A stretch of DNA of 64,000 nucleotides from NCBI GenBank assembly GCA_021810565.1, contig JAJZIM010000005.1, positions 1 to 64,000 on the forward strand, read 5' to 3'. The notes beneath the pieces were generated by a model that worked only from the letters and a program-made list of their open reading frames with translations, was not told where the DNA came from and searched no databases. Below are positions 1 through 64,000 of the stretch, in pieces (positions within the stretch are counted from its first letter, which is position 1; every line of letters begins with the position of its first letter). This DNA is from Bacillota bacterium. GTDB lineage: Bacteria; Bacillota; Sulfobacillia; JAJZIM01. A program made the position numbers and the translations under genes.

Positions 1-289
1 TCATGGCCGCGATCCGTTCCGCCCTACCCCTGGGCTTCCGTGAACCGCGGCTTTTGTGGTCCGGGGCTGGAGAGGCACCCCGGAGCGGGTCCTGGAACCT
101 GGCTCCAACGTAGCGCGGTCATCGGCCAGCATGCCTCCCGCGCTGGGTCTGGTCAGCCGGGCATTCGGGACCTTGGTCCCTCATGCCCACGGCTTTAGCC
201 GTGGGTGGCTGACTCCTTTCCGCGGGCGTCTCATCCTACGGCTCCATACTAAGCCTCGGACGGTCGTACGGTCAAGGCCCGCAGGGCCC
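1..289. other. No convincing gene; possible IS200/IS605 end remnant
   Basis: I see no ORF with a plausible start and ribosome site here. The only structured element is a perfect hairpin at about 184-201, in which CCCACGGC and GCCGTGGG flank the bases TTTA. This resembles the conserved terminal hairpin of IS200/IS605-type (TnpB-encoding) elements. No tnpA or tnpB lies next to it, so if the resemblance is real it is a stranded end. Confidence 0.35.
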
Positions 290-781
290 TCAAGCGGCCC
301 CCGGCGTACGCAGCAGCACCCAGGCGGTGACGACCCCGAACATGACGTGTCCCAAGGCGAAGACTCCCACCGCCATGGTTTGAGCCATCAGGGGATCCAG
401 GGCGGGCAGGACGGCGAATTGGCTGACCAGCCAGGCCGCCAGGCCGAACCCCATGCCCCAGGCCAGGCGCACCGGACCGGGGGCGATGCGCCCGGCGGCG
501 AAGGCCAGCGCCAGCATCATCCCCAGCACGACCCCCACCATCATGTGGGTGGCGAGCCCCGCCAGCAGGACGGGGGCTGTCAGGTGCATGGCGGCGGGTC
601 CGTACCAGACCGCCGCGATGAGTTGCACCGGGGCGAAGAGGCTTCTTCCCATGACTGCGGCCGCCATCATGGCCCACATGGCCATGACCACGGCGCCGGC
701 TAGGCCGGCCAGGGCGGACCTTCCCCAGACGGCCGCGGGCAGCGCGAGGCGGGTAGCGGTGCGGGCATCGGACACGCTCAT
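290..781 (-). CDS. Four-helix membrane protein of unknown function
   Basis: The protein has 163 residues. The ATG at 781 was chosen because AGGAGGTG sits just upstream; a longer frame to 862 would run into a terminator. Four hydrophobic stretches (about residues 22-42, 58-80, 88-108 and 128-160) suggest an integral membrane protein of four helices. No cysteine pair or metal motif is visible, so I do not call it a mercury transporter although it lies at the downstream edge of the mercury cluster. A terminator at 863-890 separates it from the upstream peptide gene, so it probably has its own promoter. I do not recognise the family. Confidence 0.7.
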   Translation of the reverse strand: MSVSDARTATRLALPAAVWGRSALAGLAGAVVMAMWAMMAAAVMGRSLFAPVQLIAAVWYGPAAMHLTAPVLLAGLATHMMVGVVLGMMLALAFAAGRIAPGPVRLAWGMGFGLAAWLVSQFAVLPALDPLMAQTMAVGVFALGHVMFGVVTAWVLLRTPGAA

Positions 782-862
782 CGTTGGACACCTCCTGCCG
801 CCAGCGTAAAGGATCCAAAACGGCTTTTCTGTATGCCGGCTTACACTTGGCCGGGGCGGCAC

Positions 863-890
863 AAAAAAAGGCCTCCCGCGCGGGAGGCCT
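863..890 (-). terminator. Rho-independent terminator after the peptide cassette
   Basis: On the minus strand a perfect hairpin of AGGCCTCCCG and its complement (869-890) is followed by seven T residues (863-869). It lies 18 nt beyond the stop of the 20-aa peptide gene and would end the radical-SAM transcript. Confidence 0.85.
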
Positions 891-907
891 AAGGGGCCGG
901 TCCTCCT

Positions 908-970
908 TCAGCAGGAGGACTTGCACTTGCAGGTGCTGGAGGAAGCCTTGGCGACCTTGACGATCTTCAC
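908..970 (-). CDS. 20-residue Cys-rich peptide, candidate RiPP precursor
   Basis: This short gene starts at GTG 970 behind GGAGGTGAG, a strong ribosome site, 39 nt after the radical SAM gene, and stops just before a terminator. The product has a basic N-terminus (MKIVKVAKA) and the C-terminal sequence SSSTCKCKSSC, with three cysteines in a C-x-C-x4-C pattern. A tiny Cys/Ser/Thr-rich peptide directly behind a SPASM-type radical SAM protein is the standard layout of peptide-modification (RiPP) loci, so I infer it is the substrate. The peptide is too short for homology to prove this. It could instead be an unmodified metal-binding peptide. Confidence 0.6.
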   Translation of the reverse strand: MKIVKVAKASSSTCKCKSSC

Positions 971-1009
971 CGCTTTCTCACCTCCACGCGCGGATTTGGA
1001 CCAGGCCGG

Positions 1010-2170
1010 TCAGGCCGGCCGGAGTCCCGACGACCAGGGGTCCCAGCCGCAGCGGGCGCAGGCCACGAGATCCGGCCCCCGGCCATCCCCCGCCGCCTCG
1101 GCCCGGAAGCGGCAGCCGCCCCGGCACTCGGCCAGGTGCGGGCAGCCGCAGGACAGATCGGAAAGGTGCATTCGGGGCAGCGCCTCCCACGCGCGACGCA
1201 GGTCGCCCCCCCAGGGCACCCCGCGGCCGCGGTAGAAGCCGCACTTGCAAAGCTCCCCCTCCGGGGTGACGGCCCCCAGGTGGGTGCCGCACACCCCGTC
1301 GCCGCCGGAGTCGTGCAGGCCGCCCTCGCGGCTGTAGGCCAAAAGGGGGGCCAGCTCCTGCGGGGAGAGGAGGAGAGCCTCCTTCCGGGCGCGGCCGGCC
1401 GCGGCGGGGGCGTCCACGTTCCATTCCGCCACCCCCAGATGGTCCAGGAGCCGGGCCAGTTCCGGGAAGTCGGTTCGGTTGCCCCGGTGGGCCATGGTGG
1501 CCACGGACACGGTGATGCCCGCGGCGCCCAGATGCTCCAGGGCGGCCACGGCGGCTCGAAAGGAGCCAGTGCCGCGCAGGGCGTCATGGGAGGGCTCCAG
1601 ACCGTCCAGGCTAACCTGCACCTCCTGCACCGCCAGGTCCCGCGCCGCACCGGGGTCGATCAAGACGCCGTTGGTGAGCAGCACGCTGCGGAAGGACCAG
1701 CGGGGCAAAAGCTCGTTTAGCCGCCAGAAGTCCGGGTGAAGCAGCGGCTCGCCGCCCGAGAGCAAAAGGCGCAGGCCCCCCAGGCGGTCGAATTGGTCCA
1801 ACAGGCGCACGGCCTCCTCGAAGGGCAGGTCCGCCCCGCGCGGCTCGCCCAGGTAGCAGTGGGCGCAGCGCAGGTTGCACCGGTCGGTGAGCAGAAGTTC
1901 CAGGTACCGCAGGGATGGCCGGGGAGCCGGCTCGGGCAGGGAACGGGGCGAGGCCGGCCCCTCCTCCAATAGCCCCTCCGCGCGGCAAAACTCCCAAAAC
2001 TCCGGATCGGGGGAGGGTACCTCCTCGCCCCGCGCCAACCGGAGCAGGTAGGCTGCGGCGGCGTCGTCCAGCTCATACAATTCGTCAGTCTCCCGGTGGT
2101 ACAGGTGCGGCCGCTCCAAGAGGCGCAGCGAGCAGCCTGGGGTCAGGCGCACCCTACTCAGCGACGGCAC
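1010..2170 (-). CDS. Radical SAM/SPASM peptide-modifying enzyme candidate
   Basis: The protein has 386 residues. The N-terminal 70 residues look like a PqqD-type recognition domain (Y-H-R-E-T-D-E-L-Y-E-L-D, then A-Y-L-L-R-L). The radical SAM cluster motif C-N-L-R-C-A-H-C is at Cys98, Cys102 and Cys105, and GGEP follows. The C-terminal SPASM region has the expected cysteine spacing: C-x13-C, C-x-C-x5-C-x3-C and a final C-x2-C. SPASM enzymes of this architecture install thioether or other links in short peptides. It starts at GTG 2170, overlapping the upstream small gene by 17 nt, and is followed by the 20-residue Cys peptide. Substrate and chemistry are inferred from context only. Confidence 0.85.
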   Translation of the reverse strand: MPSLSRVRLTPGCSLRLLERPHLYHRETDELYELDDAAAAYLLRLARGEEVPSPDPEFWEFCRAEGLLEEGPASPRSLPEPAPRPSLRYLELLLTDRCNLRCAHCYLGEPRGADLPFEEAVRLLDQFDRLGGLRLLLSGGEPLLHPDFWRLNELLPRWSFRSVLLTNGVLIDPGAARDLAVQEVQVSLDGLEPSHDALRGTGSFRAAVAALEHLGAAGITVSVATMAHRGNRTDFPELARLLDHLGVAEWNVDAPAAAGRARKEALLLSPQELAPLLAYSREGGLHDSGGDGVCGTHLGAVTPEGELCKCGFYRGRGVPWGGDLRRAWEALPRMHLSDLSCGCPHLAECRGGCRFRAEAAGDGRGPDLVACARCGWDPWSSGLRPA

Positions 2171-2384
2171 GGACCACGTCCTCCGGGGTGATGACGCCCT
2201 TCAAGAGCAGGTGCTTCAGGATCCGAAAGGCGCCGCACTCCAATTCCTCGTCTTCTCCCTCCTTGAAGAAGTCGCAGTCCCGGCAAAAAAGGTCCACCAA
2301 TCCCTCCTCCGAGGTGCAGTAGGCCAGATTGGCGGAGCAGAAGCGGTCGGCGTGGGCGCGGATGTGGGGGAAGCCGGTTGACAC
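2154..2384 (-). CDS. Small Cys-rich protein of the radical-SAM cassette
   Basis: The protein has 76 residues and starts at GTG 2384 behind AAGGAGGGG. It contains five cysteines (16, 23, 34, 37, 50), including F-C-R-D-C-D-F-F, and ends in an acidic/helical segment (ECGAFRILKHLLLKG). It is the first gene after the promoter at 2418-2446 and overlaps the radical SAM gene, so the two are probably translationally coupled. I do not recognise the family. A partner, chaperone or metal-binding role for the peptide pathway is possible, but nothing in the sequence settles it. Confidence 0.75.
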   Translation of the reverse strand: MSTGFPHIRAHADRFCSANLAYCTSEEGLVDLFCRDCDFFKEGEDEELECGAFRILKHLLLKGVITPEDVVRAVAE

Positions 2385-2417
2385 GGGGCACCCCTCCTTC
2401 TGCGTTGACGCTAACTA

Positions 2418-2446
2418 ATTTTACCATCAGATTGCCCTCCGGTCAA
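2418..2446 (-). promoter_or_regulatory. Sigma-A-type promoter for the peptide cassette
   Basis: On the minus strand TTGACC (2441-2446) and TAAAAT (2418-2423) are separated by 17 nt. The -35 box overlaps the last codons of merB, so the small-protein/radical SAM/peptide genes can be expressed apart from the mercury genes. Just downstream GTTAGCGTCAACGC shows partial dyad symmetry and could be an operator. Confidence 0.75.
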
Positions 2447-3060
2447 GCCTGGGCCGGCCCGAAAAGGGACCAAACGCTGCGGCCCCAGCGGGCGGCCTGC
2501 GACAAGGTCAGGTAGGCGGGCGCGTCAGCGGCGGGGTCGTCGGGCCCGACCGAGCCCACGAAGACGATGCCCTCTCAGGTGCCCCCGCACATGGTGCGGT
2601 GCGCGTGGGGCGGCAGGACGCGCACGAAGACTTCCCGGGAGGCCGCCTGGGGCGCTCCCCGGCGAAACTGCAGGCGCAAATCCTCGCCGCCGTCCGCCAA
2701 GCGGCTCTCCACCAGCGCGTCGGCTCCCAGGGCGGCCGGGATGGCCGCGGCGTCCAGGGCGCACCAGGTCCAAAGCCGCCTACCGCCCAGGGTCAGCCGG
2801 TGCGCCGCCGGCTCCACGGAAAGCCCGGCGGCGCCGGTGATCCTGGTCCCATCCCAGGTGAGCCAGCCGGCCTCGCCCAGGGCGGCTGCCGCCCGGGCGG
2901 TCTTGCCCGGCGTCCTGCGGGCGGCCGCCGCCACCTGCTCCAGGGAGACCGCCGCTCCCCGGGCCAGCAGCCGGAAGGCCGCCCCCAACACCCGCCGCTC
3001 CGTGGGCGGGTGGGCGGCGATCTCCTCGATCCATACGCGGCGCATCGTCTCCTCAGTCAT
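2443..3060 (-). CDS. merB: Alkylmercury lyase with in-frame TGA, candidate selenoprotein
   Basis: MerB cleaves the carbon-mercury bond of organomercurials, giving Hg(II) for MerA. The frame from ATG 3060 shows the family signature: L-S-V-E-P-A-A-H-R-L-T-L-G-G followed by L-W-T-W-C-A-L-D, giving Cys100 and Asp103 (Cys96/Asp99 in the E. coli enzyme). An in-frame TGA (2575-2577) is codon 162. The next residues E-G-I-V-F-V-G-S align with the segment after catalytic Cys159 of classical MerB. The distance from Cys100 to codon 162 (62) nearly equals 96 to 159 (63). Read through, the product has 205 residues, the usual MerB length; ending at TGA leaves 161. A SECIS-like hairpin follows. Alternatives are a nonsense pseudogene, or Cys158 serving as nucleophile. 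Confidence 0.7.
2542..2557 (-). promoter_or_regulatory. SECIS-like hairpin after the merB TGA
   Basis: In the mRNA, GGGCUC (2557-2552) pairs with GGGCCC (2547-2542) through six pairs including one G-U, closing a GGUC tetraloop whose first base is 24 nt after the UGA. Bacterial selenocysteine insertion elements are hairpins at about this distance with a G in the first loop bases; the E. coli fdhF element also presents GGUC in its loop. A lower stem GUC/GAC (2565-2563 with 2538-2536) can extend it. GC-rich DNA makes such hairpins by chance, so this is supportive only. Confidence 0.5.
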
Positions 3061-3113
3061 CGGGGTCCCTTCTTTCGCGGGAGTGCGCCTCCACCCGGGA
3101 GGCCTCAGAAGGT

Positions 3114-3287
3114 TCAGCCGAAGGGCAGCTCGATGCCCACGGCGGCGGCACACTCGGAGCACAGCACACCCTCCGGCAGCTCGGCCCGGTGGCAGTGATC
3201 GCAGATCAGCCGGCCGCACCGGGTGCAAGAGGTTCCCGTGCCGTCCGGCACGGGCAATCCGCAACCTTCCACTTCGCAGTAGCGCAT
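3114..3287 (-). CDS. Zinc-ribbon protein in the mercury cluster
   Basis: The protein has 57 residues, starting at ATG 3287 behind AGGAGGAATT. Nearly the whole chain is a treble-clef-like cysteine array: C-E-V-E-G-C near the N-terminus, then C-T-R-C-G, C-D-H-C-H and C-S-E-C, typical of a small zinc-binding (B-box/ribbon) protein. It sits between ccdA and merB on the same strand with short gaps, so it is probably co-transcribed with the mercury genes. The thiol-rich sequence could bind Hg(II) or Zn(II). No specific function can be assigned. Confidence 0.75.
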   Translation of the reverse strand: MRYCEVEGCGLPVPDGTGTSCTRCGRLICDHCHRAELPEGVLCSECAAAVGIELPFG

Positions 3288-3306
3288 GGGAATTCCTCCT
3301 TTGCGT

Positions 3307-4002
3307 TCAGGCGCCGTGCAGGGCGCTCCACCAATACCAGATGAGGTAGACACCGGAGAAGGCCACCAACCCGCCGCCCGAGCGCTGCACCAGGCGGATG
3401 CCGCCGCGCAGCAGCCGCTGGAGGGCGCCCAGGGAGAAGGCCGTGGCCACGGCGATGGCGGTCACCACCAGGCCCATGCCCACCGACCAGGCCGCGAAGG
3501 CGCCGATGGCGCCCAGCAGGCTGCGGCTGAGCGCCGCCTGGGCCACCAGCACCATAAACAGCGGCAGGGTGCAGCTCAGGGCCCCCAGGCCGTAGGCCGC
3601 GCCGTACAGCACCAGGCTGGCCGGACCCGGGGTGCCGGCCCGCTCCAGCAGGCTGTTGCGGGCGGCGTCCACCGGCAGTCCCCAGCGCCACCGGCCCAGG
3701 ACCATCAGCACCCCCGCCAGCACCAGGAGGACACCCAGGACGAGGAGCACGTAGGGCAGGACCGGCAGGAGCACCCGGTCCACCTGGGCCAGTACCAGGC
3801 CGAGGAGGACGAAGACCGCCAGGAATCCGGTGGTCATGCCGCCGCCCGCCCCCAGGCCGCGGCGCAGCCGGACTGCGGCCGAGGCCGCGTCGACCCGGCC
3901 GAAGAGCATGCCCAGGTAGCCCGGCAGCAGGATCACCCCGCAGGGGCTGAAGGCCGCGCCCGCTCCGGCGGCGAAGGCCAGGGACCAAAGCCCCACGCTC
4001 AT
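3307..4002 (-). CDS. ccdA: CcdA-type thiol-disulfide membrane transporter
   Basis: The protein has 231 residues and six or so hydrophobic helices. It carries the two redox cysteines of the CcdA/DsbD membrane domain: F-S-P-C-G-V (Cys21) in the first helix and A-L-S-C-T-L-P (Cys144) in the fourth. CcdA passes electrons from cytoplasmic thioredoxin across the membrane to outer thiol-disulfide proteins. Its ATG at 4002 overlaps the stop of the redox lipoprotein in an ATGA, so the two are coupled. That arrangement suggests CcdA reduces that lipoprotein rather than serving cytochrome c maturation, since no other ccm/res gene is near. Confidence 0.9.
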   Translation of the reverse strand: MSVGLWSLAFAAGAGAAFSPCGVILLPGYLGMLFGRVDAASAAVRLRRGLGAGGGMTTGFLAVFVLLGLVLAQVDRVLLPVLPYVLLVLGVLLVLAGVLMVLGRWRWGLPVDAARNSLLERAGTPGPASLVLYGAAYGLGALSCTLPLFMVLVAQAALSRSLLGAIGAFAAWSVGMGLVVTAIAVATAFSLGALQRLLRGGIRLVQRSGGGLVAFSGVYLIWYWWSALHGA

Positions 4003-4520
4003 CGGTGCACCGCCGCGGCAAGGGCCGCCGCGAGCACCTGGGGAGTCGGGGATACCCACCGGCCCAGGATCCGCCCGTCGGCCCCCACCAGGATGGCGGT
4101 GTCCAGGGAGGTCACCCCGTAGGCGGTGACCAGTCCGGCCGGGGCGAAGGCGTGGGGCCAGGGGCCGCCGTAGCGCTTTTGCACCTGGGCCAGGGCGGCG
4201 GGGGTGTCCTGGCCGGGGGTGACATCCAGGCTGACGAAGCGTACTTGATGCGTGAACCGCGGGTACAAGGCGGCCAGGTGCTCCTCTCCGGCCCAGCAGC
4301 TGGAGCACCAGGCGGCCATGAAGTACAGCAGGGTCGGCTCATGATGGGACAAGGCGAGCTTTTTCCCGGCCAGGTCCGTCAGCTGGAAGGCGGCCGCCCG
4401 GTCGCCCACGGCGTAGCCGGGAACGGCCGCGGCCGGGGAGACGGTCGCCGGGGCGGTGCCGCAGCCCGCAGCGGCGCTCAGGAACCACAGGGCGGCGGCC
4501 AGGAATACCACCTTACGCAC
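3999..4520 (-). CDS. TlpA/ResA-like redox lipoprotein
   Basis: The protein has 173 residues. A signal peptide (residues 1-19) ends in a lipobox, A-A-A-G-C, so Cys20 is probably lipidated and the protein anchored outside the membrane. The rest is a thioredoxin-fold redoxin (AhpC/TSA or TlpA type) with the active-site motif A-W-C-S-S-C-W at Cys72 and Cys75. It overlaps the upstream merF-like gene by 8 nt and the downstream ccdA by 4 nt. The context suggests a thiol relay, CcdA to lipoprotein, used in mercury handling or in keeping surface thiols reduced. Assignment to the family is firm; the mercury role is inferred. Confidence 0.87.
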   Translation of the reverse strand: MRKVVFLAAALWFLSAAAGCGTAPATVSPAAAVPGYAVGDRAAAFQLTDLAGKKLALSHHEPTLLYFMAAWCSSCWAGEEHLAALYPRFTHQVRFVSLDVTPGQDTPAALAQVQKRYGGPWPHAFAPAGLVTAYGVTSLDTAILVGADGRILGRWVSPTPQVLAAALAAAVHR

Positions 4521-4743
4521 GGGGGCCTTCCTCCCCGGGGACGTCGGCCGGACGCCGCCGCGGCTTCCCCCAGGCGGCCAGGAGGAAAAGGCCGGCCGCC
4601 AGGGCCGCCAGGATCCAATGCGGGACCGGGGCGGCCAGGGTCAGCCCCACTCCGCCCAGGCCGACCCAGGCCAGCAGGGCCGGACCGGCGCAGCAGGCTC
4701 CGCCCGTGAGCAGGGCGGGCAAGAACAGCCATCCGAAACGCAA
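4513..4743 (-). CDS. MerF/MerT-like mercuric ion membrane protein
   Basis: The protein has 76 residues with two hydrophobic helices. A vicinal cysteine pair lies in the first helix (L-T-G-G-A-C-C-A-G-P, Cys17-Cys18), the hallmark of the small Hg(II) uptake proteins MerF and MerT. I chose TTG 4743 because GGGAGG lies 8 nt upstream; a longer frame to 4905 is Pro/Gly-rich and not protein-like. The second cysteine pair of classical MerF/MerT is missing. It would hand Hg(II) from outside to MerA, encoded upstream. The next gene overlaps its 3' end. Confidence 0.75.
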   Translation of the reverse strand: MRFGWLFLPALLTGGACCAGPALLAWVGLGGVGLTLAAPVPHWILAALAAGLFLLAAWGKPRRRPADVPGEEGPRA

Positions 4744-4798
4744 CGCAGCCACCTCCCACGTTTTTTTCCGGGTCCCCGGGTTCCCCGACAGGGCTTTT

Positions 4799-5005
4799 TC
4801 AGGGGGGCCGGCGGCCTGCTGGCGGGCCAATGCCCCCGCCGGGCCTGCGCCCGCGCCCCAGGGAGAGGCCGGACTCGGCCCCGGAGCGGGTGGCGACGAT
4901 CGCAAGGACCCGTCTTGCGGTCAGCCGCGCCCTGGCGGCCTTGGTCTTGATCACCGGCAGGGGGCGGCAAAGCCCGGAGATGTCCGAAGTGCAATCCGCC
5001 TGCAT
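4799..5005 (-). pseudogene. TusA-like sulfur-carrier remnant
   Basis: The frame of 68 residues starts at ATG 5005 behind AGGAGGTG. Its first half reads like TusA/SirA: I-S-G-L-C-R-P-L-P-V-I-K-T-K-A, then V-L-A-I-V-A-T. In the family the active cysteine is in G-L-x-C-P-x-P; here the Cys is displaced by one position and Arg occupies the site. After A-T-R-S-G-A-E-S the expected W-x-x-x-T-G-H ending is absent and the chain becomes Gly/Pro/Arg-rich. A G-H-W segment appears in another frame, which suggests a frameshift. It is probably decayed, though a divergent functional protein cannot be excluded. Confidence 0.45.
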
Positions 5006-5056
5006 CCTCGCGCCGCACCTCCTCGCCTGGGATCTGAAGTCATGTCCATCGCCCCC

Positions 5057-6697
5057 CTATCCCGCGCAGCAGGAGAGCAGATGCACGTCCCGGCCGAAGG
5101 TCTGGGCGGCCAGGCGCAGGCCCTCGGCCATGGTCAGGTAGGGGGCCAGCGCGTCCGACAGGTCGGCCACGGTGAGGCGGTAGCGCACGGCCAGGGAGGC
5201 GGCGTAGATCACCTCGCCGGCGGCGTCGGCCACCAGGTGCGCGCCCAGCAGCCGGTCGTCCTCGGCGTCGGCCACCAGCTTCACCAGGCCGCGGGTGTCC
5301 CGGTTGACCAGGGCGCGGGGCACCGCGTCCAGGGGTAGGATGGAGACCTTGACCTGATGGCCCGCCGCGCGGGCCTGGGCCTCGGTCAGGCCCACCGTGG
5401 CCACCGAGGGGTCGGTGAAGATCACCGAGGGCACCGTGGCCAGGTCCACCCGCCGGTCGGCGCCTAGGGCGTTCTGGGCGGCCAGGCCCCCCTGGTAGGC
5501 GGCCACGTACACGAATTGGGGACCGAAGGTGACGTCCCCGGCGGCGAAGACCCGGGGGTTGGCGGTGGCGAGATGCTCATCCACCGGGATCTCCCCCCGC
5601 GAACCGGGGGTGATGCCGGCCCGGGCAAGCGCCAACTCCTCGGTGTTGGGCTGCCGGCCGGTGGCCACCAGCAGCTCCTCGGCTTCCACGACGCGCTCCT
5701 TTCCCTGGTGGGTCACCCGCACCCGGCGCGTCTTACCGTCCGTCTCCACCCCCAGGTAGCGCACCCCGGCCAAAACGTCGATCCCCTCGTCGGCCAGGAA
5801 ACCCTCCACCGCGGTGCCGATCTCCGGCTCGTACTCCTTCAGGAGGTGGGGGTGCCGCTGCATCATGGTCACCCGGCTGCCCAGGCGGGCGAAGAGCTGC
5901 CCCAGCTCCAGGGCGATGTATCCCGAGCCGATCACCGCCAGGGAGGCGGGCACCCGGCCCAGGGAGAGGGCGGTGGTGCTGGTGAGGTAGGCGGCCTCGG
6001 CCAGACCGGGGATGGCCGGGACGGCCGGGCGGGCGCCGGTGGCCAGCAGGTAGGCGCGGGCGGTCAGGGGTTGGCCGTCCACCTCCAGGGTGGCCGCGTC
6101 CCGGAAGGAGGCCGTGCCCCGGAGCACCTCCCAGCCGTAGGCCTCCACGATGTCCTCGTACTTCTCCTTGCGCAGCCGGGCCACCAGCTCGTCCTTTTGC
6201 GCCCACAGGGCCGGGGCGTCCACGGGACCCGCCGTGGTGGCGATCCCGGCGAAGGGATGGTGCCCTGCCGCATGGCGCGCCGCCGCCGCCCGCAGGAGCG
6301 CCTTGGAGGGGATGCAGCCGACGTTGACGCAGGTGCCCCCCAAGGTGCCCCGCTCCACCATCACCACCCGCGCCCCCTGGTCCCGGGCGCGGATGGCCGC
6401 GGCGAAGGCGGCGGAGCCGGAGCCCACGATGGCCAGGTCGTACTCGCCGGCCGCCGCGGCGCGGCGCGGCGGCGTTCCCGGGGCCTCCAGCCCCACGGGG
6501 CGGTAGCCCACGGCGCGGACCGCCGGCGCAAGACCGGCGCTGTCCACTCCCTCGGGCAGGAAGAAGCGCGCCTCGCCGCGGCGAAAGTCGGCGCGCACGC
6601 CCTGGGCGCCCGCGCGCTCCAAGGCCTCGGTCACGTGCAGCTCGCAGTCGGTGCAGGTCATTCCCTGGATGGACATGCGCCATTGGTCTTCGGCCAT
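5057..6697 (-). CDS. merA: Mercuric reductase MerA
   Basis: The protein has 546 residues and reduces Hg(II) to volatile Hg(0) with NADPH and FAD. An N-terminal heavy-metal-associated domain carries M-T-C-T-D-C. The FAD site G-S-G-S-A-A is near residue 92, the redox disulfide T-C-V-N-V-G-C-I-P-S-K near 123-128, the NAD(P)H site G-S-G-Y-I-A in the middle, and the diagnostic C-terminal vicinal pair L-L-S-C-C-A-G at the end. ATG 6697 is preferred to GTG 6706 because the AGAGGGA ribosome site fits only the former. It heads the minus-strand mercury genes. No merR or typical MerR operator is visible nearby. Confidence 0.96.
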   Translation of the reverse strand: MAEDQWRMSIQGMTCTDCELHVTEALERAGAQGVRADFRRGEARFFLPEGVDSAGLAPAVRAVGYRPVGLEAPGTPPRRAAAAGEYDLAIVGSGSAAFAAAIRARDQGARVVMVERGTLGGTCVNVGCIPSKALLRAAAARHAAGHHPFAGIATTAGPVDAPALWAQKDELVARLRKEKYEDIVEAYGWEVLRGTASFRDAATLEVDGQPLTARAYLLATGARPAVPAIPGLAEAAYLTSTTALSLGRVPASLAVIGSGYIALELGQLFARLGSRVTMMQRHPHLLKEYEPEIGTAVEGFLADEGIDVLAGVRYLGVETDGKTRRVRVTHQGKERVVEAEELLVATGRQPNTEELALARAGITPGSRGEIPVDEHLATANPRVFAAGDVTFGPQFVYVAAYQGGLAAQNALGADRRVDLATVPSVIFTDPSVATVGLTEAQARAAGHQVKVSILPLDAVPRALVNRDTRGLVKLVADAEDDRLLGAHLVADAAGEVIYAASLAVRYRLTVADLSDALAPYLTMAEGLRLAAQTFGRDVHLLSCCAG

Positions 6698-6789
6698 GAT
6701 CGTCACTCCCTCTTTCCAAGGTGGGTCTGCCGGCAGGATGCCCCGGCGCGGATGCCGAAGATACCGGCGGAGGTGGATGCGTCTTGCGG

Positions 6790-7263
6790 ATGGAAACCTT
6801 TCGGATCGTCTCGGTGCTGGTGGCGGTGCCGGCGTTCCTCGCCTTGGCGGACCTTTTGGCCCGCACCACCGGCCTGCACTACCTGCTGTTTCCGCCCCTG
6901 GCCACCATCGCCTACCAGGCCTTCTCCGACCCCCGGGGCCGGCGTTCCCGGTTGCGCTGCCTGGTGCTGAGCCCGGTCTTGGGAGCGGTGGTGGGGGCCT
7001 TGACGGTGCATTTCTTCGGGGACACCCCCTGGTCCATGGCGGGCTCCTCCCTGCTGGTGGTGGGGCTGATGCTGCTCTTGCGCTCGGAGATGCCGCCGGC
7101 CCTGGCGGTGAACGTGCTGGCCCTCTTCATCGGCGCCGGTACGCCCTGGTATCCCGCGGGGGTGTTCCTGGCCACCGCCGGGGTCGCCCTGGCCTTCTGG
7201 GTATGGCGCTGGGTGGGCTTCGAGGCGGTGGGCCGGCGGGAGACCACGGCCAGCCACCCATAG
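6790..7263 (+). CDS. HPP family membrane protein
   Basis: The protein has 157 residues from ATG 6790; TTG 6784 is an in-frame alternative better spaced from GGAGG. Four to five hydrophobic helices and the motif L-L-F-P-P-L-A-T-I-A-Y, with L-R-S-E-M-P-P-A-L-A later, match the HPP family of small integral membrane proteins, some of which are linked to nitrite or anion movement. It is divergent from merA, about 90 bp away. Its role here is unknown. Confidence 0.7.
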   Translation: METFRIVSVLVAVPAFLALADLLARTTGLHYLLFPPLATIAYQAFSDPRGRRSRLRCLVLSPVLGAVVGALTVHFFGDTPWSMAGSSLLVVGLMLLLRSEMPPALAVNVLALFIGAGTPWYPAGVFLATAGVALAFWVWRWVGFEAVGRRETTASHP

Positions 7264-7334
7264 GTAATATTCAAATATCCAAATGTCAAGTTCAATATAC
7301 CCCACCAGGGTAGCTACGTCAAGGGGGGAGCCCA
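7264..7334. other. AT-rich intergenic segment, possible promoter
   Basis: Bases 7264-7300 are strikingly AT-rich for this genome (TAATATTCAAATATCCAAAT). The minus strand contains TTGACA and the plus strand TTCAAA with AATATA 18 nt later. The plus-strand candidate could serve the amidohydrolase operon, but neither is strong. Confidence 0.35.
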
Positions 7335-8486
7335 TTGCTGGTGATACAGGACGGCGAGTTCCACACGGTGACGGGAGGCGTGGTGCGGGGGAGTCTCCTG
7401 GTCAAGGACGGCCGCATCGCGGCCCTGGGGCGGGTGGAGATCCTTCCCGAGGCCGAGGTGCTGGAGGCGGGGGGACGGCCGGTATACCCCGGCTTCATCG
7501 ACGCCCACACCCATCTGGGCCTGTACGAGGAGGGGGAGGGCTGGGCCGGGGACGACGTGAACGAGACCGGGGAGCCGGTCACGCCGCATCTGAGGGCCAT
7601 CGACGGGATCAACCCGGCCGACGCCGGTTTTACCGACGCCCTGCGGGGCGGTGTCACGGCGGCCTGGGTGGCGCCGGGCAGCGCCAACGTCCTGGGGGGT
7701 GAGGGGGTGACCCTGCGCACGGCGGGCCGGGAGGTGGCCCAGATGGTGCTGCGCGCCCCCTGGGGCTTGAAGGGGGCCCTGGGGGAGAACCCCAAGCGGG
7801 TGCACGGAGATCAAAAACGGGTTCCCTCCACGCGCATCGGCACGGCCGGGATGCTGCGGGAGACCCTGGTGCGCGCGCAGGGCTACCTGGAGAAAGTGCG
7901 CGCGGGTGGCGACAAGACCCCGGAGCGGGACCTGCGCCTGGAGGCGGTGGGACGGGTGCTCCGGGGAGAATACCCGCTGCGGCTGCACGCCCACCGGGCC
8001 GACGACATCCTGACCGGGGTGCGCATCGCCGAGGAGTTCGGGATCCGGATCTGCATCGAGCACTGCACCGAGGGGCACCAGGTCGCCCAGGAGCTGGCCC
8101 GCCGGGGTATCCCCGCCGTGGTGGGGCCCTCCCTGGCGGCCCGGGTCAAGGCGGAGTTGCGGGATAGAAGTTTTCGCACCCCGGCCGTATTGTCCCGGGC
8201 GGGGGTGAAGGTGGCGCTGATGACCGACCACCCGGTGGTGCCCTCGGCCTTCCTACCTCTGGCGGCGGCCCTGGCGGTGCGGGAGGGCATGACCGAAGAG
8301 GAGGCCCTGCGCGCGGTGACCATCCACGCCGCCGAGATCTGCGGCGTGGGGGACCGGTTGGGCAGTCTGGAGGCGGGCAAGGACGCGGACCTGGTGGTCT
8401 GGAGCGGTCCTCCCTTCGACCTGCGCTCCCGGCCCCTGGCGGTGCTGGTGGCGGGCCGGGTGGTCCACCGCCAGGAGGGCTTTTGA
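7335..8486 (+). CDS. Imidazolonepropionase-like amidohydrolase
   Basis: The protein has 383 residues and starts at TTG 7335 behind AAGGGGGGAG. It belongs to the metal-dependent amidohydrolase superfamily: the first metal motif is G-F-I-D-A-H-T-H-L-G, later histidines occur in L-H-A-H-R-A-D-D and I-E-H-C-T-E-G-H, and the catalytic Asp in M-T-D-H-P-V. The closest recognisable group is the imidazolonepropionase-like amidohydrolases, whose substrates vary. It overlaps the ribokinase gene by one base (TGATG) and precedes a nucleoside hydrolase, which suggests a role in salvage or breakdown of a purine- or nucleoside-derived compound. Confidence 0.85.
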   Translation: MLVIQDGEFHTVTGGVVRGSLLVKDGRIAALGRVEILPEAEVLEAGGRPVYPGFIDAHTHLGLYEEGEGWAGDDVNETGEPVTPHLRAIDGINPADAGFTDALRGGVTAAWVAPGSANVLGGEGVTLRTAGREVAQMVLRAPWGLKGALGENPKRVHGDQKRVPSTRIGTAGMLRETLVRAQGYLEKVRAGGDKTPERDLRLEAVGRVLRGEYPLRLHAHRADDILTGVRIAEEFGIRICIEHCTEGHQVAQELARRGIPAVVGPSLAARVKAELRDRSFRTPAVLSRAGVKVALMTDHPVVPSAFLPLAAALAVREGMTEEEALRAVTIHAAEICGVGDRLGSLEAGKDADLVVWSGPPFDLRSRPLAVLVAGRVVHRQEGF

Positions 8487-9415
8487 TGGCGGACATTCTG
8501 GTGGTGGGCAGCGTCAATGCCGACCTGGTGGTGCGCACGCCGCGACTGCCCCAGCGGGGAGAGACGGTGGACGGGGTCGACTTCGCGCTGCACTCGGGCG
8601 GCAAGGGGGCCAACCAGGCGGTCGCCGCCGCCCGGCTGGGGGGCAAGGTGGCCCTCTGGGGCCGGGTGGGGGACGACCCCTTCGGGGCGCGGCTGCGCGA
8701 CGGCTTGGCCGCCGACGGGATCGACGTGTCGGGGCTGGTGACCGACCCGGAGCACGCCACGGGGGTGGCTCTGATCGAGGTGGAGGAGCAAAGCGGCGAG
8801 AACCGCATCGTGCTGGTGCGGGGAGCCAACGCCCACGTGGCGGCGGCCGAGTTGGAGCCGGCCTTCTTTCGGGGGGCGCGCTTAGTGCTCCTGCAGCTGG
8901 AGGTGCCCCTCGACACGGTGCGCCGGGCGGCCGAGCTGGCCCAACAGGCGGGGGCGCGGGTGCTTTTGGACCCGGCCCCGGCCGTGCCGCTGCCGGAAGA
9001 GCTTTTGGCCCTGGCCGACTGGGTGCTGCCCAACGAGCACGAGGCTCAGTTTCTGACCGGGGTGGCGGTGGAGGACGCGGCGGGGGCGCGTCGGGCCGCC
9101 GCAGCCCTGCGCCGGGCGGGGGCCGCCCGGGCCGTGGTCAAGCTGGGGGCGCGGGGAGCCTTCCTGGATGACGGGGAAAGGCGGCGGCTTTTTCCGGGCC
9201 ATCGGGTGGCGACCGTGGACGCCACCGCGGCGGGGGATTGTTTCGCCGGAGCCCTGGCCGTGGCCCTGGTGGAGGGCAAAACGCCGGGGAAGGCCGTGGA
9301 GTTTGCCAACCGGGCGGCGGCCCTGTCCACCACCCGGCCGGGAGCCCAGGAGTCCTTGCCGCGCAGACGGGAGGTGGAGGAATGGGATCCAAGCCTGATG
9401 AGCGGGTGCCCCTGA
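8486..9415 (+). CDS. rbsK: Ribokinase (PfkB family)
   Basis: The protein has 309 residues from ATG 8486, which overlaps the amidohydrolase stop and follows AGGAGGG. Ribokinase landmarks are present: V-G-S-V-N-A-D near the start, the H-S-G-G-K-G-A-N-Q-A sugar-binding segment, N-E-H-E-A-Q-F-L-T-G, and the ATP/anion-hole motif D-A-T-A-A-G-D-C-F-A-G with the catalytic Asp. Family members phosphorylate D-ribose to ribose 5-phosphate. With the nucleoside hydrolase immediately downstream, which releases ribose, the pair makes a sensible nucleoside salvage route. Confidence 0.92.
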   Translation: MADILVVGSVNADLVVRTPRLPQRGETVDGVDFALHSGGKGANQAVAAARLGGKVALWGRVGDDPFGARLRDGLAADGIDVSGLVTDPEHATGVALIEVEEQSGENRIVLVRGANAHVAAAELEPAFFRGARLVLLQLEVPLDTVRRAAELAQQAGARVLLDPAPAVPLPEELLALADWVLPNEHEAQFLTGVAVEDAAGARRAAAALRRAGAARAVVKLGARGAFLDDGERRRLFPGHRVATVDATAAGDCFAGALAVALVEGKTPGKAVEFANRAAALSTTRPGAQESLPRRREVEEWDPSLMSGCP

Positions 9416-10338
9416 TCCTGGACTGCGATCCGGGGCATGACGACGCGGTGGCCATCTTGCTGGCGGCGGCGGACCCGGCGGCCGAGCTGCTGGCGGTCAC
9501 CGCCGTGGCGGGGAACCAGACCGTGGACAAGACCAGCTACAACGCCCGCCGGGTGCTGACCCTGGCGGGCAGGAAGGACGTGCCGGTGGCCGCCGGGTTT
9601 GCCGGCCCCCTGGTGGGGGAACTCGCCACGGCGGAGGAAGTGCATGGGAGCACCGGGCTGGACGGGGCCGACCTGCCCGAGCCGGCCTTGGAGCTGGATT
9701 CCCGCCACGGGGTGGATCTGATCATCGAGACGGTGCTGGGCGCCTCACGGCCGGTGGTGTTGGTGCCCACGGCCCCTTTGACCAACGTGGCGGTGGCCCT
9801 GCGCAAGGAGCCCCGCCTCAAGGGGCGCATCGCCCGCATCGTGTGGATGGGCGGCGCCGCGGGGGAGGGCAACGTTACCCCGGCGGCCGAGTTCAACGCC
9901 TTCGTGGACCCGGAGGCGGCCGCCATGGTCTTTTCCGCCGGCATCCCGCTAACCATGGTGGGGCTGGACGTCACCCATCAGGCTTTGCTGGAGGAGGTGG
10001 ATATAGCCTGGATCCGCGCCCTGGGCGCGCCGGTGGGCACCGCGGTGGCGGACCTGCTGGACTTTTACCGGGGCTTCCACCGGCGCCGCTACGCTTTCTC
10101 CGGCTTTCCCCTGCATGACGCCTGCGCCGTGGCGGAGGCGCTGCGCCCTGGCTTGGTGCGCACCCTCCCCATGGCGGTAGAGGTGGAGACGGCGGGGCGC
10201 TGGACCCGGGGCCGCACCGTGTGCGACCGCTGGGGCGTGTGGGAGCGGGAACCCAACGTTCAGGTGGGGGTCTCCATCGACCGGGCGGCCTTCATGGCCT
10301 ACCTGCGACAGATCCTGGCCCGCTACCGCCGGGCCTGA
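9382..10338 (+). CDS. Inosine/uridine-preferring nucleoside hydrolase
   Basis: The protein has 318 residues from ATG 9382 behind GGAGGTGGAGG, overlapping rbsK by 34 nt. The calcium-binding family signature D-C-D-P-G-H-D-D-A lies at residues 14-22. Further landmarks are P-T-A-P-L-T-N-V-A, W-M-G-G, E-F-N-A-F-V-D-P-E-A-A and H-D-A-C-A-V. These enzymes hydrolyse the N-glycosidic bond of ribonucleosides to base and ribose in the cytoplasm. The overlap with ribokinase supports coordinated conversion of nucleoside to ribose phosphate. The exact base preference cannot be read from sequence. Confidence 0.93.
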   Translation: MGSKPDERVPLILDCDPGHDDAVAILLAAADPAAELLAVTAVAGNQTVDKTSYNARRVLTLAGRKDVPVAAGFAGPLVGELATAEEVHGSTGLDGADLPEPALELDSRHGVDLIIETVLGASRPVVLVPTAPLTNVAVALRKEPRLKGRIARIVWMGGAAGEGNVTPAAEFNAFVDPEAAAMVFSAGIPLTMVGLDVTHQALLEEVDIAWIRALGAPVGTAVADLLDFYRGFHRRRYAFSGFPLHDACAVAEALRPGLVRTLPMAVEVETAGRWTRGRTVCDRWGVWEREPNVQVGVSIDRAAFMAYLRQILARYRRA

Positions 10339-11487
10339 TCAATCGGCGGCGCCTGCCAGGAGCCGGGTCACCTCTGCAGGCTCCAGCACCGCCAGCACCA
10401 CCGTCTCGGGGACGGAGTTGGCTACCACCTCCGTCGGCTCCTTGCCAGGGTGCCGCTCTCCGGGCGCCATGAGCCGCACCACCGGGTGCAGGGAGTCGTC
10501 CCCCTGGCGGAGGCACACCCCGACGAGGCCGCCGGCCAGGCGCAGGAAGGATCCCACGGGATAGACCGCCACATGGGCCAGGAAGGTCTCCACCACATGC
10601 GGCTCGTACAGGGAGCCGGCCTGGGCGGCCAGTTCCTCGCAGGCCCGGTGGGGCAGCTTGCCGCGGCGGTAGGGGCGCTGGGAGGTCATGGCGTCGTAGC
10701 TGTCCGCCACGGCGCAGATGCGGCCGGGCAGGGAGATGTCCTCCCCCTTCAGGCCGTGGGGATACCCGGAGCCGTCCAGGCGCTCGTGGTGCTCGCAGGC
10801 GGCCAGGGGCACCCGGCTACTGAGCCCCTTCAGCTGCTGCAGCACCTGGCACCCCAGCTGGGCGTGGCCGCGCATGGTGGCCAGCTCGACGGCGGTGAGG
10901 GGCGCGGCTTTCAGGAGCAAGGCGCTGGGGATGAAGGCCTTGCCCAGATCGTGGAGCAGGGTGCCCACCCCCAGGTCGCGCAGCAGCTGTCCCCGCATGC
11001 CCAGCCAGCCTCCGAGGAGCATGGAGAGGGCGCACACGTTGGCCGAGTGCAGGAAGGTGTAGTTGTCGGCGCCCTTGAGCATGGTGAGGCTGGTCAGCAA
11101 CTGGGGATGGGCGGCGATGTCCTGGGCGATCTGCTCCACCAGGCTGTAGATGCGCGGCAGGGGCAGGTCCCGCCCCCCGGCGGCGGCGCGCATGGCGGCC
11201 CGGACGGTGTTCATGGCCTGGCGCTTGGTGGCCTCCTCCAGCGGCTCGGGTTCGCTGGCTCCGTCGCTTACGGGATGCTCCACCCATACCTCGCGGTAGC
11301 CCAGGTCTTGCAGCCGGTGCAGGTAGCGCGGCGTCAAGACCACCCCGGCGGCTAGGAGCACGTGGCTTTGGTAGTCCAAGACCGGTCGGGCCAGGGCCAT
11401 TCCGGAAAGGCTGGGCCCTACGGGCAGGCGCAGCAAAAAGATCACCTCTTCGTCCGTTATCTCGGGAAAAAGGCGCCGACAATTCAC
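10339..11487 (-). CDS. HD-GYP domain c-di-GMP phosphodiesterase candidate
   Basis: The protein has 382 residues. An N-terminal segment (A-R-P-V-L-D-Y-Q-S-H-V-L-L) resembles the DUF3391-type domain often fused to HD-GYP. The HD-GYP domain follows with L-L-H-D-L-G-K (about residue 178) and H-H-E-R-L-D-G-S-G-Y-P-H-G-L (about 233), both intact, then a variable C-terminal tail. Such proteins degrade cyclic di-GMP to GMP. The GTG at 11487 has no clear ribosome site, and ATG at residue 30 (11400) is a plausible alternative start. It converges with the nucleoside hydrolase with no gap. Confidence 0.87.
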   Translation of the reverse strand: MNCRRLFPEITDEEVIFLLRLPVGPSLSGMALARPVLDYQSHVLLAAGVVLTPRYLHRLQDLGYREVWVEHPVSDGASEPEPLEEATKRQAMNTVRAAMRAAAGGRDLPLPRIYSLVEQIAQDIAAHPQLLTSLTMLKGADNYTFLHSANVCALSMLLGGWLGMRGQLLRDLGVGTLLHDLGKAFIPSALLLKAAPLTAVELATMRGHAQLGCQVLQQLKGLSSRVPLAACEHHERLDGSGYPHGLKGEDISLPGRICAVADSYDAMTSQRPYRRGKLPHRACEELAAQAGSLYEPHVVETFLAHVAVYPVGSFLRLAGGLVGVCLRQGDDSLHPVVRLMAPGERHPGKEPTEVVANSVPETVVLAVLEPAEVTRLLAGAAD

Positions 11488-11570
11488 GGTGGTTTCGTCA
11501 CCGAGCGGGTGAGGCCGCGGGCGGATGAAGCTGGTGAGCCTCGGAGATACTCCCGAGCGGGGGGATCTTC

Positions 11571-12950
11571 ATGTCCACCAAGGTTTCCGGCTTTCGCCAC
11601 CGGGCCACTTCGGATCGCCAGGGAGTGCGGTTCAAGTCCATCCGCACCGGGGAACTCACCCTGATGACCATCGGGGGCATCATGGGATCGGGGCTGTTTT
11701 TGGCCAGCGGGCAGGCCATCCGCTACGCCGGCCCGGCCGTGGCCCTGGGGTATCTGGCGGGGGTGCTGGTGATGGCTGCGGAGATGGGCGCCCTGGCGGA
11801 GATGGCTGCGGCGGACCCCATCCGAGGTAACTTCATCACCTACACCTCCCGGGTGCTGGGCCGCGGCCCGGCCTTCACCGGGGGCTGGATCTTCTGGTTC
11901 TCCAGCATCCTGAACATGGCGGCCGAGGCCACGGCGGCGGCGCTGTTCACCCGGATGTGGCTGAGCGGGGTGCCGGTGTGGGCCTTCAGCCTGGGCTTCG
12001 CCGTCTTGGTGGCGGCCCTGAATTTCCTCCCCGTGCGTGGTTTCGGGGAGGTGGAATCGGTCATGTCCGGACTGAAGATCCTGGCGGTTGGCGCCTTCCT
12101 CGGGCTGGGGGTGCTGGCCCTGACCGGCCACGCCGGGGCCCACCCGCCCCTTTGGAGGAACTTCGCGCCCCGGGGGGCGCGGGGGGTGGGTCAGGCCATG
12201 ATCCTGGTGCTGTTCTCCCTCTCCGGCACCGGCATCCTGGGGATGGCGGCCCCCGACACCCGTGCCCCCGGCCGTACTATCCCGGCGGCCATCCGCAACG
12301 TCTCGCTCATGGTGCTGGTCTTCTACGTCGGCGCGGCGCTCTTGATCCCGGCCATGGTGCCCTGGCAGCGGGTGCCCACCCACCAGAGCCCCTTCGTGGC
12401 GGCCCTGAACAGCCTGCGCATCCCCTATGTGGGCGGCGCGATGAACCTCCTGATCCTGGTGGCCGTCCTGTCCGCCCTCAACGCCGGGCTCTACTCCACG
12501 GATCGGGTGTTGGTGTCCCTGGCCCGGGACGGGTACGCCCCCGGGCTATTCGGACGGCTCTCCGCCCGCAAGGTGCCGGTGGCGGCCAACGCCCTCACCG
12601 GAGTATGCCTGACGGCGGCGGCTTCCCTGATCTACTTCCTGCCCCAAGAGGCCTACCTGTATCTGGTCAGCGCCACGGGGCTGATGGTGCTGTTCATCTG
12701 GGCCCTCATCATCTACACCCAGATCCGCTACCGGCCCTGGCTGGAGCGCCATAAGCCTGAGCGTTTGCATTTTCGCATGCCGGGTCACCCCTACACCTCC
12801 TGGCTGACCCTGGTGCTGCTCACGGGCATCCTGGGCACCGCCTTCCTGGCTTCCCGGGAGGCGGTGGCGCTGGTCCTGGGGGTGGCGGCCAGCGCCTGCT
12901 TCGCCGGAGTGTACTTCCTGGTGCGCGGCAGGCTGCGCGCGGGCGCCTAG
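11571..12950 (+). CDS. APC-family amino acid permease
   Basis: The protein has 459 residues from ATG 11571 behind GGGGGGA. About twelve hydrophobic helices are visible. Family marks include I-G-G-I-M-G-S-G-L-F-L-A-S-G in helix 1 and F-S-L-S-G-T-G-I-L-G-M-A-A in helix 6, the unwound substrate-binding segments of the amino acid/polyamine/organocation transporters (AnsP/GabP-like group). It would import an amino acid by proton coupling. No regulator or catabolic partner is next to it, so the substrate is open. Confidence 0.9.
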   Translation: MSTKVSGFRHRATSDRQGVRFKSIRTGELTLMTIGGIMGSGLFLASGQAIRYAGPAVALGYLAGVLVMAAEMGALAEMAAADPIRGNFITYTSRVLGRGPAFTGGWIFWFSSILNMAAEATAAALFTRMWLSGVPVWAFSLGFAVLVAALNFLPVRGFGEVESVMSGLKILAVGAFLGLGVLALTGHAGAHPPLWRNFAPRGARGVGQAMILVLFSLSGTGILGMAAPDTRAPGRTIPAAIRNVSLMVLVFYVGAALLIPAMVPWQRVPTHQSPFVAALNSLRIPYVGGAMNLLILVAVLSALNAGLYSTDRVLVSLARDGYAPGLFGRLSARKVPVAANALTGVCLTAAASLIYFLPQEAYLYLVSATGLMVLFIWALIIYTQIRYRPWLERHKPERLHFRMPGHPYTSWLTLVLLTGILGTAFLASREAVALVLGVAASACFAGVYFLVRGRLRAGA

Positions 12951-13021
12951 GATCCAGCGGGTTGCGGCCCCCCGCCCGCCGTGCTATGCTCAGGGCGGAG
13001 ACCCACAGGGGAGGCGGGGAT

Positions 13022-13411
13022 TTGGGGCGAGGCACACCCCAGGAGTGGTGGCGGGTGGCGGAGGAGGACTTAACCTTCGCCGGCGAGGCGGCGGCCTTGG
13101 GTCACCCGGTGTGGTCCCTGGTGCTGTGCCAGCAGGCCTTGGAGAAGACCCTGAAGGGGCTGTACCTGGCGCGCCGGGGGCGCACGCCGCCGCACACCCA
13201 CGACCTTTTGATCCTCGCCTCCCGCACCGACGTGCTGCATCTCTTGGACGCCAACCGGCGTCGCCTATTGGTGTCCCTCACCAACTACTACCGCTGGCGT
13301 TACCCGGACACTCATGAGCACCTGGCGCGCCGCTCCACGGCCCAACTGGTGTCTAGGACCCTCGAGGAAGCGGGGGAAGTGATGCGATGGCTGCGACAAA
13401 GGGAGAGGTGA
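13022..13411 (+). CDS. HEPN domain protein of a HEPN/MNT pair
   Basis: The protein has 129 residues. TTG 13022 was chosen because GGGAGG lies 7-8 nt upstream; an ATG 60 nt earlier lacks one. It matches the HEPN family: W-W-R-V-A-E-E-D-L near the start, C-Q-Q-A-L-E-K-T-L-K-G-L-Y in the middle, then P-P-H-T-H-D-L. HEPN proteins paired with a minimal nucleotidyltransferase often form toxin-antitoxin modules in which the HEPN partner is the toxin, silenced by nucleotidylation. The MNT gene overlaps its 3' end by 25 nt, supporting a functional pair. Confidence 0.82.
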   Translation: MGRGTPQEWWRVAEEDLTFAGEAAALGHPVWSLVLCQQALEKTLKGLYLARRGRTPPHTHDLLILASRTDVLHLLDANRRRLLVSLTNYYRWRYPDTHEHLARRSTAQLVSRTLEEAGEVMRWLRQRER

Positions 13412-13719
13412 GGGAGCTTGTCCGCCGCTTCGCGCAAGAGGTGGCCGCGAGCGGCATCCGGGTGGATCACGTGATCCTCTACGGGTCCCATGCCCGGGGA
13501 GGAGTGCACGAGACCAGCGACATCAACGTGGCGGTGGTCTCCCCCGACCTGGGGCGGGATCCCTTCGAGGAGGCCCTGACCCTGCGGGAGATCGCCCTGC
13601 GGCTGGATCCCCACCTGGTGCCGGAGCCTTACTCCCGGGAGGAGTACCGCACGGCGGCGGAGGGGGATTTCCTGCACGACGAGGTGCTGGCCAAGGGGGA
13701 GGAGGTGGCGCTGTCCTGA
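13387..13719 (+). CDS. MNT-type nucleotidyltransferase partner
   Basis: The protein has 110 residues. The nucleotidyltransferase motif G-S-H-A-R-G is present, but the metal-binding pair that is usually S-D-I-D reads S-D-I-N (then V-A-V-V-S-P-D), replacing the second catalytic aspartate by asparagine. This may weaken or abolish nucleotidyl transfer. It overlaps the HEPN gene, so both are made together. Known MNT antitoxins modify or simply bind the HEPN toxin; binding alone would tolerate this substitution. Confidence 0.8.
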   Translation: MAATKGEVRELVRRFAQEVAASGIRVDHVILYGSHARGGVHETSDINVAVVSPDLGRDPFEEALTLREIALRLDPHLVPEPYSREEYRTAAEGDFLHDEVLAKGEEVALS

Positions 13720-13854
13720 GGGACCCCCAGGAGCCCACGGGGGAAGGGCCGCCCAAGGGCGTGCAGCTTCCCGCCGTTTTTTTCGATGTATGGGATATAG
13801 GCCGCAAGCGGGGTTCGCGACCGCGAACTTTTTTAATATCTTCACCATCCGGGC

Positions 13855-15477
13855 ATGGGGGGCGACGGGGTGTTCGGCAGGAGCGCCGGCGGACGGGAAG
13901 CGGCGTGGCGGGCGCTGGGGGAGATGGTGCAAGCCCTGGAGGAGCGCAGCCGATACTTCAAGGGTCATTCCTTCCATGTGGTGCAGCTGGTCCGGGGTAT
14001 GGGGGAGCAGTTGGGGTGGCGGCGGGGGGCGCTCGACACGTTGTGTCGGGCGGCCTTGGTGCACGACCTGGGGATGGTGCAAGTGCCCGACGCCGTCTTG
14101 AACAAACGGGGCAACCTCACCCCCCCGGAGCGGGCCTGGATGATGGACCATCCGGTGGTGGGAGCGCGGATCCTGGAGGCGGCGGATCTGGGGCGCTTGG
14201 CCCTCCCGGTGCGCCACCACCACGAGTGGTACGACGGTCGCGGCTATCCCGACGGGCTGGCGGGCGGGGCGATTCCCCCGGGAGCCGCCATCCTGGCCGT
14301 GGCCGAGGCCTACGACGCCCTGACGGCCGAACGCCCGTACCGGCGGGCCGGGAGCGAGGCGGCGGCCCTGGCGGAGATCCAGGCGTGCTCCGGGAGCCAG
14401 TTCGATCCGCAGGTGGTGGGAGCTCTGGCCGAGTGCCTGCCCGCCATCGCGACACGGCAGCCGCAGCGGCCGGCCCAGCGCCTCGGCAGCGTGCCTTTGA
14501 ACGTGCCCGGACAGCACCGCTGGGCCGTGGAGCGGGAAATGCGGGTCTTCGAGCGGGTGGCCCGGGCCGTGGAGCTGGTGGTGGACGTGACCCCGCTGCT
14601 GAACGAGGTCTGCAACATCGTGCGCGAGGAGCTGGAGGTGTCCATGGCGGTGATCCGCCTGCTGGATCCTGCCACCGGAAACCTGGTCCTGGGCGGGGTG
14701 GCGGGGCGTCAGCCCATGGGGCGGCCGCGCCGCTTCCCGGCGGAGCAGGGGATCCTGGGCTGGGTGGCCTCCCACCGGGAGGCGGTCAACGTGGCCGATG
14801 TGCACCTGGATCCCCGCGCCTACGAGCCCTTTGCCGAGCTGCGCTCCCTGGCCGCCGTGCCCATGATCTCCCGCGGCGGCTTGGTGGGGGTCATGGGCAT
14901 CGGCAGCGACCGCCCCGGGGTGTTCACCGCGGAGGACCTGCAGCTCTTGGAGGGGGTGTCCCACACCATCGCCGCCACGGTGGCGGTGGCGCAGCTGCAC
15001 CAGGAGGTGAAGCTGGCGGCCACCCAGGACTACCTGACGGGGGTGGCCAACCGCCGGGAGGTGCTCTCCCAGTTGGAGCACCGGCTCGCGCGGGCCCGGC
15101 GAGAGAGGCGGCCCTTGGCGGTGGCCATGGTGGACGTGAACGACTTGAAGAAGATCAACGACCACCGGGGACACCGGGCGGGGGACGAGGCCATCCGGGG
15201 GGTGGCCACGGCCTTGTCCGAGGGGGTGCGCTCCGGGGATCTGGTGGGCCGCTACGGCGGGGACGAGTTCCTGGTGGTGCTGGCCGACCTGGACCGGGAG
15301 CAGGCCCAGGCCGTGCTGGACCGGGTGCAGCCCCCCTCGGACCTGGAGTTCCCCCTGCGCTGGGGCTGCGGCGTGGCGGCCTTCCCGGCGGATGGGGCCA
15401 CCCTGGAGGAACTGGTCATGCGGGCCGACGAGCGCCTGTACCACCACAAGGAGGCGATGAAGCGCGGCGAGGGCTAG
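13855..15477 (+). CDS. HD-GYP/GAF/GGDEF cyclic di-GMP signalling protein
   Basis: The protein has 540 residues and three domains. Residues 20-190 are HD-GYP, with A-L-V-H-D-L-G-M (Met replacing the usual Lys) and H-H-E-W-Y-D-G-R-G-Y-P-D-G-L. About 235-385 is a GAF domain. About 390-535 is a diguanylate cyclase with R-Y-G-G-D-E-F and an inhibitory-site R-S-G-D five residues before GGDEF. Opposite activities, synthesis and hydrolysis of cyclic di-GMP, thus sit in one soluble polypeptide, presumably switched by the GAF ligand. No membrane segment is seen. The ATG start is reasonable but lacks a strong ribosome site. Confidence 0.9.
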   Translation: MGGDGVFGRSAGGREAAWRALGEMVQALEERSRYFKGHSFHVVQLVRGMGEQLGWRRGALDTLCRAALVHDLGMVQVPDAVLNKRGNLTPPERAWMMDHPVVGARILEAADLGRLALPVRHHHEWYDGRGYPDGLAGGAIPPGAAILAVAEAYDALTAERPYRRAGSEAAALAEIQACSGSQFDPQVVGALAECLPAIATRQPQRPAQRLGSVPLNVPGQHRWAVEREMRVFERVARAVELVVDVTPLLNEVCNIVREELEVSMAVIRLLDPATGNLVLGGVAGRQPMGRPRRFPAEQGILGWVASHREAVNVADVHLDPRAYEPFAELRSLAAVPMISRGGLVGVMGIGSDRPGVFTAEDLQLLEGVSHTIAATVAVAQLHQEVKLAATQDYLTGVANRREVLSQLEHRLARARRERRPLAVAMVDVNDLKKINDHRGHRAGDEAIRGVATALSEGVRSGDLVGRYGGDEFLVVLADLDREQAQAVLDRVQPPSDLEFPLRWGCGVAAFPADGATLEELVMRADERLYHHKEAMKRGEG

Positions 15478-15481
15478 TTTT

Positions 15482-15510
15482 TTGCCATGTAGCCCGCCCC
15501 GTGGTATAAT
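15482..15510 (+). promoter_or_regulatory. Sigma-A promoter of typA
   Basis: TTGCCA (15482-15487) and a perfect TATAAT (15505-15510) are separated by 17 nt, 86 nt before the typA ATG. The -35 box begins just after the stop of the upstream signalling gene. Confidence 0.85.
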
Positions 15511-15595
15511 ACTAGCCGTTGCCCCGGGATCGACCGTCGTCGGGCGGAGCCGGACAGGGCCCCGCCGCTTTTTTATGGGAAGAGGAGAAGAGATC

Positions 15596-17407
15596 ATGCG
15601 TCGCGAGGACATCCGCAACATCGCCATCATCGCCCATGTGGACCACGGCAAGACCACCCTGGTGGACGCCATGCTGCGCCAAAGCGGCGTCTTCCGGGCC
15701 AATCAGCAGGTGGTGGAACGGGTGCTGGATTCCAACGATCTGGAGCGGGAGCGGGGGATCACCATCCTGGCCAAGAACACGGCGGTGATCCATGGCGGGG
15801 TGCGGATCAACATCGTGGACACCCCGGGGCACGCCGACTTCTCCGGGGAGGTGGAGCGCACCCTGACCATGGTGGACGGCGTGCTCCTTCTGGTGGACGC
15901 GGTGGAGGGACCCATGCCCCAGACCCGCTACGTGCTGCGCAAGGCCTTGGAGGCGGGGCTGGTCCCCCTGGTGGTGCTGAACAAGATCGATCGGGCCGAT
16001 GCCCGCCCCGCCGAGGTGGAGGACGCGGTGTTGGAGCTTTTCTTGGACCTGGACGCCGCCGAGGACCAGTTGGAATACCCCGTCCTGTACGCCTCGGCCC
16101 GGCGGGGGGTGGCCGGGACGGACCCCCTGGATCCGGGGACGGATCTGGAGGCGCTGTTCCGGGCCATCCTGGAGCGCATCCCTTCGCCGGAGGGCGACCC
16201 CCAGGCCCCGCTGCAGATGCTGGTGTCCAGCGTGGACTACGACCCCTACCTGGGACGCATCGCGGTGGGGCGGATCAGCCACGGCCGGGTGATCCCGGGG
16301 GAGCCGGTGGCCCTGTGCCGCCGGGACGGCGCCGTGGTCCGGGGCAAGCCGGCCAAGGTGTTCCTCTACGCCGGCCTGGAACGGGTCGAGGTGGCGGCGG
16401 CGCATGCGGGCGACATCGTGGCCCTGGCCGGGCTGGAGGACGTGAACGTGGGCGACACGGTGGCCGCGGCGGACGACCCGGTGCCCCTGGGCCTCTTGCG
16501 GGTGGACGAGCCGACGCTGGCCATGACCTTCCGGGTCAACGACTCGCCCCTGGCCGGAAGGGAGGGACGCTACGTCACCTCGCGCCACCTGCGGGAGCGG
16601 CTGGCGCGGGAGGCCGAGCAGGACGTCTCCTTGCGGGTGGAGGACACGGGGTCCCCCGACGAGTTCCGGGTGGCCGGACGGGGCCAGCTGCACCTGTCCA
16701 TCCTGCTGGAGAACCTGCGCCGGGCCGGCTACGAGCTGGCGGTGTCCCGGCCCGAGGTCATCTGCAAACAGGAGCACGGACAGCTTCTGGAGCCCCTGGA
16801 ACTGTTGGTGGCGGAGGTGCCCCAGGAGCTGATGGGGGCGGTCATGGAGCTGCTGGGCCGCCGCCGCGGGGAGCTTTTGGAGATGTCCACGGCGCGCGAC
16901 CTGCTGCGTCTGGAGTTCGAGGTGCCCTCCCGCGGCCTTATCGGCCTGCGCTCCGAGTTCCTGTCGGCCACCCGCGGCTTGGGGACCATGCACCACGTCT
17001 TCTCCGGCTACAGCCCCCACCGGGGGGAGCTGCCCGGCAGGCTGCGGGGCAGTCTGGTGGCGCTGGAGGCGGGAGAGGTGACGGCCTGGGCCCTGCACGC
17101 CCTGGCCGACCGGGGCACCTTCTTCATCCGTCCGGGAACCCGCGTCTACCCGGGCATGGTGGTGGGAGAGCACACCCGGGAGGCCGACCTGGAGGTGAAC
17201 GTGTGCAAGAAAAAGCACGTCACCAACATGCGCAGCGCCACGGCCGACGAGGCGATCCGCCTGCCCGACCCGCGCCTCCTGAGCCTGGACGAGGCCTTGG
17301 AGTTTCTGGGCCCGGATGAGCTGTTGGAGGTGACGCCCCAGCATCTTCGCCTGCGCAAGGCGGTGCTGGACAGCGCGGCCCGCCGCTCGCTGCGCAAGGC
17401 GCGCTGA
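15596..17407 (+). CDS. typA: Ribosome-associated GTPase TypA/BipA
   Basis: The protein has 603 residues, close to the usual 605-615. It starts at ATG 15596 behind AGAGGAGAAGAG. G-domain motifs are visible: [10 protein letters not shown] (G1), R-G-I-T-I (G2), D-T-P-G-H-A-D-F (G3), N-K-I-D (G4). EF-G-like domains and the TypA C-terminal region (Y-S-P-H-R-G, then K-K-K-H-V-T-N-M-R) follow. TypA binds 70S ribosomes and helps ribosome assembly and stress or low-temperature growth. It is a single-gene unit with its own promoter and a terminator at 17471-17517. Confidence 0.96.
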
Positions 17408-17470
17408 GGCGGGGACACGGCGGGAGGTGCCTCTCCCGCCTGCGCATGCCCTTATCGGGCAATAGGGCCC

Positions 17471-17517
17471 AAAAAAGCGGCGGCGGACCTCGGGAGGAGG
17501 CCCGCCGCGCTCTTTTT
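17471..17517. terminator. Bidirectional terminator between typA and the nuo operon
   Basis: A GCGGCGG/CCGCCGC stem with a roughly 16-nt loop is followed by CTCTTTTT on the plus strand and CGCTTTTTT on the minus strand. It can therefore end both typA and the converging nuo operon. Confidence 0.75.
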
Positions 17518-17525
17518 CCCGCGCT

Positions 17526-18980
17526 TTAGGGCACGGGAGAGATGGTGAACAGGTGGGTCATGGAGGAGATGGGGATCAGAAAGAGGTGAGGCAGGATGCC
17601 GGTGGCCAGGACCCCCAGCACACCGATGCCCACCACCACGACGGCGCCCGCGGGGAGGGGCCGCGGGGCAAGCCCCGCCTCCTCGGCCGGGGTGAACAGG
17701 GCCACCACCACCCGCAGGTAGGCGAACAGGGAGATGGCGGTGGCCGCCACCAGGATCACCGCCAAGTAGGCGTGGTTCGAGGCCACAGCGGAGAGCAGGA
17801 TCAGGAACTTGCCGGTGAAGCCCCCGGTGGGGGGGATGCTGGCCAGGGACAGGAACAGGAAGGCCAGGGAGGCGCCCAGCCAGGGGCGCCGGTAGGCCAG
17901 ACCCCGGTAGGCGGGAAGCTCGGCCCCCTCCTCCGCGTCTTTGGACAGGGCGGCGATGCCGGCGAAGGCCCCCAGGTTCATGAAGGTGTAGGCGGCCAGG
18001 TAGTAGGCGGCGGGGACCAGCCCGAAGGAGACCAGGGCCACCAACAGGTAGCCGGCGTTGACGATGCCAGAGTAGGCCAAAAGGCGCTTCAGATTGGTCT
18101 GACGCAGGATCAGCAGGCTTCCCACCAGCAAGGTGGCCACCGCCAGCACCGTCAGGGCGGGGATCCATCCCCCCGGGGGAATGATGCCGTACAGGGAGCG
18201 CAAAAGCGCCGCGAAGGCGGCCGCCTTGGTCCCCACGGACATGAAGGCGGTGATGGGGGTGGGCGCCCCCTGGTACACGTCGGGCACCCACACCTGGAAG
18301 GGAACCAGGGCCAGCTTGAAGCCGAGGCCCACCAGGAACAGCGCCAGACCCACCTTCAGGAAGGTGAAGGCGTGGGGCAGGTTCAGGGCGCCGCCGCTTA
18401 GGGCCTTCTGAATGCCGAAGAGGGTGACGGCGCCGGTGGACCCGTACAGGAAGGCGATGCCCAAGAGCAAAAAGCCGGTGGCGAACGCTCCCAGGATGAA
18501 GTACTTCAGGGCCGCCTCCCCGGCGGCGGCGTTGCCGGGGGCCAGGGCCACCAAGAGGTACAGGGAGATGGACAACAGCTCCACCCCCAGGAACAGGGTC
18601 ATCAGGCTGGAGGCGGCGGCCAGGAGCATCATCCCCGTGCCGGCCCAAAGGAGCAGGGCGAAATGGCCGGAGCTGAGCTTGGGCAGGCGCAGGGACAAGA
18701 GCAAGGTCAGGAGGATCACGGTCAGGAACAGGAAGTCGAAGCCCAGGCTGAAGGGGTCCACCACCACCGCGCCGTGGAAGGCGGTGGCGGCCTGCCCCCA
18801 AAGGCCCGCGGCGTATACCCCGGAGAGCACCACCCCGGCGATGCTGGGGACCACCAGCCAGCGCGCCTCCTCGTCCCGCAGGAACAGGTCCAGGATCAGC
18901 ACCAGCACACCAACCAGACCCAGGGCCAGCTCGGGAGAGACGATGGACAGGTTGACGTCGTACACGGCCGGAATATGCAT
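17526..18980 (-). CDS. nuoN: NADH-quinone oxidoreductase subunit N
   Basis: The protein has 484 residues. ATG 18980 fits GGAGGTAGAGGG; a 15-codon longer frame has no ribosome site. About 14 hydrophobic helices of the antiporter-like (Mrp) fold are visible, with the conserved lysine segment F-K-L-A-L-V-P-F-Q-V-W and P-D-V-Y-Q-G-A-P-T-P. NuoN is one of three proton-pumping membrane subunits of complex I. It is the last gene of the operon, followed by a terminator. Confidence 0.95.
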   Translation of the reverse strand: MHIPAVYDVNLSIVSPELALGLVGVLVLILDLFLRDEEARWLVVPSIAGVVLSGVYAAGLWGQAATAFHGAVVVDPFSLGFDFLFLTVILLTLLLSLRLPKLSSGHFALLLWAGTGMMLLAAASSLMTLFLGVELLSISLYLLVALAPGNAAAGEAALKYFILGAFATGFLLLGIAFLYGSTGAVTLFGIQKALSGGALNLPHAFTFLKVGLALFLVGLGFKLALVPFQVWVPDVYQGAPTPITAFMSVGTKAAAFAALLRSLYGIIPPGGWIPALTVLAVATLLVGSLLILRQTNLKRLLAYSGIVNAGYLLVALVSFGLVPAAYYLAAYTFMNLGAFAGIAALSKDAEEGAELPAYRGLAYRRPWLGASLAFLFLSLASIPPTGGFTGKFLILLSAVASNHAYLAVILVAATAISLFAYLRVVVALFTPAEEAGLAPRPLPAGAVVVVGIGVLGVLATGILPHLFLIPISSMTHLFTISPVP

Positions 18981-18984
18981 CCCT

Positions 18985-20487
18985 CTACCTCCCTGTGCCG
19001 CCGGGGAAGCCGGACGGCGGGGCATACGAGACCTGGGCCACCAGGTGGTGGGCGGTGGGAGCCACCTCGGCGGGGATCGGGCGCGGCACGATGCCGATCC
19101 AGAAGATGATGAACAAAAGCGGCACCATCAGGGTGAACTCCCAGGCGGACATCTCCCGGCCCTGGCCGGGGAAAGCGCGCGGCCCGTGGAAGGCCGCCTG
19201 CAGCAGGCGGATCATGTAGGCGGAGGCCAGGATGACCCCCAGCATGGCGGCCACCGCCAGCCACAGGTGGGTCCGGAACACCCCCAAGAGGATCAGGAAC
19301 TCGCCGGCGAAGCCGTTGAGGCCGGGCAGCCCCAGGGCCGCCAGGGCCACGATCAGGAAGGAGGCGGCCAGCACCGGCGCGCGCACGGCCAAGCCGCCCA
19401 GGGCGGTGACGTCCCGGGTGCCGGCGCGCTCCTCGATCATCCCCAGGAGGAGGAACAGGGCCACCACGTAGACGCCGTGGTTGACCATCTGCAGCACGCC
19501 ACCCTCCAGGCCCTGCAGGTCGAAGGCGAAGATGCCGAGTAGGATGATCCCCAGGTGGGCCAGGCTGGCGTAGCCCACCAGGCGCTTGGCGTCCCGCTCG
19601 GCCAGGGCGATGAGGGAGCCGTAGATCACGCCGATGATGGCCAGTCCCGCCACCCAGGGCCACACCTCCCGGGCGGCCGCCGGGAACAGGGGCAGCCCCA
19701 GGCGCAGAAAGCCGTACAGGCCGGCTTTGGAGAGCACCCCCGACAGCACCGCGGTCACGGGTGCCGGCGCCTCGGCGTAGGCGTCGGGCATCCAGGTGTG
19801 GAAGGGGAACAGCGGCATCTTCACCGCGAAGGCCAGGGCGAAGGCCAAAAAGGGCAGCAGCTGTGCCGCCGCGGGCAGGTGCAGGTGCAAAAGGGACAGG
19901 TAGCCCCAGGCGTCGTGACCCGCTCCGGCGTTTTGGATCCCCACCCAGACCAGGGCCACCAGCATCAGCAGGCTGGCCGCCAGGTTGTAGATCAGGAACT
20001 TGGTGGCGGCCTGGCGCCGCTTCGGACCGCCCCAGCCGATGATCAGCAGGTAGATGGGGACCAGCATCACCTCCCAGAAGATGTAGAAGAGGAAGAGATC
20101 GAGGGAGACGAACAGCCCCAGGCAGGCGGTCTCGGCCAGGAGCATCAGGAACAGGTAGGCCCTACCCCGCTGGGTGATCCCTCGCGAGGCGGCGATGCTG
20201 ACCAGGAAGGAGACGCTGGTCAAGAGCAGCAGGAAGATGCTGATCCAATCGGCGCCCAGGTGGTAGCTGAAGAAGCTGGGCAGCCAGGCGGCGCGCTCCT
20301 GGAACTGGAAGCTGGCGCCGGGGTGGGCGGCCCAGGCCAGGTAGGCGGTCAGCACCACGTCGGCCAGGGCGAAGAGCATGGCCACGGTCCGGGCCACCCC
20401 GACGCGACCCCGGGGCACCAGGAAGAGGAGGATGCCCCCCAAAAGGGGCAGGAAGGTGATGACCGTGAGGAGCGGTGATCCTTGCAT
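18985..20487 (-). CDS. nuoM: NADH-quinone oxidoreductase subunit M
   Basis: The protein has 500 residues from ATG 20487, with GGGGGGTATATAG upstream. It is an antiporter-like membrane subunit of complex I. Landmarks are F-W-E-V-M-L-V-P-I-Y-L-L-I (conserved Glu of helix 5), F-A-V-K-M-P-L-F-P-F-H-T-W-M-P-D-A-Y and E-A-P-A-P-V-T-A-V-L-S-G. It lies 4 nt before nuoN and 12 nt after nuoL, so all three pump subunits are translated from adjacent sites. Confidence 0.96.
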   Translation of the reverse strand: MQGSPLLTVITFLPLLGGILLFLVPRGRVGVARTVAMLFALADVVLTAYLAWAAHPGASFQFQERAAWLPSFFSYHLGADWISIFLLLLTSVSFLVSIAASRGITQRGRAYLFLMLLAETACLGLFVSLDLFLFYIFWEVMLVPIYLLIIGWGGPKRRQAATKFLIYNLAASLLMLVALVWVGIQNAGAGHDAWGYLSLLHLHLPAAAQLLPFLAFALAFAVKMPLFPFHTWMPDAYAEAPAPVTAVLSGVLSKAGLYGFLRLGLPLFPAAAREVWPWVAGLAIIGVIYGSLIALAERDAKRLVGYASLAHLGIILLGIFAFDLQGLEGGVLQMVNHGVYVVALFLLLGMIEERAGTRDVTALGGLAVRAPVLAASFLIVALAALGLPGLNGFAGEFLILLGVFRTHLWLAVAAMLGVILASAYMIRLLQAAFHGPRAFPGQGREMSAWEFTLMVPLLFIIFWIGIVPRPIPAEVAPTAHHLVAQVSYAPPSGFPGGTGR

Positions 20488-20499
20488 CTATATACCCCC

Positions 20500-22386
20500 C
20501 TAGGCCCAGAAGACGTAGTAGGCCAGGATAGCCGCGGCGCCCAGAGCGATGGTCAGGGCGTAGCGGCGCACGTAGCCGGACTGGAGGAAGACCAGGCCGT
20601 TGCCCAAGGTGCGCACGCCCCGGGCCAGGCCCATCACGCCGCCGTCGATGACCAACCGATCGGCCACCGCGCCGAAGACGGCGCCCAGCCGCACCGCGGG
20701 GCGCACGAACACGGCGTCATACAGCTCGTCGAAGTAGTACTTGCGGTACAGCAGCTGGGAGAGGAAGGGCCAGGGGGCAGGCTGCCAGGCGCGCCGGTGG
20801 TACACCTGGTAGGCCACCCCGAAGCCGGCCAGCGCCAACAGCACCGAGATGCCCATGGACAGCCAGTTGACGTGGTGCGGGTTGCCCACGGCCCCGGCAC
20901 CGCCGTGCCAATGGCTGAAGGCCGGCGCCAGGAAGTTGCCGATGAGGTCCCAGACCCCCGGCAGCACCAGGTAGCCGCCCACCACGGCCAGCACCGCCAG
21001 GATCACCGTGGGGACCAGCATCACCCGCGGGGCCTCCCCGTGGGGATGGACCTCCCCCCGGTAGGAGCCGGAGAAGGCCAGGAAGAACATGCGGAACATG
21101 TAGAAGGCGGTCAGGAAGGCCGCCGCCACTCCCACGGCCCACAGCACCACATGGCCCCGGTTCAGGGTCTGGCCCAAGAGCTCGTCCTTGCTGAAGAAGC
21201 CGGAGAAGCCGGGGATGCCGCTGATGGCCAGGGTGCCGGCCAAAAAGCTCCAGTAGGTCACCGGAAGCCGCTTGGCCAGTCCGCCCATCTTGCGCAGATC
21301 CTGCTCCCCGCCCAGGGCGTGGATGATGTTGCCCGCCGCCATGAAGAGGAGGGCCTTGAAGAAGGCGTGGGTGAGGAAGTGGAACAGCCCCGCCGCATAC
21401 ATCCCCAACCCCACGGCCATGATCATGTAGCCGATCTGGCTCATGGTGGAGGCGGCCAGGGCCCGCTTGATGTCCGTCTGGGCGGTGCCGATGGTGGCGG
21501 CCAGGAGGGCGCTGGCCCCGCCCACCACCGCCACGGCGGTGGCGCCGGTCGGGGAGAGGTGGTAGAGAGGGTAGCAGCGCGCTACCAGATATACTCCGGC
21601 GGTGACCATGGTGGCGGCGTGGATCAGGGCGCTGACCGGGGTGGGACCCTCCATGGCGTCGAAGAGCCAGGTGTGCAGCGGCAGCTGCGCCGACTTGGCC
21701 ACGGCGCCCAACAGGAGCAGCAGGGTGATGGCGGTCATCACTCCGGCCGCCGCCGGATGGGTGTAGGCCAGGTGGAACACCCGGTTGTAGCTGACGCTGT
21801 GGAAGGACAGGTAGATGAGGAAGATGGCCAGGAAGATCCCCACGTCGCCGATGACGTTCATCACGAAGGCCTTGATCGCCGCCGCCACCGCCGAGGGGCG
21901 CTCGTACCAGAAGCCGATGAGGAGATAGGAGGCCAGACCCACCCCGCCCCAGCCCACCAACAGCCACAGGAAGTTGTTGGCCATCACCAGGAGCAGCATG
22001 GTGAAGATGAACAGGTTCAGGTAGGCGAAGTAGAGGCGGAAATTCTTGTCCTCCCCCATGTACCCCACGGAGTACACGTGGATCAAAAAGCCCACCCCGG
22101 TGATCACCAGCATGAACAAAAGCGAGATGGGGTCCACCAGGAGGCCGAAGGAGATGTGCAACGGCCCCGAGACGATCCAGCGGAACAGCACCTCCTGCAC
22201 GGCCTGCAGCCGGGGGGGCAGCCCCTCCAGTTGGACGGCGGCCGCCACGGTACCCAGGAAGGCCAGCCCCACCACGCCGCAGGCGACCAGAGAGGTGGCC
22301 AACTTCGACAAGTAGCGGCCCAGGATGCTGATGACGGCCGTGCCCACCAGGGGCAACAGGAGGATCACCCAGGAATGCTGTAGCAC
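20500..22386 (-). CDS. nuoL: NADH-quinone oxidoreductase subunit L
   Basis: The protein has 628 residues from GTG 22386 with AGGAGTAGG upstream. It is the largest antiporter-like subunit, with the additional C-terminal region that forms the long lateral helix along the membrane arm. Landmarks are W-G-G-V-G-L-A-S-Y-L-L-I-G-F-W-Y, S-A-Q-L-P-L-H-T-W-L-F-D-A-M-E-G-P-T-P-V-S-A-L-I-H-A and F-S-K-D-E. It lies 6 nt after nuoK. Confidence 0.97.
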   Translation of the reverse strand: MLQHSWVILLLPLVGTAVISILGRYLSKLATSLVACGVVGLAFLGTVAAAVQLEGLPPRLQAVQEVLFRWIVSGPLHISFGLLVDPISLLFMLVITGVGFLIHVYSVGYMGEDKNFRLYFAYLNLFIFTMLLLVMANNFLWLLVGWGGVGLASYLLIGFWYERPSAVAAAIKAFVMNVIGDVGIFLAIFLIYLSFHSVSYNRVFHLAYTHPAAAGVMTAITLLLLLGAVAKSAQLPLHTWLFDAMEGPTPVSALIHAATMVTAGVYLVARCYPLYHLSPTGATAVAVVGGASALLAATIGTAQTDIKRALAASTMSQIGYMIMAVGLGMYAAGLFHFLTHAFFKALLFMAAGNIIHALGGEQDLRKMGGLAKRLPVTYWSFLAGTLAISGIPGFSGFFSKDELLGQTLNRGHVVLWAVGVAAAFLTAFYMFRMFFLAFSGSYRGEVHPHGEAPRVMLVPTVILAVLAVVGGYLVLPGVWDLIGNFLAPAFSHWHGGAGAVGNPHHVNWLSMGISVLLALAGFGVAYQVYHRRAWQPAPWPFLSQLLYRKYYFDELYDAVFVRPAVRLGAVFGAVADRLVIDGGVMGLARGVRTLGNGLVFLQSGYVRRYALTIALGAAAILAYYVFWA

Positions 22387-22392
22387 GCTATC

Positions 22393-22698
22393 CTACTCCT
22401 TCAAGGCGCTGAGTCGATCCGCGTCCAGGGACCGGCGGCGGCGGAAGACCACCACGATGATCCCCAGCCCCGTGGCCACCTCGGCGGCGGCCACGGTGAT
22501 CACCAGGAACACGAAGACCTGCCCCGCGGCGTCGGCCAGGTAGCGGGAAAAGGCCAGAAAGATCAGGTTGACCGCGTTCCACATGAGCTCCACGGACATG
22601 AACATCACCAGGGGGTTCTTGCGCACCAAAACGCCCGCGGTGCCCACGGCGAACAGACAGATTCCCAACACCAGGTAGTACGTCAGGTTGGTGTTCAT
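22393..22698 (-). CDS. nuoK: NADH-quinone oxidoreductase subunit K
   Basis: The protein has 101 residues and three membrane helices, the standard NuoK size. The two conserved glutamates of the proton path are visible, in M-S-V-E-L-M-W-N-A-V-N and A-A-E-V-A-T-G-L-G. It acts in the membrane arm of complex I between nuoJ and nuoL. Confidence 0.97.
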   Translation of the reverse strand: MNTNLTYYLVLGICLFAVGTAGVLVRKNPLVMFMSVELMWNAVNLIFLAFSRYLADAAGQVFVFLVITVAAAEVATGLGIIVVVFRRRRSLDADRLSALKE

Positions 22699-22711
22699 CC
22701 GCTTTGCCTCC

Positions 22712-23200
22712 TCATCGCTCGTCCCGCACCAGGACCACCACGCCCACCAGCGCGGCCAGGAGCAGGAAGGCGGTGATCTCGAAGGGGAACAGGTAGGTGG
22801 TGAAGAGGGCCCTTCCCAAAAAGGCCAGGCTGCCGAAATGGGGCGGCGCGGCCGTGGGAGTCAGCACGGCCCCCAGGGTGCCCCACAGCAACAGCCCCAG
22901 GGAGAGGACTCCCGCCGCGATGCCCAAAGGCAGCTGCCAGGCTAGGGCCGGTCCCGTCTCGCTGGCCTCCGTGCCGGCGGACAGGTAGGCGATGACGAAG
23001 AGGAACAGCACCATCACCGCCCCGGCGTACACCAGAATCTGGGCCAGCCCCAGGAACTCGGCTCCCAGGGTGATGTAGAGGATGGCCAGGATCACGAAAT
23101 TGCCGATGAGGAAGAGGGCGCTGTGCACCGCGTTGCGCGTGGCGACCATGAACACGGCGAAGACCAGCGCCAAAAGGGCCAGGATCCCAAAGAGGATCAC
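22712..23200 (-). CDS. nuoJ: NADH-quinone oxidoreductase subunit J
   Basis: The protein has 162 residues from GTG 23200, behind AGGAGGAGG. The start overlaps the nuoI stop as GTGA. Five hydrophobic helices and Q-I-L-V-Y-A-G-A-V-M-V-L-F-L-F-V, with its pi-bulge helix, mark the family. A longer open frame to 23479 is the other reading of nuoI. Confidence 0.95.
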   Translation of the reverse strand: MILFGILALLALVFAVFMVATRNAVHSALFLIGNFVILAILYITLGAEFLGLAQILVYAGAVMVLFLFVIAYLSAGTEASETGPALAWQLPLGIAAGVLSLGLLLWGTLGAVLTPTAAPPHFGSLAFLGRALFTTYLFPFEITAFLLLAALVGVVVLVRDER

Positions 23201-23640
23201 CGCGCCTCCTCCTTTCGGGGCACCAACAGGCGGGGCTTCTCGTAGGTCAGGGGATCGCGACGGTATTCGGCCAACTCGTTGAAGGGCGTGAGGACCACGG
23301 CCCCGGTGGGGCAGGCCTCCTGGCAGAAGCCGCAGAAGATGCAGCGGATCATGTTCACCTCGTAGGTGGCGCCGTAGCGCTCTCCCGGGGAATGGGGATG
23401 ATCGGGATCGTTCTCGGCGGCCACCACCCGGATGGCCCCCGAGGGGCAGGCCTGGGCGCAAAGTTCGCAGCCCACGCACCGCTCCGACCCGTCGGCGTGG
23501 CGGGTGAGCTGGTGGCGCCCCCGGAAGCGTTCCGGGTAGGTCCGCTTCTGCTCGGGGTACTGCACGGTGACCTTCTTCTGGAACAGGTAGCGCAGGGTGA
23601 TGAACAGCCCCTTAACCAGGGGCGTCACCGGCTCGCTCAT
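23197..23640 (-). CDS. nuoI: NADH-quinone oxidoreductase subunit I
   Basis: The protein has 147 residues from ATG 23640, overlapping the nuoH stop by 4 nt. Two 4Fe-4S ferredoxin motifs are seen: C-V-G-C-E-L-C-A-Q-A-C-P and C-I-F-C-G-F-C-Q-E-A-C-P. These hold clusters N6a and N6b in the peripheral arm, passing electrons towards NuoB. Confidence 0.97.
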   Translation of the reverse strand: MSEPVTPLVKGLFITLRYLFQKKVTVQYPEQKRTYPERFRGRHQLTRHADGSERCVGCELCAQACPSGAIRVVAAENDPDHPHSPGERYGATYEVNMIRCIFCGFCQEACPTGAVVLTPFNELAEYRRDPLTYEKPRLLVPRKEEAR

Positions 23641-24626
23641 GCCGGCACCACCCCCCAGGCCACGAAGGCCGCCACCGCCACCAACTGCACCAGGGCCACG
23701 GGCAGGAGCACCTTCCAGCCGAAGGCCATGAGCCGGTCGTAGCGCAGGCGGGGCAGCGTGGCGCGCAGCCAGACGAAGACGAAGACCAGGGCCGCCACCT
23801 TCAGCAGGAACCAGACCACGGAGGGCGCCACCGGCCCCTGCCAGCCGCCCAGAAAGAGCAGGGTGGCCACGGCGGAGACGGTGATGATGTTGATGTACTC
23901 GGCCATGAAGAACATGGCGAAGCGCATGCCGCTGTACTCGGTGTGGTAGCCGGCCACCAGCTCCGCGTCCGCCTCGGGCAGATCGAAGGGGGGGCGATTG
24001 GTGTCCGCCACGGCGCAGATGAAGTAGATCAGAAAGCCCAGGGGCTCGTAGACCACGTACCACATCGATCGCTGGGCGTCCACGATGTGCGCGAGATTGC
24101 CCGAGCCGGCCAGGATCAGGGAGCCCACGATGGCCACGCCCATGGCCAGCTCGTAGCTGATGAGCTGGGCGGTGGAGCGCACGCCTCCCAGCAGGGCGTA
24201 CTTGCTCTGGGAGGACCAGCCGGCCAGGGTGAGGCCGTAGACGGCCAGGGAGAAGATGGCCAGAAGGTACACGATGCCGGCGCTGGGGCTGGCGATGGAC
24301 AGGGTGACGCGCGCGCCGAAGGCGGTGAAGGACGGGCCGACGGGGATCACCGCGAAGGCCGCCAGGGCGGTGAACAGGGAGATCACCGGGGCCAGGTGGT
24401 ACACCAAGGAGTCCACCCGGTCCGGCAGCACGTCCTCCTTCAGGGCCAGCTTGAGCCCGTCGGCCAGCGGCTGCAACAGACCCCAGGGGCCGACCCGGTT
24501 GGGGCCCAGGCGCAGGTGGAACCAGCCCAAAAGCTTGCGTTCGAAAAGCATCACCCCGGCGAAGCCGGACATGAGCAGGACGATGAGAATCAGGGACTTG
24601 ATGATCAAACCGAGGAGCAGGCTCAC
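23637..24626 (-). CDS. nuoH: NADH-quinone oxidoreductase subunit H
   Basis: The protein has 329 residues from GTG 24626 behind AAGGAGGTG, overlapping nuoG by 4 nt (GTGA). About eight helices are visible, with the quinone-site signature F-E-R-K-L-L-G-W-F-H-L-R-L-G-P-N-R-V-G and the charged loop D-T-N-R-P-P-F-D-L-P-E-A-D-A-E. NuoH links the membrane arm to the quinone cavity. Confidence 0.97.
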   Translation of the reverse strand: MSLLLGLIIKSLILIVLLMSGFAGVMLFERKLLGWFHLRLGPNRVGPWGLLQPLADGLKLALKEDVLPDRVDSLVYHLAPVISLFTALAAFAVIPVGPSFTAFGARVTLSIASPSAGIVYLLAIFSLAVYGLTLAGWSSQSKYALLGGVRSTAQLISYELAMGVAIVGSLILAGSGNLAHIVDAQRSMWYVVYEPLGFLIYFICAVADTNRPPFDLPEADAELVAGYHTEYSGMRFAMFFMAEYINIITVSAVATLLFLGGWQGPVAPSVVWFLLKVAALVFVFVWLRATLPRLRYDRLMAFGWKVLLPVALVQLVAVAAFVAWGVVPA

Positions 24627-26827
24627 GGCAGCACCTCCTTGCGCGGCACCGGGGTCAGGGCGACGGCGGCGCCCTCGGTCAGCAGGTTGTCCGGCGAGTG
24701 GGGCAACCGCCGGGGTACCAGAGCCAGCCCCGGCGCCACCTGGGCCGAGGTGCGCACGCTGAGGGTCAGCCGAGAGTCGCCGCAGGACAGCTCCACCACC
24801 TGCCCCGGCGCCAGGTCGCGTCGGGCGGCCTCCTCCGGATGGAGGGTGACCCAGGCCTCGGGCAGCACCGGGGAGAGGGCCGGGGCGTGCAACACGGTGC
24901 CGCCGCCGGAATAGGTGAGCTCCACGGTGGCTACTCGCAGGCCCTCTGCCGCAGGCGGCGTGCTCAGGGGATAGGCTGCGGCCGCAGCCGGGGGAGCGGG
25001 GGCGGGCAAAGGCGCGCTCACCTCGCCGCCCAAACGGCGGATGAGCTCCCGGAAAATGCCGCCGTCGTCGGGCAGGTTTTCCGGGGCGGGGGTGAGGGCG
25101 GCCAGCGGGCGGTGTCGTCCCTCCAGGTTGCTCCAACTGCCCGTTTTCTCGCTCCAGGCGGCCACGGGCAGGAGGGCGTGGGCGCTGCGAGCGCTCTCGG
25201 TGGCGAACAGATCCTGCACCACCAGGAAGGGTACCTTTTCCAAGGCTTCCCGGACCAGGGCTCCGTCGGGGAAGGAGAGCGCCGGGTTGACGCCGACCAG
25301 GTACAGCACCTGGAGGTCCCCGGCGGCGGCCGCCGCCAGGAGCTCCGGCGTGGACCGGCCTCCGGAGCCGGGGAGCAGCCCGGCGGCTTCGGCGCCCCGG
25401 GCGTTGGGCTGGTCGCCCACGATGAGGAGCCGGGCCCCAGGCATAGCCTGGCGCCAGCGGGCGAGCTCATCGTGCACGGCGGCGTCTTCGCCGCTCCACA
25501 CCAGAACCACCGGCTGGTCCTGGCCGGCCAGCTCCTCCCGCAGCCCGGCCAGGGCGGTGGCCGTCGATCCCACCGCTGGCAGCCAGCGGGAGGGGGGGAT
25601 CCAGGCGTGGCCGGGACCGTAGGTCTGCCAGGGTCCCAGTTCCGTCACCGGGGTCCCGCGGCGCAGCGCCTGGCGTACGCGCAGGGCCAGGACGGGGGCG
25701 GTCTCCTCGGGGTCGCAGCCGATCAAAACGATGTGCGCCGCCCGGTCCAGGTCCTCCAGGGTGCCGCCCGCCAGGTGCGGCGTGGCCGTCAGCTGGCGTC
25801 CTGCGCGCCGGTCCAAGTGCGCCGTGCCCAGGACCTGCCGTCCCAGGTGGTGGAGCAGGGCCGCCTCCTGGTCCGTGAGGCGTCCGCCGCCGATGATGCC
25901 CACCCGGTCGGGACCGGCCTCCCGCAGGGCCTGGACCACGCGGTCCAAAGCCTCTTCCCAGGAGGTCGCGGCGAGTTTGCCGCCCCGGCGCAGTTGGGGC
26001 GCCGTCAGCCGCTCGGGCGAGGCGGCGAAACCGAATCCGTAGCGGCCGCGGTCGCACAGCCAGCCCTGGTTGACCGCCGGGTCGTCGGCGCCGCGCAGGC
26101 GCACCCAATGGTTCTCCCGGGCGTCCAGCCGCGCGGCGCAGCCCACGGAGCAGTGGAGACAGGTGGACGCGACGCTGGTGAGGTCCCAGGGGCGGGCGCG
26201 GAAGCGGTAGGGCCGGCTGGTGAGCGCCCCCACGGGGCAAAGGTCCACCACGTTGCCCGAGAAGGGGGTGTCGTAGGGGCGGCCTTGAAAGGTGCCCACC
26301 CGGGTGCGAAAACCGCGGCCCATCAGCCCGATGCCGCCCTCCCCCAGCACCTCCTGGTCGAAGCGCACGCAGCGCTGGCACAGGATGCAGCGCTCCTCGT
26401 CCATGACGATGAAGGGGCCGAAGGGCAGCGCCTTGCCCTTGCGGTTCTTGGCTTCGCGGAACTGACTGGCGGGGGCTCCCCAACGGTGGGTAAGGTCCTG
26501 CAGCTCGCACTCCCCGCCCTTGTCGCATACCGGGCAGTCCAGGGGGTGATTGGCCAGCAGGAACTCCAGCACCGACTGCCGGGTGAGCCGCACCTGCTCC
26601 GTGTCGGTGCGCACCACCATGCCCTCGGACACCACGGTGGTGCAGGCGGTCTGCAGCTTGGGCGCCTTCTCGATCTCCACCAGGCACATGCGGCAGGCGC
26701 CGAAGGGCAAAAGGCGGGCGTGGTGACAGAAGGTGGGGATGTCGATGCCCAGTTCCCGAGCGGCGTGCAGCACCAGGGTACCCTCGGGGACGCTGGTTTG
26801 CCGCCCGTCGATGGTGAGGTTGATCAT
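24623..26827 (-). CDS. nuoG: NADH-quinone oxidoreductase subunit G
   Basis: The protein has 734 residues from ATG 26827, which overlaps the nuoF stop (ATGA). The N-terminal 2Fe-2S domain has C-R-M-C-L-V-E and T-A-C. The His-ligated 4Fe-4S site is H-P-L-D-C-P-V-C-D-K-G-G-E-C. Two more clusters lie in C-I-L-C-Q-R-C and C-P-V-G-A-L. A molybdopterin-oxidoreductase-like domain starts with C-L-H-C-S-V-G-C-A-A-R, the extra cluster site (N7) kept by some bacteria. The rest is the non-catalytic molybdopterin fold ending in a C-terminal molydop-binding domain. It carries electrons from NuoF/E to NuoI. Confidence 0.95.
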   Translation of the reverse strand: MINLTIDGRQTSVPEGTLVLHAARELGIDIPTFCHHARLLPFGACRMCLVEIEKAPKLQTACTTVVSEGMVVRTDTEQVRLTRQSVLEFLLANHPLDCPVCDKGGECELQDLTHRWGAPASQFREAKNRKGKALPFGPFIVMDEERCILCQRCVRFDQEVLGEGGIGLMGRGFRTRVGTFQGRPYDTPFSGNVVDLCPVGALTSRPYRFRARPWDLTSVASTCLHCSVGCAARLDARENHWVRLRGADDPAVNQGWLCDRGRYGFGFAASPERLTAPQLRRGGKLAATSWEEALDRVVQALREAGPDRVGIIGGGRLTDQEAALLHHLGRQVLGTAHLDRRAGRQLTATPHLAGGTLEDLDRAAHIVLIGCDPEETAPVLALRVRQALRRGTPVTELGPWQTYGPGHAWIPPSRWLPAVGSTATALAGLREELAGQDQPVVLVWSGEDAAVHDELARWRQAMPGARLLIVGDQPNARGAEAAGLLPGSGGRSTPELLAAAAAGDLQVLYLVGVNPALSFPDGALVREALEKVPFLVVQDLFATESARSAHALLPVAAWSEKTGSWSNLEGRHRPLAALTPAPENLPDDGGIFRELIRRLGGEVSAPLPAPAPPAAAAAYPLSTPPAAEGLRVATVELTYSGGGTVLHAPALSPVLPEAWVTLHPEEAARRDLAPGQVVELSCGDSRLTLSVRTSAQVAPGLALVPRRLPHSPDNLLTEGAAVALTPVPRKEVLP

Positions 26828-28092
26828 GAGGCCACCTCCCGACGGCAGGTCTCGCCGCGGAGGTGGGCGGCGTACTCCTCCGGGAAATATTTGAGGCTGG
26901 AGAGGAGGAAGCCGATGGCGGCGTCGCCCAGGGGGCAGAAGGTGCGGGTGCCGATCTGGCCGGCCAGGTGCTCCAGGAGGGCCGGGTCCTCCTCCCGCCC
27001 GCCGCCGGCCTCCAGCCGCTCCAAAACGGCGGTGATCCAGTAGGTGCCCTCCCGGCAGGGGGTGCACTTGCCGCAGGACTCGTCCCGGTAGAACTCCGCC
27101 AGGCGCCAGGCGGCGCGCACCATGCACACCGAGTCGTCCAGGACCATCACCGCCCCGGAGCCGAACATGGAGCCGGCCCGGGCCACGGAGTCGAAGTCCA
27201 ACGGTGTGTCCAGGTGCTCCTCCACCAGGGCGGGGGAGGAGGAGCCGCCGGGCAGCACCGCCTTGAAGCGCCTTCCCTCCCGCAGGCCGCCGGCGTGCTG
27301 GAAGATCAGCTCCCGCAGGGTGGTGCCCATGGGCAGCTCATAGTTCCCCGGCCGGCGCACCAGGCCCGATACGGCGAACAGCTTGGGGCCTGGGGAGCCC
27401 GCAGGGCCGATGCCCGCAAACCACGCTGCACCCCGCTCCACGATGGAGGGCACGCAGCACAGGGTCTCCACGTTGTTGATCACCGTGGGCATGCCGTAGG
27501 CGCCGGCCACGGCCGGGAAGGGGGGCTTCAGGCGGGGGTTGCCCCGCTTGCCCTCCAGGGACTCCAAGAGGGCCGTCTCCTCGCCGCACTCGTAGGAGCC
27601 GGCGCCCCGGTGCACGGTGACCTCCAGGGAGAAATCGCCGCCCAGGATCCGCTCCCCCAGATACCCCCGGGACCGGGCGGCGGCGATGGACGCCTCCAGG
27701 ATCCGGGCGCCGGTCAGGAACTCGCCGCGGATGTAGATGAAGGCGTGATGCGCTCCGATGGCGTAGCAGGCGATGGCGATGCCCTCCAGCAGGAGGAAGG
27801 GGTTGCGGTCGATGAGCAGGTGGTCCTTGAAGGTGCCTGGCTCTCCCTCGTCGGCGTTGCAGGCCAGGTACCGGGGACGCCCGTCCTGGGGCAGAAAGCC
27901 CCACTTGCGCCCGGCGGGGAAGCCGGCGCCGCCGCGGCCGCGCAGGTTGGAGCGGGTGACCTCCTCCACCACCTGCTGGGGGGTAAGCTCCCGCACCGCC
28001 TTGGTCAGGGCCGTGAAGCCCCCCTGCGCCACGTAGTTCTCGATCCGGGTCAGGTCCCGGTCGATCCCCCGGGTGAGCACCGGTTCAAACAT
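26824..28092 (-). CDS. nuoF: NADH-quinone oxidoreductase subunit F
   Basis: The protein has 422 residues from ATG 28092 with AAGGAGG upstream, overlapping nuoE by 8 nt. The NADH site G-R-G-G-A-G-F-P-A-G-R-K-W and FMN site G-A-G-S-Y-E-C-G-E-E-T-A-L are intact. The 4Fe-4S ligands C-G-K-C-T-P-C-R-E-G and a distal Cys follow. NuoF is the NADH entry point. Confidence 0.97.
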   Translation of the reverse strand: MFEPVLTRGIDRDLTRIENYVAQGGFTALTKAVRELTPQQVVEEVTRSNLRGRGGAGFPAGRKWGFLPQDGRPRYLACNADEGEPGTFKDHLLIDRNPFLLLEGIAIACYAIGAHHAFIYIRGEFLTGARILEASIAAARSRGYLGERILGGDFSLEVTVHRGAGSYECGEETALLESLEGKRGNPRLKPPFPAVAGAYGMPTVINNVETLCCVPSIVERGAAWFAGIGPAGSPGPKLFAVSGLVRRPGNYELPMGTTLRELIFQHAGGLREGRRFKAVLPGGSSSPALVEEHLDTPLDFDSVARAGSMFGSGAVMVLDDSVCMVRAAWRLAEFYRDESCGKCTPCREGTYWITAVLERLEAGGGREEDPALLEHLAGQIGTRTFCPLGDAAIGFLLSSLKYFPEEYAAHLRGETCRREVAS

Positions 28093-28567
28093 CCTGTTCG
28101 GCCTCCTTGCGCAGGGCATTCAGCAGGGCGTCGACCTTCTCCGGGGTCAGGCCGGAGTGGAAGTCCAGGTTCACCTGCAGCACCGGGGCCTGGCCGCACT
28201 CGGCCAGGCACTCCACGCTTTGCAGGGTGAACAGCCCGTCCGGGGTGGTCTCCCCCGGCCCAATGCCCAGCTTTCGGCCGAGATGGTCCAGCAGGTGCTC
28301 CGCCCCCAAAAGGGAGCAGGAGAGGTTGGTGCACACCTGCAGCACGTAGCGGCCCACGGGACGCTTCTGGAGCAGGGTGTAGAAGGAGGCCACGGACTCG
28401 GCCACGGCGGGGGCGACGCCCAGGAAGGAAGCCACCTCCTCCAATCCAGCGGGGCTCACCCAGCCGTCGGCCTCCTGCACCAGGTACAACAGGGGCAGCA
28501 TGGCAGAATTCGGATCGGGGTAGCGGGTAAGGACGTCCCTGGCGTGCGCCATCAGCGCTTCCCTCAT
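28085..28567 (-). CDS. nuoE: NADH-quinone oxidoreductase subunit E
   Basis: The protein has 160 residues from ATG 28567, overlapping nuoD by 4 nt. It has the thioredoxin-like 2Fe-2S fold with ligands C-T-N-L-S-C and C-L-A-E-C-G-Q-A-P. It sits with NuoF at the tip of the peripheral arm. Together with nuoF and nuoG this shows a true NADH-using complex, unlike the 11-subunit forms. Confidence 0.97.
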   Translation of the reverse strand: MREALMAHARDVLTRYPDPNSAMLPLLYLVQEADGWVSPAGLEEVASFLGVAPAVAESVASFYTLLQKRPVGRYVLQVCTNLSCSLLGAEHLLDHLGRKLGIGPGETTPDGLFTLQSVECLAECGQAPVLQVNLDFHSGLTPEKVDALLNALRKEAEQDV

Positions 28568-29742
28568 CGGTCCACCTCCCCCAGGATGATGTCGATGGAG
28601 CCGATGCAGGCCACCACGTCGGCCACCAGGCGTCCCCGCACCATGGCCGGCAGGGCCTGCAGGTTGTAGAAGCAGGGGGGACGGACCCGCATGCGGTAGG
28701 GACGGTTGCCGCCGTCGGAAACCAGATAGAACCCCAGTTCCCCTCGCGGACCCTCGATGGCGGTGTAGGTCTCGCCCGCCGGCACGGAGAAGGCCTCCGA
28801 GGCCAGCTTGAAATGGTGGATCAAGGACTCCATGCTCTGACCAAGGAGTGGCCGGGGGGGCAGGCTGTAGTGGGGATCCTCCACCTTCACCGGACCCTCG
28901 GGCAGGCCATCGAAGGCCTGGCGCACGATCTTGAGGCTTTGGGCCATCTCCTCCATGCGCACCCGGTACCGGTCGTACACGTCGCCGGTTTTCCCCACCG
29001 GCACGCGGAAGTCGAAGTGGTCGTAGGAGCAGTAGGGGGCGGCCTTGCGTAAATCCCAGTTCACCCCGGAGCCGCGCAAGGTGGGGCCGCCCAGCCCCCA
29101 GTCGATGGCGTCCTGGGCCGACACCACGCCGATGTGGCGCAGCCGCTCCAGCCAGATGGGGTTCTGGTCCAAAAGGCCCAGGTAGGTATCCAGCCAGGCC
29201 GGGAAATCGTGCAGAAAGGCCTGCAGCTGCTCCGGGAAGCCCTCGGGCAGGTCCCGGGCCACGCCTCCGACCCGCAGGAAACTGGTGTGGAAACGGGCGC
29301 CGGAGATGAGCTCCAAAAGGTCCAGGATCTGCTCGCGTCCCTGGAAGCCGTACCAGAAGGGGGCGACGGCTCCCATGTCCAGGGCGTGGGTGCCCAGCCA
29401 CACCAGGTGGCTGGCGATGCGCTGCAGCTCCGCCATCATCACCCGGATGTACTGGGCGCGGGGCGGCACGGGAAGGCCCAAGAGCTTCTCCACCGCCAGC
29501 ACGTAGCCCAGGTTGTTGGTGACCGAGGCCACGTAGTCCATGCGGTCCACCAGCACGATGGCCTGGTGCCAAGTGCGATATTCCGCCGTCTTCTCGATCC
29601 CGGTGTGCAGGTAGCCGATGACCGGCTCGGCGTCGACCACGGTCTCGCCGTCCAACTCCAGAATCACCCGCAGCACGCCGTGGGTGCTGGGGTGCTGCGG
29701 CCCCATGTTCAGGACCATGGTCTCCACCGTGGTGGTGCTCAT
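28564..29742 (-). CDS. nuoD: NADH-quinone oxidoreductase subunit D
   Basis: The protein has 392 residues from ATG 29742, overlapping nuoC by 4 nt (ATGA). It is the 49-kDa-type subunit: M-G-P-Q-H-P-S-T-H-G-V near the start, G-Y-L-H-T-G-I-E-K, and the C-terminal D-I-I-L-G-E-V-D-R. The conserved His of H-P-S-T-H lines the quinone site. A long open frame upstream to 30096 is an alternate frame of nuoC. Confidence 0.97.
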   Translation of the reverse strand: MSTTTVETMVLNMGPQHPSTHGVLRVILELDGETVVDAEPVIGYLHTGIEKTAEYRTWHQAIVLVDRMDYVASVTNNLGYVLAVEKLLGLPVPPRAQYIRVMMAELQRIASHLVWLGTHALDMGAVAPFWYGFQGREQILDLLELISGARFHTSFLRVGGVARDLPEGFPEQLQAFLHDFPAWLDTYLGLLDQNPIWLERLRHIGVVSAQDAIDWGLGGPTLRGSGVNWDLRKAAPYCSYDHFDFRVPVGKTGDVYDRYRVRMEEMAQSLKIVRQAFDGLPEGPVKVEDPHYSLPPRPLLGQSMESLIHHFKLASEAFSVPAGETYTAIEGPRGELGFYLVSDGGNRPYRMRVRPPCFYNLQALPAMVRGRLVADVVACIGSIDIILGEVDR

Positions 29743-30212
29743 CCCCGGCTCGCCTCCTCCGCGGGCTTCTTTCCGGTCAGGGGGAAGTCCTTGCGCAGGG
29801 GATGATCCTCCCATTCGTCGGGCAAAAGGATCCGCTTGAGATCCGGATGCCCCGCGAAGCGGATCCCGAACAGGTCGAATACCTCCCGCTCGGCCCAGGG
29901 CGCGGCTTTCCACACCGTGGCCACCGAGTCGACTTCGGCCGACGCCTCCTCCACCGGCACCTTCAGGCGCAGCCGCCAGCCCTGGGGGATGGCCAGGAGG
30001 TGGTAGACCACCTCGAAACGGGGAGTGCGCTCCGGGTAGTCCACGGCGGTGAGGTCGGCCAAAAAATTCATGCCGGCGGCCTTCAGGTGGCGGCACGCCT
30101 CCAGGAGGCAGGACCGGTCCACCAGGGCCCAGGCCTCCCCCTCGGGGTGCGCCTCCCGCACCCCCTCGGGCAGGGCCGCGGCGAGTTCGGCCAGAAGCTG
30201 TGCCTCAGGCAT
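29739..30212 (-). CDS. nuoC: NADH-quinone oxidoreductase subunit C
   Basis: The protein has 157 residues from ATG 30212, overlapping nuoB by 8 nt. The 30-kDa subunit signature [18 protein letters not shown] and [14 protein letters not shown] is complete. It supports NuoD in the peripheral arm and is not fused to it as in E. coli. Confidence 0.96.
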
Positions 30213-30684
30213 GGGCTTTCACCATGGGCAAGCCGGCCTGGGGATCATTCTTCTGGATCTTCTCCTGCAGCTTGATGAAGCCGTGGAGCACCGCCTCCGG
30301 GGTGGGCGGGCAGCCCGGTACGTAAACATCCACCGGGAGGATGCGGTCCACTCCCTGCACCACGGCGTAGTTGTTGAAGACGCCACCCGAGGAGGCGCAG
30401 GCGCCCATGGCCATCACCCACTTGGGATCGGGCATCTGAGCGTAAAGCTGCTTGATCACCGGAGCCATCTTGACACTGACGCGGCCCGGCACGATCAAGA
30501 GGTCCGCCTGGCGGGGGGTGGCCCGGAAGGCCTCGGCCCCGAAGCGGGCGATGTCGTAGCGGGAGATCACCAAGGCCATCATCTCGATGGAGCAGCAGGC
30601 CAACCCGAAGACCATGGGCCAAAGGGAACTCTTCTGAGCCCAGCGGGCCGCTTGATCCACCGGATTCAAAAAAACAGGGCTCAC
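30205..30684 (-). CDS. nuoB: NADH-quinone oxidoreductase subunit B
   Basis: The protein has 159 residues from GTG 30684 (GTGA overlap with nuoA). Cluster N2 ligands are seen as G-L-A-C-C-S-I-E-M (tandem cysteines), M-G-A-C-A-S-S-G-G and [11 protein letters not shown]2 donates electrons to quinone. Reading upstream of the GTG gives nuoA in another frame. Confidence 0.97.
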
Positions 30685-31055
30685 TGCCACTTGAAGCCCC
30701 CCTTCTTCCAGATATAAGCATAACCCACGGCCAGCACCACGATGAAGGTGAACATCTCCAGAAAGCCGAAGACCAGCAGGTGGTGCAGGTAGACCGCCCA
30801 GGGATAGAAGGCCACCGCCTCCACGTCCAGGATCATGAACAGCACGGCGATCAGGTAGAACTTCACCGAGAAGCGCCGGTTCACCTGGGTCTCGGGAACG
30901 ATGCCGCACTCGTAGGGGTCGTTCTTGCCCGGGACGGGACGCCGGCGGCGCAGCATCTGGGACATGAAGGATGTGGCCACCGCCACTGCCAGGGCCAGGA
31001 TGGCGTAGACCAGGACCGGGAAATATGCCGACAGACTTACCACCTCCCATGCCAC
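30681..31055 (-). CDS. nuoA: NADH-quinone oxidoreductase subunit A
   Basis: The protein has 124 residues and three helices, with D-P-Y-E-C-G-I and F-L-I-D-V-E-A-type motifs ([14 protein letters not shown]). It is the first gene of the 14-gene operon. The start is uncertain: GTG 31055 gives the full length but has only a weak GATGGG site, while a strong GGGAGGTGG lies inside the frame, after which no ATG/GTG/TTG is well placed. Confidence 0.93.
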
Positions 31056-31386
31056 CCCATCAGTCTAACAAAGAAGACCGGCGGATTGAAAGGAATCACA
31101 GGCGGGGCTACGCGCCAAAGATCGCCAAAACCGGCCGTGGCGGCGGGCTGTCCGGCGCGCGCTGGTCCGTGGCGGGTTTATGGCTTGCCTATTATTAACT
31201 CTTATACCCCCGTTGTGATATAAATAAAAGGGCCAGGAGAACTCCTTGCCCTAAATTTTCCGCCGATCCTGTTCCCAAGATACCCGAGGGCGCCAACGGT
31301 GGCAACCTTTGCGACGCGAACGGCCTAAATCCGCCACCGTCGTGTCGGGCACGGCGGCGAGGCGCATAAGGGGGAGGTGCTGGGGA
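31056..31386. other. Divergent control region of nuo and the glycosidase gene
   Basis: There is no gene in these 331 bases. Bases 31185-31230 are AT-rich. On the plus strand TTAACT (31195-31200) and TATAAA (31219-31224) are 18 nt apart, a fair promoter for the downstream gene. A hairpin at 31229-31252 (GGGCCAGGAG, AA, CTCCTTGCCC, one mismatch) follows it and is flanked by T-runs on the minus strand. It could be an attenuator or a terminator for minus-strand transcription entering nuo. I could not identify a clear nuo promoter. Confidence 0.45.
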
Positions 31387-33813
31387 ATGCTGAGAAAGAT
31401 GCACACCTACGAGTACCCGGCCCATCGGCTGGCCGTGGGCGCCAGCCTGGGAAATCCCAAGGCCTGGGTCAACACCAAGGTCACGGGGGCGGTGGAAGGC
31501 TTCTTCTCCTGTGAGTTGGGGATGGCGGTGGCGGGGTCGCTGCTCTTGCGCTACGCCGATCGGGGGCACCACCCGGACGGGGAGCGGCGCTCCACCGTGC
31601 TGGATGAGGAGGGCGAGGCGGTCTTCCTCTTCCACCCGGCCTACCAGCGGCGCCGGGTCGAGCTGGTGGGCGGCCTTACCGCCGAGGAGACCATCTTCCT
31701 GCCGCGCACCGGCGGGAGCGATCCCGCGGCCTGCTATCTGATGGTTCGGCTGACGAACGGGAGCGATGCGCCGCGCCGGCTGCTTTTGCAAGCGTGGGCG
31801 GGCCTGCGGGGGGATACCCAGGCCGATGTCATTGCCCGGTGGGAAGCCGAGGAGGGGTGCCTGTTGGCCCACAACGAGTCCTTCCCGCATTGGGTGCGGC
31901 TGTTCGCCGCCCTGCCCTGGGCCACCGCCTGGTGCGTCACCGCCGACGAGAGCCGCGCCTACGATGCGGTGGGCATGGACTTCTTGCCGCAGCGGGTGGA
32001 GGGGACCGGCGACGTGCTGGGCGTCCTGCAGCAGGAGGTGGACCTGCCCCCCGGCGGTGGGTGGGAGGGTGCCTACCTCTTGGCCTTCACCCCGGCGGGG
32101 GAGGAGGCGGCCTTGGAGATCCTGCGCCGGGGGCGGGAGTTCGCCGCCGCCTTCGCCGCCACGGTGCGCTACCACGAGGAGCGGCTGGCGCTGGCCGGGG
32201 TGGCCACGCCGGACGCGGTGATCAACCAGGGGACCTTCTGGGCCAAGGCCAACATGCTGCGGGTGTTGGCGGAGTACCCCCAGGGGCTGGCCTTCACCAA
32301 CGAGCCGGGGGTGTCCTCCAACGTGGTGGCCCGGGACGTGGTGTGGTTCACCCACGGCTGCGACTGCTTCTTGCCCCACGTGTCGCGCCGGCTGCTCTTG
32401 TCCCTGGGACGGCTGCAGGAGGAAAACGGCAAGATCGTCGAGTACTACGACGCCCGGACCGGGCAGACGGCCGACTACGGCCTCAACATCAACGACGACA
32501 CGCCCCTCTTCATCCTGGGGGTGCTGCACCACTTCGCGGCCACGGCGGACCGGGACTTCCTTCATGAGAGCTACCCCGCGGTGGCCAAGGCGGCCCGCTA
32601 CATCGTGTCTCAGGAGGACGAGCGGGGCTTGGTCTACTGCGTGGCGGCGGGAGAGGAGGTTTGGGGCATCGCCGGATGGCGCAACGTCATCCCCCACCAT
32701 CGGATCAATGGGGCGGTGACGGAGGTCAACGCCGAGAGCTACGCCGCCTTGCGTGCCGCCTACAAGCTGGCTCAGGCGGCGGGGCACGCCGAGGACGCGG
32801 CCTGGTTTCGGGAGCAGGCCGCCCGGCTGAAGCGGGCGGTCAACCGCCATCTTCTGAACCCGGAGAACGGCATGTACTACCTGAACATTGACGACCGGGG
32901 GGTGGCGCATCCCGACGTCACGGGGGACGAGGTCTTCCCGGTGATGTTCAACGTAAGCTCCCCCGAGGTGGGCAGCCGTATCGTGGCGCGCCTGAACAGC
33001 CCCGATTTTTGGACCGAGGCGGGGATCCGGACCGTGTCGCGCCGCTCGCCCCAGTACCGGCCGCGGGGCGTGCGCCGGGGCGGATCGGGCCTTTTGGGCG
33101 GGGTATGGCCGGGGCTGACCTTCTGGTACGCGTTCGCGGCGGCCCGCCACCACCCGGAGTTCATGGCCCGCGCCCTGCACAACAGCTACCGGCAGTACGT
33201 GTCGGATCCCCGGGGCAAGAACACGGTGCCGGGGGAGTACTCCGAGTGGTTCGACGGGGAGGCCCTGATCAACTGCGGCATGCGCCTGTCGCCCTGGGAG
33301 CCCCCCCGCTATCTGTGGGCAGCCCTGGAGGGCATGGCGGGGCTGCACGTGGTGGAGGAGGCGGAGGGGGATTGCCTCCTGGATCCCGCCCTGCCGCCCG
33401 CTTGGAAATGGCTGGCGGTGCGCCGGCTGCCCCTGCGAGGCCGGGAGGTCTCCTTCTGCGTGGTGCGCCAAGGCAAGAAGCTTCGGGTCCACGCCACTTG
33501 CTCCTTCAAAACCGTCTTGCCCCAGGAGCACTGGGGGCGGGACGCCACGGACCGGGTGGAATGCCTGCACGAGGCGGTGGAGCCGTTGGCCTTCAGCCGG
33601 GAGGGGGAGCACCTGATCTTCTTGGGCAACACCGCCCAGGCGGCGGTCACCGCACCGGTGGACCTGAGCCGCCTGCTGGCGGACGACCCTTACGAGCTGT
33701 CGGTCTACGACTCGGAGACAGACCGCTGGGAGACGGCGGCGGGCCTGTCGTGCCCGGCCGTGCGCATCGAGGGAGGCGGCTTCCGGCTGCTGGGTTGCCG
33801 GAGGAGGGCATGA
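31387..33813 (+). CDS. Large (alpha/alpha)6-barrel glycosidase-like protein
   Basis: The protein has 808 residues from ATG 31387 behind GGGGGAGGTG. The N-terminal third looks like a beta-sandwich. The middle (about residues 280-670) has the repeated helical and Trp/His/Asp-rich pattern of (alpha/alpha)6 glycosidases: F-W-A-K-A-N-M-L-R, N-I-N-D-D-T-P-L-F, G-A-V-T-E-V-N-A-E-S-Y, G-G-V-W-P-G-L-T-F-W-Y and P-G-E-Y-S-E-W-F-D-G-E. These features suit amylo-alpha-1,6-glucosidase/GH63/GH116-like enzymes. There is no signal peptide, so it is probably cytoplasmic. The stop overlaps the next gene's start. Substrate is unknown. Confidence 0.7.
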   Translation: MLRKMHTYEYPAHRLAVGASLGNPKAWVNTKVTGAVEGFFSCELGMAVAGSLLLRYADRGHHPDGERRSTVLDEEGEAVFLFHPAYQRRRVELVGGLTAEETIFLPRTGGSDPAACYLMVRLTNGSDAPRRLLLQAWAGLRGDTQADVIARWEAEEGCLLAHNESFPHWVRLFAALPWATAWCVTADESRAYDAVGMDFLPQRVEGTGDVLGVLQQEVDLPPGGGWEGAYLLAFTPAGEEAALEILRRGREFAAAFAATVRYHEERLALAGVATPDAVINQGTFWAKANMLRVLAEYPQGLAFTNEPGVSSNVVARDVVWFTHGCDCFLPHVSRRLLLSLGRLQEENGKIVEYYDARTGQTADYGLNINDDTPLFILGVLHHFAATADRDFLHESYPAVAKAARYIVSQEDERGLVYCVAAGEEVWGIAGWRNVIPHHRINGAVTEVNAESYAALRAAYKLAQAAGHAEDAAWFREQAARLKRAVNRHLLNPENGMYYLNIDDRGVAHPDVTGDEVFPVMFNVSSPEVGSRIVARLNSPDFWTEAGIRTVSRRSPQYRPRGVRRGGSGLLGGVWPGLTFWYAFAAARHHPEFMARALHNSYRQYVSDPRGKNTVPGEYSEWFDGEALINCGMRLSPWEPPRYLWAALEGMAGLHVVEEAEGDCLLDPALPPAWKWLAVRRLPLRGREVSFCVVRQGKKLRVHATCSFKTVLPQEHWGRDATDRVECLHEAVEPLAFSREGEHLIFLGNTAQAAVTAPVDLSRLLADDPYELSVYDSETDRWETAAGLSCPAVRIEGGGFRLLGCRRRA

Positions 33814-34601
33814 GCCCGGGACCGCTGGAGGGGCGGGCCGCGGTGGTCACGGGGGCGGCTCGGGGCATCGGGCGGGCCATCGCGGAGGCCTTGGCGGTGG
33901 CGGGGGCCGCCGTGGTGCTGAACGCCTTCACCGCCGAGGATGAGGAGCAGGCGGCCCGGGCGGCCGAAGGCATCCGATCGGCGGGAGGCCGGGCGGTGGT
34001 AGCGGTGGCGGACACCGCGGCCCGAAAGCAGGTGGCGGGGTTGGTCCAGCGCTGTGCTCAGGAGTTCGGACATCTGGACATCTTCGTCAACAACGCCGGG
34101 ATCATGCTGCTGAAGCCGGCCCTGGAACTAACCGAGGAGGAGTGGCGCCGCAGCCTCGCCGTGGATCTGGACGGCTATTTCTTCGGCTGTCAGGCGGCGG
34201 CGCGCCGGATGCTCGCGGAGGGGCGCGGGGGCAAGATCATCAACGTGGCCTCCATCAACCATCGGCTGGGGCTCAAGTATCTGGCGGCCTACGACGCCGC
34301 CAAGGGCGGGGTGGTGGCCATGAGCCGCACCCTGGCCGTGGAGTGGGCCGAGCACGGCATAAACGTCAACGTGCTGTCCCCGGGTGCCGTGGAGACGCCC
34401 CTCAATCGGGACGCCTACACCGCCAAGGTGCGGCGAAACTACGCCCAGCGCATCCCCCAAGGGGTCATCGCCGCTCCGCGGGACATCGCGGGGGCGGCGG
34501 TCTTCCTGGCCTCGCCGGCCGCCGACTACGTGACCGGGGCGGAGCTGGTGGTGGACGGCGGCTTCTCGGTGAACGGCACCGTGGGCCACGGCGAGGGCTG
34601 A
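33810..34601 (+). CDS. SDR-family dehydrogenase (glucose 1-dehydrogenase-like)
   Basis: The protein has 263 residues from ATG 33810 behind GGAGGAGG, overlapping the glycosidase gene in ATGA. Classical short-chain dehydrogenase marks are present: cofactor loop T-G-A-A-R-G-I-G (14-21), N-N-A-G (94-97), catalytic Ser148, Tyr161 and Lys165, and P-G-A-V-E-T-P. Coupling to a glycosidase suggests it oxidises a released sugar or uronate derivative, as glucose 1-dehydrogenase or gluconate 5-dehydrogenase do. The exact substrate cannot be read. Confidence 0.88.
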   Translation: MSPGPLEGRAAVVTGAARGIGRAIAEALAVAGAAVVLNAFTAEDEEQAARAAEGIRSAGGRAVVAVADTAARKQVAGLVQRCAQEFGHLDIFVNNAGIMLLKPALELTEEEWRRSLAVDLDGYFFGCQAAARRMLAEGRGGKIINVASINHRLGLKYLAAYDAAKGGVVAMSRTLAVEWAEHGINVNVLSPGAVETPLNRDAYTAKVRRNYAQRIPQGVIAAPRDIAGAAVFLASPAADYVTGAELVVDGGFSVNGTVGHGEG

Positions 34602-34737
34602 GCGACGGCCCTTTCCCCAGGGTGGCCCCTGCTTTCCGGGCCGCAGGGACCTGCGCTATATTTTGGGTGGTTCAGCGTCGGCGCGCCTCGGCCAGGGGGG
34701 ATTTCGGACCTGCGGCCGAGGGAGGGAGGTGGATCCG

Positions 34738-35196
34738 GTGCGGGCGGCTTCCCCAATCTACACCGGGGAGCGACGGGGTGATCTGGTGCGACTGGACCCG
34801 GCCCTGCTCAGAGAGCGGGTGGCCCAAGCCCTGCGTCCCCTGCCGCAGGTGGCGGGTGCCTTCTTGTTCGGATCTGCCACCGGGTTCTTGCGCCCGGATT
34901 CGGACGTCGACCTGGGATTGATCTTGCGGCGCGACCCGGAGGACCTCCTGGAGGATGACACCGCCTGGGAGACGGAATTGGTCCTGGGACGAGTGGGAAA
35001 TCACCCGGTTCAGGTGAGCATCCTGCGGGAAAGGGAGAACGAGTTTGCTTTCCGGGTGTTGCGCGAGGGGGAGCCGATCTACCTGGCCGATCAGCGCAGG
35101 GTCGCGGATTTCATCGAACGGGTGGCGCGCAGCCACGACGACCCGGCTCCCTTCAGGAGCACCTTTCGCCACGCCATGGGGTGGGATTTGCCTTGA
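34738..35196 (+). CDS. MntA-like nucleotidyltransferase
   Basis: The protein has 152 residues from GTG 34738 behind GGGAGGTGG. It has the minimal nucleotidyltransferase signature G-S-A-T-G-F-L-R-P-D-S-D-V-D-L, with both aspartates of D-V-D intact. It is followed at once (TTGA overlap) by a HepT-like gene, the usual partner; in known MntA/HepT pairs the transferase adenylylates and silences the HEPN ribonuclease. Here the partner is frameshifted, so the module may be decaying, leaving the antitoxin intact. It lies at the start of the accessory island. Confidence 0.82.
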   Translation: MRAASPIYTGERRGDLVRLDPALLRERVAQALRPLPQVAGAFLFGSATGFLRPDSDVDLGLILRRDPEDLLEDDTAWETELVLGRVGNHPVQVSILRERENEFAFRVLREGEPIYLADQRRVADFIERVARSHDDPAPFRSTFRHAMGWDLP

Positions 35197-35638
35197 GCCT
35201 GGTCAACGCGAACCTGGTGGCGCAACGGCTGGCCTATATCCGGGAGCAGACCGGGCTGCGGTGCCCTTGGCCGGGAACGCCGCGCAGCTGCAGGCGAAAC
35301 TGCAAGACCCGCTGAGCTACGGCGGGATGGTCAGAGCTTTGCAGACCAGCGTGGAGGCCATGATTGATATCGCCTTCCACCTGTGTGCCCGACTGCATGC
35401 CCGGGCGCCGGAGAATGCGGCGGATGCCTTCGCGATACTGGCGGAACACGGAGATGTGCCGGCGGATTTCACGCCTATGGTGCGGCGGATGGTCGGGTTG
35501 CGCAACCTGGTGGTTAACGGGTATCTGCATGCGGACCCGCAGGCGGTGCAGCGGATAATCAACGAACACCTGGGGGACTTCGCGGCCTGGGAGCGGATCG
35601 TGCAGGGCATCCTGGACCGGGAGGCCCGGGGAGGCTGA
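35193..35638 (+). pseudogene. Frameshifted HepT (DUF86) HEPN toxin
   Basis: Translation from TTG 35193 gives L-S-L-V-N-A-N-L-V-A-Q-R-L-A-Y-I-R-E-Q, the normal HepT N-terminus, but this frame fails near 35255-35270. The remainder (L-A-G-N-A-A-Q-L-Q-A-K-L and on to 35638) is in another frame. The span of 446 nt is not a multiple of three. The HEPN motif R-N-x-x-x-H reads R-N-L-V-V-N, losing the catalytic His as well. So the toxin is probably dead, unless the shift is a sequencing error. Confidence 0.7.
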
Positions 35639-35658
35639 GGGCTGAGATCCTCCCACGG

Positions 35659-36339
35659 CTAGACGCCCCGGGAACTCTTGCGGGCCGCTGGGCGGTGAGA
35701 TCTGGGGCTCCCGGCGGGTTGCCGGAAGGACAGGGATAGGAAATGTTTGCTCGAAGGAAGGGCGAGGCGGTCGGAAGAAATCAGGCGGAGGCCGAGGCTT
35801 TCCGCGGCGGCCTGGACTTCAGCGGGCGATTTGAGGCGGTGGGACGGCATCAGGAGTTCCAATGAGGAGAACGGTGAGGGACTGAAAGGGGCGAGGTCAG
35901 GACAGGGCAATTGCAGGAGGAGGCTGAGGACGCCGCCGGGCGCAAGCTGCAACGTCAGTCTGCCCAACGTCTGGGCTACCTGGCAATACTCGAGGACCAA
36001 GGCGGCGTAGATAAAGTCCACGGGGTCGAAGGAGACCGCCGGGTACTGGATGTCGCCCGAGTACAACTCCAGGCCCGGCAGGCGCTCGGCGTGGCGGGAT
36101 CTGGTTGCGGCAATATACGCGGGATTGATGTCCACCCCGACCACCCTGGTCGTCACCGCCGGATCGATCCGGTCGAAGCCGTTTCCTCCGGCGCAGCCGA
36201 TGAAGGCAAGGGAAGGCGGCGCATGTTCCCGCAACAGCGCTTCAAAGTGATCGGCGATCATTTGGGCTTGAGCGATCTCCGGAAGGGACATGTGCCCCTC
36301 GTAGTCGGCCAACGGCACGTCGAGCCACGGACTGGACAT
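35659..36339 (-). CDS. Class I SAM-dependent methyltransferase
   Basis: The protein has 226 residues from ATG 36339, behind GGGGGAG. The Rossmann methyltransferase motif I is F-I-G-C-A-G-G-N-G-F-D (about 47-57) and the acidic residue after strand 2 is G-V-D-I-N-P-A. It is most like small type-11/12 methyltransferases. Substrate is not evident. It stands alone in the accessory island, convergent with the HepT remnant. The tail after about 205 is Arg/Ser-rich and may not be structured. Confidence 0.8.
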   Translation of the reverse strand: MSSPWLDVPLADYEGHMSLPEIAQAQMIADHFEALLREHAPPSLAFIGCAGGNGFDRIDPAVTTRVVGVDINPAYIAATRSRHAERLPGLELYSGDIQYPAVSFDPVDFIYAALVLEYCQVAQTLGRLTLQLAPGGVLSLLLQLPCPDLAPFSPSPFSSLELLMPSHRLKSPAEVQAAAESLGLRLISSDRLALPSSKHFLSLSFRQPAGSPRSHRPAARKSSRGV

Positions 36340-36599
36340 CGGGCTGCTCCCCCTCTCCCCGAGTTTCCCCACAACCCGCTCAAACCGGGCAGGGCTTCCG
36401 CTCCATGCCGGGCGGGGTCAGGCGGACTACAGCATTGATACCACCTTATTCCGTCTGCTTTCCTGCGCCCTTTCCCGGTCCGGAATTCTCCCTCGGTCGG
36501 CTGTGTTCCTCTTGGACGTCCCGGTGGCCGTCCTGGGGCTTCCAAGGGGCAGTGACGAGGGTGGTGGCGCGTGCCCGGTCACCTCACCCCTGCCCTGAC

Positions 36600-37050
36600 C
36601 TTGTCCGGCCGCCTTGCGCATGGACTCGCCGCGCAGCACGAGCTTGAGGGCGTTGCGGAGCAGGCGGTCCAGGATGGCGTCAGCCGCGGTGGGATCCGGC
36701 AACGTCCGCTCCAGGGGCGGTCGGTCGGCCACCACCGTGGAGCGCTCCCGCACCCGGTCGTCCCGCGGCCGACTGCGCCAACAGCCGCGGCATGCGCCGG
36801 TAGCGGGCGGGGAAGCCCTTGCGGGAAGCTGCGTTGCCCAGGGTGCATCCCCGCTGTGTATCGCCGGTCCCCCAGGGCCCGGTGATCACCATGTTCCGGT
36901 GCGAGCGCACCCACCCGCGGCCCGTCAAGCTGTGTGCCAGCCACCGGTTCAGGCCCCGCGGTCGGCGATGGTCGATGTCCTCCAGGCACCCAGGCAGTCG
37001 CCAACGGGCCTCCTGCACAAACCGCCGCACCTGCCGGTACCCTGGTTGAC
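36600..37050 (-). pseudogene. istB: IS21 helper ATPase IstB remnant
   Basis: Two frames together recall IstB. One (about 36780-37050) reads L-E-D-I-D-H-R-R-P-R-G-L-N-R, then [15 protein letters not shown], a Walker A in which the Lys before Thr is lost (G-T-G-D-T for G-x-G-K-T), then [10 protein letters not shown]. The other (about 36613-36690) holds the C-terminus [12 protein letters not shown] and G-E-S-M-R-K. Frameshifts and the lost Lys show decay. No istA or IS21 ends are seen. Confidence 0.75.
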
Positions 37051-37132
37051 AAGAACCCTGCGGGATGGGAAACTCATTTCGGGAGGGCAACATCGCCTGC
37101 GGGCGTGACCATAAGCTGAGAGGAGAACGGGG

Positions 37133-37249
37133 GTGAACCGGGTGGCGGTCTGGAAGTGCACCGCGTGCGGCTTCGAGAAGGAGGGGCGCTGCAAGCCCCA
37201 GAAGTGCTCGCAGTGTGGCGGCAAGGGTACCTTCGAGAAGAAGATTTAG
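37133..37249 (+). CDS. 38-residue RCKP-type rubredoxin-like protein
   Basis: This short gene starts at GTG 37133 with AGGAG upstream and encodes V-W-K-C-T-A-C-G-F-E-K-E-G-R-C-K-P, then C-S-Q-C-G-G-K-G-T-F-E-K. The two C-x2-C knuckles plus R-C-K-P are typical of a small rubredoxin-like zinc/iron-binding family common in Firmicutes. It probably binds one metal ion through four cysteines. Its role is unknown. It is followed directly by the first copy of a 164-bp repeat, which supplies a terminator-like hairpin. Confidence 0.8.
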   Translation: MNRVAVWKCTACGFEKEGRCKPQKCSQCGGKGTFEKKI

Positions 37250-37413
37250 CTGGAAACCGCAAGAGGCCGCGAAGCCTTGATTCCACTGGGCCGGATGGAG
37301 ACCGGCTTCGCGGTTGGAATCCAGGTGCCATGCCCAAGAAGCCGCTACATTCGGTAGGCGGCTTTTTGGTTCGTGGACAATCGGTGAACACGTTTTCAGA
37401 AAATCTAAGGGCT
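37250..37413 (+). repeat. 164-bp dispersed repeat, copy 1
   Basis: This segment recurs at 38614-38777 in direct orientation, same length, roughly 85% identical by eye. It begins CTGGAAACCGC right after a gene stop and ends TTTTCAGAAAATCTAAGGGC. A hairpin (AGCCGC...GCGGCT followed by TTTTT) is kept in both copies, so each copy can terminate plus-strand transcription. It could be a small non-coding RNA, a MITE-like element or a mobile 3' cassette end. Confidence 0.75.
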
Positions 37414-38064
37414 TTCGCGCAGCCTGCGCCCGGTGAAATTGATCGAACGACGGCGGTGGCCGCCGACCGGAGGCGCTCCCCCCTTCGAAGCTATCTGGAG
37501 GATACCCTGGCTGGGCTCTTTTTCGGAGTTCTAAGCGGCATGTCCTTGCGCCGCATGGGCTCCTTGGAGTTCGTCGACTGCACGGCCTTCCTGGCCGGGC
37601 TCCTCAGCACCCGGTTGTTCCGCTCCTGCATATCCAAAAAGGCGGCCCTCCGGAAGACCAGGCTGACGGCCCAAGAGGCCTGTTTCGTGGCAGACCACGG
37701 CTGGCTTGTGGCGTATTGGTGCTGTCGGGAACCTGGCGGAGAATCGTGGTGTGACCGGCGGCCAGCCCACCAGGGCTGAGGGGGTTGCCGGAAGGGCTGC
37801 CCCCCCGGGGTGGCCCTTCCCATGCCTAGAATTGTTGGGTATAATGAACGTGGTTGGACCTCAAAACGAGGTGGGCCCAAGCGGTGGGTCCAATTAGATG
37901 CGTACCACCGCAGGCACAGGACATTGGCGAAGGTGGCCGGCGCCAGCCCGTCCAGAATCCACGGGGCCGGGCACTTGTCGCGGAGTTCGTTCAGGCAATC
38001 GCCGATGGCCACAGGGAGCGCGTAGTGCGCCTCCTTGGTGAGGACTGCATTTGGGAGGCGGGGT
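37414..38064. other. Gene-poor stretch in the accessory island
   Basis: Several open frames exist on both strands, but none has a convincing start with a ribosome site or a family I recognise. The most protein-like is a minus-strand frame around 37870-38070 (containing C-L-N-E-L-R-D-K-C-P-A-P-W). Near the right end TTCCCA (37817-37822) and TATAAT (37840-37845), 17 nt apart, could form a plus-strand promoter for the DUF4160 gene. The rest may be decayed mobile DNA. Confidence 0.4.
37817..37845 (+). promoter_or_regulatory. Candidate promoter upstream of the DUF4160/DUF2442 pair
   Basis: A perfect TATAAT lies 17 nt after a weak -35 (TTCCCA), about 220 nt before the DUF4160 start, in a locally AT-rich segment. 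Confidence 0.45.
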
Positions 38065-38316
38065 ATGCCCACAGTATTCAGTGAGGGCGGCTTCCGATTT
38101 TTCTTCTACAGCAAGGACATTGGGGAGCGGCCTCATGTCCACGCACGAAATGGGGATGGCGAAGTCAAGATATGGCTGGACAGTTTCGAAGCGAAGAGGA
38201 TAAGAGGGGCAATGAAGGGCGAGGATGTGGCTGGGGCGGTAACCATCGCGAGGCGGCGCAGGGATGAAATTGTTGGGAAGTGGGAGGAAATGGTGCGTCG
38301 AGGAGGCCTGACCTGA
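38065..38316 (+). CDS. DUF4160 protein
   Basis: The protein has 83 residues from ATG 38065 behind GGGAGGCGG. It matches DUF4160: M-P-T-V-F, F-F-F-Y-S-K-D, R-P-H-V-H-A-R-N-G-D-G-E-V-K-I-W-L. Members are small proteins commonly encoded beside DUF2442, as here with a one-base overlap. The pair resembles a toxin-antitoxin arrangement, but no activity is known from sequence. The final residues (I-A-R-R-R-R-D-E-I-V-G-K-W) are complete, so the gene looks intact. Confidence 0.85.
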   Translation: MPTVFSEGGFRFFFYSKDIGERPHVHARNGDGEVKIWLDSFEAKRIRGAMKGEDVAGAVTIARRRRDEIVGKWEEMVRRGGLT

Positions 38317-38561
38317 TGGCGGTCACGAGGTCAAAATTACCGGTGGCTACAGGCGTTGACTTCACCGATAAAGAGGTGGTGTTCAACCTCTCGAATGGAG
38401 GCAAGCTGCTTTTTCCCTTGAGTGATTTCCCACGGCTAGGAAGGGCTTCGTCAGAAGAGAGAAATGGTTGGGAACTTCTCTACGGTGGTGAAAGCATTCG
38501 TTGGGAGACGATTGACGAAGATGTTTCGATTCCGCTTCTGCTTACCGGCTCATGCAAATGA
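38316..38561 (+). CDS. DUF2442 protein
   Basis: The protein has 81 residues from ATG 38316, overlapping the DUF4160 stop (TGATG) with AGGAGG upstream. Family features are V-D-F-T-D-K-E-V-V-F-N-L-S-N-G, L-S-D-F-P-R-L and the C-terminal I-D-E-D-V-S-I-P-L-L-L. DUF2442 proteins have an N-terminal fold proposed to bind DNA and often follow DUF4160, suggesting the partner or antitoxin role. The second 164-bp repeat follows about 50 nt later. Confidence 0.85.
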   Translation: MAVTRSKLPVATGVDFTDKEVVFNLSNGGKLLFPLSDFPRLGRASSEERNGWELLYGGESIRWETIDEDVSIPLLLTGSCK

Positions 38562-38613
38562 TGATGAGGGAGGAAAGCCACGGGGCCAAGAGCACCTCGG
38601 AGAGACGCTCCAG

Positions 38614-38777
38614 CTGGAAACCGCGGAAGGCCGCTAAGCCTTGATTCCACTGGGCCGGATGGGGATGCGCTTCGTGGCTGAAATCCGGGAAACATGCCAA
38701 AGAAGCCGCTACATTTGGTGGGCGGCTTTTTGGTTCGTGAACAATCGGTGAAGACGTTTTCAGAAAATCTAAGGGCT
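38614..38777 (+). repeat. 164-bp dispersed repeat, copy 2
   Basis: Direct repeat of 37250-37413 with the same ends. The AGCCGC/GCGGCT hairpin and T-run are conserved, and several loop bases differ between copies. It lies behind the DUF4160/DUF2442 pair just as copy 1 lies behind the rubredoxin-like gene, so both cap a small operon. Confidence 0.75.
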
Positions 38778-38999
38778 CAGGGCTCCAAAACAATCAAACG
38801 GGGAGATGTGGGGATACGTCAGCTTTCCGTTGCTTGGATATAGTCAAGCCATATGCTTCCCCGATCTTGACCGGATCCACCAACCATATCTTTGCCCTTC
38901 CACCACTCCCACCCGCCCACCGGCGGCCAGCCTGGCTACCTGACGGTCAGTGCCCAACGGCAGCCGGTGTTTGCCTCTGCGGAAAGCCCTCCGTCCAGG

Positions 39000-39356
39000 C
39001 TAGGACCGAGCCGCCGCAACGGGCGTCGGGCCGTTGCCATCCGTCCCAGTTCCCGCTTTCCGGGTCCTGGACGGCCAGACAAAGCTGACATCCACTGCAG
39101 CCCCGACAGCCCCTGCGATCTTGTCCAGTGTGCGCAGGGATGGGAGATGGCTCATGCTCTCCAGACGGCTGATCTCCGACTGCGGGATGCCGGCCAGCCT
39201 GCCAAGCTCGGCTTGGCTGATGTTCAGCCGCATCCGAAGACCGATCAGCGCCTTGGCGACCCTTGCGGGCAGTTCGCTTTCCTCCCATGCCGCCCGGAAG
39301 GCAGGGTCGCGCTTCAGTTGCTCATTCAGGGAGCGCTCAAGATCATCCATCACCAT
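39000..39356 (-). CDS. higA: HigA-like XRE antitoxin
   Basis: The protein has 118 residues from ATG 39356 with AAGGAAC upstream. It has an N-terminal helical segment (D-P-A-F-R-A-A-W-E-E-S-E-L) and an XRE-type helix-turn-helix: L-N-I-S-Q-A-E-L-G-R-L-A-G-I-P-Q-S-E-I-S. This matches antitoxins paired with HigB/Gp49-type toxins. The toxin remnant lies on the same strand but is separated by an inserted TnpB element of about 1.6 kb. The C-terminal 25 residues are low-complexity. Confidence 0.82.
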   Translation of the reverse strand: MVMDDLERSLNEQLKRDPAFRAAWEESELPARVAKALIGLRMRLNISQAELGRLAGIPQSEISRLESMSHLPSLRTLDKIAGAVGAAVDVSFVWPSRTRKAGTGTDGNGPTPVAAARS

Positions 39357-39382
39357 AACCGTTCCTTAAAACATGGCCTTTT

Positions 39383-41030
39383 ATACCATGCAGGCCGGGC
39401 GAACAGTTTTCCCGACCGTTTGCGCCGGGGTATCACGCCCCGGAACCGCGGCAAAACCATCCCACGACGGGCCTTGTCCGGCAGGAGCCCGGATAGGTGC
39501 CGCCGAGGATAGGGGTTTCCCCCCACCACGGCCTCCCTCGGAGGGACACCGACCACGGGCCCTTTCGGCCCGCCGCCTTTGGGCCACACGCCTCCAGTCG
39601 CTCCAGACGTGCTTCCCGCGATTCCTTTCAGGTAGCGGAAAGGCGGATCTGGACCGAAGACGCTCCCGTGCCTCAGGCCGGCAAGGCCGGGGAGCGGGCT
39701 ATCGCCACCGCCGCCGCGCAGTGCGACGACAGCCCGTAACCCGAGGCAAACTTGACCTCGCCGATCACGCTGGTGAAGGCCGGGTTCACCCCGATGACCT
39801 CCACGCCCTCCCGGGCCGCCCGGGAGAACAGCAGCTGGAAGAACTTCCGATAGGCGAAGGCGGACAGCATCCGGGCGTAGCGGGGTGAGCGCTCCCGCAG
39901 GGCGGCCTTCTTCTTCCGGAAGTCCAGCTCCTCCACCACCAGGGGCTTGCCGGAAAGCCGGGCCCAGTCCACGATGTCCGCCGCCACCTCCGCGAGGATG
40001 GCCGTCGCCCTGGCCTCGGTCTTTTTGGCCAGGTCCAGGGGAAAGGACCGGACACCCACGGGATTTCCGAAGCGGTCGATCTCGCCCACGTCCACGTGGG
40101 CCGGGTTGAAGTCCACCCCCAGGGCTCCCAGGCGCCCATCCGTGGTTATCTTGACGTCCGGGCGCTCCACCGAGGCGTGCACATACCAGGCCTCCTGGTC
40201 GTCGTGCCGCAAGAAACGGTAGGTGACCGCCTCCCCGCAGCGCAGGGCGGCGTCGGTCTCCGCTTGGCCGTAGGCGAACTTGACGTTCTTGACCAGGACG
40301 TGCTTCCCGAAGGCCGCCTCCAACTCGGGCGGCACCCGCAAACGCAAGGAGCCGTCCGGCACTCGGGTGCAGGTCTGGTTGCCCGCCAGCTCGTCCTTGG
40401 ATCCCAGGCAAAGGAACTGGGAGGAGCGCCGCTGGCGCCACGCCGCCCGCCAGGCGGCCAAGTCCGCGAAGCCGTTGGCCTTCAAGTGAAACTGGGCATG
40501 GAAAAGCTTCTTCCCGCCGAAGCAAAGGCGTACCCGTCCCGCCTCGTGGTCCGCCTGGGCGGCGGCAAGGCGTCGTTGCAATGCGTGGAGACGCCGCCTC
40601 TTCTGGTGCAGGGTGAAGCGCAGCCGGCGCCGCAGCGAAGCCGCCTGCGCGGTGCGGACCTTCTTGTCCCGGAGCTTGGCCAGGTCCCGCTCGGCCTTCT
40701 TCACCGCTTTTGCCGCCGCGGCGATGGCGTCTTGCAGGTGGGCGATGCGGTTCTTTTGGCCCTCCCGCGTCGCCGCCACCTTGCCGTCCAGGTTTGCCCG
40801 AACGGCGTTGAACTGCCGTGCGGTCAGACCGAAATTCCGGATGTACTCCCGCTTGCATTCCGAAAGCGCGCGGCAGCGCACATGAAGGTCCACGAAGAGG
40901 GCGCGCTCCGCCCGGCCGTACAGGGCGGCCATGGCGTCCAGGATCGGGTAGATGCCGCTATCAGGAACTTTCGCCCGGTAGGTCGCTTGCATTGCCCTCG
41001 GCCCCCTTCGCATTAGTATAAAATACCATG
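39383..41030 (-). mobile_element. IS200/IS605-group TnpB element inserted in a toxin-antitoxin locus
   Basis: The octamer ATACCATG occurs at both borders (39383-39390 and 41023-41030) in direct orientation. The element carries only a tnpB-type gene; no Y1 transposase tnpA is present. Removing it rejoins two halves of an open frame at T-G-G-T-A-T, in phase, restoring the end of the upstream toxin frame. Exact ends are inferred from this reconstruction; family members usually do not duplicate target sites, so the octamer may be target plus end sequence. Confidence 0.65.
39673..40992 (-). pseudogene. tnpB: TnpB (OrfB) RNA-guided nuclease-type protein, C-terminus shifted
   Basis: The intact frame gives 439 residues from ATG 40992. 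Visible are a helical, Arg/Lys-rich wedge region and a RuvC-like core: L-G-V-D-F-N-P-A-H-V-D-V, V-V-E-E-L-D-F-R-K-K-K, P-A-F-T-S-V-I-G-E-V-K-F and G-L-S-S-H-C-A-A-A-V-A-I-A-R. This subgroup lacks the usual zinc finger. After I-A-R the frame stops early. The usual ending continues in other frames, first G-L-R-H-G then K-H-V-W-S-D-W-R-R-V (about 39570-39600), indicating one or two frameshifts. The open frame extending to 41109 is fused toxin remnant. Confidence 0.75.
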
Positions 41031-41341
41031 AGACGGATTTCAATACTATCAGGACTCTATCAGTGGAGAACCCCCTTGAGCGAAAATCGGCCAGCCGCTG
41101 TTGCGCCAAGCGGATTTCTCCCTACGGCAGGCGCCCGCAGGCACCAGATGTCTTCTTGAATATGTTCCGCATGCGGCAGTCCCATGGTGGGGCCAAACGT
41201 CTTCAGGTAGTCCATGACTCGGTACATCTTCACTCTATGGCGATACTCCAGGGTTGCCAGAAACTCTTCCACCGGCTCCCTCCCGGAGGGAAGGCGGTAG
41301 AAGACTGCTGTCACAATGCGTCTTCCCCCTCCGGCCCTCAT
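41031..41341 (-). pseudogene. higB: HigB/Gp49-type (DUF891) toxin, deleted and interrupted
   Basis: From ATG 41341 the product reads V-F-Y-R-L-P-S-G-R-E-P-V-E-E-F-L and H-R-V-K-M-Y-R-V-M-D-Y-L, ending I-Q-E-D-I-W-C-L-R, typical of RelE-fold Gp49 toxins. The central strands, about 30-35 residues, are then missing. The C-terminus R-E-I-R-L-A-Q-Q-R-L-A-D-F-R-S-R appears in the next frame, so a deletion has shifted the frame. The remaining 3' end is cut off by the TnpB element. The toxin is therefore doubly inactivated while the antitoxin remains. Confidence 0.72.
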
Positions 41342-41419
41342 GATAACAAAAAAGATAAATCAAGCATGCTGCCGGGCTTGTCTCCGGGAGCTTTCCTCTT
41401 TCCCGGGGAGGTGATCCGC

Positions 41420-41785
41420 ATGTACAGCGCTACGCGAATCTGCCCCATTGCCAAAAGGCCATGCCCCGACGCGCCCCGGCAGTGCCCTTGGCGGCTGGCG
41501 GGCCACCCGGGAGAGTGCCTTTGGGCAGGGCGTGCCCCCACCCGCGAGGCGGCGGCCGTCGGGTGCGATCCCAGCTACCTGTGCCGGCTGCTGAAGGACC
41601 GGGAAACGCCGAACCTGGGCACCTTGCGTAAGAAGGTCTTAAGGGTTCAACCTAAAACGACGAGCGGCGCCCCTCGTCATGGACGGGAGGCGCCGCTTTC
41701 AGGTCAGCCCTTGGCCGACAGGTGGCGGAGGGACGGGGGCACGGCCGTCTGGTCACCTTGGATGGCGGGCGGCACGAGGAGGTAG
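41420..41785 (+). CDS. Possible Cys-rich helix-turn-helix protein
   Basis: The frame has 121 residues and starts at ATG 41420 behind GGGGAGGTG, a strong ribosome site after an AT-rich segment. Residues 1-35 hold five cysteines (R-I-C-P-I-A-K-R-P-C-P, R-Q-C-P-W, G-E-C-L-W). Then R-E-A-A-A-V-G-C-D-P-S-Y-L-C-R-L-L-K-D looks like an XRE-type HTH. The last 50 residues overlap the 3' end of the convergent binding-protein gene and look non-coding, so the real product may have decayed. I do not recognise a family. Confidence 0.35.
   Translation: MYSATRICPIAKRPCPDAPRQCPWRLAGHPGECLWAGRAPTREAAAVGCDPSYLCRLLKDRETPNLGTLRKKVLRVQPKTTSGAPRHGREAPLSGQPLADRWRRDGGTAVWSPWMAGGTRR
41650..41696 (-). terminator. Terminator after the molybdate/tungstate-binding gene
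   Basis: GCGGCGCC/GGCGCCGC (41664-41671 with 41689-41696) forms a strong stem; on the minus strand TCGTCGTTTT follows. It lies 8 nt after the stop of the lipoprotein gene. Confidence 0.55.
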
Positions 41786-42726
41786 CCCTCCCGGCGCAGT
41801 AACGGCTTTCCGGTGGTGGAGAACAGGAACCGCAGGTAGGCCAGGCCGGTCGCCTGGTCGGGCGTGCCCGTGATCTGGGTCACGTAAACCACCATGGGGC
41901 TTCCGTGCACCAGGGTGCCGTTCTTCAGGCGCAGGGACTGGGTGCGATAGAGGGAGGCGTAGGCGGGGTTGCCCATGTCGATCCGCCCCGGCAGCCGAAT
42001 GTAGGGCAGATGGCGCTGGATCGCCTCGGGCAGGAAGGCCGAGGAGGCGTCCAACTGGCCGGACTGCAGGTGGGACAGGATGGACTCCTCGGCGAAGATC
42101 TGCCGCGGATTGTTCACCCCGCCCAGGACCCTGGTCGCCGTGCCGGGCGCCAGGTGCAGGTAGCCCCGGGCCAGGTGCATCATGAAGATGAAGGCCTGTC
42201 CTTGGGGATCCGTCTGCGGGTTGGTGCGGCCCAGATGAAAGCCGGGCTGCTCCATTATCCGGAACAGGTCCGCCAAGGGCTTCTTGCCGTGGGCGATGGC
42301 TTGAAACTCCGGGGCCCAGCGGCTGCGGGGGGAGTAGGCGATCACCAGGGGATTGGCGGCCAGGGCCACGCTCCAGCGGGTGAACTTGGGCTCCAACAGT
42401 TTGATGGGGCCGGTGCCCATGCTCTCGAAGACGTTGGGGTGGATCTCTCCGGTGGCGATGAGGTGGGCCACCCCGAAGGCGCCGCCGCCGCGACCGCGGT
42501 AGTGGTTGCCGGTGGCGTGCTCGAAGGCGGGCCCCAGGAATTGATCGTTCACCACCTGCAGGGCGCCGGCATAGGCCACGTCGGCCGTGCCGGCGGGCTT
42601 GGCGACGGGGCCGGCACCGCAGCCGGCCAAGAGGAGAGCGGCGGCCAGGAGGGCCGGGCCGATCCGGCCGAGGGGCAGGACCGTCGAAGATGGTCTGGGG
42701 ACGGGGGAAGGAAAACTGTTGAACAT
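41704..42726 (-). CDS. Molybdate/tungstate-type ABC substrate-binding lipoprotein
   Basis: The protein has 340 residues from ATG 42726. The signal peptide ends in the lipobox L-L-L-A-G-C-G, so it is membrane-anchored outside. The mature part is like the WtpA/ModA group: D-V-A-Y-A-G-A-L-Q-V-V-N-D, G-G-A-F-G-V-A-H-L-I-A-T-G, N-P-L-V-I-A-Y and Q-T-D-P-Q-G-Q-A-F. These bind molybdate or tungstate for ABC import. No permease or ATPase gene is next to it. A leader of about 390 nt with two Moco/Tuco-like structures precedes it, consistent with cofactor control. Confidence 0.8.
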   Translation of the reverse strand: MFNSFPSPVPRPSSTVLPLGRIGPALLAAALLLAGCGAGPVAKPAGTADVAYAGALQVVNDQFLGPAFEHATGNHYRGRGGGAFGVAHLIATGEIHPNVFESMGTGPIKLLEPKFTRWSVALAANPLVIAYSPRSRWAPEFQAIAHGKKPLADLFRIMEQPGFHLGRTNPQTDPQGQAFIFMMHLARGYLHLAPGTATRVLGGVNNPRQIFAEESILSHLQSGQLDASSAFLPEAIQRHLPYIRLPGRIDMGNPAYASLYRTQSLRLKNGTLVHGSPMVVYVTQITGTPDQATGLAYLRFLFSTTGKPLLRREGYLLVPPAIQGDQTAVPPSLRHLSAKG

Positions 42727-42734
42727 AAGGAATC

Positions 42735-42880
42735 CACGCTCCTTTCCTAGCACGGGAGGCCCGCCGGTTTCCCGGCGAACCCGAGCCGCCGAGCGGCTGG
42801 CCGTCGCTCCACGGGGGATGAGCCCGACAGGGGCGGCGGCTTCGGAGGCGCATGTGATGCGGGTCGAGGGGCTTACGCGA
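42735..42880 (-). promoter_or_regulatory. Moco/Tuco-riboswitch-like structure, gene-proximal copy
   Basis: Read on the minus strand, this leader segment contains CCAGCCGCTCGGCGGCTCGG, then GCCGGGAAACCGGC, then CCTCCCGTG and finally AGGAAAGGAG, the likely ribosome site of the lipoprotein gene. The arrangement, and its place before a molybdate/tungstate-type binding protein, recall the molybdenum/tungsten cofactor riboswitch; I judged this from memory of the motif, not from a covariance search. A near-identical copy lies upstream at 42965-43085. Confidence 0.55.
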
Positions 42881-42892
42881 TCACCTGCCTTT

Positions 42893-42962
42893 CCTGCTCC
42901 GAACACGCCAAACGGCGTCCGTGGGAAAGGACGCCGTCACCGCCGCGGCTTAAGTCGCGGGC
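42893..42962 (-). terminator. Hairpins between the two riboswitch-like copies
   Basis: On the minus strand ACGGCGTCC/GGACGCCGT forms a 9-bp stem with a 7-nt loop, then TTTGGC. Just before it CCGCGACTTAAGCCGCGG forms a second hairpin. The first could be an intrinsic terminator controlled by the upstream copy, although the T-run is short. Confidence 0.45.
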
Positions 42963-42964
42963 AG

Positions 42965-43085
42965 GTTTTCTCCTTTCCGAACACGGGAGGCCCGCCGGTT
43001 TCCCGCCGGACCCCGAGCCGCCGAGCGGCTGGCCCTCGTCCCCTGGGTCGCTGCCTTTAGGGGCGGGGGCTCGGAGAAGCGCTAT
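42965..43085 (-). promoter_or_regulatory. Moco/Tuco-riboswitch-like structure, distal copy
   Basis: It is the second copy of the leader element: on the minus strand GGCCAGCCGCTCGGCGGCTC, GGCGGGAAACCGGCGGG, CCTCCCGTG and GGAAAGGAG recur with the same order and spacing as at 42735-42880. Variable loops differ while the stems are kept. After GGAAAGGAG no start codon follows, so this copy is not itself attached to a gene. Confidence 0.5.
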
Positions 43086-43125
43086 GCGGTTTTGACCGCC
43101 CCGAAGGGGGCATTGAACCTAACGC

Positions 43126-43155
43126 ATTGTAGCACAAGGGGGCTGGGGGAGGCAA
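43126..43155 (-). promoter_or_regulatory. Promoter of the tandem leader
   Basis: On the minus strand TTGCCT (43150-43155) and TACAAT (43126-43131) are 18 nt apart. Transcription from here would give a leader of about 390 nt holding both riboswitch-like copies before the lipoprotein ATG at 42726. Confidence 0.65.
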
Positions 43156-43365
43156 ACGCTTTGGGAGGTGGCGAATGGGAATCGGACCCACCATGCTTGC
43201 CGTCCGAGGGGGCGCCTCTTCGATCCGCGCAGTCCGGGCCAGCGTGGGCGAGGTTGAGGGAGCCTGAGAGGGAGAAACTGCCGAAATATGTCCCTCGAGG
43301 CCGTGGACATACTAGATGTGCAGGGTTAGAATGCTTCCATAGGCCATATATCGGAGGCGGGGAGG

Positions 43366-43842
43366 ATGCGTTGCCCCTTCTGCAACCACCCGGAGACCAA
43401 GGTATACGACTCGCGCCCGGCAGAGGAGGGAGGCACGATCCGCCGTCGCCGGGAGTGCCTAGGTTGTGGTCGCCGCTTCACCACCTTCGAGCGGGTGGAG
43501 GAGCCCACCTTGGTGGTGGTGAAACGGGACGGGCGCCGGGTGGCCTTCGACCGGCCGAAGCTCTTGCGGGGCATGCTAACCGCCTGTGAGAAGCGCCCCG
43601 TGCCCTTGGCGGTGCTGGAGCGTGCGGCGGCGGAGATCGAGCGAGAGCTGCGGGTAGGCGGCGCCCGGGAGGTGTCCAGCACGGCCATCGGGGAGGCGGT
43701 GATGGAACGGCTGCGGCGCATCGACGCGGTGGCCTACGTGCGTTTCGCCTCGGTGTATCGACAGTTCGCGGACTTGGGTCGTTTTCGAGAGGAGTTGGAT
43801 CGGCTGCAGTCGGCCGGCGGCAAAGAGGAGGGGGCGTACTGA
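43366..43842 (+). CDS. nrdR: Transcriptional repressor NrdR
   Basis: The protein has 158 residues from ATG 43366 with GGAGGCGGGGAGG upstream. The N-terminal zinc ribbon is M-R-C-P-F-C and [12 protein letters not shown]. The ATP-cone domain follows ([14 protein letters not shown]). NrdR senses ATP/dATP and represses ribonucleotide reductase genes. It lies directly upstream of the reductase genes, the usual arrangement, so it probably autoregulates the operon. I could not find a clear pair of NrdR boxes. Confidence 0.96.
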
Positions 43843-44049
43843 ATGGGGAACGGCGACTGGTCGGAGAATGCCCTGACGGTCCTGCGCAAGCGCTACCTGC
43901 GCCGGGACGAGCAGGGCAATGCCGTGGAGGAGCCTGCGGACATGTTCCGGCGGGTGGCCCGCAATCTAGCCCTGATGGAGCTTCTGTTTCATCCGGAGGT
44001 GTACGATCCCGAGGGGCGGCAGGATCCTGGTTTGGCCGAATCCAAGTAA
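43843..44049 (+). CDS. N-terminal fragment of the B12-dependent ribonucleotide reductase
   Basis: The product has 68 residues from ATG 43843, adjacent to the nrdR stop. W-S-E-N-A-L-T-V-L-R-K-R-Y-L-R-R-D-E and D-M-F-R-R-V-A-R-N-L-A are the usual N-terminus of class II (NrdJ) reductases, normally part of the same chain as the catalytic domain. The frame ends in TAA; after five codons and TAG, the main gene starts at ATG 44065 in the same frame. It may act in trans with the large part, or mark decay of a single start. Confidence 0.75.
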   Translation: MGNGDWSENALTVLRKRYLRRDEQGNAVEEPADMFRRVARNLALMELLFHPEVYDPEGRQDPGLAESK

Positions 44050-44064
44050 ACAACGGGGGGGTAG

Positions 44065-47000
44065 ATGGTTTTGGATCTGTCGCCGCAGGATCGGGCCACC
44101 CTGGAGCGGGCATATCGGCGCTTGGCGCGCCAAGGAAGGATGCGCCTGAGCTTTTCGGACCTGTTGGCCTTCGGGGACCGGCATCCGGAGGTGGTGCGGG
44201 AAGCCGAGGAGCGTTTCTTCAACCTCATGACCTCCCGGGACTTCCTGCCCAACAGTCCCACCCTCATGAACGCCGGCCGGGAGCTGCAGCAACTGTCGGC
44301 CTGCTTCGTGCTGCCCATCGAGGATGATCTGGGCAAGATCTTCGACTCGCTGAAGCACGCCGCCCTCATCCACCAGTCCGGCGGCGGCACGGGCTTCTCC
44401 TTCTCCCAGCTGCGTCCCAAGAACGACATCGTGCGCTCCACGGGGGGCATCGCCAGCGGGCCCATCTCCTTCATGACCGTCTACGACGCGGCCACCAATG
44501 CGGTCAAGCAGGGAGGCACCCGCCGCGGCGCCAACATGGGCATTCTGCGGGTGGATCATCCGGACATCCTGGAGTTCATCTCTTGCAAGCAGGACAACAA
44601 GGCCATCACCAACTTCAACATCTCCGTGGCCCTGACGGAGCGCTTCATGCAGGCCCTGGAGGTGGACGGGGAGTACGACCTGGTGAACCCTCGCGACGGC
44701 GCGGTGACGGGGAAGCTTGCGGCCCGGGAAGTCTTCGACCGCATCGTCCAGGCGGCATGGCGGAACGGGGAGCCTGGGATCGTCTTCATCGACCGCATCG
44801 AGGAGCACAACCCCACGCCCCGGTTGGGGGCCATCGAGAGCACGAACCCCTGCGTGACCGGAGACACCCTGCTCTCCACCACGACGGGGTTGCGCTCGAC
44901 GCGGGAGCTGTGGGAGGAGGGGCGCGGGGTGGGCGTCGTGGCCGATAGCCGCCGGAGCCCGGCCGAGCGCCTGCCGGCGGGTGCGGTGGTGGCCACCGGG
45001 GTCAAGCCGGTCTTCCGCCTCGAGACGGCGGAGGGTTTCACCCTGCGCCTCACCGCCGATCACCGAGTGATGACCGAGCGGGGTTGGGTGCGGGCCGGGG
45101 AGCTGGTGGGGGGCGACCGGATCCACGTCCTGGACCGCCCCGGGGGCTGGGGGCCGGCCGGTTCCGCCGCTTGGGGAGTGCGCCTGGGTTGGCAGGCCGG
45201 CGGCGGGGAGGAGCTGCTGACCGAGGTCTCGCTACGGGCAGTGGCCACGGCCCAGGCGCGGGCTTCGGAGCCGGCGCCCGACCGGGTGCCGCCGGTGGTG
45301 CTGCAGGGTAACCGGGCCATGCAGCGCGGCTTCCTGCGCGGCCTGTTCAGCGCCGCCGGGGAGGTGGTGGACGGCGTGGTGGAGGCCTGCGCCTTGGGGC
45401 GGGTCCTGGCCCGCGACGTCCAGCGGCTGCTGCTAAACCGCGGCGTCTTCAGCGTGACGCAGCCTGACGCGGTGGCCGGGTGGGGGGTGCGGGTGTCGGC
45501 GCCCTTCTTGGAGCGCTTCCGGCGGGAGGTCGGCTTTTTGCAGCCGGGAAAGCGCCGCGCTTTGGACGAGGCTTGTGCGGCCCGCCCCGGTGAGCCGGCC
45601 GCGGCGGAATTTTTGGCCACCTTCACTGCCTTGGTTCCCGACGGGGTGGAGCCGGTGTTCGACCTCACGGTGCCCCAGGTGCATGCCTTCGCCGCCAACG
45701 GGTTGGTGGTTCACAACTGCGGTGAGCAGCCGCTATTGCCCTACGAGGCGTGCAACCTGGGCTCCTTGAACCTGGCCCACCTGGTGCGGGAGGACGCATC
45801 CGGAGCGGTGGTGGACTGGGAGCGGTTGCGGCAGGTGGTGCGCGAGTCCATCCACTTCCTGGACAACGTCATCGAGGCCAATCGGCTGCCGCTTCCCGAG
45901 ATCGAAGCGATGGTGATGACCACCCGCAAGGTGGGGCTGGGAGTGATGGGCTGGGCCGACCTGCTGATCATGCTGGGCATTCCCTACGACACCCCCAAAG
46001 CTGTGGCCCTGGCCGAGGAGGTCATGGGCGCCATAGATGCCGCGGCCAAGGAGGCTTCGGCGCAGTTGGCGGACAGCCGCGGCCCCTTCCCGGCCTGGCC
46101 GGGCAGCGTCTACGACCGGCCGGGAGACCGGCCGCTGCGCAACGCCACGGTGACCACCATCGCCCCCACGGGCACCATCAGCATCATCGGCGGCGCTTCC
46201 AGCGGCATCGAGCCCCTGTTCAGCATCGCCTTCACCCGGCACGTGTTGGACAAGCAGGATCTGGTGGAGGTCAACCCGCTGTTCGAGGCGGTGGCCCGTC
46301 GGCGCGGCTTCTACAGCGAGGCGCTGGTGCGCCGGGTGGCGGAGCAGGGCCACCTGGACGACCTGGATCAGGTGCCGGAGGACGTGCGGCGGCTTTTCGT
46401 CACCGCCCACGACATCGACCCCGAGTGGCATGTGCGCATGCAGGCCGCCTTTCAGAAGCACACGGACAACGCCGTGTCCAAGACCTGCAACTTCCCGCAG
46501 CGGGCCACCCCGGAGGACGTGGCCCGGGTGTACCACCTGGCCTACCAGCTGGGGTGCAAGGGGGTCACCGTGTACCGGGACGGCAGCCGGGAGGAGCAGG
46601 TGCTGACGGTGGGCCGCCGGGAGCAGACTCCGCTGGGACCGGTGGCCGCCTTTGCCCCCGGCTGGGGCAAGATCCACCCCATCGACCGGCCCGACCGGCT
46701 CATCGGCTTCACCGACCGGCGGGAGACCCCCCTTGGGCGGCTGTTCCTGACCTTGAACAGCCTGGACGGCCATCCGGTGGAGCTGTTCGCCCAGATCGGC
46801 AAGGCCGGCTCGGACGTGGCCGCCTTCACCGAGGCCATCGCCCGGCTGGTTTCCCTGGCCCTGCGCTGCGGGGTGGACCCGGAGGAGGTGGCCAGCCAGC
46901 TCACGGGGATCGGGGGCAGCCGCAGCGTCGGCTTCGGTCCCGGGCGCATCCTCTCGGTGCCGGACGCCATGGGCCACTTCATGCGGGAGGTCTTGGAACA

Positions 47001-47181
47001 GCTGGCGGAACTGCAGTTCCCCCAGCAGCTCTCCCTGCCCCTGGAGCTCACGGCGGCCGCCACGTCGGAGGTGCGGCCTGCCGCCTCCTCGTACAACCTG
47101 TGCCCCTCCTGCGGCATGTATACCCTGGTCCATGAGGAGGGCTGCGCCAAGTGCGTGTCCTGCGGCTACAGCGAGTGCTGA
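44065..47181 (+). CDS. nrdJ: Adenosylcobalamin-dependent ribonucleotide reductase with intein
   Basis: The precursor has 1038 residues from ATG 44065 behind GGGGGG; removing the 289-residue intein leaves 749. Class II features include [31 protein letters not shown], the split S-T-N-P-C-G-E-Q-P-L-L, A-P-T-G-T-I-S and a C-terminal cysteine-rich tail ([13 protein letters not shown]). It makes deoxyribonucleotides with coenzyme B12 as radical source and needs no oxygen. The N-terminal 68 residues are encoded separately just upstream. NrdR should repress it. Confidence 0.95.
44851..45717 (+). mobile_element. Intein in nrdJ with degenerate LAGLIDADG endonuclease
   Basis: The intein has 289 residues (263-551 of the precursor), inserted between N-P and C-G-E-Q of the conserved S-T-N-P-C-G-E-Q segment. 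Splicing blocks are intact: block A C-V-T-G-D-T-L-L, block B L-T-A-D-H-R-V-M, block F and [12 protein letters not shown] followed by Cys. One LAGLIDADG-like helix, [10 protein letters not shown], has Ala where the metal-binding acid should be, and no clear second motif follows. It should splice but probably no longer homes. Confidence 0.93.
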
Positions 47182-47248
47182 GCCGCGCCGAGGAGGATCG
47201 GAGCCGGGGCATGCCGAAGTCTTGGCGTGCGGTATCGGGGGGAACAAC

Positions 47249-48052
47249 TTGCTGGTAGACTACCACCTGCACTTGGAGCGCGGTCCCCTGACCCGGGCCT
47301 GGCTGGAGGAGTTTCTGGAGCAGGGGCGGCGCCGGGGGGTGGCGGAGTTCGGCTTCTCCGAGCACGCCTACCGTTTCCGCCAGGCGGGCCACCTCCTGAA
47401 CACCCCCTGGGGGCGGCAGCGCTGCGTCGCGGACCTGGAGGAGTACCTGGGGCTTTTGTCCGCCGCCCGGGAGGCGGGATTGCCGGTGCGCGTCGGCGTG
47501 GAGATGGACTACCTGCCGGAGCGGGAGGAGGCCATCCGGGCCTTCCTGAAGTCCTACCGGTGGGATTTCGTCCTGGGATCGGTCCATTGGCTGGGAGACT
47601 GGGGCGTGGATCTGGCGGATATGCGGGAGGAGCACCGGCGGCGGGGAGTGGACCGGGCGTGGCGGGAGTACTTCGGGATGCTCGGCCGGGCGGCCGGTAG
47701 CCGGCTCTTCGACGTGCTGGCCCACCCCGACCTGATCAAGATCTTCGGGGACACCCCCGCGGCGGATCCGGCCCCGCTGTGGGACGAGGCGGTGGCCCAG
47801 ATCGCCGCCGCGGGCTGCGCCGTGGAGGTTTCCAGCGCCGGCCTGCGTCGTCCCGTGGGAGAGATCTACCCCGCGGTCGGCTTCCTGGAGCGCTGCCGAC
47901 GCTCGCTCATTCCGGTGACCACGGCTTCCGACGCCCACACTCCCGAGGAGGTGGGCCAGGATTTGGACCGGGTGGTCCTGCTGCTCCGGCAGGTGGGCTA
48001 TCGGGAGGTGCTGCGCTTTCGGGAGCGCGTCGGGGTGCCCACGCCCCTTTAG
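47249..48052 (+). CDS. PHP-domain histidinol phosphatase-like protein
   Basis: The protein has 267 residues. TTG 47249 is chosen for the GGGGGG site just upstream. PHP motifs are visible: D-Y-H-L-H, G-F-S-E-H-A, V-G-V-E-M-D-Y, G-S-V-H-W, D-V-L-A-H-P-D and S-D-A-H-T. The set matches the HisK-type histidinol-phosphate phosphatase family, which dephosphorylates histidinol phosphate in histidine synthesis. No other his gene is in the window, so another phosphoester is possible. Confidence 0.88.
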   Translation: MLVDYHLHLERGPLTRAWLEEFLEQGRRRGVAEFGFSEHAYRFRQAGHLLNTPWGRQRCVADLEEYLGLLSAAREAGLPVRVGVEMDYLPEREEAIRAFLKSYRWDFVLGSVHWLGDWGVDLADMREEHRRRGVDRAWREYFGMLGRAAGSRLFDVLAHPDLIKIFGDTPAADPAPLWDEAVAQIAAAGCAVEVSSAGLRRPVGEIYPAVGFLERCRRSLIPVTTASDAHTPEEVGQDLDRVVLLLRQVGYREVLRFRERVGVPTPL

Positions 48053-48228
48053 ATATCGCCCGACGCTGCGGCCGCATATATTTCTCGGGCCGGGCAGCGG
48101 CGGACCCAAGGCACCACTCTTCCCGGGGCGCCTCCCCGGGCGGGGAAATCCAAGGCCGAAAGGAGCGATCACCTGGCGGGGAGGACGTGTGGACGCCCAG
48201 TCCGCATTTTTCGGCCAGGTGGACCAAA

Positions 48229-49236
48229 ATGCCGGACCTTTTCTCGCCCCTGGAAGTGCGGGGGCTTGCGTTGCGCAACCGGATCATGATGCCGCCCATG
48301 GCCAGCGACGTGGCCACCGAGACGGGGGAGGTCACCCCGCGCCACCTGGAGCACTACCTGGCCCGGGCCCGCTCCCAGGTAGCGCTGCTGGTGGTGGAGC
48401 ACACCTACGTACGCCGCTCGGGCCGTCTTACCCGCACCCAGTTGGGGCTGCACGACGACGCCTTGGTGGAGGGATTTCGGCGCCTGGTGGAGGCGATCCG
48501 TCCCACGGGAGCCCGGCTCGTCCTGCAGCTCACCCACGCCGGGAGCGCCACCACCGCCGCCGTGGCGGAAGCGGTGCCGGAAGGACCCTCGGCGGTGCTG
48601 CATCCCTCCGGACGGGAGGTGCCGCGGGAGCTGACGACGGCCGACCTGGCGCAGATCCGGGAGGAGTTCGCCGCCGCCGCCCGGCGGGCGGTGGAGGCGG
48701 GCTTCGACGGCGTGGAGATCCACGGAGCCCACGGCTACCTATTGAACCAATTCCTCTCCCCCCTGACCAACCGGCGCACCGACGACTACGGCGGCGACCT
48801 GGCGGGACGCAGCCGCTTTCCCCTGGAGGTGATCTGCCGGGTGCGCCGGGAGGTGGGGCCGGACTTTTCCCTGTTCTACCGCTTCGGGGCCGACGACGGC
48901 CTGCCGGGGGGCTTCCCCCTGGCGGAGGCGGTGGAGCTGGCCCCCCGGCTGGTGGAGGCGGGGGTGGACCTGCTGGACGTGTCCGGAGGGCTCATCGGCA
49001 GCCGCCCGGCGGGGGCGCCGCCCGGATACAACGTGGAGGCGGCCGCGGCGGTGCGCCGGGCGGTGACGGTGCCGGTGGCCGTGGCGGGTGGCATCACCGA
49101 ACCCGCCTTCGCCGACTCCCTGATTCGGGAGGGGAAGACGGACCTGGTGGCGGTGGGCCGGGCGCTCTTGCGCGATCCCCGGTGGGCCTTGCGGGCCGCC
49201 CGGGAGCTGGGTCATCCCCTGGAGGGAACGGGATAG
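48229..49236 (+). CDS. Old-yellow-enzyme-family NADH:flavin oxidoreductase
   Basis: The protein has 335 residues from ATG 48229 with AGGTGG upstream. It is a TIM-barrel FMN enzyme: L-F-S-P-L-E-V-R-G-L-A-L-R-N-R-I near the start, M-P-P-M, Q-L-T-H-A-G-S, the active-site H-G-A-H-G-Y-L-L-N-Q-F-L-S-P-L-T-N-R-R and D-D-Y-G-G. Such enzymes reduce activated alkenes, e.g. enones. About 335 residues fits the single-domain members without the FeS/FAD extension of 2,4-dienoyl-CoA reductase. The next gene follows by 2 nt. Confidence 0.92.
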   Translation: MPDLFSPLEVRGLALRNRIMMPPMASDVATETGEVTPRHLEHYLARARSQVALLVVEHTYVRRSGRLTRTQLGLHDDALVEGFRRLVEAIRPTGARLVLQLTHAGSATTAAVAEAVPEGPSAVLHPSGREVPRELTTADLAQIREEFAAAARRAVEAGFDGVEIHGAHGYLLNQFLSPLTNRRTDDYGGDLAGRSRFPLEVICRVRREVGPDFSLFYRFGADDGLPGGFPLAEAVELAPRLVEAGVDLLDVSGGLIGSRPAGAPPGYNVEAAAAVRRAVTVPVAVAGGITEPAFADSLIREGKTDLVAVGRALLRDPRWALRAARELGHPLEGTG

Positions 49237-49238
49237 GC

Positions 49239-49904
49239 TTGGAACTTCTCGAGCTGTATCGGCGGCTGCGGGAGCACTTCGGCCACCGGCACTGGTGGCC
49301 GGGGGATACGCCCTTCGAGGTGGCGGTGGGGGCCATCCTGACCCAGGCGGTGGCTTGGCGCAACGTGGAGCAGGCCGTCGCCGCCCTGCGGGAGGCCGGC
49401 CTCTTGGACGCGCCGGCCCTGGCGGCCTTTCCCGAGGAGTCCCTGGCTCGGCTGATCCGCCCCGCCCGCTACCCGCGTCAGAAGGCCCGCAAGCTGATCG
49501 CCTTCGCCGACCACCTGCAGCGCCGCCACGGCGGCTCCATCGAGCGCATGCTCACCGGCTCCTCCGGCGAGCTGCGCCGGGAGCTGTTGGCCCTTTGGGG
49601 CATCGGCCCGGAGACGGCGGACTCCATCCTCCTGTATGCCGGGGGGCACCCGGTGTTCGTGGTGGACGCCTACACCCGGCGCATCCTGCACCGTCTGGGG
49701 TGGCAGCCGGCCGAGGCCCCCTACGACCGGCTGCAGGCCTTCTTCCAGGAGCGCCTGCCGCAGGATCCGGCGCTGTACAACGACTACCACGCCCAGTTGG
49801 TGGCCTTGGGGCACCGCCTTTGCCTGGCCCGATCCCCGCGCTGCGACGGATGTCCCCTGCGTCGGGATCCGCCCCTATGCCGCTTCGGGGAGGCGACAGG
49901 ATGA
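49239..49904 (+). CDS. HhH-GPD DNA glycosylase (endonuclease III-like)
   Basis: The protein has 221 residues, starting at TTG 49239. The helix-hairpin-helix is L-L-A-L-W-G-I-G-P-E-T-A-D-S-I-L-L-Y, and the catalytic Asp is in V-V-D-A-Y-T-R-R. The usual endonuclease III lysine (G-x-G-R-K-T-A) is replaced (G-P-E-T-A), pointing to a monofunctional glycosylase of the alkyl-base (MagIII) type. Four C-terminal cysteines (C-L-A-R-S-P-R-C-D-G-C, then a Cys) can hold a 4Fe-4S cluster. It removes damaged bases for excision repair. The stop overlaps the next start (ATGA). Confidence 0.9.
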   Translation: MELLELYRRLREHFGHRHWWPGDTPFEVAVGAILTQAVAWRNVEQAVAALREAGLLDAPALAAFPEESLARLIRPARYPRQKARKLIAFADHLQRRHGGSIERMLTGSSGELRRELLALWGIGPETADSILLYAGGHPVFVVDAYTRRILHRLGWQPAEAPYDRLQAFFQERLPQDPALYNDYHAQLVALGHRLCLARSPRCDGCPLRRDPPLCRFGEATG

Positions 49905-50722
49905 ACTTCCGACTGGTGGCTTTGGACGTGGACGGAACCCTGACCGACAGCCGAGGGGAGATTCCCGCCCGGGTGCGTCAAGCGGTGGGGCGCACCGCGT
50001 CGCGAGGGGTGTCGGTGACCCTGGCCACCGGTCGGCGGCTGCGCCTGGCCCTCCCGGTGGCCCGGGAACTGGGGCTGACCGCACCCCTGGTGACCAGCGG
50101 CGGACCGCTGGTGGTGGAGCAGACGGGACGGGTGCTGTACCGGGAGCCCTTGTCCGAAGAGCAGCTGCGTCGGGCCGTGGCCTTCCTGCGCCGGCGGGGG
50201 CTGCCTCCCGTGGCGGCGGCCGGCCGAGGGCAACCGCCCGACGTGTTCTACGAGGAGGAGGGTCATCCCGCCCAGCGTTTCTTCTTGGAGCGCAACGACG
50301 GGTTCACCCGGCGGGTGGCGGACCTGACGGCCGGCGAGGTGCCCGACCCGGTGCGGGTGTTCTGCCTGGGGGAGCGGGAGGCGGTGCACCGGGCTTGGCG
50401 GGAGTTATCGGACGGCGCCTTCCGGCTGGTCCTGAACGACGATCCCCAGGGGGGCACCGCCGCCTTGGAGATCTACGCCCCGGGCGCCTCCAAGGCCTCG
50501 GGGGTGCGGGCCCTGGCCGCGCACCTGGGGGTGGCCCGGGAGGAGATCCTGGCCGTGGGCAACCAGCTAAACGACCTGGAGCTCATCGAGTTCGCCGGCT
50601 GGGGGGTGGCGGTGGGCAACGCCGTGGCCGAGCTGAAGGACCGGGCGGCGGAGGTGACCGCCTCCAGCGACGAGGCGGGGGTGGCCGTGGTGCTGGAGAA
50701 GTATCTCCTGGGCGGCGGTTAG
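49901..50722 (+). CDS. HAD-IIB (Cof-type) phosphatase
   Basis: The protein has 273 residues from ATG 49901 behind GGGGAGG. HAD motif I is A-L-D-V-D-G-T-L-T, motif II T-L-A-T-G-R-R, motif III in A-S-K-A-S-G-V-R-A-L and motif IV V-G-N-Q-L-N-D-L-E-L. The last deviates from the usual G-D-x-x-N-D, with Asn replacing the first Asp. Cof-type enzymes dephosphorylate sugar phosphates or flavin precursors in the cytoplasm. It ends the phosphatase-oxidoreductase-glycosylase string. Confidence 0.9.
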   Translation: MNFRLVALDVDGTLTDSRGEIPARVRQAVGRTASRGVSVTLATGRRLRLALPVARELGLTAPLVTSGGPLVVEQTGRVLYREPLSEEQLRRAVAFLRRRGLPPVAAAGRGQPPDVFYEEEGHPAQRFFLERNDGFTRRVADLTAGEVPDPVRVFCLGEREAVHRAWRELSDGAFRLVLNDDPQGGTAALEIYAPGASKASGVRALAAHLGVAREEILAVGNQLNDLELIEFAGWGVAVGNAVAELKDRAAEVTASSDEAGVAVVLEKYLLGGG

Positions 50723-50757
50723 CGCCGACACCCGCTAAGGCCGGCGAGTCGGCATGG

Positions 50758-50997
50758 TCACGGTTGATTTCCGGTGCGGGCATCCACCCGGCGGAGGAAA
50801 TCCTTCCATAGACGGGCGGTGCCGTAGCCGTCGTAGTAACTGAGGACGGTACGCAGGGACTGGACCCGGGTGCCAGCGGGATTCGCCAGAATCTCACGGG
50901 CCAGGTCCCGCCAATCGTCCAGGTGCCCCCGCTCCAGCACGTCCTCAACGGCGGGCACCGAATCCTCAAATCCCGGGTTAAGATGACGGTGGCGCAT
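50758..50997 (-). CDS. Small partner of the nucleotidyltransferase gene
   Basis: The protein has 79 residues from ATG 50997, behind AAGGAGG and overlapping the preceding gene by 20 nt. It is soluble and charged, with H-L-D-D-W-R-D-L-A-R-E-I and Y-Y-D-G-Y-G-T-A-R-L-W-K-D-F-L-R-R. No family is recognised. The tight coupling to an AbiEii-like nucleotidyltransferase suggests a two-gene toxin-antitoxin or defence module. Confidence 0.65.
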   Translation of the reverse strand: MRHRHLNPGFEDSVPAVEDVLERGHLDDWRDLAREILANPAGTRVQSLRTVLSYYDGYGTARLWKDFLRRVDARTGNQP

Positions 50998-51892
50998 CGG
51001 CAGGGGCCTCCTTTGGCGGCCAGCGCAGGTCCAGGGCCAAATCCAGGAGCCGTCCCCCCAAAGCGCGGCAGAACGCCTCCACGTAGGTCCAATCGGTCCA
51101 AGGCGGCTGGAGGCCTTTCCACATGGACAGGTCCGGAGGTTTTCCCGCGGCAAACTCCCTCGGCAGTGGCTGGGCCAACTGTTTAGCCAATTGCTGGGAG
51201 GTGGAGTCGGAATCGGGCGGTTGGGGGTACATCCGATCGAACGGCTCCAAGGCGGCCTCCAAGCCCGCACCGAGTTTGTCCGCCAGGGCGCAAAAATCCA
51301 GGAAGTCTCGCAGCGCGTTGCGCCGCACGATGAGCCAGCCTTTGATCCGCAACATCTCCGCCAGGGTCGGCACCACGATCCCTGCCATGATCTGGGTTTC
51401 CAAAGGGACGGAACGGACCAGCTGGCGGATACCGACCTCCACTCCCTGCAAGGAGCCCAAGATCAGGACGGGAGGCTGCACGCGGTTGGTCTGCCATCCC
51501 GCCAGTTGCTCCAGCTTTGCCAGCACCTGCGGAAACCGGGAATTAAGGTCGGTGAGCACGGAATCCACGTCTTCGGAGAAGCGATGGCCGGCGTGGAGGG
51601 CGGCGGCCGTTCCTCCCACCAGGACGCACTCGGGGAAGTGCCGCTGAATCAGCCGTTGCGTCTCCAACAGCCGTTCAAAGTCCTGCCGCCTGCCCGTGGG
51701 CGCCACGCTCTTTGCCTGCGGCTTCGGCCCGCGTTTTCCGGGGATCACCCGTAGCGGCTCCGGAGCAAGCCAGTCTCGGCCTATCTTGGTCGCACCCGGT
51801 ATTCGCCCCTGCTGCAAGAGTTGGCGGGCCCGCTTGGGCGACACCCCGAGAGCGGCGGCCACCTCCTTGGAGGTGAGCATGCTGCGATCCAT
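50978..51892 (-). CDS. HTH plus AbiEii-like nucleotidyltransferase protein
   Basis: The protein has 304 residues from ATG 51892. Residues 1-50 are an excisionase/MerR-like helix-turn-helix: S-K-E-V-A-A-A-L-G-V-S-P-K-R-A-R-Q-L-L-Q and W-L-A-P-E. From about 70 an AbiEii/DUF1814-like domain follows: C-V-L-V-G-G-T-A-A-A-L-H-A-G-H-R-F-S-E-D-V-D. Such nucleotidyltransferases act as toxins in AbiE-type phage-abortive systems. The HTH could autoregulate the promoter at 51907-51935. The fold is fairly clear, the function inferred. Confidence 0.8.
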   Translation of the reverse strand: MDRSMLTSKEVAAALGVSPKRARQLLQQGRIPGATKIGRDWLAPEPLRVIPGKRGPKPQAKSVAPTGRRQDFERLLETQRLIQRHFPECVLVGGTAAALHAGHRFSEDVDSVLTDLNSRFPQVLAKLEQLAGWQTNRVQPPVLILGSLQGVEVGIRQLVRSVPLETQIMAGIVVPTLAEMLRIKGWLIVRRNALRDFLDFCALADKLGAGLEAALEPFDRMYPQPPDSDSTSQQLAKQLAQPLPREFAAGKPPDLSMWKGLQPPWTDWTYVEAFCRALGGRLLDLALDLRWPPKEAPADAPPSS

Positions 51893-52215
51893 CCTTTCAT
51901 CGAATTATTATGCCGCTAAGGCTATAGTTTGTCAAGGCCATGTCCCGAAGGCGGCCCGGAAGGATCGAGCCAGGGCAGGGGGGCGGCACGTCCCCCGGCA
52001 ACGGCAGGAGACTCCGATGGCTTCACCGAATAATTGTCTGGCAGGGGCGCGGCAACACTACGGCTAGGCATCCGCGGCGGCGACAGGTGGCACGGGCCCC
52101 CCGGTGGGTAAAGCGAGAGCCCCTCGATGTCGAGGCGGCCGAGGCCACGGCCGACGGCGCAAGGGACCGTCTTCGGGGGACCCCACGGTCTGCAACATGA
52201 GGAGGTTTTTTGTTA
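51893..52215. other. Intergenic leader before the aminotransferase gene
   Basis: There is no gene here. The left end holds the minus-strand promoter at 51907-51935. About 250 bases of GC-rich leader precede the plus-strand aminotransferase, with several possible stems (for example GGCGGCACGTCCCCC and GGGACCGTCTTCGGGGGACC). A GGTGGCAC segment near 52086 faintly recalls a T-box core but lacks the rest. I assign no RNA family. Confidence 0.4.
51907..51935 (-). promoter_or_regulatory. Promoter of the AbiEii-like pair
   Basis: On the minus strand a consensus TTGACA (51930-51935) and CATAAT (51907-51912) are 17 nt apart, about 15 nt before the ATG at 51892, giving a very short leader. Confidence 0.7.
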
Positions 52216-53409
52216 ATGCACATGTCCCAGCGGGCGCTCAAGATCAACCCCTCCCCCACCCTGGCCCTGGACGCCAAGGCCAAGGCGCTGCGCCAAGAGG
52301 GCGTGGACGTGGTGAACTTCGGGGTGGGAGAGCCGGACTTCGACACCCCGGAGCACATCAAGGAGGCGGCCATCCGGGCCTTGCGGGAGGGGCGCACCAA
52401 GTACACGCCGGTGGCCGGCATCCCGGAGCTGCGCCGGGCCATCGTGGAGAAGCTGCACCGCGACAACGCCCTCGACTATGCCGAGGGCCAGATCGTGGTG
52501 TCCGCGGGGGCCAAGCACTCCCTGTACAACGCCTTTCAGGTCCTGGTGGACCCCGGGGACGAGGTCGTCATCCCCGCTCCCTATTGGGTGACCTACCCCG
52601 AGCAGGTCCGCCTGGCCGGCGGGATCCCGGTGTTCGTGCCCACCCGGGCCGAGGACGGCTTTCGCCTGGATCCGGCCGCGGTGGCGGAGCGGATCGGGCC
52701 CCGGACCCGGGTGATCCTGCTGAACAGCCCCTCCAACCCCACGGGGGCGGTCTATCCCCGTTCCGACCTGGCGGCCATCGGGGAGCTGGCCTTGCGCCAC
52801 GACCTGTACCTGATCTCCGACGAGATCTACGAGCACCTGGTCTACGACGGCGCGGAGCACGTGAGCGTGGCGGCCCTGGACCCCCAGCTACGGGAGCGCA
52901 CGGTGGTGATCAACGGCATGTCCAAGGCCTACGCCATGACCGGCTGGCGGGTGGGGTACGCCGCCGCCGCGGCCCCCCTAGCCAAGGCCATGACCGACCT
53001 GCAGAGCCAGTCCACCTCCAACGTCACCTCCATCGCCCAGTGGGCGGCCGTGGCGGCCTTGGCGGGGACGCAGGAGCCGCTGCGGCGCATGCAGGAGGCC
53101 TTTGCCCGGCGCCGGGAGCTGATCCTGGCGGAACTGGCCGAGCTGCCGCGGGTGCGGGTCAGCCGGCCCGGGGGGGCCTTCTACGCCTTTCCGGACCTGG
53201 GCGATTACCTGGGTCGGCGCTTCGAGGGGCGGGAGGTGGCCGAGGTCGACATGCTGGCGGAGGTCCTGCTCACGGCGGTGGGGGTGGCCGCGGTGCCGGG
53301 CAGCGGCTTCGGCGCGCCGGGCTACCTGCGCTTCTCCTACGCCTTGGGGGAGGAGGCCATCCGGGAGGGGATGCGGCGGGTGCGCGAGGTGCTGGCCCGG
53401 ATGGAATGA
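52216..53409 (+). CDS. Class I aspartate/aromatic aminotransferase
   Basis: The protein has 397 residues. ATG 52216 lies 10 nt after GGAGG; TTG 52210 and ATG 52222 are less well spaced. Fold-type I marks are V-V-N-F-G-V-G-E-P-D-F-D-T-P, Y-T-P-V-A-G-I-P-E-L-R, S-P-S-N-P-T-G-A, S-D-E-I-Y-E-H-L and the PLP lysine in S-K-A-Y-A-M-T-G-W-R. It matches the AspC/AspB subgroup common in Bacillota. It transfers the amino group of aspartate to 2-oxoglutarate. Its stop overlaps murD. Confidence 0.93.
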   Translation: MHMSQRALKINPSPTLALDAKAKALRQEGVDVVNFGVGEPDFDTPEHIKEAAIRALREGRTKYTPVAGIPELRRAIVEKLHRDNALDYAEGQIVVSAGAKHSLYNAFQVLVDPGDEVVIPAPYWVTYPEQVRLAGGIPVFVPTRAEDGFRLDPAAVAERIGPRTRVILLNSPSNPTGAVYPRSDLAAIGELALRHDLYLISDEIYEHLVYDGAEHVSVAALDPQLRERTVVINGMSKAYAMTGWRVGYAAAAAPLAKAMTDLQSQSTSNVTSIAQWAAVAALAGTQEPLRRMQEAFARRRELILAELAELPRVRVSRPGGAFYAFPDLGDYLGRRFEGREVAEVDMLAEVLLTAVGVAAVPGSGFGAPGYLRFSYALGEEAIREGMRRVREVLARME

Positions 53410-54773
53410 AGCGGGATTTTCGGGGACGGCGGGTGGCGGTGGTGGGGCTGGGGGTGAGCCACCGCGCCCTGATCCGCTTCCTCTTGGAGCGGGGCGCGTT
53501 GATCACCGCCTGCGACCGCAAGGAAGCGGGCGAGTTGGGAGAGGTGCGGTCCCAGTTGGCGGCCCGGGGCGTGCGCTTCGTCCTGGGCGCCGACTACCTG
53601 CGGGGGCTGGCGGATTGCGAGCTGGCCTTCCTCACTCCGGGCATGCCCAAGCACCTGCCGGAGGTGGAGGCGGCCCGCCGGCGCGGCGTGCCCCTCCTGG
53701 GCGAGGCGGGGCTGTTCTTGGAGTTGTGTTCCGCGCCGGTGACCGGCATCACGGGCAGCGCCGGCAAGACCACCACCACCAGCCTGGTGGCGGCCATCCT
53801 GGAGCGCGCGGGCCGACGGGTGTTCTTGGGCGGCAATATCGGCCGGCCGCTGATCGCCGAGGTGGACGCCATTCCTGCCGCGGCCGAGGCGGTGTTGGAG
53901 CTGTCCAGCTTCCAGCTCCAACTGGTGGAGACGAGCCCCCAGGTGGCCGTGCTGCTCAACGTGACCCCCAACCACCTAGACGTGCACCGGGATTTGGCGG
54001 AGTACCGGGAGGCCAAGGCCCAGATCTTCCGACGGCAGCAACCCGAGGCGGTGTTGGTGGCCAACCGGGACGATCCGGGCGCCCGGGAGCTGGCCGAAAC
54101 CGCCCCTTCCCGGGTGCTGTGGTTCACCCGGCGCGAGGAACTCGCGGAGGGAGCCTTCCTTTCGGACGGTTGGCTCCAGGTGCGTTGGGAGGGACGGGCC
54201 CAACGGCTCTTGCCCGCAGGGGAGTTGGCCCTGCCCGGGGCCCACAACCTGGAGAACGCCCTGGCGGCGGCGGGGGCCGCCGCGGCCCGCGGCGCGGGCC
54301 CGGAGGCTACGGCGGCCGTGCTGCGGGAGTTTGGGGGGGTGCCCCACCGCCTGGAGCAGGTGGCCGACTCCGAGGGGGTGCGCTGGTACAACGACTCCAT
54401 CGCCACCACCCCCGAGCGCACCCTGGCCGCCCTGGCCACCCTCCCACCGCCGCTGGTGCTCATCGCCGGGGGCTACGACAAGCACCTGGATTACGCGGTC
54501 CTGGGGCCGGCGGTGCGGCGCCAGGTGCGGGTACTGCTCCTCATCGGGCAGACGGCGGCGAAGATCGAGGCGGCGGTGCGGGGGGCCGCCGGAGGGGAAC
54601 TGCCCGTGATCCGGCGCCTGCCGGACCTGGCGGCGGCGGTGGAGGAGGCCCGCCGGCTGGCCCGACCGGGCGACACGGTGGTGTTGTCTCCGGCCAGCGC
54701 CAGCTATGACCAATTCACCGATTTTGAGCAGCGGGGCGAGCTCTTCCGGCGGCTGGTGATCGGGAGCGGCTAG
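53406..54773 (+). CDS. murD: UDP-N-acetylmuramoyl-L-alanine--D-glutamate ligase
   Basis: The protein has 455 residues from ATG 53406, overlapping the aminotransferase stop (ATGA). The N-terminal Rossmann part has V-V-G-L-G-V-S. The ATP loop is G-S-A-G-K-T-T-T-T-S, followed by N-I-G-R-P-L, E-L-S-S-F-Q-L, N-V-T-P-N-H-L-D-V-H, H-R-L-E-Q-V and Y-N-D-S-I-A-T-T-P-E. MurD adds D-glutamate to UDP-MurNAc-L-Ala in peptidoglycan synthesis. It is outside the usual mur/dcw cluster here, paired with an amino-acid transaminase. Confidence 0.93.
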   Translation: MKRDFRGRRVAVVGLGVSHRALIRFLLERGALITACDRKEAGELGEVRSQLAARGVRFVLGADYLRGLADCELAFLTPGMPKHLPEVEAARRRGVPLLGEAGLFLELCSAPVTGITGSAGKTTTTSLVAAILERAGRRVFLGGNIGRPLIAEVDAIPAAAEAVLELSSFQLQLVETSPQVAVLLNVTPNHLDVHRDLAEYREAKAQIFRRQQPEAVLVANRDDPGARELAETAPSRVLWFTRREELAEGAFLSDGWLQVRWEGRAQRLLPAGELALPGAHNLENALAAAGAAAARGAGPEATAAVLREFGGVPHRLEQVADSEGVRWYNDSIATTPERTLAALATLPPPLVLIAGGYDKHLDYAVLGPAVRRQVRVLLLIGQTAAKIEAAVRGAAGGELPVIRRLPDLAAAVEEARRLARPGDTVVLSPASASYDQFTDFEQRGELFRRLVIGSG

Positions 54774-54865
54774 CCGCGGCGCCGCAGGGTGAGCCAGGAG
54801 CCGATGCCGAAGGCGGCCAGGCCCACGGCGGGGATCACGAACACCACCCACTCGTACGGATGCAT
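54770..54865 (-). CDS. 31-residue single-helix membrane peptide
   Basis: This gene is below usual size limits. ATG 54865 follows GAGGAGGCACGCT. The product starts M-H-P-Y-E-W, runs as a hydrophobic helix (V-V-F-V-I-P-A-V-G-L-A-A-F-G-I-G) and ends L-R-R-R-G, so it should insert once with a cytoplasmic positive tail. It converges with murD, overlapping its stop by 4 nt. No family is recognised. The good ribosome site and clean amphipathic design make it a credible gene. Confidence 0.5.
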   Translation of the reverse strand: MHPYEWVVFVIPAVGLAAFGIGSWLTLRRRG

Positions 54866-54966
54866 AGCGTGCCTCCTCGGGGCGTGCTGTTTGGACCCAG
54901 CATAGCACAGGAGCGGCGGGCCGGAACTGACAAAACGGTGACGGGTTCCGCCCGCCGCCGCCCGGC

Positions 54967-54995
54967 TTGCGTCGGCGCTTTGGCCGGGTTATATT
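54967..54995 (+). promoter_or_regulatory. Promoter of leuS
   Basis: TTGCGT (54967-54972) and TATATT (54990-54995) are 17 nt apart. The leader to the leuS start is only about 50 nt, too short for a T-box. Confidence 0.7.
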
Positions 54996-55051
54996 TTAGG
55001 GGCGACCGAAGGCCTCGCGCCAAAACGGCGCGGCAGGCGGGAGGGGTGTAG

Positions 55052-57463
55052 TTGGAGGAGCGGTACCGGCCGGGGGAGCTGGAGGCCAAATGGCAACGGC
55101 GTTGGGAGGAGCAGGGCCTCTACCGTTGCGCGGTGGACGCGGCGCGCCCCAAGTTCTACTGCCTGGAGATGTTTCCCTACCCCTCGGGAAAGCTGCACAT
55201 GGGGCATGTGCGCAACTACAGCATCGGGGACGCCGTGGCCCGCTACCACCGCATGCGGGGCTTCAACGTCCTGCACCCCATGGGATGGGACGCCTTCGGC
55301 ATGCCGGCGGAGAACGCCGCCATCGCCCGGGGGGTGCATCCCGCCCGCTGGACCTGGGACAACATCGCCCGCATGCGCTCGCAGCTGAAGGAGCTGGGCC
55401 TGTCCTACGACTGGGAGCGGGAGGTGGCCACCTGCCACCCCGGCTACTACCGCTGGACCCAGTGGCTCTTTGTGCTCCTGTACCGGCGCGGCCTGGCCTA
55501 TCGCAAGCGGGCGGCCGTCAACTGGTGCCCCCGCTGCGCCACGGTGCTGGCTAACGAGCAGGCCGAGGGCGGGGTGTGCTGGCGCTGCGGCACCGAGGTG
55601 GTGCAAAAGGAGCTGGAGCAGTGGTTCTTTCGCATCACCGCCCACGCCGAGGCGCTGCGGGAGGACCTGGCCCAATTGTCCGGCTGGCCGGAGCGGGTGC
55701 GCACCATGCAGGAGAATTGGATCGGGCGCAGCGAGGGGGTGGAGCTGACCTTCCGGGTGGCGGGCACGGGGGAGGAACTGGCCGTGTTCACCACCCGCCC
55801 GGACACCCTCTACGGGGTGACCTTCTTGGCCCTGGCGCCCGAACACCCGCTGGCGGCGCGCTGCGCCGCGGCCGATCCGTCCCTGGCGGCCTTCCTGGCC
55901 CAAGCGGGCGGCGAGGGGGCGCGGGAGCGTTCTTTGGACAAGCGGGGCATGCCCCTGGGGATGCGGGCCGTGCATCCGGTCACCGGCGAGGAGGTGCCTT
56001 TGTGGGTGGCCAACTACGTGCTCACCGGCTACGGCACCGGCGCGGTGATGGGGGTGCCGGCCCACGACCAGCGGGACTTCGAGTTCGCCCGCCGTTACGG
56101 CTTGGCGATCCGGGAGGTCATCCGGGGGGAGGCGCCCCTGGGGGACGCCGCCTACACCGGCCCGGGGCGCATGATCAACTCGGGATCCTTCGACGGTATG
56201 CCCAGCGAGGAGGCTTGGGAGGCCATCGCCGATTTCCTGGAGCGGCGGGGGCTTGGCCGTCGCCAGGTCCAGTACCGGCTGCGGGACTGGCTGGTGTCCC
56301 GGCAGCGCTATTGGGGGGTGCCCATCCCCATCGTGTACTGCCCCCGCTGCGGCACGGTGCCGGTGCCGGAGGAGGCTTTGCCGGTGCTCCTGCCCGAGGA
56401 GGTGCGCTTCACGGGGGAGGGCCCGTCTCCTCTGGTTGAGGCGGCCGGGTTCGTTCAGACCACCTGTCCCTCCTGCGGCGGGCCGGCCCGGCGGGAGACG
56501 GACACCATGGACACCTTCATCTGCTCCTCCTGGTACTACTTCCGCTACGTCTCCCCCCGGGATGCGGCGCGGCCCTTCGATCGGGACGAGGCGGCCTACT
56601 GGCTGCCGGTGGACCAGTACATCGGGGGCATCGAGCACGCCGTTTTGCACCTTTTGTACTCCCGTTTCATCACCAAGGTGCTGCGCGACGAGGGCTGGAC
56701 CGATGTCGCGGAGCCCTTCCGCAACCTTTTGACCCAGGGCATGGTGATCAAGGACGGGGCCAAGATGTCCAAGTCCAAGGGCAACGTGGTGAGTCCCGAG
56801 GAGATCGTGGCGCGCCACGGCGCCGACACGGCCCGATTGTTCATCCTCTTCGCCGCGCCGCCGGAGAAGGACCTGGAGTGGAGCGACCGGGCGGTGGAGG
56901 GGGCGGCGCGCTTCCTGCAGCGGGTGTGGCGCCTGGTGCAGGGGATGAAGGACCAGCCGTCGGCGGCTACCGGCGGGGAGGAGCTCTTGCGCGCGGCCCA
57001 CCGCACCGTGCGACGGGTGAGCGAGGATGTGGAGCGGTTCTCCTTCAACACCGCCGTGGCGGCGATCATGGAGTTGGTGAACGCGGCCTACGCCTACCGG
57101 GAGGCGGGCGGTGACCGCGCCCCGGCGGTGGACCGGTCCCTGGAGCTTTTGACCTTGCTTTTGGCCCCCTTCGTTCCCCACCTGGCGGAGGAGCTGTGGG
57201 AGGCCCTGGGCCACGAGGAGAGCGTGCACCTGGCGGCGTGGCCCGCGTACGATCCGGACCTGGTGCGGGAGGCCACGGTGGAGGTGGCGGTGCAGGTGGA
57301 CGGAAAGCTGCGGGACCGGTTGCAACTGCCGCCGGGGCTGCATACCCAGGAGATGGAGCGGCGCGCCCTGGCCTCCGAGAAGGTGCGCCACGCTCTGGGC
57401 GGCAAGCCGGTGCGGCGGGTGGTGGCGGTGCCGGATCGTCTGGTGAACATCGTCACGGGATGA
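55052..57463 (+). CDS. leuS: Leucyl-tRNA synthetase
   Basis: The protein has 803 residues from TTG 55052 behind GGCGGGAGGGG. It has the class I motif H-M-G-H (in P-Y-P-S-G-K-L-H-M-G-H-V-R-N-Y) and K-M-S-K-S (in G-A-K-M-S-K-S-K-G-N). The editing domain T-T-R-P-D-T-L-Y-G-V and M-G-V-P-A-H-D-Q-R-D are present. Zinc-finger-like C-P-R-C pairs occur. Length is normal. It charges tRNA-Leu. It heads the run leuS, DUF4870, DUF123, holA. Confidence 0.98.
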   Translation: MEERYRPGELEAKWQRRWEEQGLYRCAVDAARPKFYCLEMFPYPSGKLHMGHVRNYSIGDAVARYHRMRGFNVLHPMGWDAFGMPAENAAIARGVHPARWTWDNIARMRSQLKELGLSYDWEREVATCHPGYYRWTQWLFVLLYRRGLAYRKRAAVNWCPRCATVLANEQAEGGVCWRCGTEVVQKELEQWFFRITAHAEALREDLAQLSGWPERVRTMQENWIGRSEGVELTFRVAGTGEELAVFTTRPDTLYGVTFLALAPEHPLAARCAAADPSLAAFLAQAGGEGARERSLDKRGMPLGMRAVHPVTGEEVPLWVANYVLTGYGTGAVMGVPAHDQRDFEFARRYGLAIREVIRGEAPLGDAAYTGPGRMINSGSFDGMPSEEAWEAIADFLERRGLGRRQVQYRLRDWLVSRQRYWGVPIPIVYCPRCGTVPVPEEALPVLLPEEVRFTGEGPSPLVEAAGFVQTTCPSCGGPARRETDTMDTFICSSWYYFRYVSPRDAARPFDRDEAAYWLPVDQYIGGIEHAVLHLLYSRFITKVLRDEGWTDVAEPFRNLLTQGMVIKDGAKMSKSKGNVVSPEEIVARHGADTARLFILFAAPPEKDLEWSDRAVEGAARFLQRVWRLVQGMKDQPSAATGGEELLRAAHRTVRRVSEDVERFSFNTAVAAIMELVNAAYAYREAGGDRAPAVDRSLELLTLLLAPFVPHLAEELWEALGHEESVHLAAWPAYDPDLVREATVEVAVQVDGKLRDRLQLPPGLHTQEMERRALASEKVRHALGGKPVRRVVAVPDRLVNIVTG

Positions 57464-57493
57464 GAGGGGGCGACGGACACGCGAGAGACGTCT

Positions 57494-57817
57494 TTGGGCC
57501 TGGATCCGCGCCTGGAGGCGGCGCTGTGCTACCTGTTGGGATGGGTCAGCGGGCTGATCTTCTTTTTCCTGGAGCGGCGCAGCCGCCTGGTGCGATTCCA
57601 CTCCCTGCAGGCCATCCTCTTTGGCGCGGTGCTGACGGTGGCCCACTACCTGGCCGATTTCCTGACACTGCCCCTGGCGTTGGAGGGGCTGATCGGGGTG
57701 GGCTTGACCGGGATCTGGCTGGCCATGACCGTGGTGCTGATGTACATGGCGGGGCGGGGGGAGTACTACCACCTGCCCTACCTGGGGGACCTGGCGGAGC
57801 GCAGCCTGGGCGGTTAG
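57494..57817 (+). CDS. DUF4870-type small membrane protein
   Basis: The protein has 107 residues, starting at TTG 57494 with a weak GAGAG site. Three hydrophobic helices and R-L-E-A-A-L-C-Y-L-L-G-W-V-S-G-L, then R-F-H-S-L-Q-A-I-L, match DUF4870-like (chloroplast-import Tic20-like) bacterial proteins. Function is unknown. It follows leuS by 30 nt, probably in the same transcript. Confidence 0.78.
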   Translation: MGLDPRLEAALCYLLGWVSGLIFFFLERRSRLVRFHSLQAILFGAVLTVAHYLADFLTLPLALEGLIGVGLTGIWLAMTVVLMYMAGRGEYYHLPYLGDLAERSLGG

Positions 57818-57819
57818 GC

Positions 57820-58260
57820 GTGTACAGCCTGCTCCTGTTCCTGCCGCGGGAGCGCACCATCGCCGTGGGGGCCTGGGGAGTCCGCCGCTTTGCCGCAGGC
57901 AGCTGGGTGTACACCGGGCGCGCCCGAAGAAACCTGGCGGCGCGCCTGGCCCGGCACGCCGCACGTTGCGCCGACGGAGCCAAGCGCTGCCGCTGGCACG
58001 TCGACTATCTGCGGGAGCACGCCGTGCTGCGGCGGGCGTGGTGCTTCGCCCTGGCGCCGGAGGAGGAGTGCCGGGTGGCCGCGGCCTGGCGGATCCACCC
58101 GGCGGCCCGGGAGGCTCCGGCCCGCTTCGGCGCCTCCGACTGCCGCTGCGCCGGCCACCTGGTGTATCTGGGAGAGGGGGAGGAAGTTGAACCACCGGGA
58201 GCTCTCCGCCGCCTTGCAGCAGGGGGATTATCGCTGCGTCTATCTGTTGGCGGGCCCTGA
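57820..58260 (+). CDS. DUF123 (GIY-YIG-like) protein
   Basis: The protein has 146 residues from GTG 57820. DUF123 landmarks are present: W-V-Y-T-G-R-A-R-R-N-L-A-A-R-L-A-R-H, W-H-V-D-Y-L, E-E-C-R-V-A and F-G-A-S-D-C-R-C-A-G-H-L. The family has a GIY-YIG-like nuclease core and is sometimes fused to endonuclease III, so a DNA-related role is likely but unproved. It overlaps holA by 74 nt in another frame; the last 25 residues may therefore be an extension. Confidence 0.78.
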   Translation: MYSLLLFLPRERTIAVGAWGVRRFAAGSWVYTGRARRNLAARLARHAARCADGAKRCRWHVDYLREHAVLRRAWCFALAPEEECRVAAAWRIHPAAREAPARFGASDCRCAGHLVYLGEGEEVEPPGALRRLAAGGLSLRLSVGGP

Positions 58261-59221
58261 GGATTACCTGCGGTGGCGGGCCAGGGAAGCCTTGAAGCAG
58301 GCCCTGGTGGGGCAGGAGCTTTACTCCTTGAACTATGTGCGCCTGGCGGGCGACGATCCCGAGGCTTGCTCCCGAGCCTTGGAGGAGTTGCGAGTGGTGT
58401 CCTTCGGGAACGGGCGGCGGCTGGTGGCGGTGGATCTGGAGGCGGGAGGGGAGAAGGCCCAGGCGACCTGGGAGCGCGTGCTGCGCGACGTGGCGGCGGG
58501 CCCGCCGGAGGGGGGAACCTTGGTCCTGTCCTGCCCCGATGCCGCCCCGGGGGGAAAGCTGGCCCGACTGGCGGGGGAGACGGGAGCGGTGGTGGACTGC
58601 CGGCTGCCGGCGGCCCAGGAGCGGGAGCGCTGGGCGGTGCAACTGGCGCGCTCCCGCGGCAAAAAGCTCACCCCGCAGGCGGCGGCCCTGCTGGTGGAGG
58701 GCGCGGGCGACAGCCTGGGAACGCTGGTCCAGGAGGTGGAGAAGGTCTGCCTGTGGGCAGACGACCAGGAGCGCGTGGACCTTCCGGCGGTGGCCGCCGT
58801 GGCCCGGGGGGCGGCGGTGGCGGGCACGGTGTTCCAACTGGTGGACCATCTGGGGGAGCGACGAGCGGGGCAGGCCCTGGGCTGTCTGCAGACGCTCCTG
58901 CGCCAGGGCGAGGTGCCCCTGGTGATCCTATCCCTGCTGGCCCGCCAACTGCGCCTGCTGCTGGGGACCTGCTGGTGGAGGCAGGCCGGAGGAGCGGAGG
59001 AGCGGCTGGCGGGGTATCTGGGCGTGCCTTCCTTTGTGGCGCGCAAGCTGTGGCGCCAGGCGGCCAACTTCCGGGAGGAGGAACTCGTGGAGGGGTTGCG
59101 GCGGTTGCTGGAGGCGAACGGCCGGATCAAAACCGGCTGGCGGCCGGAGCTGGTGCTGACGACGGCGCTGGTGCACCTGGCCGGACCCCGTCAGGGACGC
59201 GCCGGCAGGGTGCCGTCGTGA
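58187..59221 (+). CDS. holA: DNA polymerase III subunit delta
   Basis: The protein has 344 residues from TTG 58187, behind GGGGGAGGAAG. It matches HolA of Gram-positives: Y-L-L-A-G-P-E-D-Y-L, the AAA-like N-terminus, P-E-G-G-T-L-V-L-S-C, G-A-G-D-S-L-G-T-L-V-Q-E-V-E-K and the C-terminal L-L-A-R-Q-L-R-L-L-L. Delta opens the sliding clamp in the clamp loader. Position next to rpsT and lepA is the Firmicutes norm. Its 3' end overlaps spoIIP by 31 nt, convergent. Confidence 0.92.
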   Translation: MNHRELSAALQQGDYRCVYLLAGPEDYLRWRAREALKQALVGQELYSLNYVRLAGDDPEACSRALEELRVVSFGNGRRLVAVDLEAGGEKAQATWERVLRDVAAGPPEGGTLVLSCPDAAPGGKLARLAGETGAVVDCRLPAAQERERWAVQLARSRGKKLTPQAAALLVEGAGDSLGTLVQEVEKVCLWADDQERVDLPAVAAVARGAAVAGTVFQLVDHLGERRAGQALGCLQTLLRQGEVPLVILSLLARQLRLLLGTCWWRQAGGAEERLAGYLGVPSFVARKLWRQAANFREEELVEGLRRLLEANGRIKTGWRPELVLTTALVHLAGPRQGRAGRVPS

Positions 59222-60270
59222 TCCAAAAGGTCCAAGGCGGCGGCGAGCACCCGGGTGGTGCGCTGCTCCTGGCGCAGGGTGTTGTATGGGCCGCCGATCT
59301 CCACCTGCAGCGCGCCGGGAAGCACCTCCTGGTTCAGGCGATCCCGGGACTCGCGGATGCCGATGAGCAGGGGAGGGGCCAGCCGCCGCAGGGCGGCGGC
59401 CAGGCGGTGGGCGAAGGATAGGTTGGCGTGCCAACTCGGATCGGGCAGCCGTGCGCCGGTGCCCACCACCAGCAGCACCCGGGCATAGCGGTGTCCCCGC
59501 AGCACGGTGACGCTTTGGGCGGCGGTGCCGCTGCCGCGCTCGAGGTCCAGGAGCACCCGCAGGCGGTGGTAGCGGCGCAACAGGTCGCGGGCGGTGCGCC
59601 GGGAGTTGCGGTAGGCGCCGATGATTCCCTGGTAGTCGTTGACCGCCAGGGAGTGGGCCACGCTGAGGCCCTCGTTCCGCCACAGGTAGCGAGCCAAAAA
59701 GGTGCCGACCCGCACCACGTTGCGGCGCTGGTCGGAGGAGTAGGCGTCCAGCGGGGTGCGCCCGGCGCCCAGGGCGCTCAGGAAGGACTCCTTGGAGATG
59801 CTGTGGTAGATGCCGATCAGGGGATGCCGCCCGTAGAGCACCGGAGTCGGCGGCGTGGGATAGGGGGGGCGCGCGCCCGGCGGGTTGGCCGGCGCCGGCG
59901 GAACACTGGGCAGGGCCGGGATGGCCGCCGCCAGGAAGGCGGCGGGGGAGGTGCCGTCCACGCCGCCCAAGAGGCGCAAGAGCAGGCTCAGGCTGCCCCG
60001 CGGCGAGACGCCGCGCCGAGGGGCGCCGGACAGGGCCGGCGCGGCCTGGTCCAGCAGGAAACGCAGGACGCGAGCGCCGGGGCGCCAAATTCCGAAGAGG
60101 ACACCGGACCGGGCGGTGCTCAGGGGCGCCAGCGTAGGCAGGTATTTGGGGTGCGCCGGGCGGGGGAGCCCGGCCAGCGCCAGGGCGAGGACCACCAGGG
60201 CTAGGTAGGCGAGGAGCAGGGGAGGCTGCGGCATGCGGGGCAGGCGAACCACCCGCAGGCGACGCCCCAT
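59191..60270 (-). CDS. spoIIP: Stage II sporulation protein P, catalytic residues changed
   Basis: The protein has 359 residues with an N-terminal membrane anchor (about 15-35). It matches SpoIIP: Y-H-S-I-S-K-E-S-F, N-D-Y-Q-G-I-I-G-A-Y, L-L-D-L-E-R-G-S, and the C-terminal V-E-I-G-G-P-Y-N-T-L. In known SpoIIP amidases/endopeptidases these are Y-H-T-H-x-x-E-S and D-x-H-R-D; here the second His of the first motif and the His and Asp of the second are replaced. SpoIIP digests septal peptidoglycan for engulfment. The protein may therefore be inactive or altered. No gpr lies beside it. Confidence 0.85.
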   Translation of the reverse strand: MGRRLRVVRLPRMPQPPLLLAYLALVVLALALAGLPRPAHPKYLPTLAPLSTARSGVLFGIWRPGARVLRFLLDQAAPALSGAPRRGVSPRGSLSLLLRLLGGVDGTSPAAFLAAAIPALPSVPPAPANPPGARPPYPTPPTPVLYGRHPLIGIYHSISKESFLSALGAGRTPLDAYSSDQRRNVVRVGTFLARYLWRNEGLSVAHSLAVNDYQGIIGAYRNSRRTARDLLRRYHRLRVLLDLERGSGTAAQSVTVLRGHRYARVLLVVGTGARLPDPSWHANLSFAHRLAAALRRLAPPLLIGIRESRDRLNQEVLPGALQVEIGGPYNTLRQEQRTTRVLAAALDLLDHDGTLPARP

Positions 60271-60321
60271 CCCACCACCACCTTTCTCCGATGGTTATGA
60301 GCCGGACGGCGCCAGCTATGC

Positions 60322-60350
60322 TTGCCTTGGGCCCGGGGCGGTGGTAAAAT
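60322..60350 (+). promoter_or_regulatory. Promoter of rpsT
   Basis: TTGCCT (60322-60327) and TAAAAT (60345-60350) are 17 nt apart, 25 nt before the rpsT start codon. Confidence 0.8.
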
Positions 60351-60375
60351 ACAAAGACGGAGGTGAAAAAAATCT

Positions 60376-60636
60376 TTGGCCAACCATAAATCGGCCCTCA
60401 AGCGGGTGAGGATAGCCGAGGAGCGTCGGACGCAAAACCGCGCGCGCAAGTCCGCCGTGCACACGGCGGAGCGGCGATTCTTGGAGTCGGCGGCGGCGGG
60501 CGACGCCGACAAGGCTCGGGAGGCTTTGCGCCGGGCCTACAGCACCATCGACCATGCGGCGCAGAAAGGTGCGCTGCACGCCAACACGGCCGCGCGCAAG
60601 AAAGCACGGCTCAGCAGGAAGCTGGCGGCCGGCTAG
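60376..60636 (+). CDS. rpsT: 30S ribosomal protein S20
   Basis: The protein has 86 residues from TTG 60376 behind GGAGGTG. It has the typical basic S20 chain: A-N-H-K-S-A-L-K-R-V-R, R-N-R-A-R-K-S and a C-terminal N-T-A-A-R-K-K-A-R-L. S20 binds 16S rRNA early in 30S assembly. TTG starts are common for S20 in bacteria and are linked to self-regulated translation. It lies between spoIIP and the otsA pair with its own promoter. Confidence 0.97.
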   Translation: MANHKSALKRVRIAEERRTQNRARKSAVHTAERRFLESAAAGDADKAREALRRAYSTIDHAAQKGALHANTAARKKARLSRKLAAG

Positions 60637-60689
60637 TCTGGACGCCGGATTGCGCAGGCGGCGGGGCACCCGTCGCTTTCGTTTTGCCT

Positions 60690-61394
60690 TCAGGACAGTC
60701 GCTCCAGGAACTCCTCCAACGGTTCTTCCAGCACCTGGTCCGCCGCCTCCCGCACCGGCGGGGGGGAGCCTTCCACGGCCACGCCGTGACCGGCCAGCTC
60801 CAGCATGTCGATGTCGGCCAGGCCGTCGCCCACGGCCAGGATCTCCTCCCGAGCTACGCCCAGGGAGCCGGCCAGGCGCTCCAGGGCCCGGCCCTTGGTG
60901 GCCCGGGGGTGCAACAGGTGCAGCACCTGCGGGTGGGTCCAGTCGGGCAGGAACAAGAAGCGCACCTGTCCCTGCAGGGCTCCGAAGCGCTCCGCCACCC
61001 GGTGCAGGAGGGCCGGATCGCCACGCAGGAGGAGCTGGTCGGGAGCGTCCTCCCGGGGGCTTTGGAAGACCTCCTTGCGCACATACCAGGCCGCGGAGAG
61101 GCCCAGACGGGCGGCGTAGCGAAAGACGGCATGGGAGGGTGCGGCGGGCAGCGGGTGGCGAAACAGGCAGCGCTCGGCCCGGAAAGCCTGCGCGCCGGTG
61201 AGGCAGATGCAGTGTTCGGCCCCCACCACCGTGGCTACCGGACGGGTGAGGGCGAAGTCGCGGCTGGTGGCCAGCACCAGTCGGGTGCCGCCGCGCACCA
61301 GCCGGAGCAGGCTGGCCGTGCGCCGGTTCAGGGATCCTTCCGGGGCCAGCAGGGTGCCGTCCAGGTCCAGGGCCAAGAGGCGCGGTGCCTTCAA
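60690..61394 (-). CDS. HAD-IIB phosphatase paired with trehalose-phosphate synthase
   Basis: The protein has 234 residues from TTG 61394, overlapping the otsA-like stop (TTGA), with AGGTGG upstream. HAD motifs: A-L-D-L-D-G-T-L-L, L-A-T-S-R-D, T-K-G-R-A-L-E-R-L and V-G-D-G-L-A-D-I-D-M. The pairing suggests it dephosphorylates trehalose 6-phosphate, as OtsB does, although it is more like Cof/mannosyl-phosphoglycerate phosphatases. I therefore call it by class only. Confidence 0.85.
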   Translation of the reverse strand: MKAPRLLALDLDGTLLAPEGSLNRRTASLLRLVRGGTRLVLATSRDFALTRPVATVVGAEHCICLTGAQAFRAERCLFRHPLPAAPSHAVFRYAARLGLSAAWYVRKEVFQSPREDAPDQLLLRGDPALLHRVAERFGALQGQVRFLFLPDWTHPQVLHLLHPRATKGRALERLAGSLGVAREEILAVGDGLADIDMLELAGHGVAVEGSPPPVREAADQVLEEPLEEFLERLS

Positions 61395-62812
61395 TGCACG
61401 GCCACCTGTTCCTGTTCGGCCAGGAGTTGCTCCACGTCGCCCAGCTGTGCCTCCAACCAGTCCCACAGGGTCCAGCTGAGCACCGCCCGGCGCAGGTCGG
61501 CGGACCGCCGGCGCCGCTCGGGCCGGGAAAGCTCGAGGGCCTGGCCCAGGGCCTGGGCGGTGCCGACCACGTCGGCGGGCTCCACCGGGATGGCCGCTTC
61601 CCGCAGCTGGCGGTAGGCGCCGGCTCGGGAGGAGAGGACCAGGGCGCCGTGACGGCTGTTGATGACCGGACCCTCTTTGGCCACCAGGTTCATGCCGTCG
61701 GCCAAGGGGTTTACCAAAAGCACGTCGTACAGGCTCATGGCCGCCAGGGACTGGGCCCGGTTGTGCTCGTGGAAGATCTGCACGGGGAGCCAGTCTCCCG
61801 ACTGATACCGCCGGTTGATGTCCTGGGCGGCGGACAGGACCCGCCGGGCGTACTCCCGATATTCCGGCACCTCCTGCCGGGTGGGCACCAGGAAGGCCAG
61901 GAAGCGCAGCCTGCCGCGCCAATGAGGCGCGCGCCGCAGCAGCAGATCCAGGGCCTGGAAGCCCGCCAGCACGTTTTTGCTCGGATCAAGCCGGTCCACC
62001 CGGATCAGGGTGCGCATGGAGCGGGGGGCGCCGAGCAGTTCCCGGTAGCGCTCCACCTCCGGGGCGGCGGCCGCGGCGGCCAGTGCGGCAGGATCCACCG
62101 AGATGGGGTAAGCCGCCGTGAGCACCTGACGACCGTGCCAGTGGAGGATGCCGGCGGAGTCGGTGGACGCCTCCGGCAGGACCTCTAGGCACAGCTCCCG
62201 GAAATTGGCGGCATCCTCCTCGGTCTGAAAGCCGAGGCTGTCGTTGGCCAATAGCCCCCGGCACACATGGCGTAGGAGGTCGGGCGGTAGTTGTCGCCAT
62301 ACCGCGGGCGGGGGCCAGGGAATATGCAGGAAATAGGCCAGAAGGGCGTCGGGACGGCGCCGGCGCAGCTCGCGGCCCAGCAGGTAGAAATGGTAGTCGT
62401 GGATGAAGACCACCGGCGTGGCGTCGGTCGGCAGGAGGGCCGCGGCCGCCGCGGCGAAATGGCTGTTGGCGGCCAGGTAGCCCCGGAACCACTCGGCCGG
62501 CAGCGGCGAGGCGCCGTCCAGACCGTGCTGCACGAACCACAGCAGCCGGTTGCACAGGGCCGCGTGGGCGGCGTCCACCGCGGGCGGGAGCGGCACTCCC
62601 CGCAGTCGGGCCCGTCCCCATATGGCCTCGCCGTTACCGCCGTGCAGCCAGGTGAAGGGCACCCCCTCGGCCATCTGCCCCAGGGCCGTGGCCAAGCCGC
62701 CCGGCCCGCGGACCACGGTGCCGTTTTGCCGCACCACCGGACCGCGGCGGCTGATCACCAGCAGGGGATGCTCCGCGGCGAGGGCTCCCCAGCGCTTCCA
62801 AACGTCTTGCAT
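61391..62812 (-). CDS. otsA: Trehalose-6-phosphate synthase (GT20)
   Basis: The protein has 473 residues from ATG 62812, behind AGGGAGGGG. GT20 features are F-I-H-D-Y-H-F-Y-L-L-G-R-E-L-R, Y-F-L-H-I-P-W-P, the sugar-nucleotide site R-V-D-R-L-D-P-S-K-N, and N-P-L-A-D-G-M-N-L-V-A-K-E. It joins glucose from UDP/GDP-glucose to glucose 6-phosphate, making trehalose 6-phosphate, a stress protectant precursor. The HAD gene is coupled downstream. The frame extending to 63139 is an artefact over lepA. A 15-nt palindrome lies in its promoter region. Confidence 0.88.
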   Translation of the reverse strand: MQDVWKRWGALAAEHPLLVISRRGPVVRQNGTVVRGPGGLATALGQMAEGVPFTWLHGGNGEAIWGRARLRGVPLPPAVDAAHAALCNRLLWFVQHGLDGASPLPAEWFRGYLAANSHFAAAAAALLPTDATPVVFIHDYHFYLLGRELRRRRPDALLAYFLHIPWPPPAVWRQLPPDLLRHVCRGLLANDSLGFQTEEDAANFRELCLEVLPEASTDSAGILHWHGRQVLTAAYPISVDPAALAAAAAAPEVERYRELLGAPRSMRTLIRVDRLDPSKNVLAGFQALDLLLRRAPHWRGRLRFLAFLVPTRQEVPEYREYARRVLSAAQDINRRYQSGDWLPVQIFHEHNRAQSLAAMSLYDVLLVNPLADGMNLVAKEGPVINSRHGALVLSSRAGAYRQLREAAIPVEPADVVGTAQALGQALELSRPERRRRSADLRRAVLSWTLWDWLEAQLGDVEQLLAEQEQVAVH

Positions 62813-62847
62813 GCCGGCCCCTCCCTGACAACTCATATATAATAAAA

Positions 62848-62862
62848 GGGTTGTCACAACCC
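62848..62862. promoter_or_regulatory. Perfect palindrome GGGTTGT-C-ACAACCC, possible operator
   Basis: Seven bases on each side of a central base are exactly complementary. It sits 36 nt upstream of otsA in an AT-rich segment (TATATAATAAAA), close to where the minus-strand promoter should be, and 100 nt upstream of lepA. A repressor dimer site is the simplest reading. Confidence 0.5.
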
Positions 62863-62900
62863 AGTATAGCATATGAGTCGGGAGCTGACAAGGTGCCGCG

Positions 62901-62930
62901 TTGAAGCCGGACCGCTCTCGATGATATAAT
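62901..62930 (+). promoter_or_regulatory. Promoter of lepA
   Basis: TTGAAG (62901-62906) and a perfect TATAAT (62925-62930) are separated by 18 nt, 33 nt before the start codon. Confidence 0.75.
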
Positions 62931-62963
62931 CCGCTGGAGGCTGCCCCCCTTGGAGGAGTGTTT

Positions 62964-64000
62964 TTGATCAGGAATTTCTGCATCATCGCCCACATCGACC
63001 ACGGCAAGTCCACCCTGGCCGACCGGCTGCTGGAGCGCACCGGCACGGTGGCGCCCCGCCAGATGGTGGACCAGGTGCTGGACCAGATGGAATTGGAGCG
63101 GGAGCGGGGCATCACCATCAAGGCCCAGGCGGTGCGCATGGAGTACCAGGCGCGGGACGGCCGGCGCTACGAGCTGAACCTCATCGACACCCCGGGCCAC
63201 GTCGATTTCAACTACGAGGTGTCCAGGGCGCTGCTGGCCTGCGAGGGGGCGCTCCTGGTGGTGGACGCCTCCCAGGGGGTTCAGGCCCAGACGGTGGCTA
63301 ACCTGTATCTGGCCTTGGAGCAGGGGCTCACCATCATCCCGGTAATCAACAAGATCGACCTGAGCGGGGCCGATCCCGAGCGGGTGCGCCGCCAGTTGGA
63401 TGAGCTGGGCCTGCCGGGGGAGGAGGCCCTGTTGGTGTCGGCCAAAGAGGGGCGCGGGATCGAGGAGGTGCTGGAGGCGGTGGTGGAGCGGGTGCCGGGG
63501 CCTTCCGGCAACCCGGCGGCGCCGCTAAGGGCGTTGGTCTTCGATTCCCGCTTCGATCCCTATCGCGGGGTGATCCCCTACCTGCGTCTGGTGGATGGTG
63601 AGTTGGCGGCGGGCCAACGGGTGCGCTTTTTGTCCACCGGGCGGGAATTCCAGGTGGACGAGGTGGGGGTGTTCCGCCCCGAGCCCCGGCCGGTGTCGCG
63701 GCTGGTGGCGGGGGAGGTGGGGTACCTGGCGGCGTCCATCAAGAACCTGCGGGATGCCCGGGTGGGGGACACGGTGGCCGCCGCCGGCGCGGCGGCACAA
63801 CCCCTGAGCGGCTTCCGGCCGGCCGTGCCCATGGTCTTCGCCGGGATCTATCCCGTGAACGCCGACGAGTACGATCTTTTGCGGGAGGCCTTGGGGAAGC
63901 TGCAGTTGAACGACGCGGCGCTGTCCTTCGAACCGGAGACCTCCGTGGCCCTGGGCTTCGGTTTCCGCTGCGGCTTCCTGGGGCTTTTGCACTTGGACGT
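62964..64000 (+). CDS. lepA: Elongation factor 4 (LepA), partial
   Basis: The first 345 codons are in the window, which ends inside the gene (full length about 600). TTG 62964 follows GGAGGAG. G-domain motifs: [37 protein letters not shown] and S-A-K. The part beginning P-Y-L-R-L-V-D-G, then [12 protein letters not shown], is LepA-specific. LepA is a ribosome-binding GTPase involved in translation and 30S biogenesis. The order holA, spoIIP, rpsT, lepA is typical of Bacillota. Confidence 0.97.

Follow-up and report, generated by a model that had tools for sequence, protein, structure and literature searches.

The minus strand of the window (the whole stretch of DNA that was analyzed, 64,000 nucleotides) carries a promoter, a gene for a 76-aa protein with five cysteines, a gene for a SPASM radical SAM enzyme, a gene for a 20-aa peptide and a terminator. 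With moderate confidence, we read the three genes as a radical SAM RiPP cassette whose product is an intracellular soft-metal ligand, the His-type of the peptide serving copper handling and the Lys-type a related metal or redox function. The encoded peptide is probably of a new type that serves in metal handling, and not one dedicated to mercury. All elements described by the first-pass annotation were located, namely:

2418–2446, minus strand: sigma-70-like promoter (TTGACC, 17 nt, TAAAAT; TG before the second hexamer; 10/12 matches; a consensus match only)
2154–2384, minus strand: gene of the 76-aa partner with five Cys, GTG start behind AGGAGG
1010–2170, minus strand: radical SAM/SPASM peptide maturase, 386 aa (Pfam PF04055, E = 2.4e-20)
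1931–2170, minus strand: predicted N-terminal PqqD/RRE-like domain of the maturase, aa 1–80 (SuiB fold match and weak PqqD Pfam match)
1856–1879, minus strand: radical SAM cluster motif CxxxCxxC (C98/C102/C105), invariant in 28 homologues
1058–1291, minus strand: SPASM seven-Cys region C294–C371, seven Cys invariant in 28 homologues
979–985, minus strand: Shine-Dalgarno sequence GGAGGTG of the peptide gene
908–970, minus strand: gene of the 20-aa precursor peptide, GTG start, (V/M)KIVKVAKASSSTCKCKSSC, ending in STCKCKSSC
911–931, minus strand: codons of the core CKCKSSC
869–890, minus strand: intrinsic terminator behind the peptide gene (9-bp stem with 7 GC pairs, T run; 94% conserved with a second copy)

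Two promoter-like sites were found in 4.5 kb, with 0.2 expected. There is a 17-nt overlap between the radical SAM ORF and the 76-aa gene.

When 84,980 genomes were scanned, 29 true homologues of the enzyme were recovered, with an identity of 37–52%. Their hosts belong to Nitrospirota, Desulfobacterota, Actinobacteriota (Solincola), Bacillota and archaea, including Methanoperedens and Hydrothermarchaeota-type genomes. Cassettes of enzyme, 76-aa protein and Cys peptide, the search for which had been suggested at the outset, occur across several bacterial and archaeal phyla. The motif C[KR]CxxxC followed by a stop codon was located next to 24 of the 29 homologues and in each case on the strand of the enzyme, while shuffles of the same 295 kb would be expected to give 0.3 matches, which argues that the tiny ORF is real and not a chance reading frame. 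Homologues without a nearby Cys peptide had been named beforehand as evidence against a RiPP locus; such a peptide is linked in 24 cases and is not linked in five, one of which is cut by a contig end and one of which (the relative G001) has MKITKVVKKASAQCKCKSSC on a different contig from the enzyme and partner genes. Among 30 newly drawn Desulfobacterota loci, the peptide was linked to the enzyme in 25.

The 20-residue product of the peptide gene in the window is V/MKIVKVAKASSSTCKCKSSC. Beside most homologous enzymes, the peptide follows the pattern M-x-I-x-K-[VI]-x-[KR]-x(5-7)-C-K-C-x-x-S-C. In a set of 50 distinct peptides, the three cysteines and the lysine of the core C-K-C-x-x-S-C are present in 50/50 and the serine in 47/50; the search expression demanded the three Cys and part of the leader, while the core K and S were not demanded. 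Comparison of 55 distinct DNA copies of the peptide gene showed 538, 514 and 1401 differences at the first, second and third codon positions, respectively, i.e., a strong excess at the third position, and a Shine-Dalgarno-like site was found upstream of 52 of these copies. The precursor is therefore under selection, with a conserved leader and core, as is required of a RiPP. No Pfam or NCBIfam family was matched by the peptide or by the 76-aa protein. A second copy of the peptide gene was found in the genome of the window at G000:C111:1444–1506 (locus L081), encoding the identical 20-residue product and followed by the terminator (122 bp, 94% identical). It is located behind a Crp/Fnr-like regulator gene, with no enzyme gene beside it. 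Since the peptide gene can be unlinked or duplicated, its product acts in trans.

Co-occurrence of the enzyme and the peptide was estimated independently of linkage. A single draw of 297 Desulfobacterota genomes contained 29 with the enzyme (enzyme profile, E ≤ 1e-70). The DNA pattern of the peptide, which was searched for separately, was found in all 29 of these and in 1 of the 268 others, that single match being out of frame (Fisher P of about 2e-39), and the reversed control pattern gave no match in this draw. Thus, the precursor co-occurs with the maturase, as RiPP biosynthesis demands. In Nitrospirota, the enzyme was present in 64 of 188 genomes, and the strict peptide pattern matched 47 of these 64 vs. 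2 of the 124 others. Re-examination of 16 discordant Nitrospirota genomes with a relaxed search revealed the standard peptide written with other codons in six; in the other ten, mainly of one subgroup, no peptide was found within about 3 kb. The Nitrospirota loci L219–L222, L227 and L230–L234, which mostly score low against the enzyme profile, contain the enzyme with no CxC peptide within about 3 kb. Many Nitrospirota genomes carry two peptides, a Lys-type (CKCKxSC) next to the enzyme gene and, at another place, a solo CKC[H/Y]xSC, and the genomes with two precursors have one enzyme match each. In the phylum of the window, the enzyme is rare (3 of 398 genomes), and the two further carriers each possess all three genes, with CKCHASC in the peptide.

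The enzyme was identified as a SPASM peptide maturase by its CxxxCxxC motif, its seven-Cys motif and its best structural matches, which are SPASM enzymes. The pattern C294-x10-G-x4-C310...C341xC343-x5-C349-x3-C353...C371 and the cluster motif are invariant in an alignment of 28 sequences, and the SPASM region presumably holds two auxiliary Fe-S clusters, as we expect of SPASM enzymes. Modeling with AlphaFold2 led to a model with a pLDDT of 90.6. Residues 6–376 of this model were aligned with SuiB carrying bound SuiA (5v1t; Z = 26.6, 353 residues aligned), and 6efn gave Z = 26.4. Because the alignment spans residues 6–376, it places the N-terminal domain over the domain of SuiB that binds the peptide, and the N-terminal domain is predicted to be an RRE/PqqD-like peptide-binding domain. 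The PqqD-like N-terminus proposed earlier is thus borne out by fold prediction over the whole length, while the Pfam PqqD matches are weak (2 of 17 homologue N-termini, best E = 0.007). Sequence searches of the PDB with the N-terminus and with the 76-aa partner found nothing. Together with the linkage and the perfect co-occurrence in Desulfobacterota described above, the predicted domain strongly supports the claim that the locus is a RiPP locus with a Cys peptide as the substrate.

The 76-aa protein has the conserved core CxxCxF(Y/F)xxGExxELEC, in which C34, C37, F39 and C50 are invariant in 17 homologues, and some homologues show a weak SHOCT-like C-terminal helix. Its gene lies upstream of the enzyme gene in most lineages and is a separate gene in the window. 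At six Desulfobacterota loci (L022, L027, L028, L030, L043 and L045), a longer form is fused to the N-terminus of the enzyme, which allows us to assume that the partner works with the enzyme. A model of the fusion of partner and enzyme reached a pLDDT of 88, the partner domain being helical and of lower confidence.

The evidence for a metal ligand comes from the sister peptides. Solo CKC[H/Y]xSC genes of Nitrospirota lie within 4 kb of a P1B-ATPase gene on the same strand at 11 of 12 loci, the exception being on a short contig, and all four of the Nitrospirota P1B-ATPases that were scanned pass the cut-off of the copper-translocating family TIGR01511. In a Bacillota-type genome (G183), a CKCHASC cassette itself begins 28 bp after a CopA gene on the same strand. 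A copper ATPase was found near 12 of 18 loci of the H/Y-type vs. 1 of 56 loci of other types, the latter on the opposite strand (P = 1e-8, a value that overstates independence, since the loci are mostly from one phylum, many are related, and solo loci were sampled for being solo). The heavy-metal ATPases near L029 (calcium type) and L024 (cadmium/zinc type) were not counted as copper ATPases. Met-rich secreted proteins and a YHS-thioredoxin-reductase-like protein are likewise encoded in the copper operons with an H/Y peptide. In archaea, H-type copies were found in 12 of 23 genomes of one group, a few with Tyr or Cys replacing His; among nine stretches with solo archaeal H-type copies, CopA was near in one, 5.7 kb away. 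Its shared operon with a copper-exporting ATPase marks the His-type as a probable component of copper homeostasis, and a copper function for it is well supported. The Lys-type, to which the peptide of the window belongs, has no consistent metal neighbor and does not share an operon with a copper ATPase. The suggestion of a metal-binding peptide thus gained indirect support from the sister type. The tie of the His-type to copper export makes a soft-metal ligand the likeliest product of the cassette.

The surroundings of the radical SAM-linked cassettes are very different and often consist of housekeeping genes; they have no recurrent exporter, protease or immunity gene among their neighbors. 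At nine Desulfobacterota loci (L121, L123, L125, L129, L130, L132, L133, L134 and L137), the radical SAM gene is directly followed by a gene for a small cupin protein. An ATP-grasp-like protein of about 310 aa, possibly a further tailoring step, is encoded beside enzyme and peptide in one Desulfobacterota clade (L017, L019, L020, L115 and L116). The cupin, the ATP-grasp protein and IscS/IscU, the last found at few loci, were rejected as general parts of the cassette, being lineage-limited neighbors. The dsrA profile was over its cut-off in 15 of 30 cassette genomes, and a link to sulfate reduction is not required, dsrA being absent from the genome of the window and from Solincola.

The mature peptide could instead be a redox cofactor or electron carrier, minimal rubredoxin-like or mycofactocin-like, with the His-type as a side branch recruited to copper operons. 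The missing exporter and immunity genes agree with this, as does the lack of a universal neighbor, which is expected of a stand-alone module. At 12 loci, a gene for an FAD pyridine-nucleotide oxidoreductase lies no more than 4 kb from the peptide, vs. 1 match in 208 kb of background, although 5 of the 12 fall in the copper operons themselves, related loci were counted separately, and the background sample is small and unlike the foreground. At some loci (L027, L028, L124, L139 and L177), the FAD oxidoreductase is directly adjacent, and the Lys-type loci include five with rubrerythrin-like, two with flavodiiron and two with nitroreductase genes. These scattered redox neighbors of the Lys-type are suggestive only, and we consider a redox carrier rather unlikely.

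The location of the cassette had raised the idea of a mercury-related metallopeptide; in its strict form, this would be a mercury-specific one that is part of the neighboring mer operon. In the window, the cassette directly follows merA...merB in the same direction, and a thiol-rich peptide would bind Hg(II); however, the cassette has its own promoter and the association does not recur. MerB was found in 5 of 30 cassette genomes, and MerA exceeded the curated cut-off in 0 of 29 cassette-bearing vs. 12 of 268 other Desulfobacterota genomes (P = 0.6, consistent with no association). In G001, amidohydrolase, ribokinase and nucleoside-hydrolase genes are directly and divergently beside the cassette, and their counterparts are located at 7.4–10.3 kb in the window. 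Because these neighbors directly adjoin the cassette in G001, the mer block, which separates them from it in the window, fills a gap in the window lineage only. Membership in the mer operon was therefore rejected as a general function on the basis of 30 genomes for MerB, 297 for MerA and the G001 synteny; a mercury role beyond the neighborhood of the window is not supported, and we regard a peptide specific to mercury as very unlikely. The merB gene itself (2443–3057, minus strand) contains an in-frame TGA near 2577–2575, after MCGGT, and the frame runs on with EGIVFVGSVGPDD... to a stop at 2443. The gene is either interrupted or has a recoding TGA; a query with the merB read-through found no plasmid relative.

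An antimicrobial or signaling peptide, as many radical SAM RiPPs are generally known to be, would be expected to come with the recurrent exporter, protease or immunity gene that is missing here, and between Bacillota and archaea the core hardly varies, unlike that of most bacteriocins, so that this role seems extremely improbable. It is hardly credible, too, that the enzyme acts on another substrate such as the 76-aa protein, which is Cys-rich and in some lineages fused to the enzyme, and that the peptide is a regulator or leader peptide: peptide and enzyme co-occur in 29/29 genomes even if unlinked, the peptide gene has its own Shine-Dalgarno sequence, is often downstream of the enzyme and has a terminator behind it, and a domain that has become fused to the enzyme is better explained as its partner than as its substrate.

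For the favored soft-metal RiPP, the following mechanism is proposed. The basic leader M-x-I-x-K-V-x-K of the 20-aa precursor would be bound by the RRE-like N-terminal domain of the enzyme, and the C-terminal core C-K-C-x-x-S-C would then be modified by the radical SAM/SPASM enzyme; we infer this covalent modification, its site and its type of bond, for which the thioether proposed at the outset is one possibility. The 76-aa Cys protein may assist the enzyme as an Fe-S, zinc or chaperone partner. The mature peptide would be a small intracellular soft-metal ligand, and metal binding is presumed for both types. The His-type CKCHxSC would act with CopA-type exporters in handling copper; the Lys-type of the window may bind a related metal or act as a metal/thiol redox peptide.

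If this is true, a radical-SAM route to a 20-residue metallopeptide would be a new element of metal homeostasis in anaerobes. Between Bacillota and archaea, the sequence of the peptide hardly changes, and gene callers largely miss it. With a substrate of about 20 aa, one enzyme and one small partner, the cassette would also offer a minimal, easily reconstituted SPASM system for identifying the bond in CKCxxSC. To our knowledge, the known copper RiPPs are products of MNIO or methanobactin enzymes.

A literature search, which covered open-licence papers and is therefore weak evidence, found no description of a CKCxxSC peptide. Bufferins are reported to chelate excess copper (PMC12452194). The bufferins and related thiooxazole metallophores, i.e., the copper RiPPs of MNIO (DUF692) enzymes (PMC12452194, PMC12538549, PMC13097082), resemble the cassette in being Cys-containing ribosomal peptides with a tie to copper handling, whereas their maturase is an MNIO and the cassette has a radical SAM/SPASM enzyme, a precursor of about 20 aa with a short basic leader, and a His-type encoded with CopA. 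Among the cassette genes examined, the only catalytic one is the radical SAM gene, and membership in the bufferin/MNIO metallophores was rejected. SuiB/SuiA (streptide) and SkfB share the RRE-like N-terminus, the radical SAM barrel and the SPASM fold with the cassette maturase, but the identity is 15–22% and the precursor family is different; since the cassette peptide contains no Trp, it cannot form the Lys-Trp bond. Mycofactocin (MftA–MftC) is similar in its short precursor, SPASM enzyme, wide distribution and lack of an exporter, and a creatininase gene lies beside one archaeal cassette (L042). However, the cassette enzyme scores 87.8 bits on the MftC model vs. a cut-off of 265, and the MftA precursor is known to end in Val-Tyr, while the core here is CKCxxSC. 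Among the NCBIfam radical SAM maturase families scored (sactipeptide, mycofactocin, SynChlorMet, GeoRSP, WgkB, PapB and others), the best match was SynChlorMet ScmE, likewise a SPASM radical SAM enzyme, with 96.8 bits vs. a cut-off of 400. No equivalog cut-off was reached by the maturase, and the archaeal and fused homologues are likewise under every NCBIfam cut-off listed. Despite its bufferin-like context and SuiB-type fold, the cassette lies outside every named family tested. We tentatively suggest, as an idea at somewhat less than even strength, that it represents an unnamed class of radical-SAM-made soft-metal RiPPs with the core CKCxxSC in bacteria and archaea. This class would be an intracellular counterpart of the bufferins and methanobactins, in which one maturase serves two paralogous precursors, a Lys-type and a His-type, and the His-type supplies CopA exporters with copper or buffers it for them.

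Follow-up and report, generated by a model that had tools for sequence, protein, structure and literature searches.

The question raised by the merB-type gene of the window (by which we mean the whole 64,000-nucleotide stretch of DNA analysed here) is whether the TGA that interrupts its frame at codon 162 is read as selenocysteine (Sec), marks a gene that is being lost, or stands for some other amino acid. The first-pass annotation had described a frame of 205 residues with this TGA, followed by 43 more codons and a normal TGA stop, and translation reproduces it in full. The features of the gene are as follows.

2443..3060, minus strand: gene of merB type, coding for 205 residues (Sec at 162) and ending in a TGA at 2443-2445 (translation, PF03243 and fold match)
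2761..2763, minus strand: codon of Cys100, equivalent to Cys96 of E. coli MerB (invariant in alignment A4)
2752..2754, minus strand: codon of Asp103, equivalent to Asp99 of E. coli MerB (invariant in alignment A4)
2575..2577, minus strand: in-frame UGA taken as selenocysteine 162, at the Cys159 position (all aligned relatives have U or Cys here)
2542..2557, minus strand: SECIS-like hairpin with a 6 bp stem and the loop GGUC at 2548-2551, the loop lying 23 nt after the UGA

It may be noted that an open frame past the TGA is by itself uninformative, the probability of 43 stop-free codons at such a composition being 0.62. The GC content by codon position is 0.75/0.63/0.92 before the TGA and 0.72/0.60/0.91 after it, and since this pattern is unchanged, coding runs on past the TGA. 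The closing TGA (codon 206) was also considered as another Sec codon and rejected, as homologues terminate near there.

The source genome is a draft of 3.18 Mb in 115 contigs, 99% complete. It holds selA and selB, each above its cut-off, one tRNA-Sec that ARAGORN confirms, and two selD genes (L013 and L014), each interrupted in frame by a TGA at its SGUGCK motif, with a hairpin after it. The first-pass annotation had let the Sec reading depend on selA, selB and selC and had also asked for selD; all of them are present. The selA gene was found in every genome with a Sec-form merB and also in both genomes with a Cys form that were checked, so that loss of the machinery is no explanation for the Cys forms.

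Relatives of the gene were sought in a sample of the phylum (398 genomes), by a profile search of the class and by scanning 84,980 species genomes. The phylum sample gave two other matches at about 30-35% identity with one internal TGA each, the class search one Cys form and four further loci, each with a single TGA, and the large scan a Rokubacterium with TGA together with many Cys forms (278 candidate MerB stretches, of which 80 were kept, with a few of the fetched ones falling off the site pattern). Seven other distinct Sec loci were thus available (L017, which is the same as L020, L018, L024, L099, L100, L101 and L103), at 24-36% identity, coming from the same GTDB class, from elsewhere in the phylum and from one Rokubacterium. 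In all eight distinct loci, the window included, the TGA falls in the identical column within a motif G/T-x-T-U, and the other seven proteins have an internal TGA at this shared column only; one of the seven lies in a single-contig genome (G116). All alignable Cys-containing MerB relatives have Cys in the column, never Trp, and the homologue alignment that the first-pass annotation had proposed for codon 162 therefore shows only UGA or Cys among the aligned relatives (C100, D103 and C/U162 are invariant in alignment A4). To judge from these sequences, the TGA at codon 162 is a genuine recoding signal and not damage, since seven other relatives have TGA at the same spot. A protein-level search of plasmids gave no match.

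The predicted hairpin with a GGUC tetraloop 17 nt after the TGA was found (GGGCUC-GGUC-GGGCCC). In an ungapped alignment counted from the UGA, bases 21-26 pair with bases 31-36 at the same distance in all eight Sec loci, with at least 5 of the 6 base pairs and a G at the second tetraloop position in every one of them (loops GGUC, AGUU, AGUU, GGUC, AGGU, GGUC, AGGU and AGGC). Among 40 distinct Cys sites, none forms all 6 base pairs and 11 have the loop G. The covariation score of the hairpin is 0.56 against 0.25 for shuffled alignments (0 of 500 reach it) and 0.10-0.25 for slid partners, and 4 of the 6 pairs show changes on both sides, i.e. compensatory ones. A covariance model (R1), which the earlier annotation had suggested as a check, was made from the seven other Sec sequences with the window left out; it matches positions 2536-2577 and nothing else on either strand of the 64 kb (E 0.0019), a value to which conserved codons contribute as well as structure. 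Hairpin energy against synonymous-codon shuffles was not significant in the window (z = 0.34) or in most relatives, and Rfam at gathering score gave no RNA at the merB UGA site. What is conserved beyond chance across the eight distinct loci is therefore the position and pairing of the hairpin, not its energy.

With the machinery, the column that holds only UGA or Cys and the conserved SECIS-like hairpin all supporting the Sec proposal of the first-pass annotation, we consider it almost certain that UGA 162 of the window merB is decoded as Sec. One might suspect that merB is dying and that the TGA is a nonsense mutation or an error of sequencing, so that only a fragment of 161 residues is made; there is a single in-frame TGA, it lies late in the gene, and the draft assembly has 115 contigs. 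But the same codon is TGA in the seven distinct and divergent loci just described, one of them on a single contig, the coding bias persists and the hairpin is conserved past the TGA, and the operon with its MerA is intact. The earlier annotation had still allowed for a simple nonsense mutation; the shared TGA column excludes it for practical purposes, and we regard this explanation as very improbable. The probability that the UGA is read as Trp or some other residue than Sec, or reflects a wider change of code, is close to nil: the open frame fits such a reading and nothing more does, while the homologues have Cys and never Trp at the site and the full Sec machinery and SECIS-like hairpin are present. 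Moreover, of 31 long frames of the window (chosen heuristically) 21 end in TGA, more than in any other stop, which argues against a general reassignment of the code.

The Sec-decoded protein belongs to the MerB fold. It scores 56 bits with Pfam PF03243 (cut-off 27) and falls below both NCBIfam MerB cut-offs (74.5 bits where 200 are required, and 69.1 where 193 are), which are likewise unmet by the other Sec members scanned, as expected of a divergent branch. Its AlphaFold model has a mean pLDDT of 91, and on searching the PDB with this predicted structure we obtained mercury-bound MerB2 (5c17) at a TM of 0.81 and MerB crystal structures at 0.71-0.79, with nothing strong beyond; a sequence search of the PDB likewise gives strong matches to MerB2 and MerB only. 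MerB2 is the best match on both counts (E 2.5e-13 by sequence); its GGTC aligns with the GGTU of the window protein and the first catalytic Cys is common to both, but in MerB2 a Cys stands for Sec162 and a Ser for Asp103. Classical MerB (E. coli; 3f0o, 3f2f; NF033555, NF009710) has the same fold with matched Cys96, Asp99 and Cys159 positions, and its operons contain MerA as does that of the window, whereas the window protein has Sec for Cys159, lies on another branch and has no counterpart of Cys117, the third Cys of the classical enzyme. The first-pass annotation had placed Cys100 and Asp103 at the classical positions and codon 162 at the third catalytic one; both residues are present, the spacing of 62 (162-100) compares with 63 (159-96), and codon 162 aligns with Cys159 of E. 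coli MerB and the GGTC Cys of MerB2. Sec thus sits at the Cys159-type ligand and the Cys96-type residue stays Cys. What the computation shows is the presence of the Sec machinery, conservation of both the UGA column and the hairpin, and a MerB fold with a Cys/Asp/(Sec or Cys) triad; by homology, the protein would function as an organomercurial lyase that should break down toxic methylmercury.

On the tree, all Sec forms, MerB2 and three Thermomicrobia sequences are separated by a fully supported branch from 34 classical MerB rows. The Sec label needs four changes, of which at least two are forced by well supported branches. The sister of the window MerB is a Cys form from the same class (L102 in genome G439, which still has selA; 46% identical where the two overlap, support 93/74), and here the hairpin has 5 of the 6 pairs and has lost the loop G. 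It resembles a decaying SECIS, which suggests a recent Sec-to-Cys reversal. The Sec-MerB and this Cys sister would form a natural pair for the role of Sec in demethylation.

Upstream of merB on the same strand are the following genes.

5057..6706, minus strand: merA, mercury(II) reductase (TIGR02053 596.8 bits against a cut-off of 454.45), with an N-terminal heavy-metal domain GMTCTDC and a C-terminal Cys pair
4513..4773, minus strand: small membrane protein with a CC motif, weakly MerT-like (PF02411 16.1 bits, under the cut-off of 32.9)
3999..4520, minus strand: TlpA/ResA-like thioredoxin-fold protein with CSSC (PF00578, PF13905 and PF00085 over cut-off)
3307..4002, minus strand: CcdA-like membrane protein, named from its FSPC motif and with no Pfam or NCBIfam match
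3114..3287, minus strand: 57-residue Cys-rich zinc-ribbon-like protein (translation; weak match below cut-off)

Homologues of the TlpA-like gene adjoin merB in L105, L108, L109, L024 and L019, those of the CcdA-like gene in L105, L108, L109 and L019, and a MerA over the TIGR02053 cut-off does so in L105, L107 and L019. The neighbours in L017 and L018 are ABC transporter or metallochaperone genes, without merA.

A MerB homologue with Sec is not without precedent. The organometallic lyase SaoL (NF040728) of the SAO system is the one MerB-like selenoprotein in two reviews (PMC9312934, PMC13188914), and a control locus (L115) that passes its model at 186.6 bits (cut-off 140) has Sec in the same column as Sec162 (AGGCUNIMNFFC), so that Sec replacing Cys here has been seen before. 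This likeness, and the neighbours without merA in L017 and L018, could indicate a MerB-fold selenoprotein that naturally acts on some organometal(loid) other than an organomercurial, the proposal made for SaoL of the Sec-assisted organometallic system. We hold this to be unlikely, as the window gene reaches only 13.5 of the 140 bits required for SaoL, a MerA above cut-off lies in its operon and also beside merB in L105 and L107, and its Cys/Asp/Sec match the catalytic positions of MerB and MerB2. The motifs (GGTU against CU in SaoL) and the operons also differ, SaoL being found with SaoB, SaoC, SaoP, SaoT and others and the window merB with merA; a scan of the window neighbours (merA, TlpA-like, CcdA-like) gave no match to Sao families. 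By these scores and motifs, the window protein falls outside SaoL, and a Sec-MerB beside merA is one that the SaoL precedent, as covered by PMC9312934, PMC13188914 and the NCBIfam models, does not include.

It is instead highly probable that the gene product is an organomercurial lyase of MerB type, from the MerB2 side of the family, with UGA 162 translated as Sec by way of SelA, SelB, tRNA-Sec and SelD under the direction of the hairpin, the lyase chemistry being carried over by homology. Selenolates are ionised at lower pH than thiolates and bind Hg more tightly, and for this reason Sec should favour both the capture and the cleavage of the substrate. Pathways computed for classical MerB (PMC4525700) have Cys96, Asp99 and Cys159 as ligands of mercury in the product complex, from which thiols subsequently take it. 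In the window protein, SelA/SelB/tRNA-Sec/SelD would insert Sec at UGA 162, guided by the hairpin that starts 17 nt downstream, Cys100 and Sec162 would hold the mercury of the organomercurial, and Asp103 would give a proton to the carbon. Cleavage is probably faster, or affinity higher, with the selenolate. The Hg(II) would then be handed to the neighbouring MerA and reduced to Hg(0), a release that might require strong thiol partners, and the TlpA- and CcdA-like proteins may hold the active site reduced.

Selenium is a very strong mercury ligand, and to our knowledge no enzyme that attacks carbon-mercury bonds with selenium has been tested so far. A Sec-containing MerP has been described (PMC2398784). 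In this protein and in Sec metal-binding proteins (NF041115, NF045683), Sec replaces a mercury- or metal-binding Cys as in the window MerB, although these are small binders and the latter is of lyase type; no such small Sec protein was found in the window operon. Genes of MerP/CopZ-like lipoproteins in which the first metal-binding Cys is an in-frame TGA (GITUESC and GFTUASC) immediately precede the Sec-merB in L017 (979-1305, plus strand) and in L110 (5131-5532, plus strand; the same region as L018). These are candidates for a second selenoprotein of the same cluster. We lean slightly towards a 'seleno-mer' pathway present in several lineages, in which the mercury-binding Cys has become Sec in more than one Mer protein (MerB and the MerP-like GxTUxxC proteins of L017 and L110) because selenolate handles organomercury better, with Sec and Cys exchanged repeatedly. 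If true, this would be a selenium-dependent route of mercury detoxification apart from the SAO system. As gene callers stop at 161 residues, Sec-merB would be under-counted in surveys of mercury resistance.

Two other parts of the window may be mentioned. Behind a promoter-like site of its own (2446-2418) lies a separate cassette (869-2446, minus strand), and elsewhere there is a pair of riboswitch aptamers.

1010-2170, minus strand: radical SAM protein of the cassette, which also encodes a 76-residue Cys-containing protein
~912-974, minus strand: 20-residue peptide VKIVKVAKASSSTCKCKSSC of the cassette
890-869, minus strand: strong terminator after the 20-residue peptide
42725-43078, minus strand: two tandem Moco/tungsten riboswitch aptamers (RF01055; 58 and 76 bits)

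The TGA at 912-914, which ends the tiny Cys-rich peptide, was considered as a Sec codon and rejected, given the strong terminator directly after it. The cassette looks like a RiPP-type system, and its pair of 76-residue and radical SAM proteins recurs at 52% identity in L121 of G436; among the genomes of the class search, G436 alone belongs to the same order.
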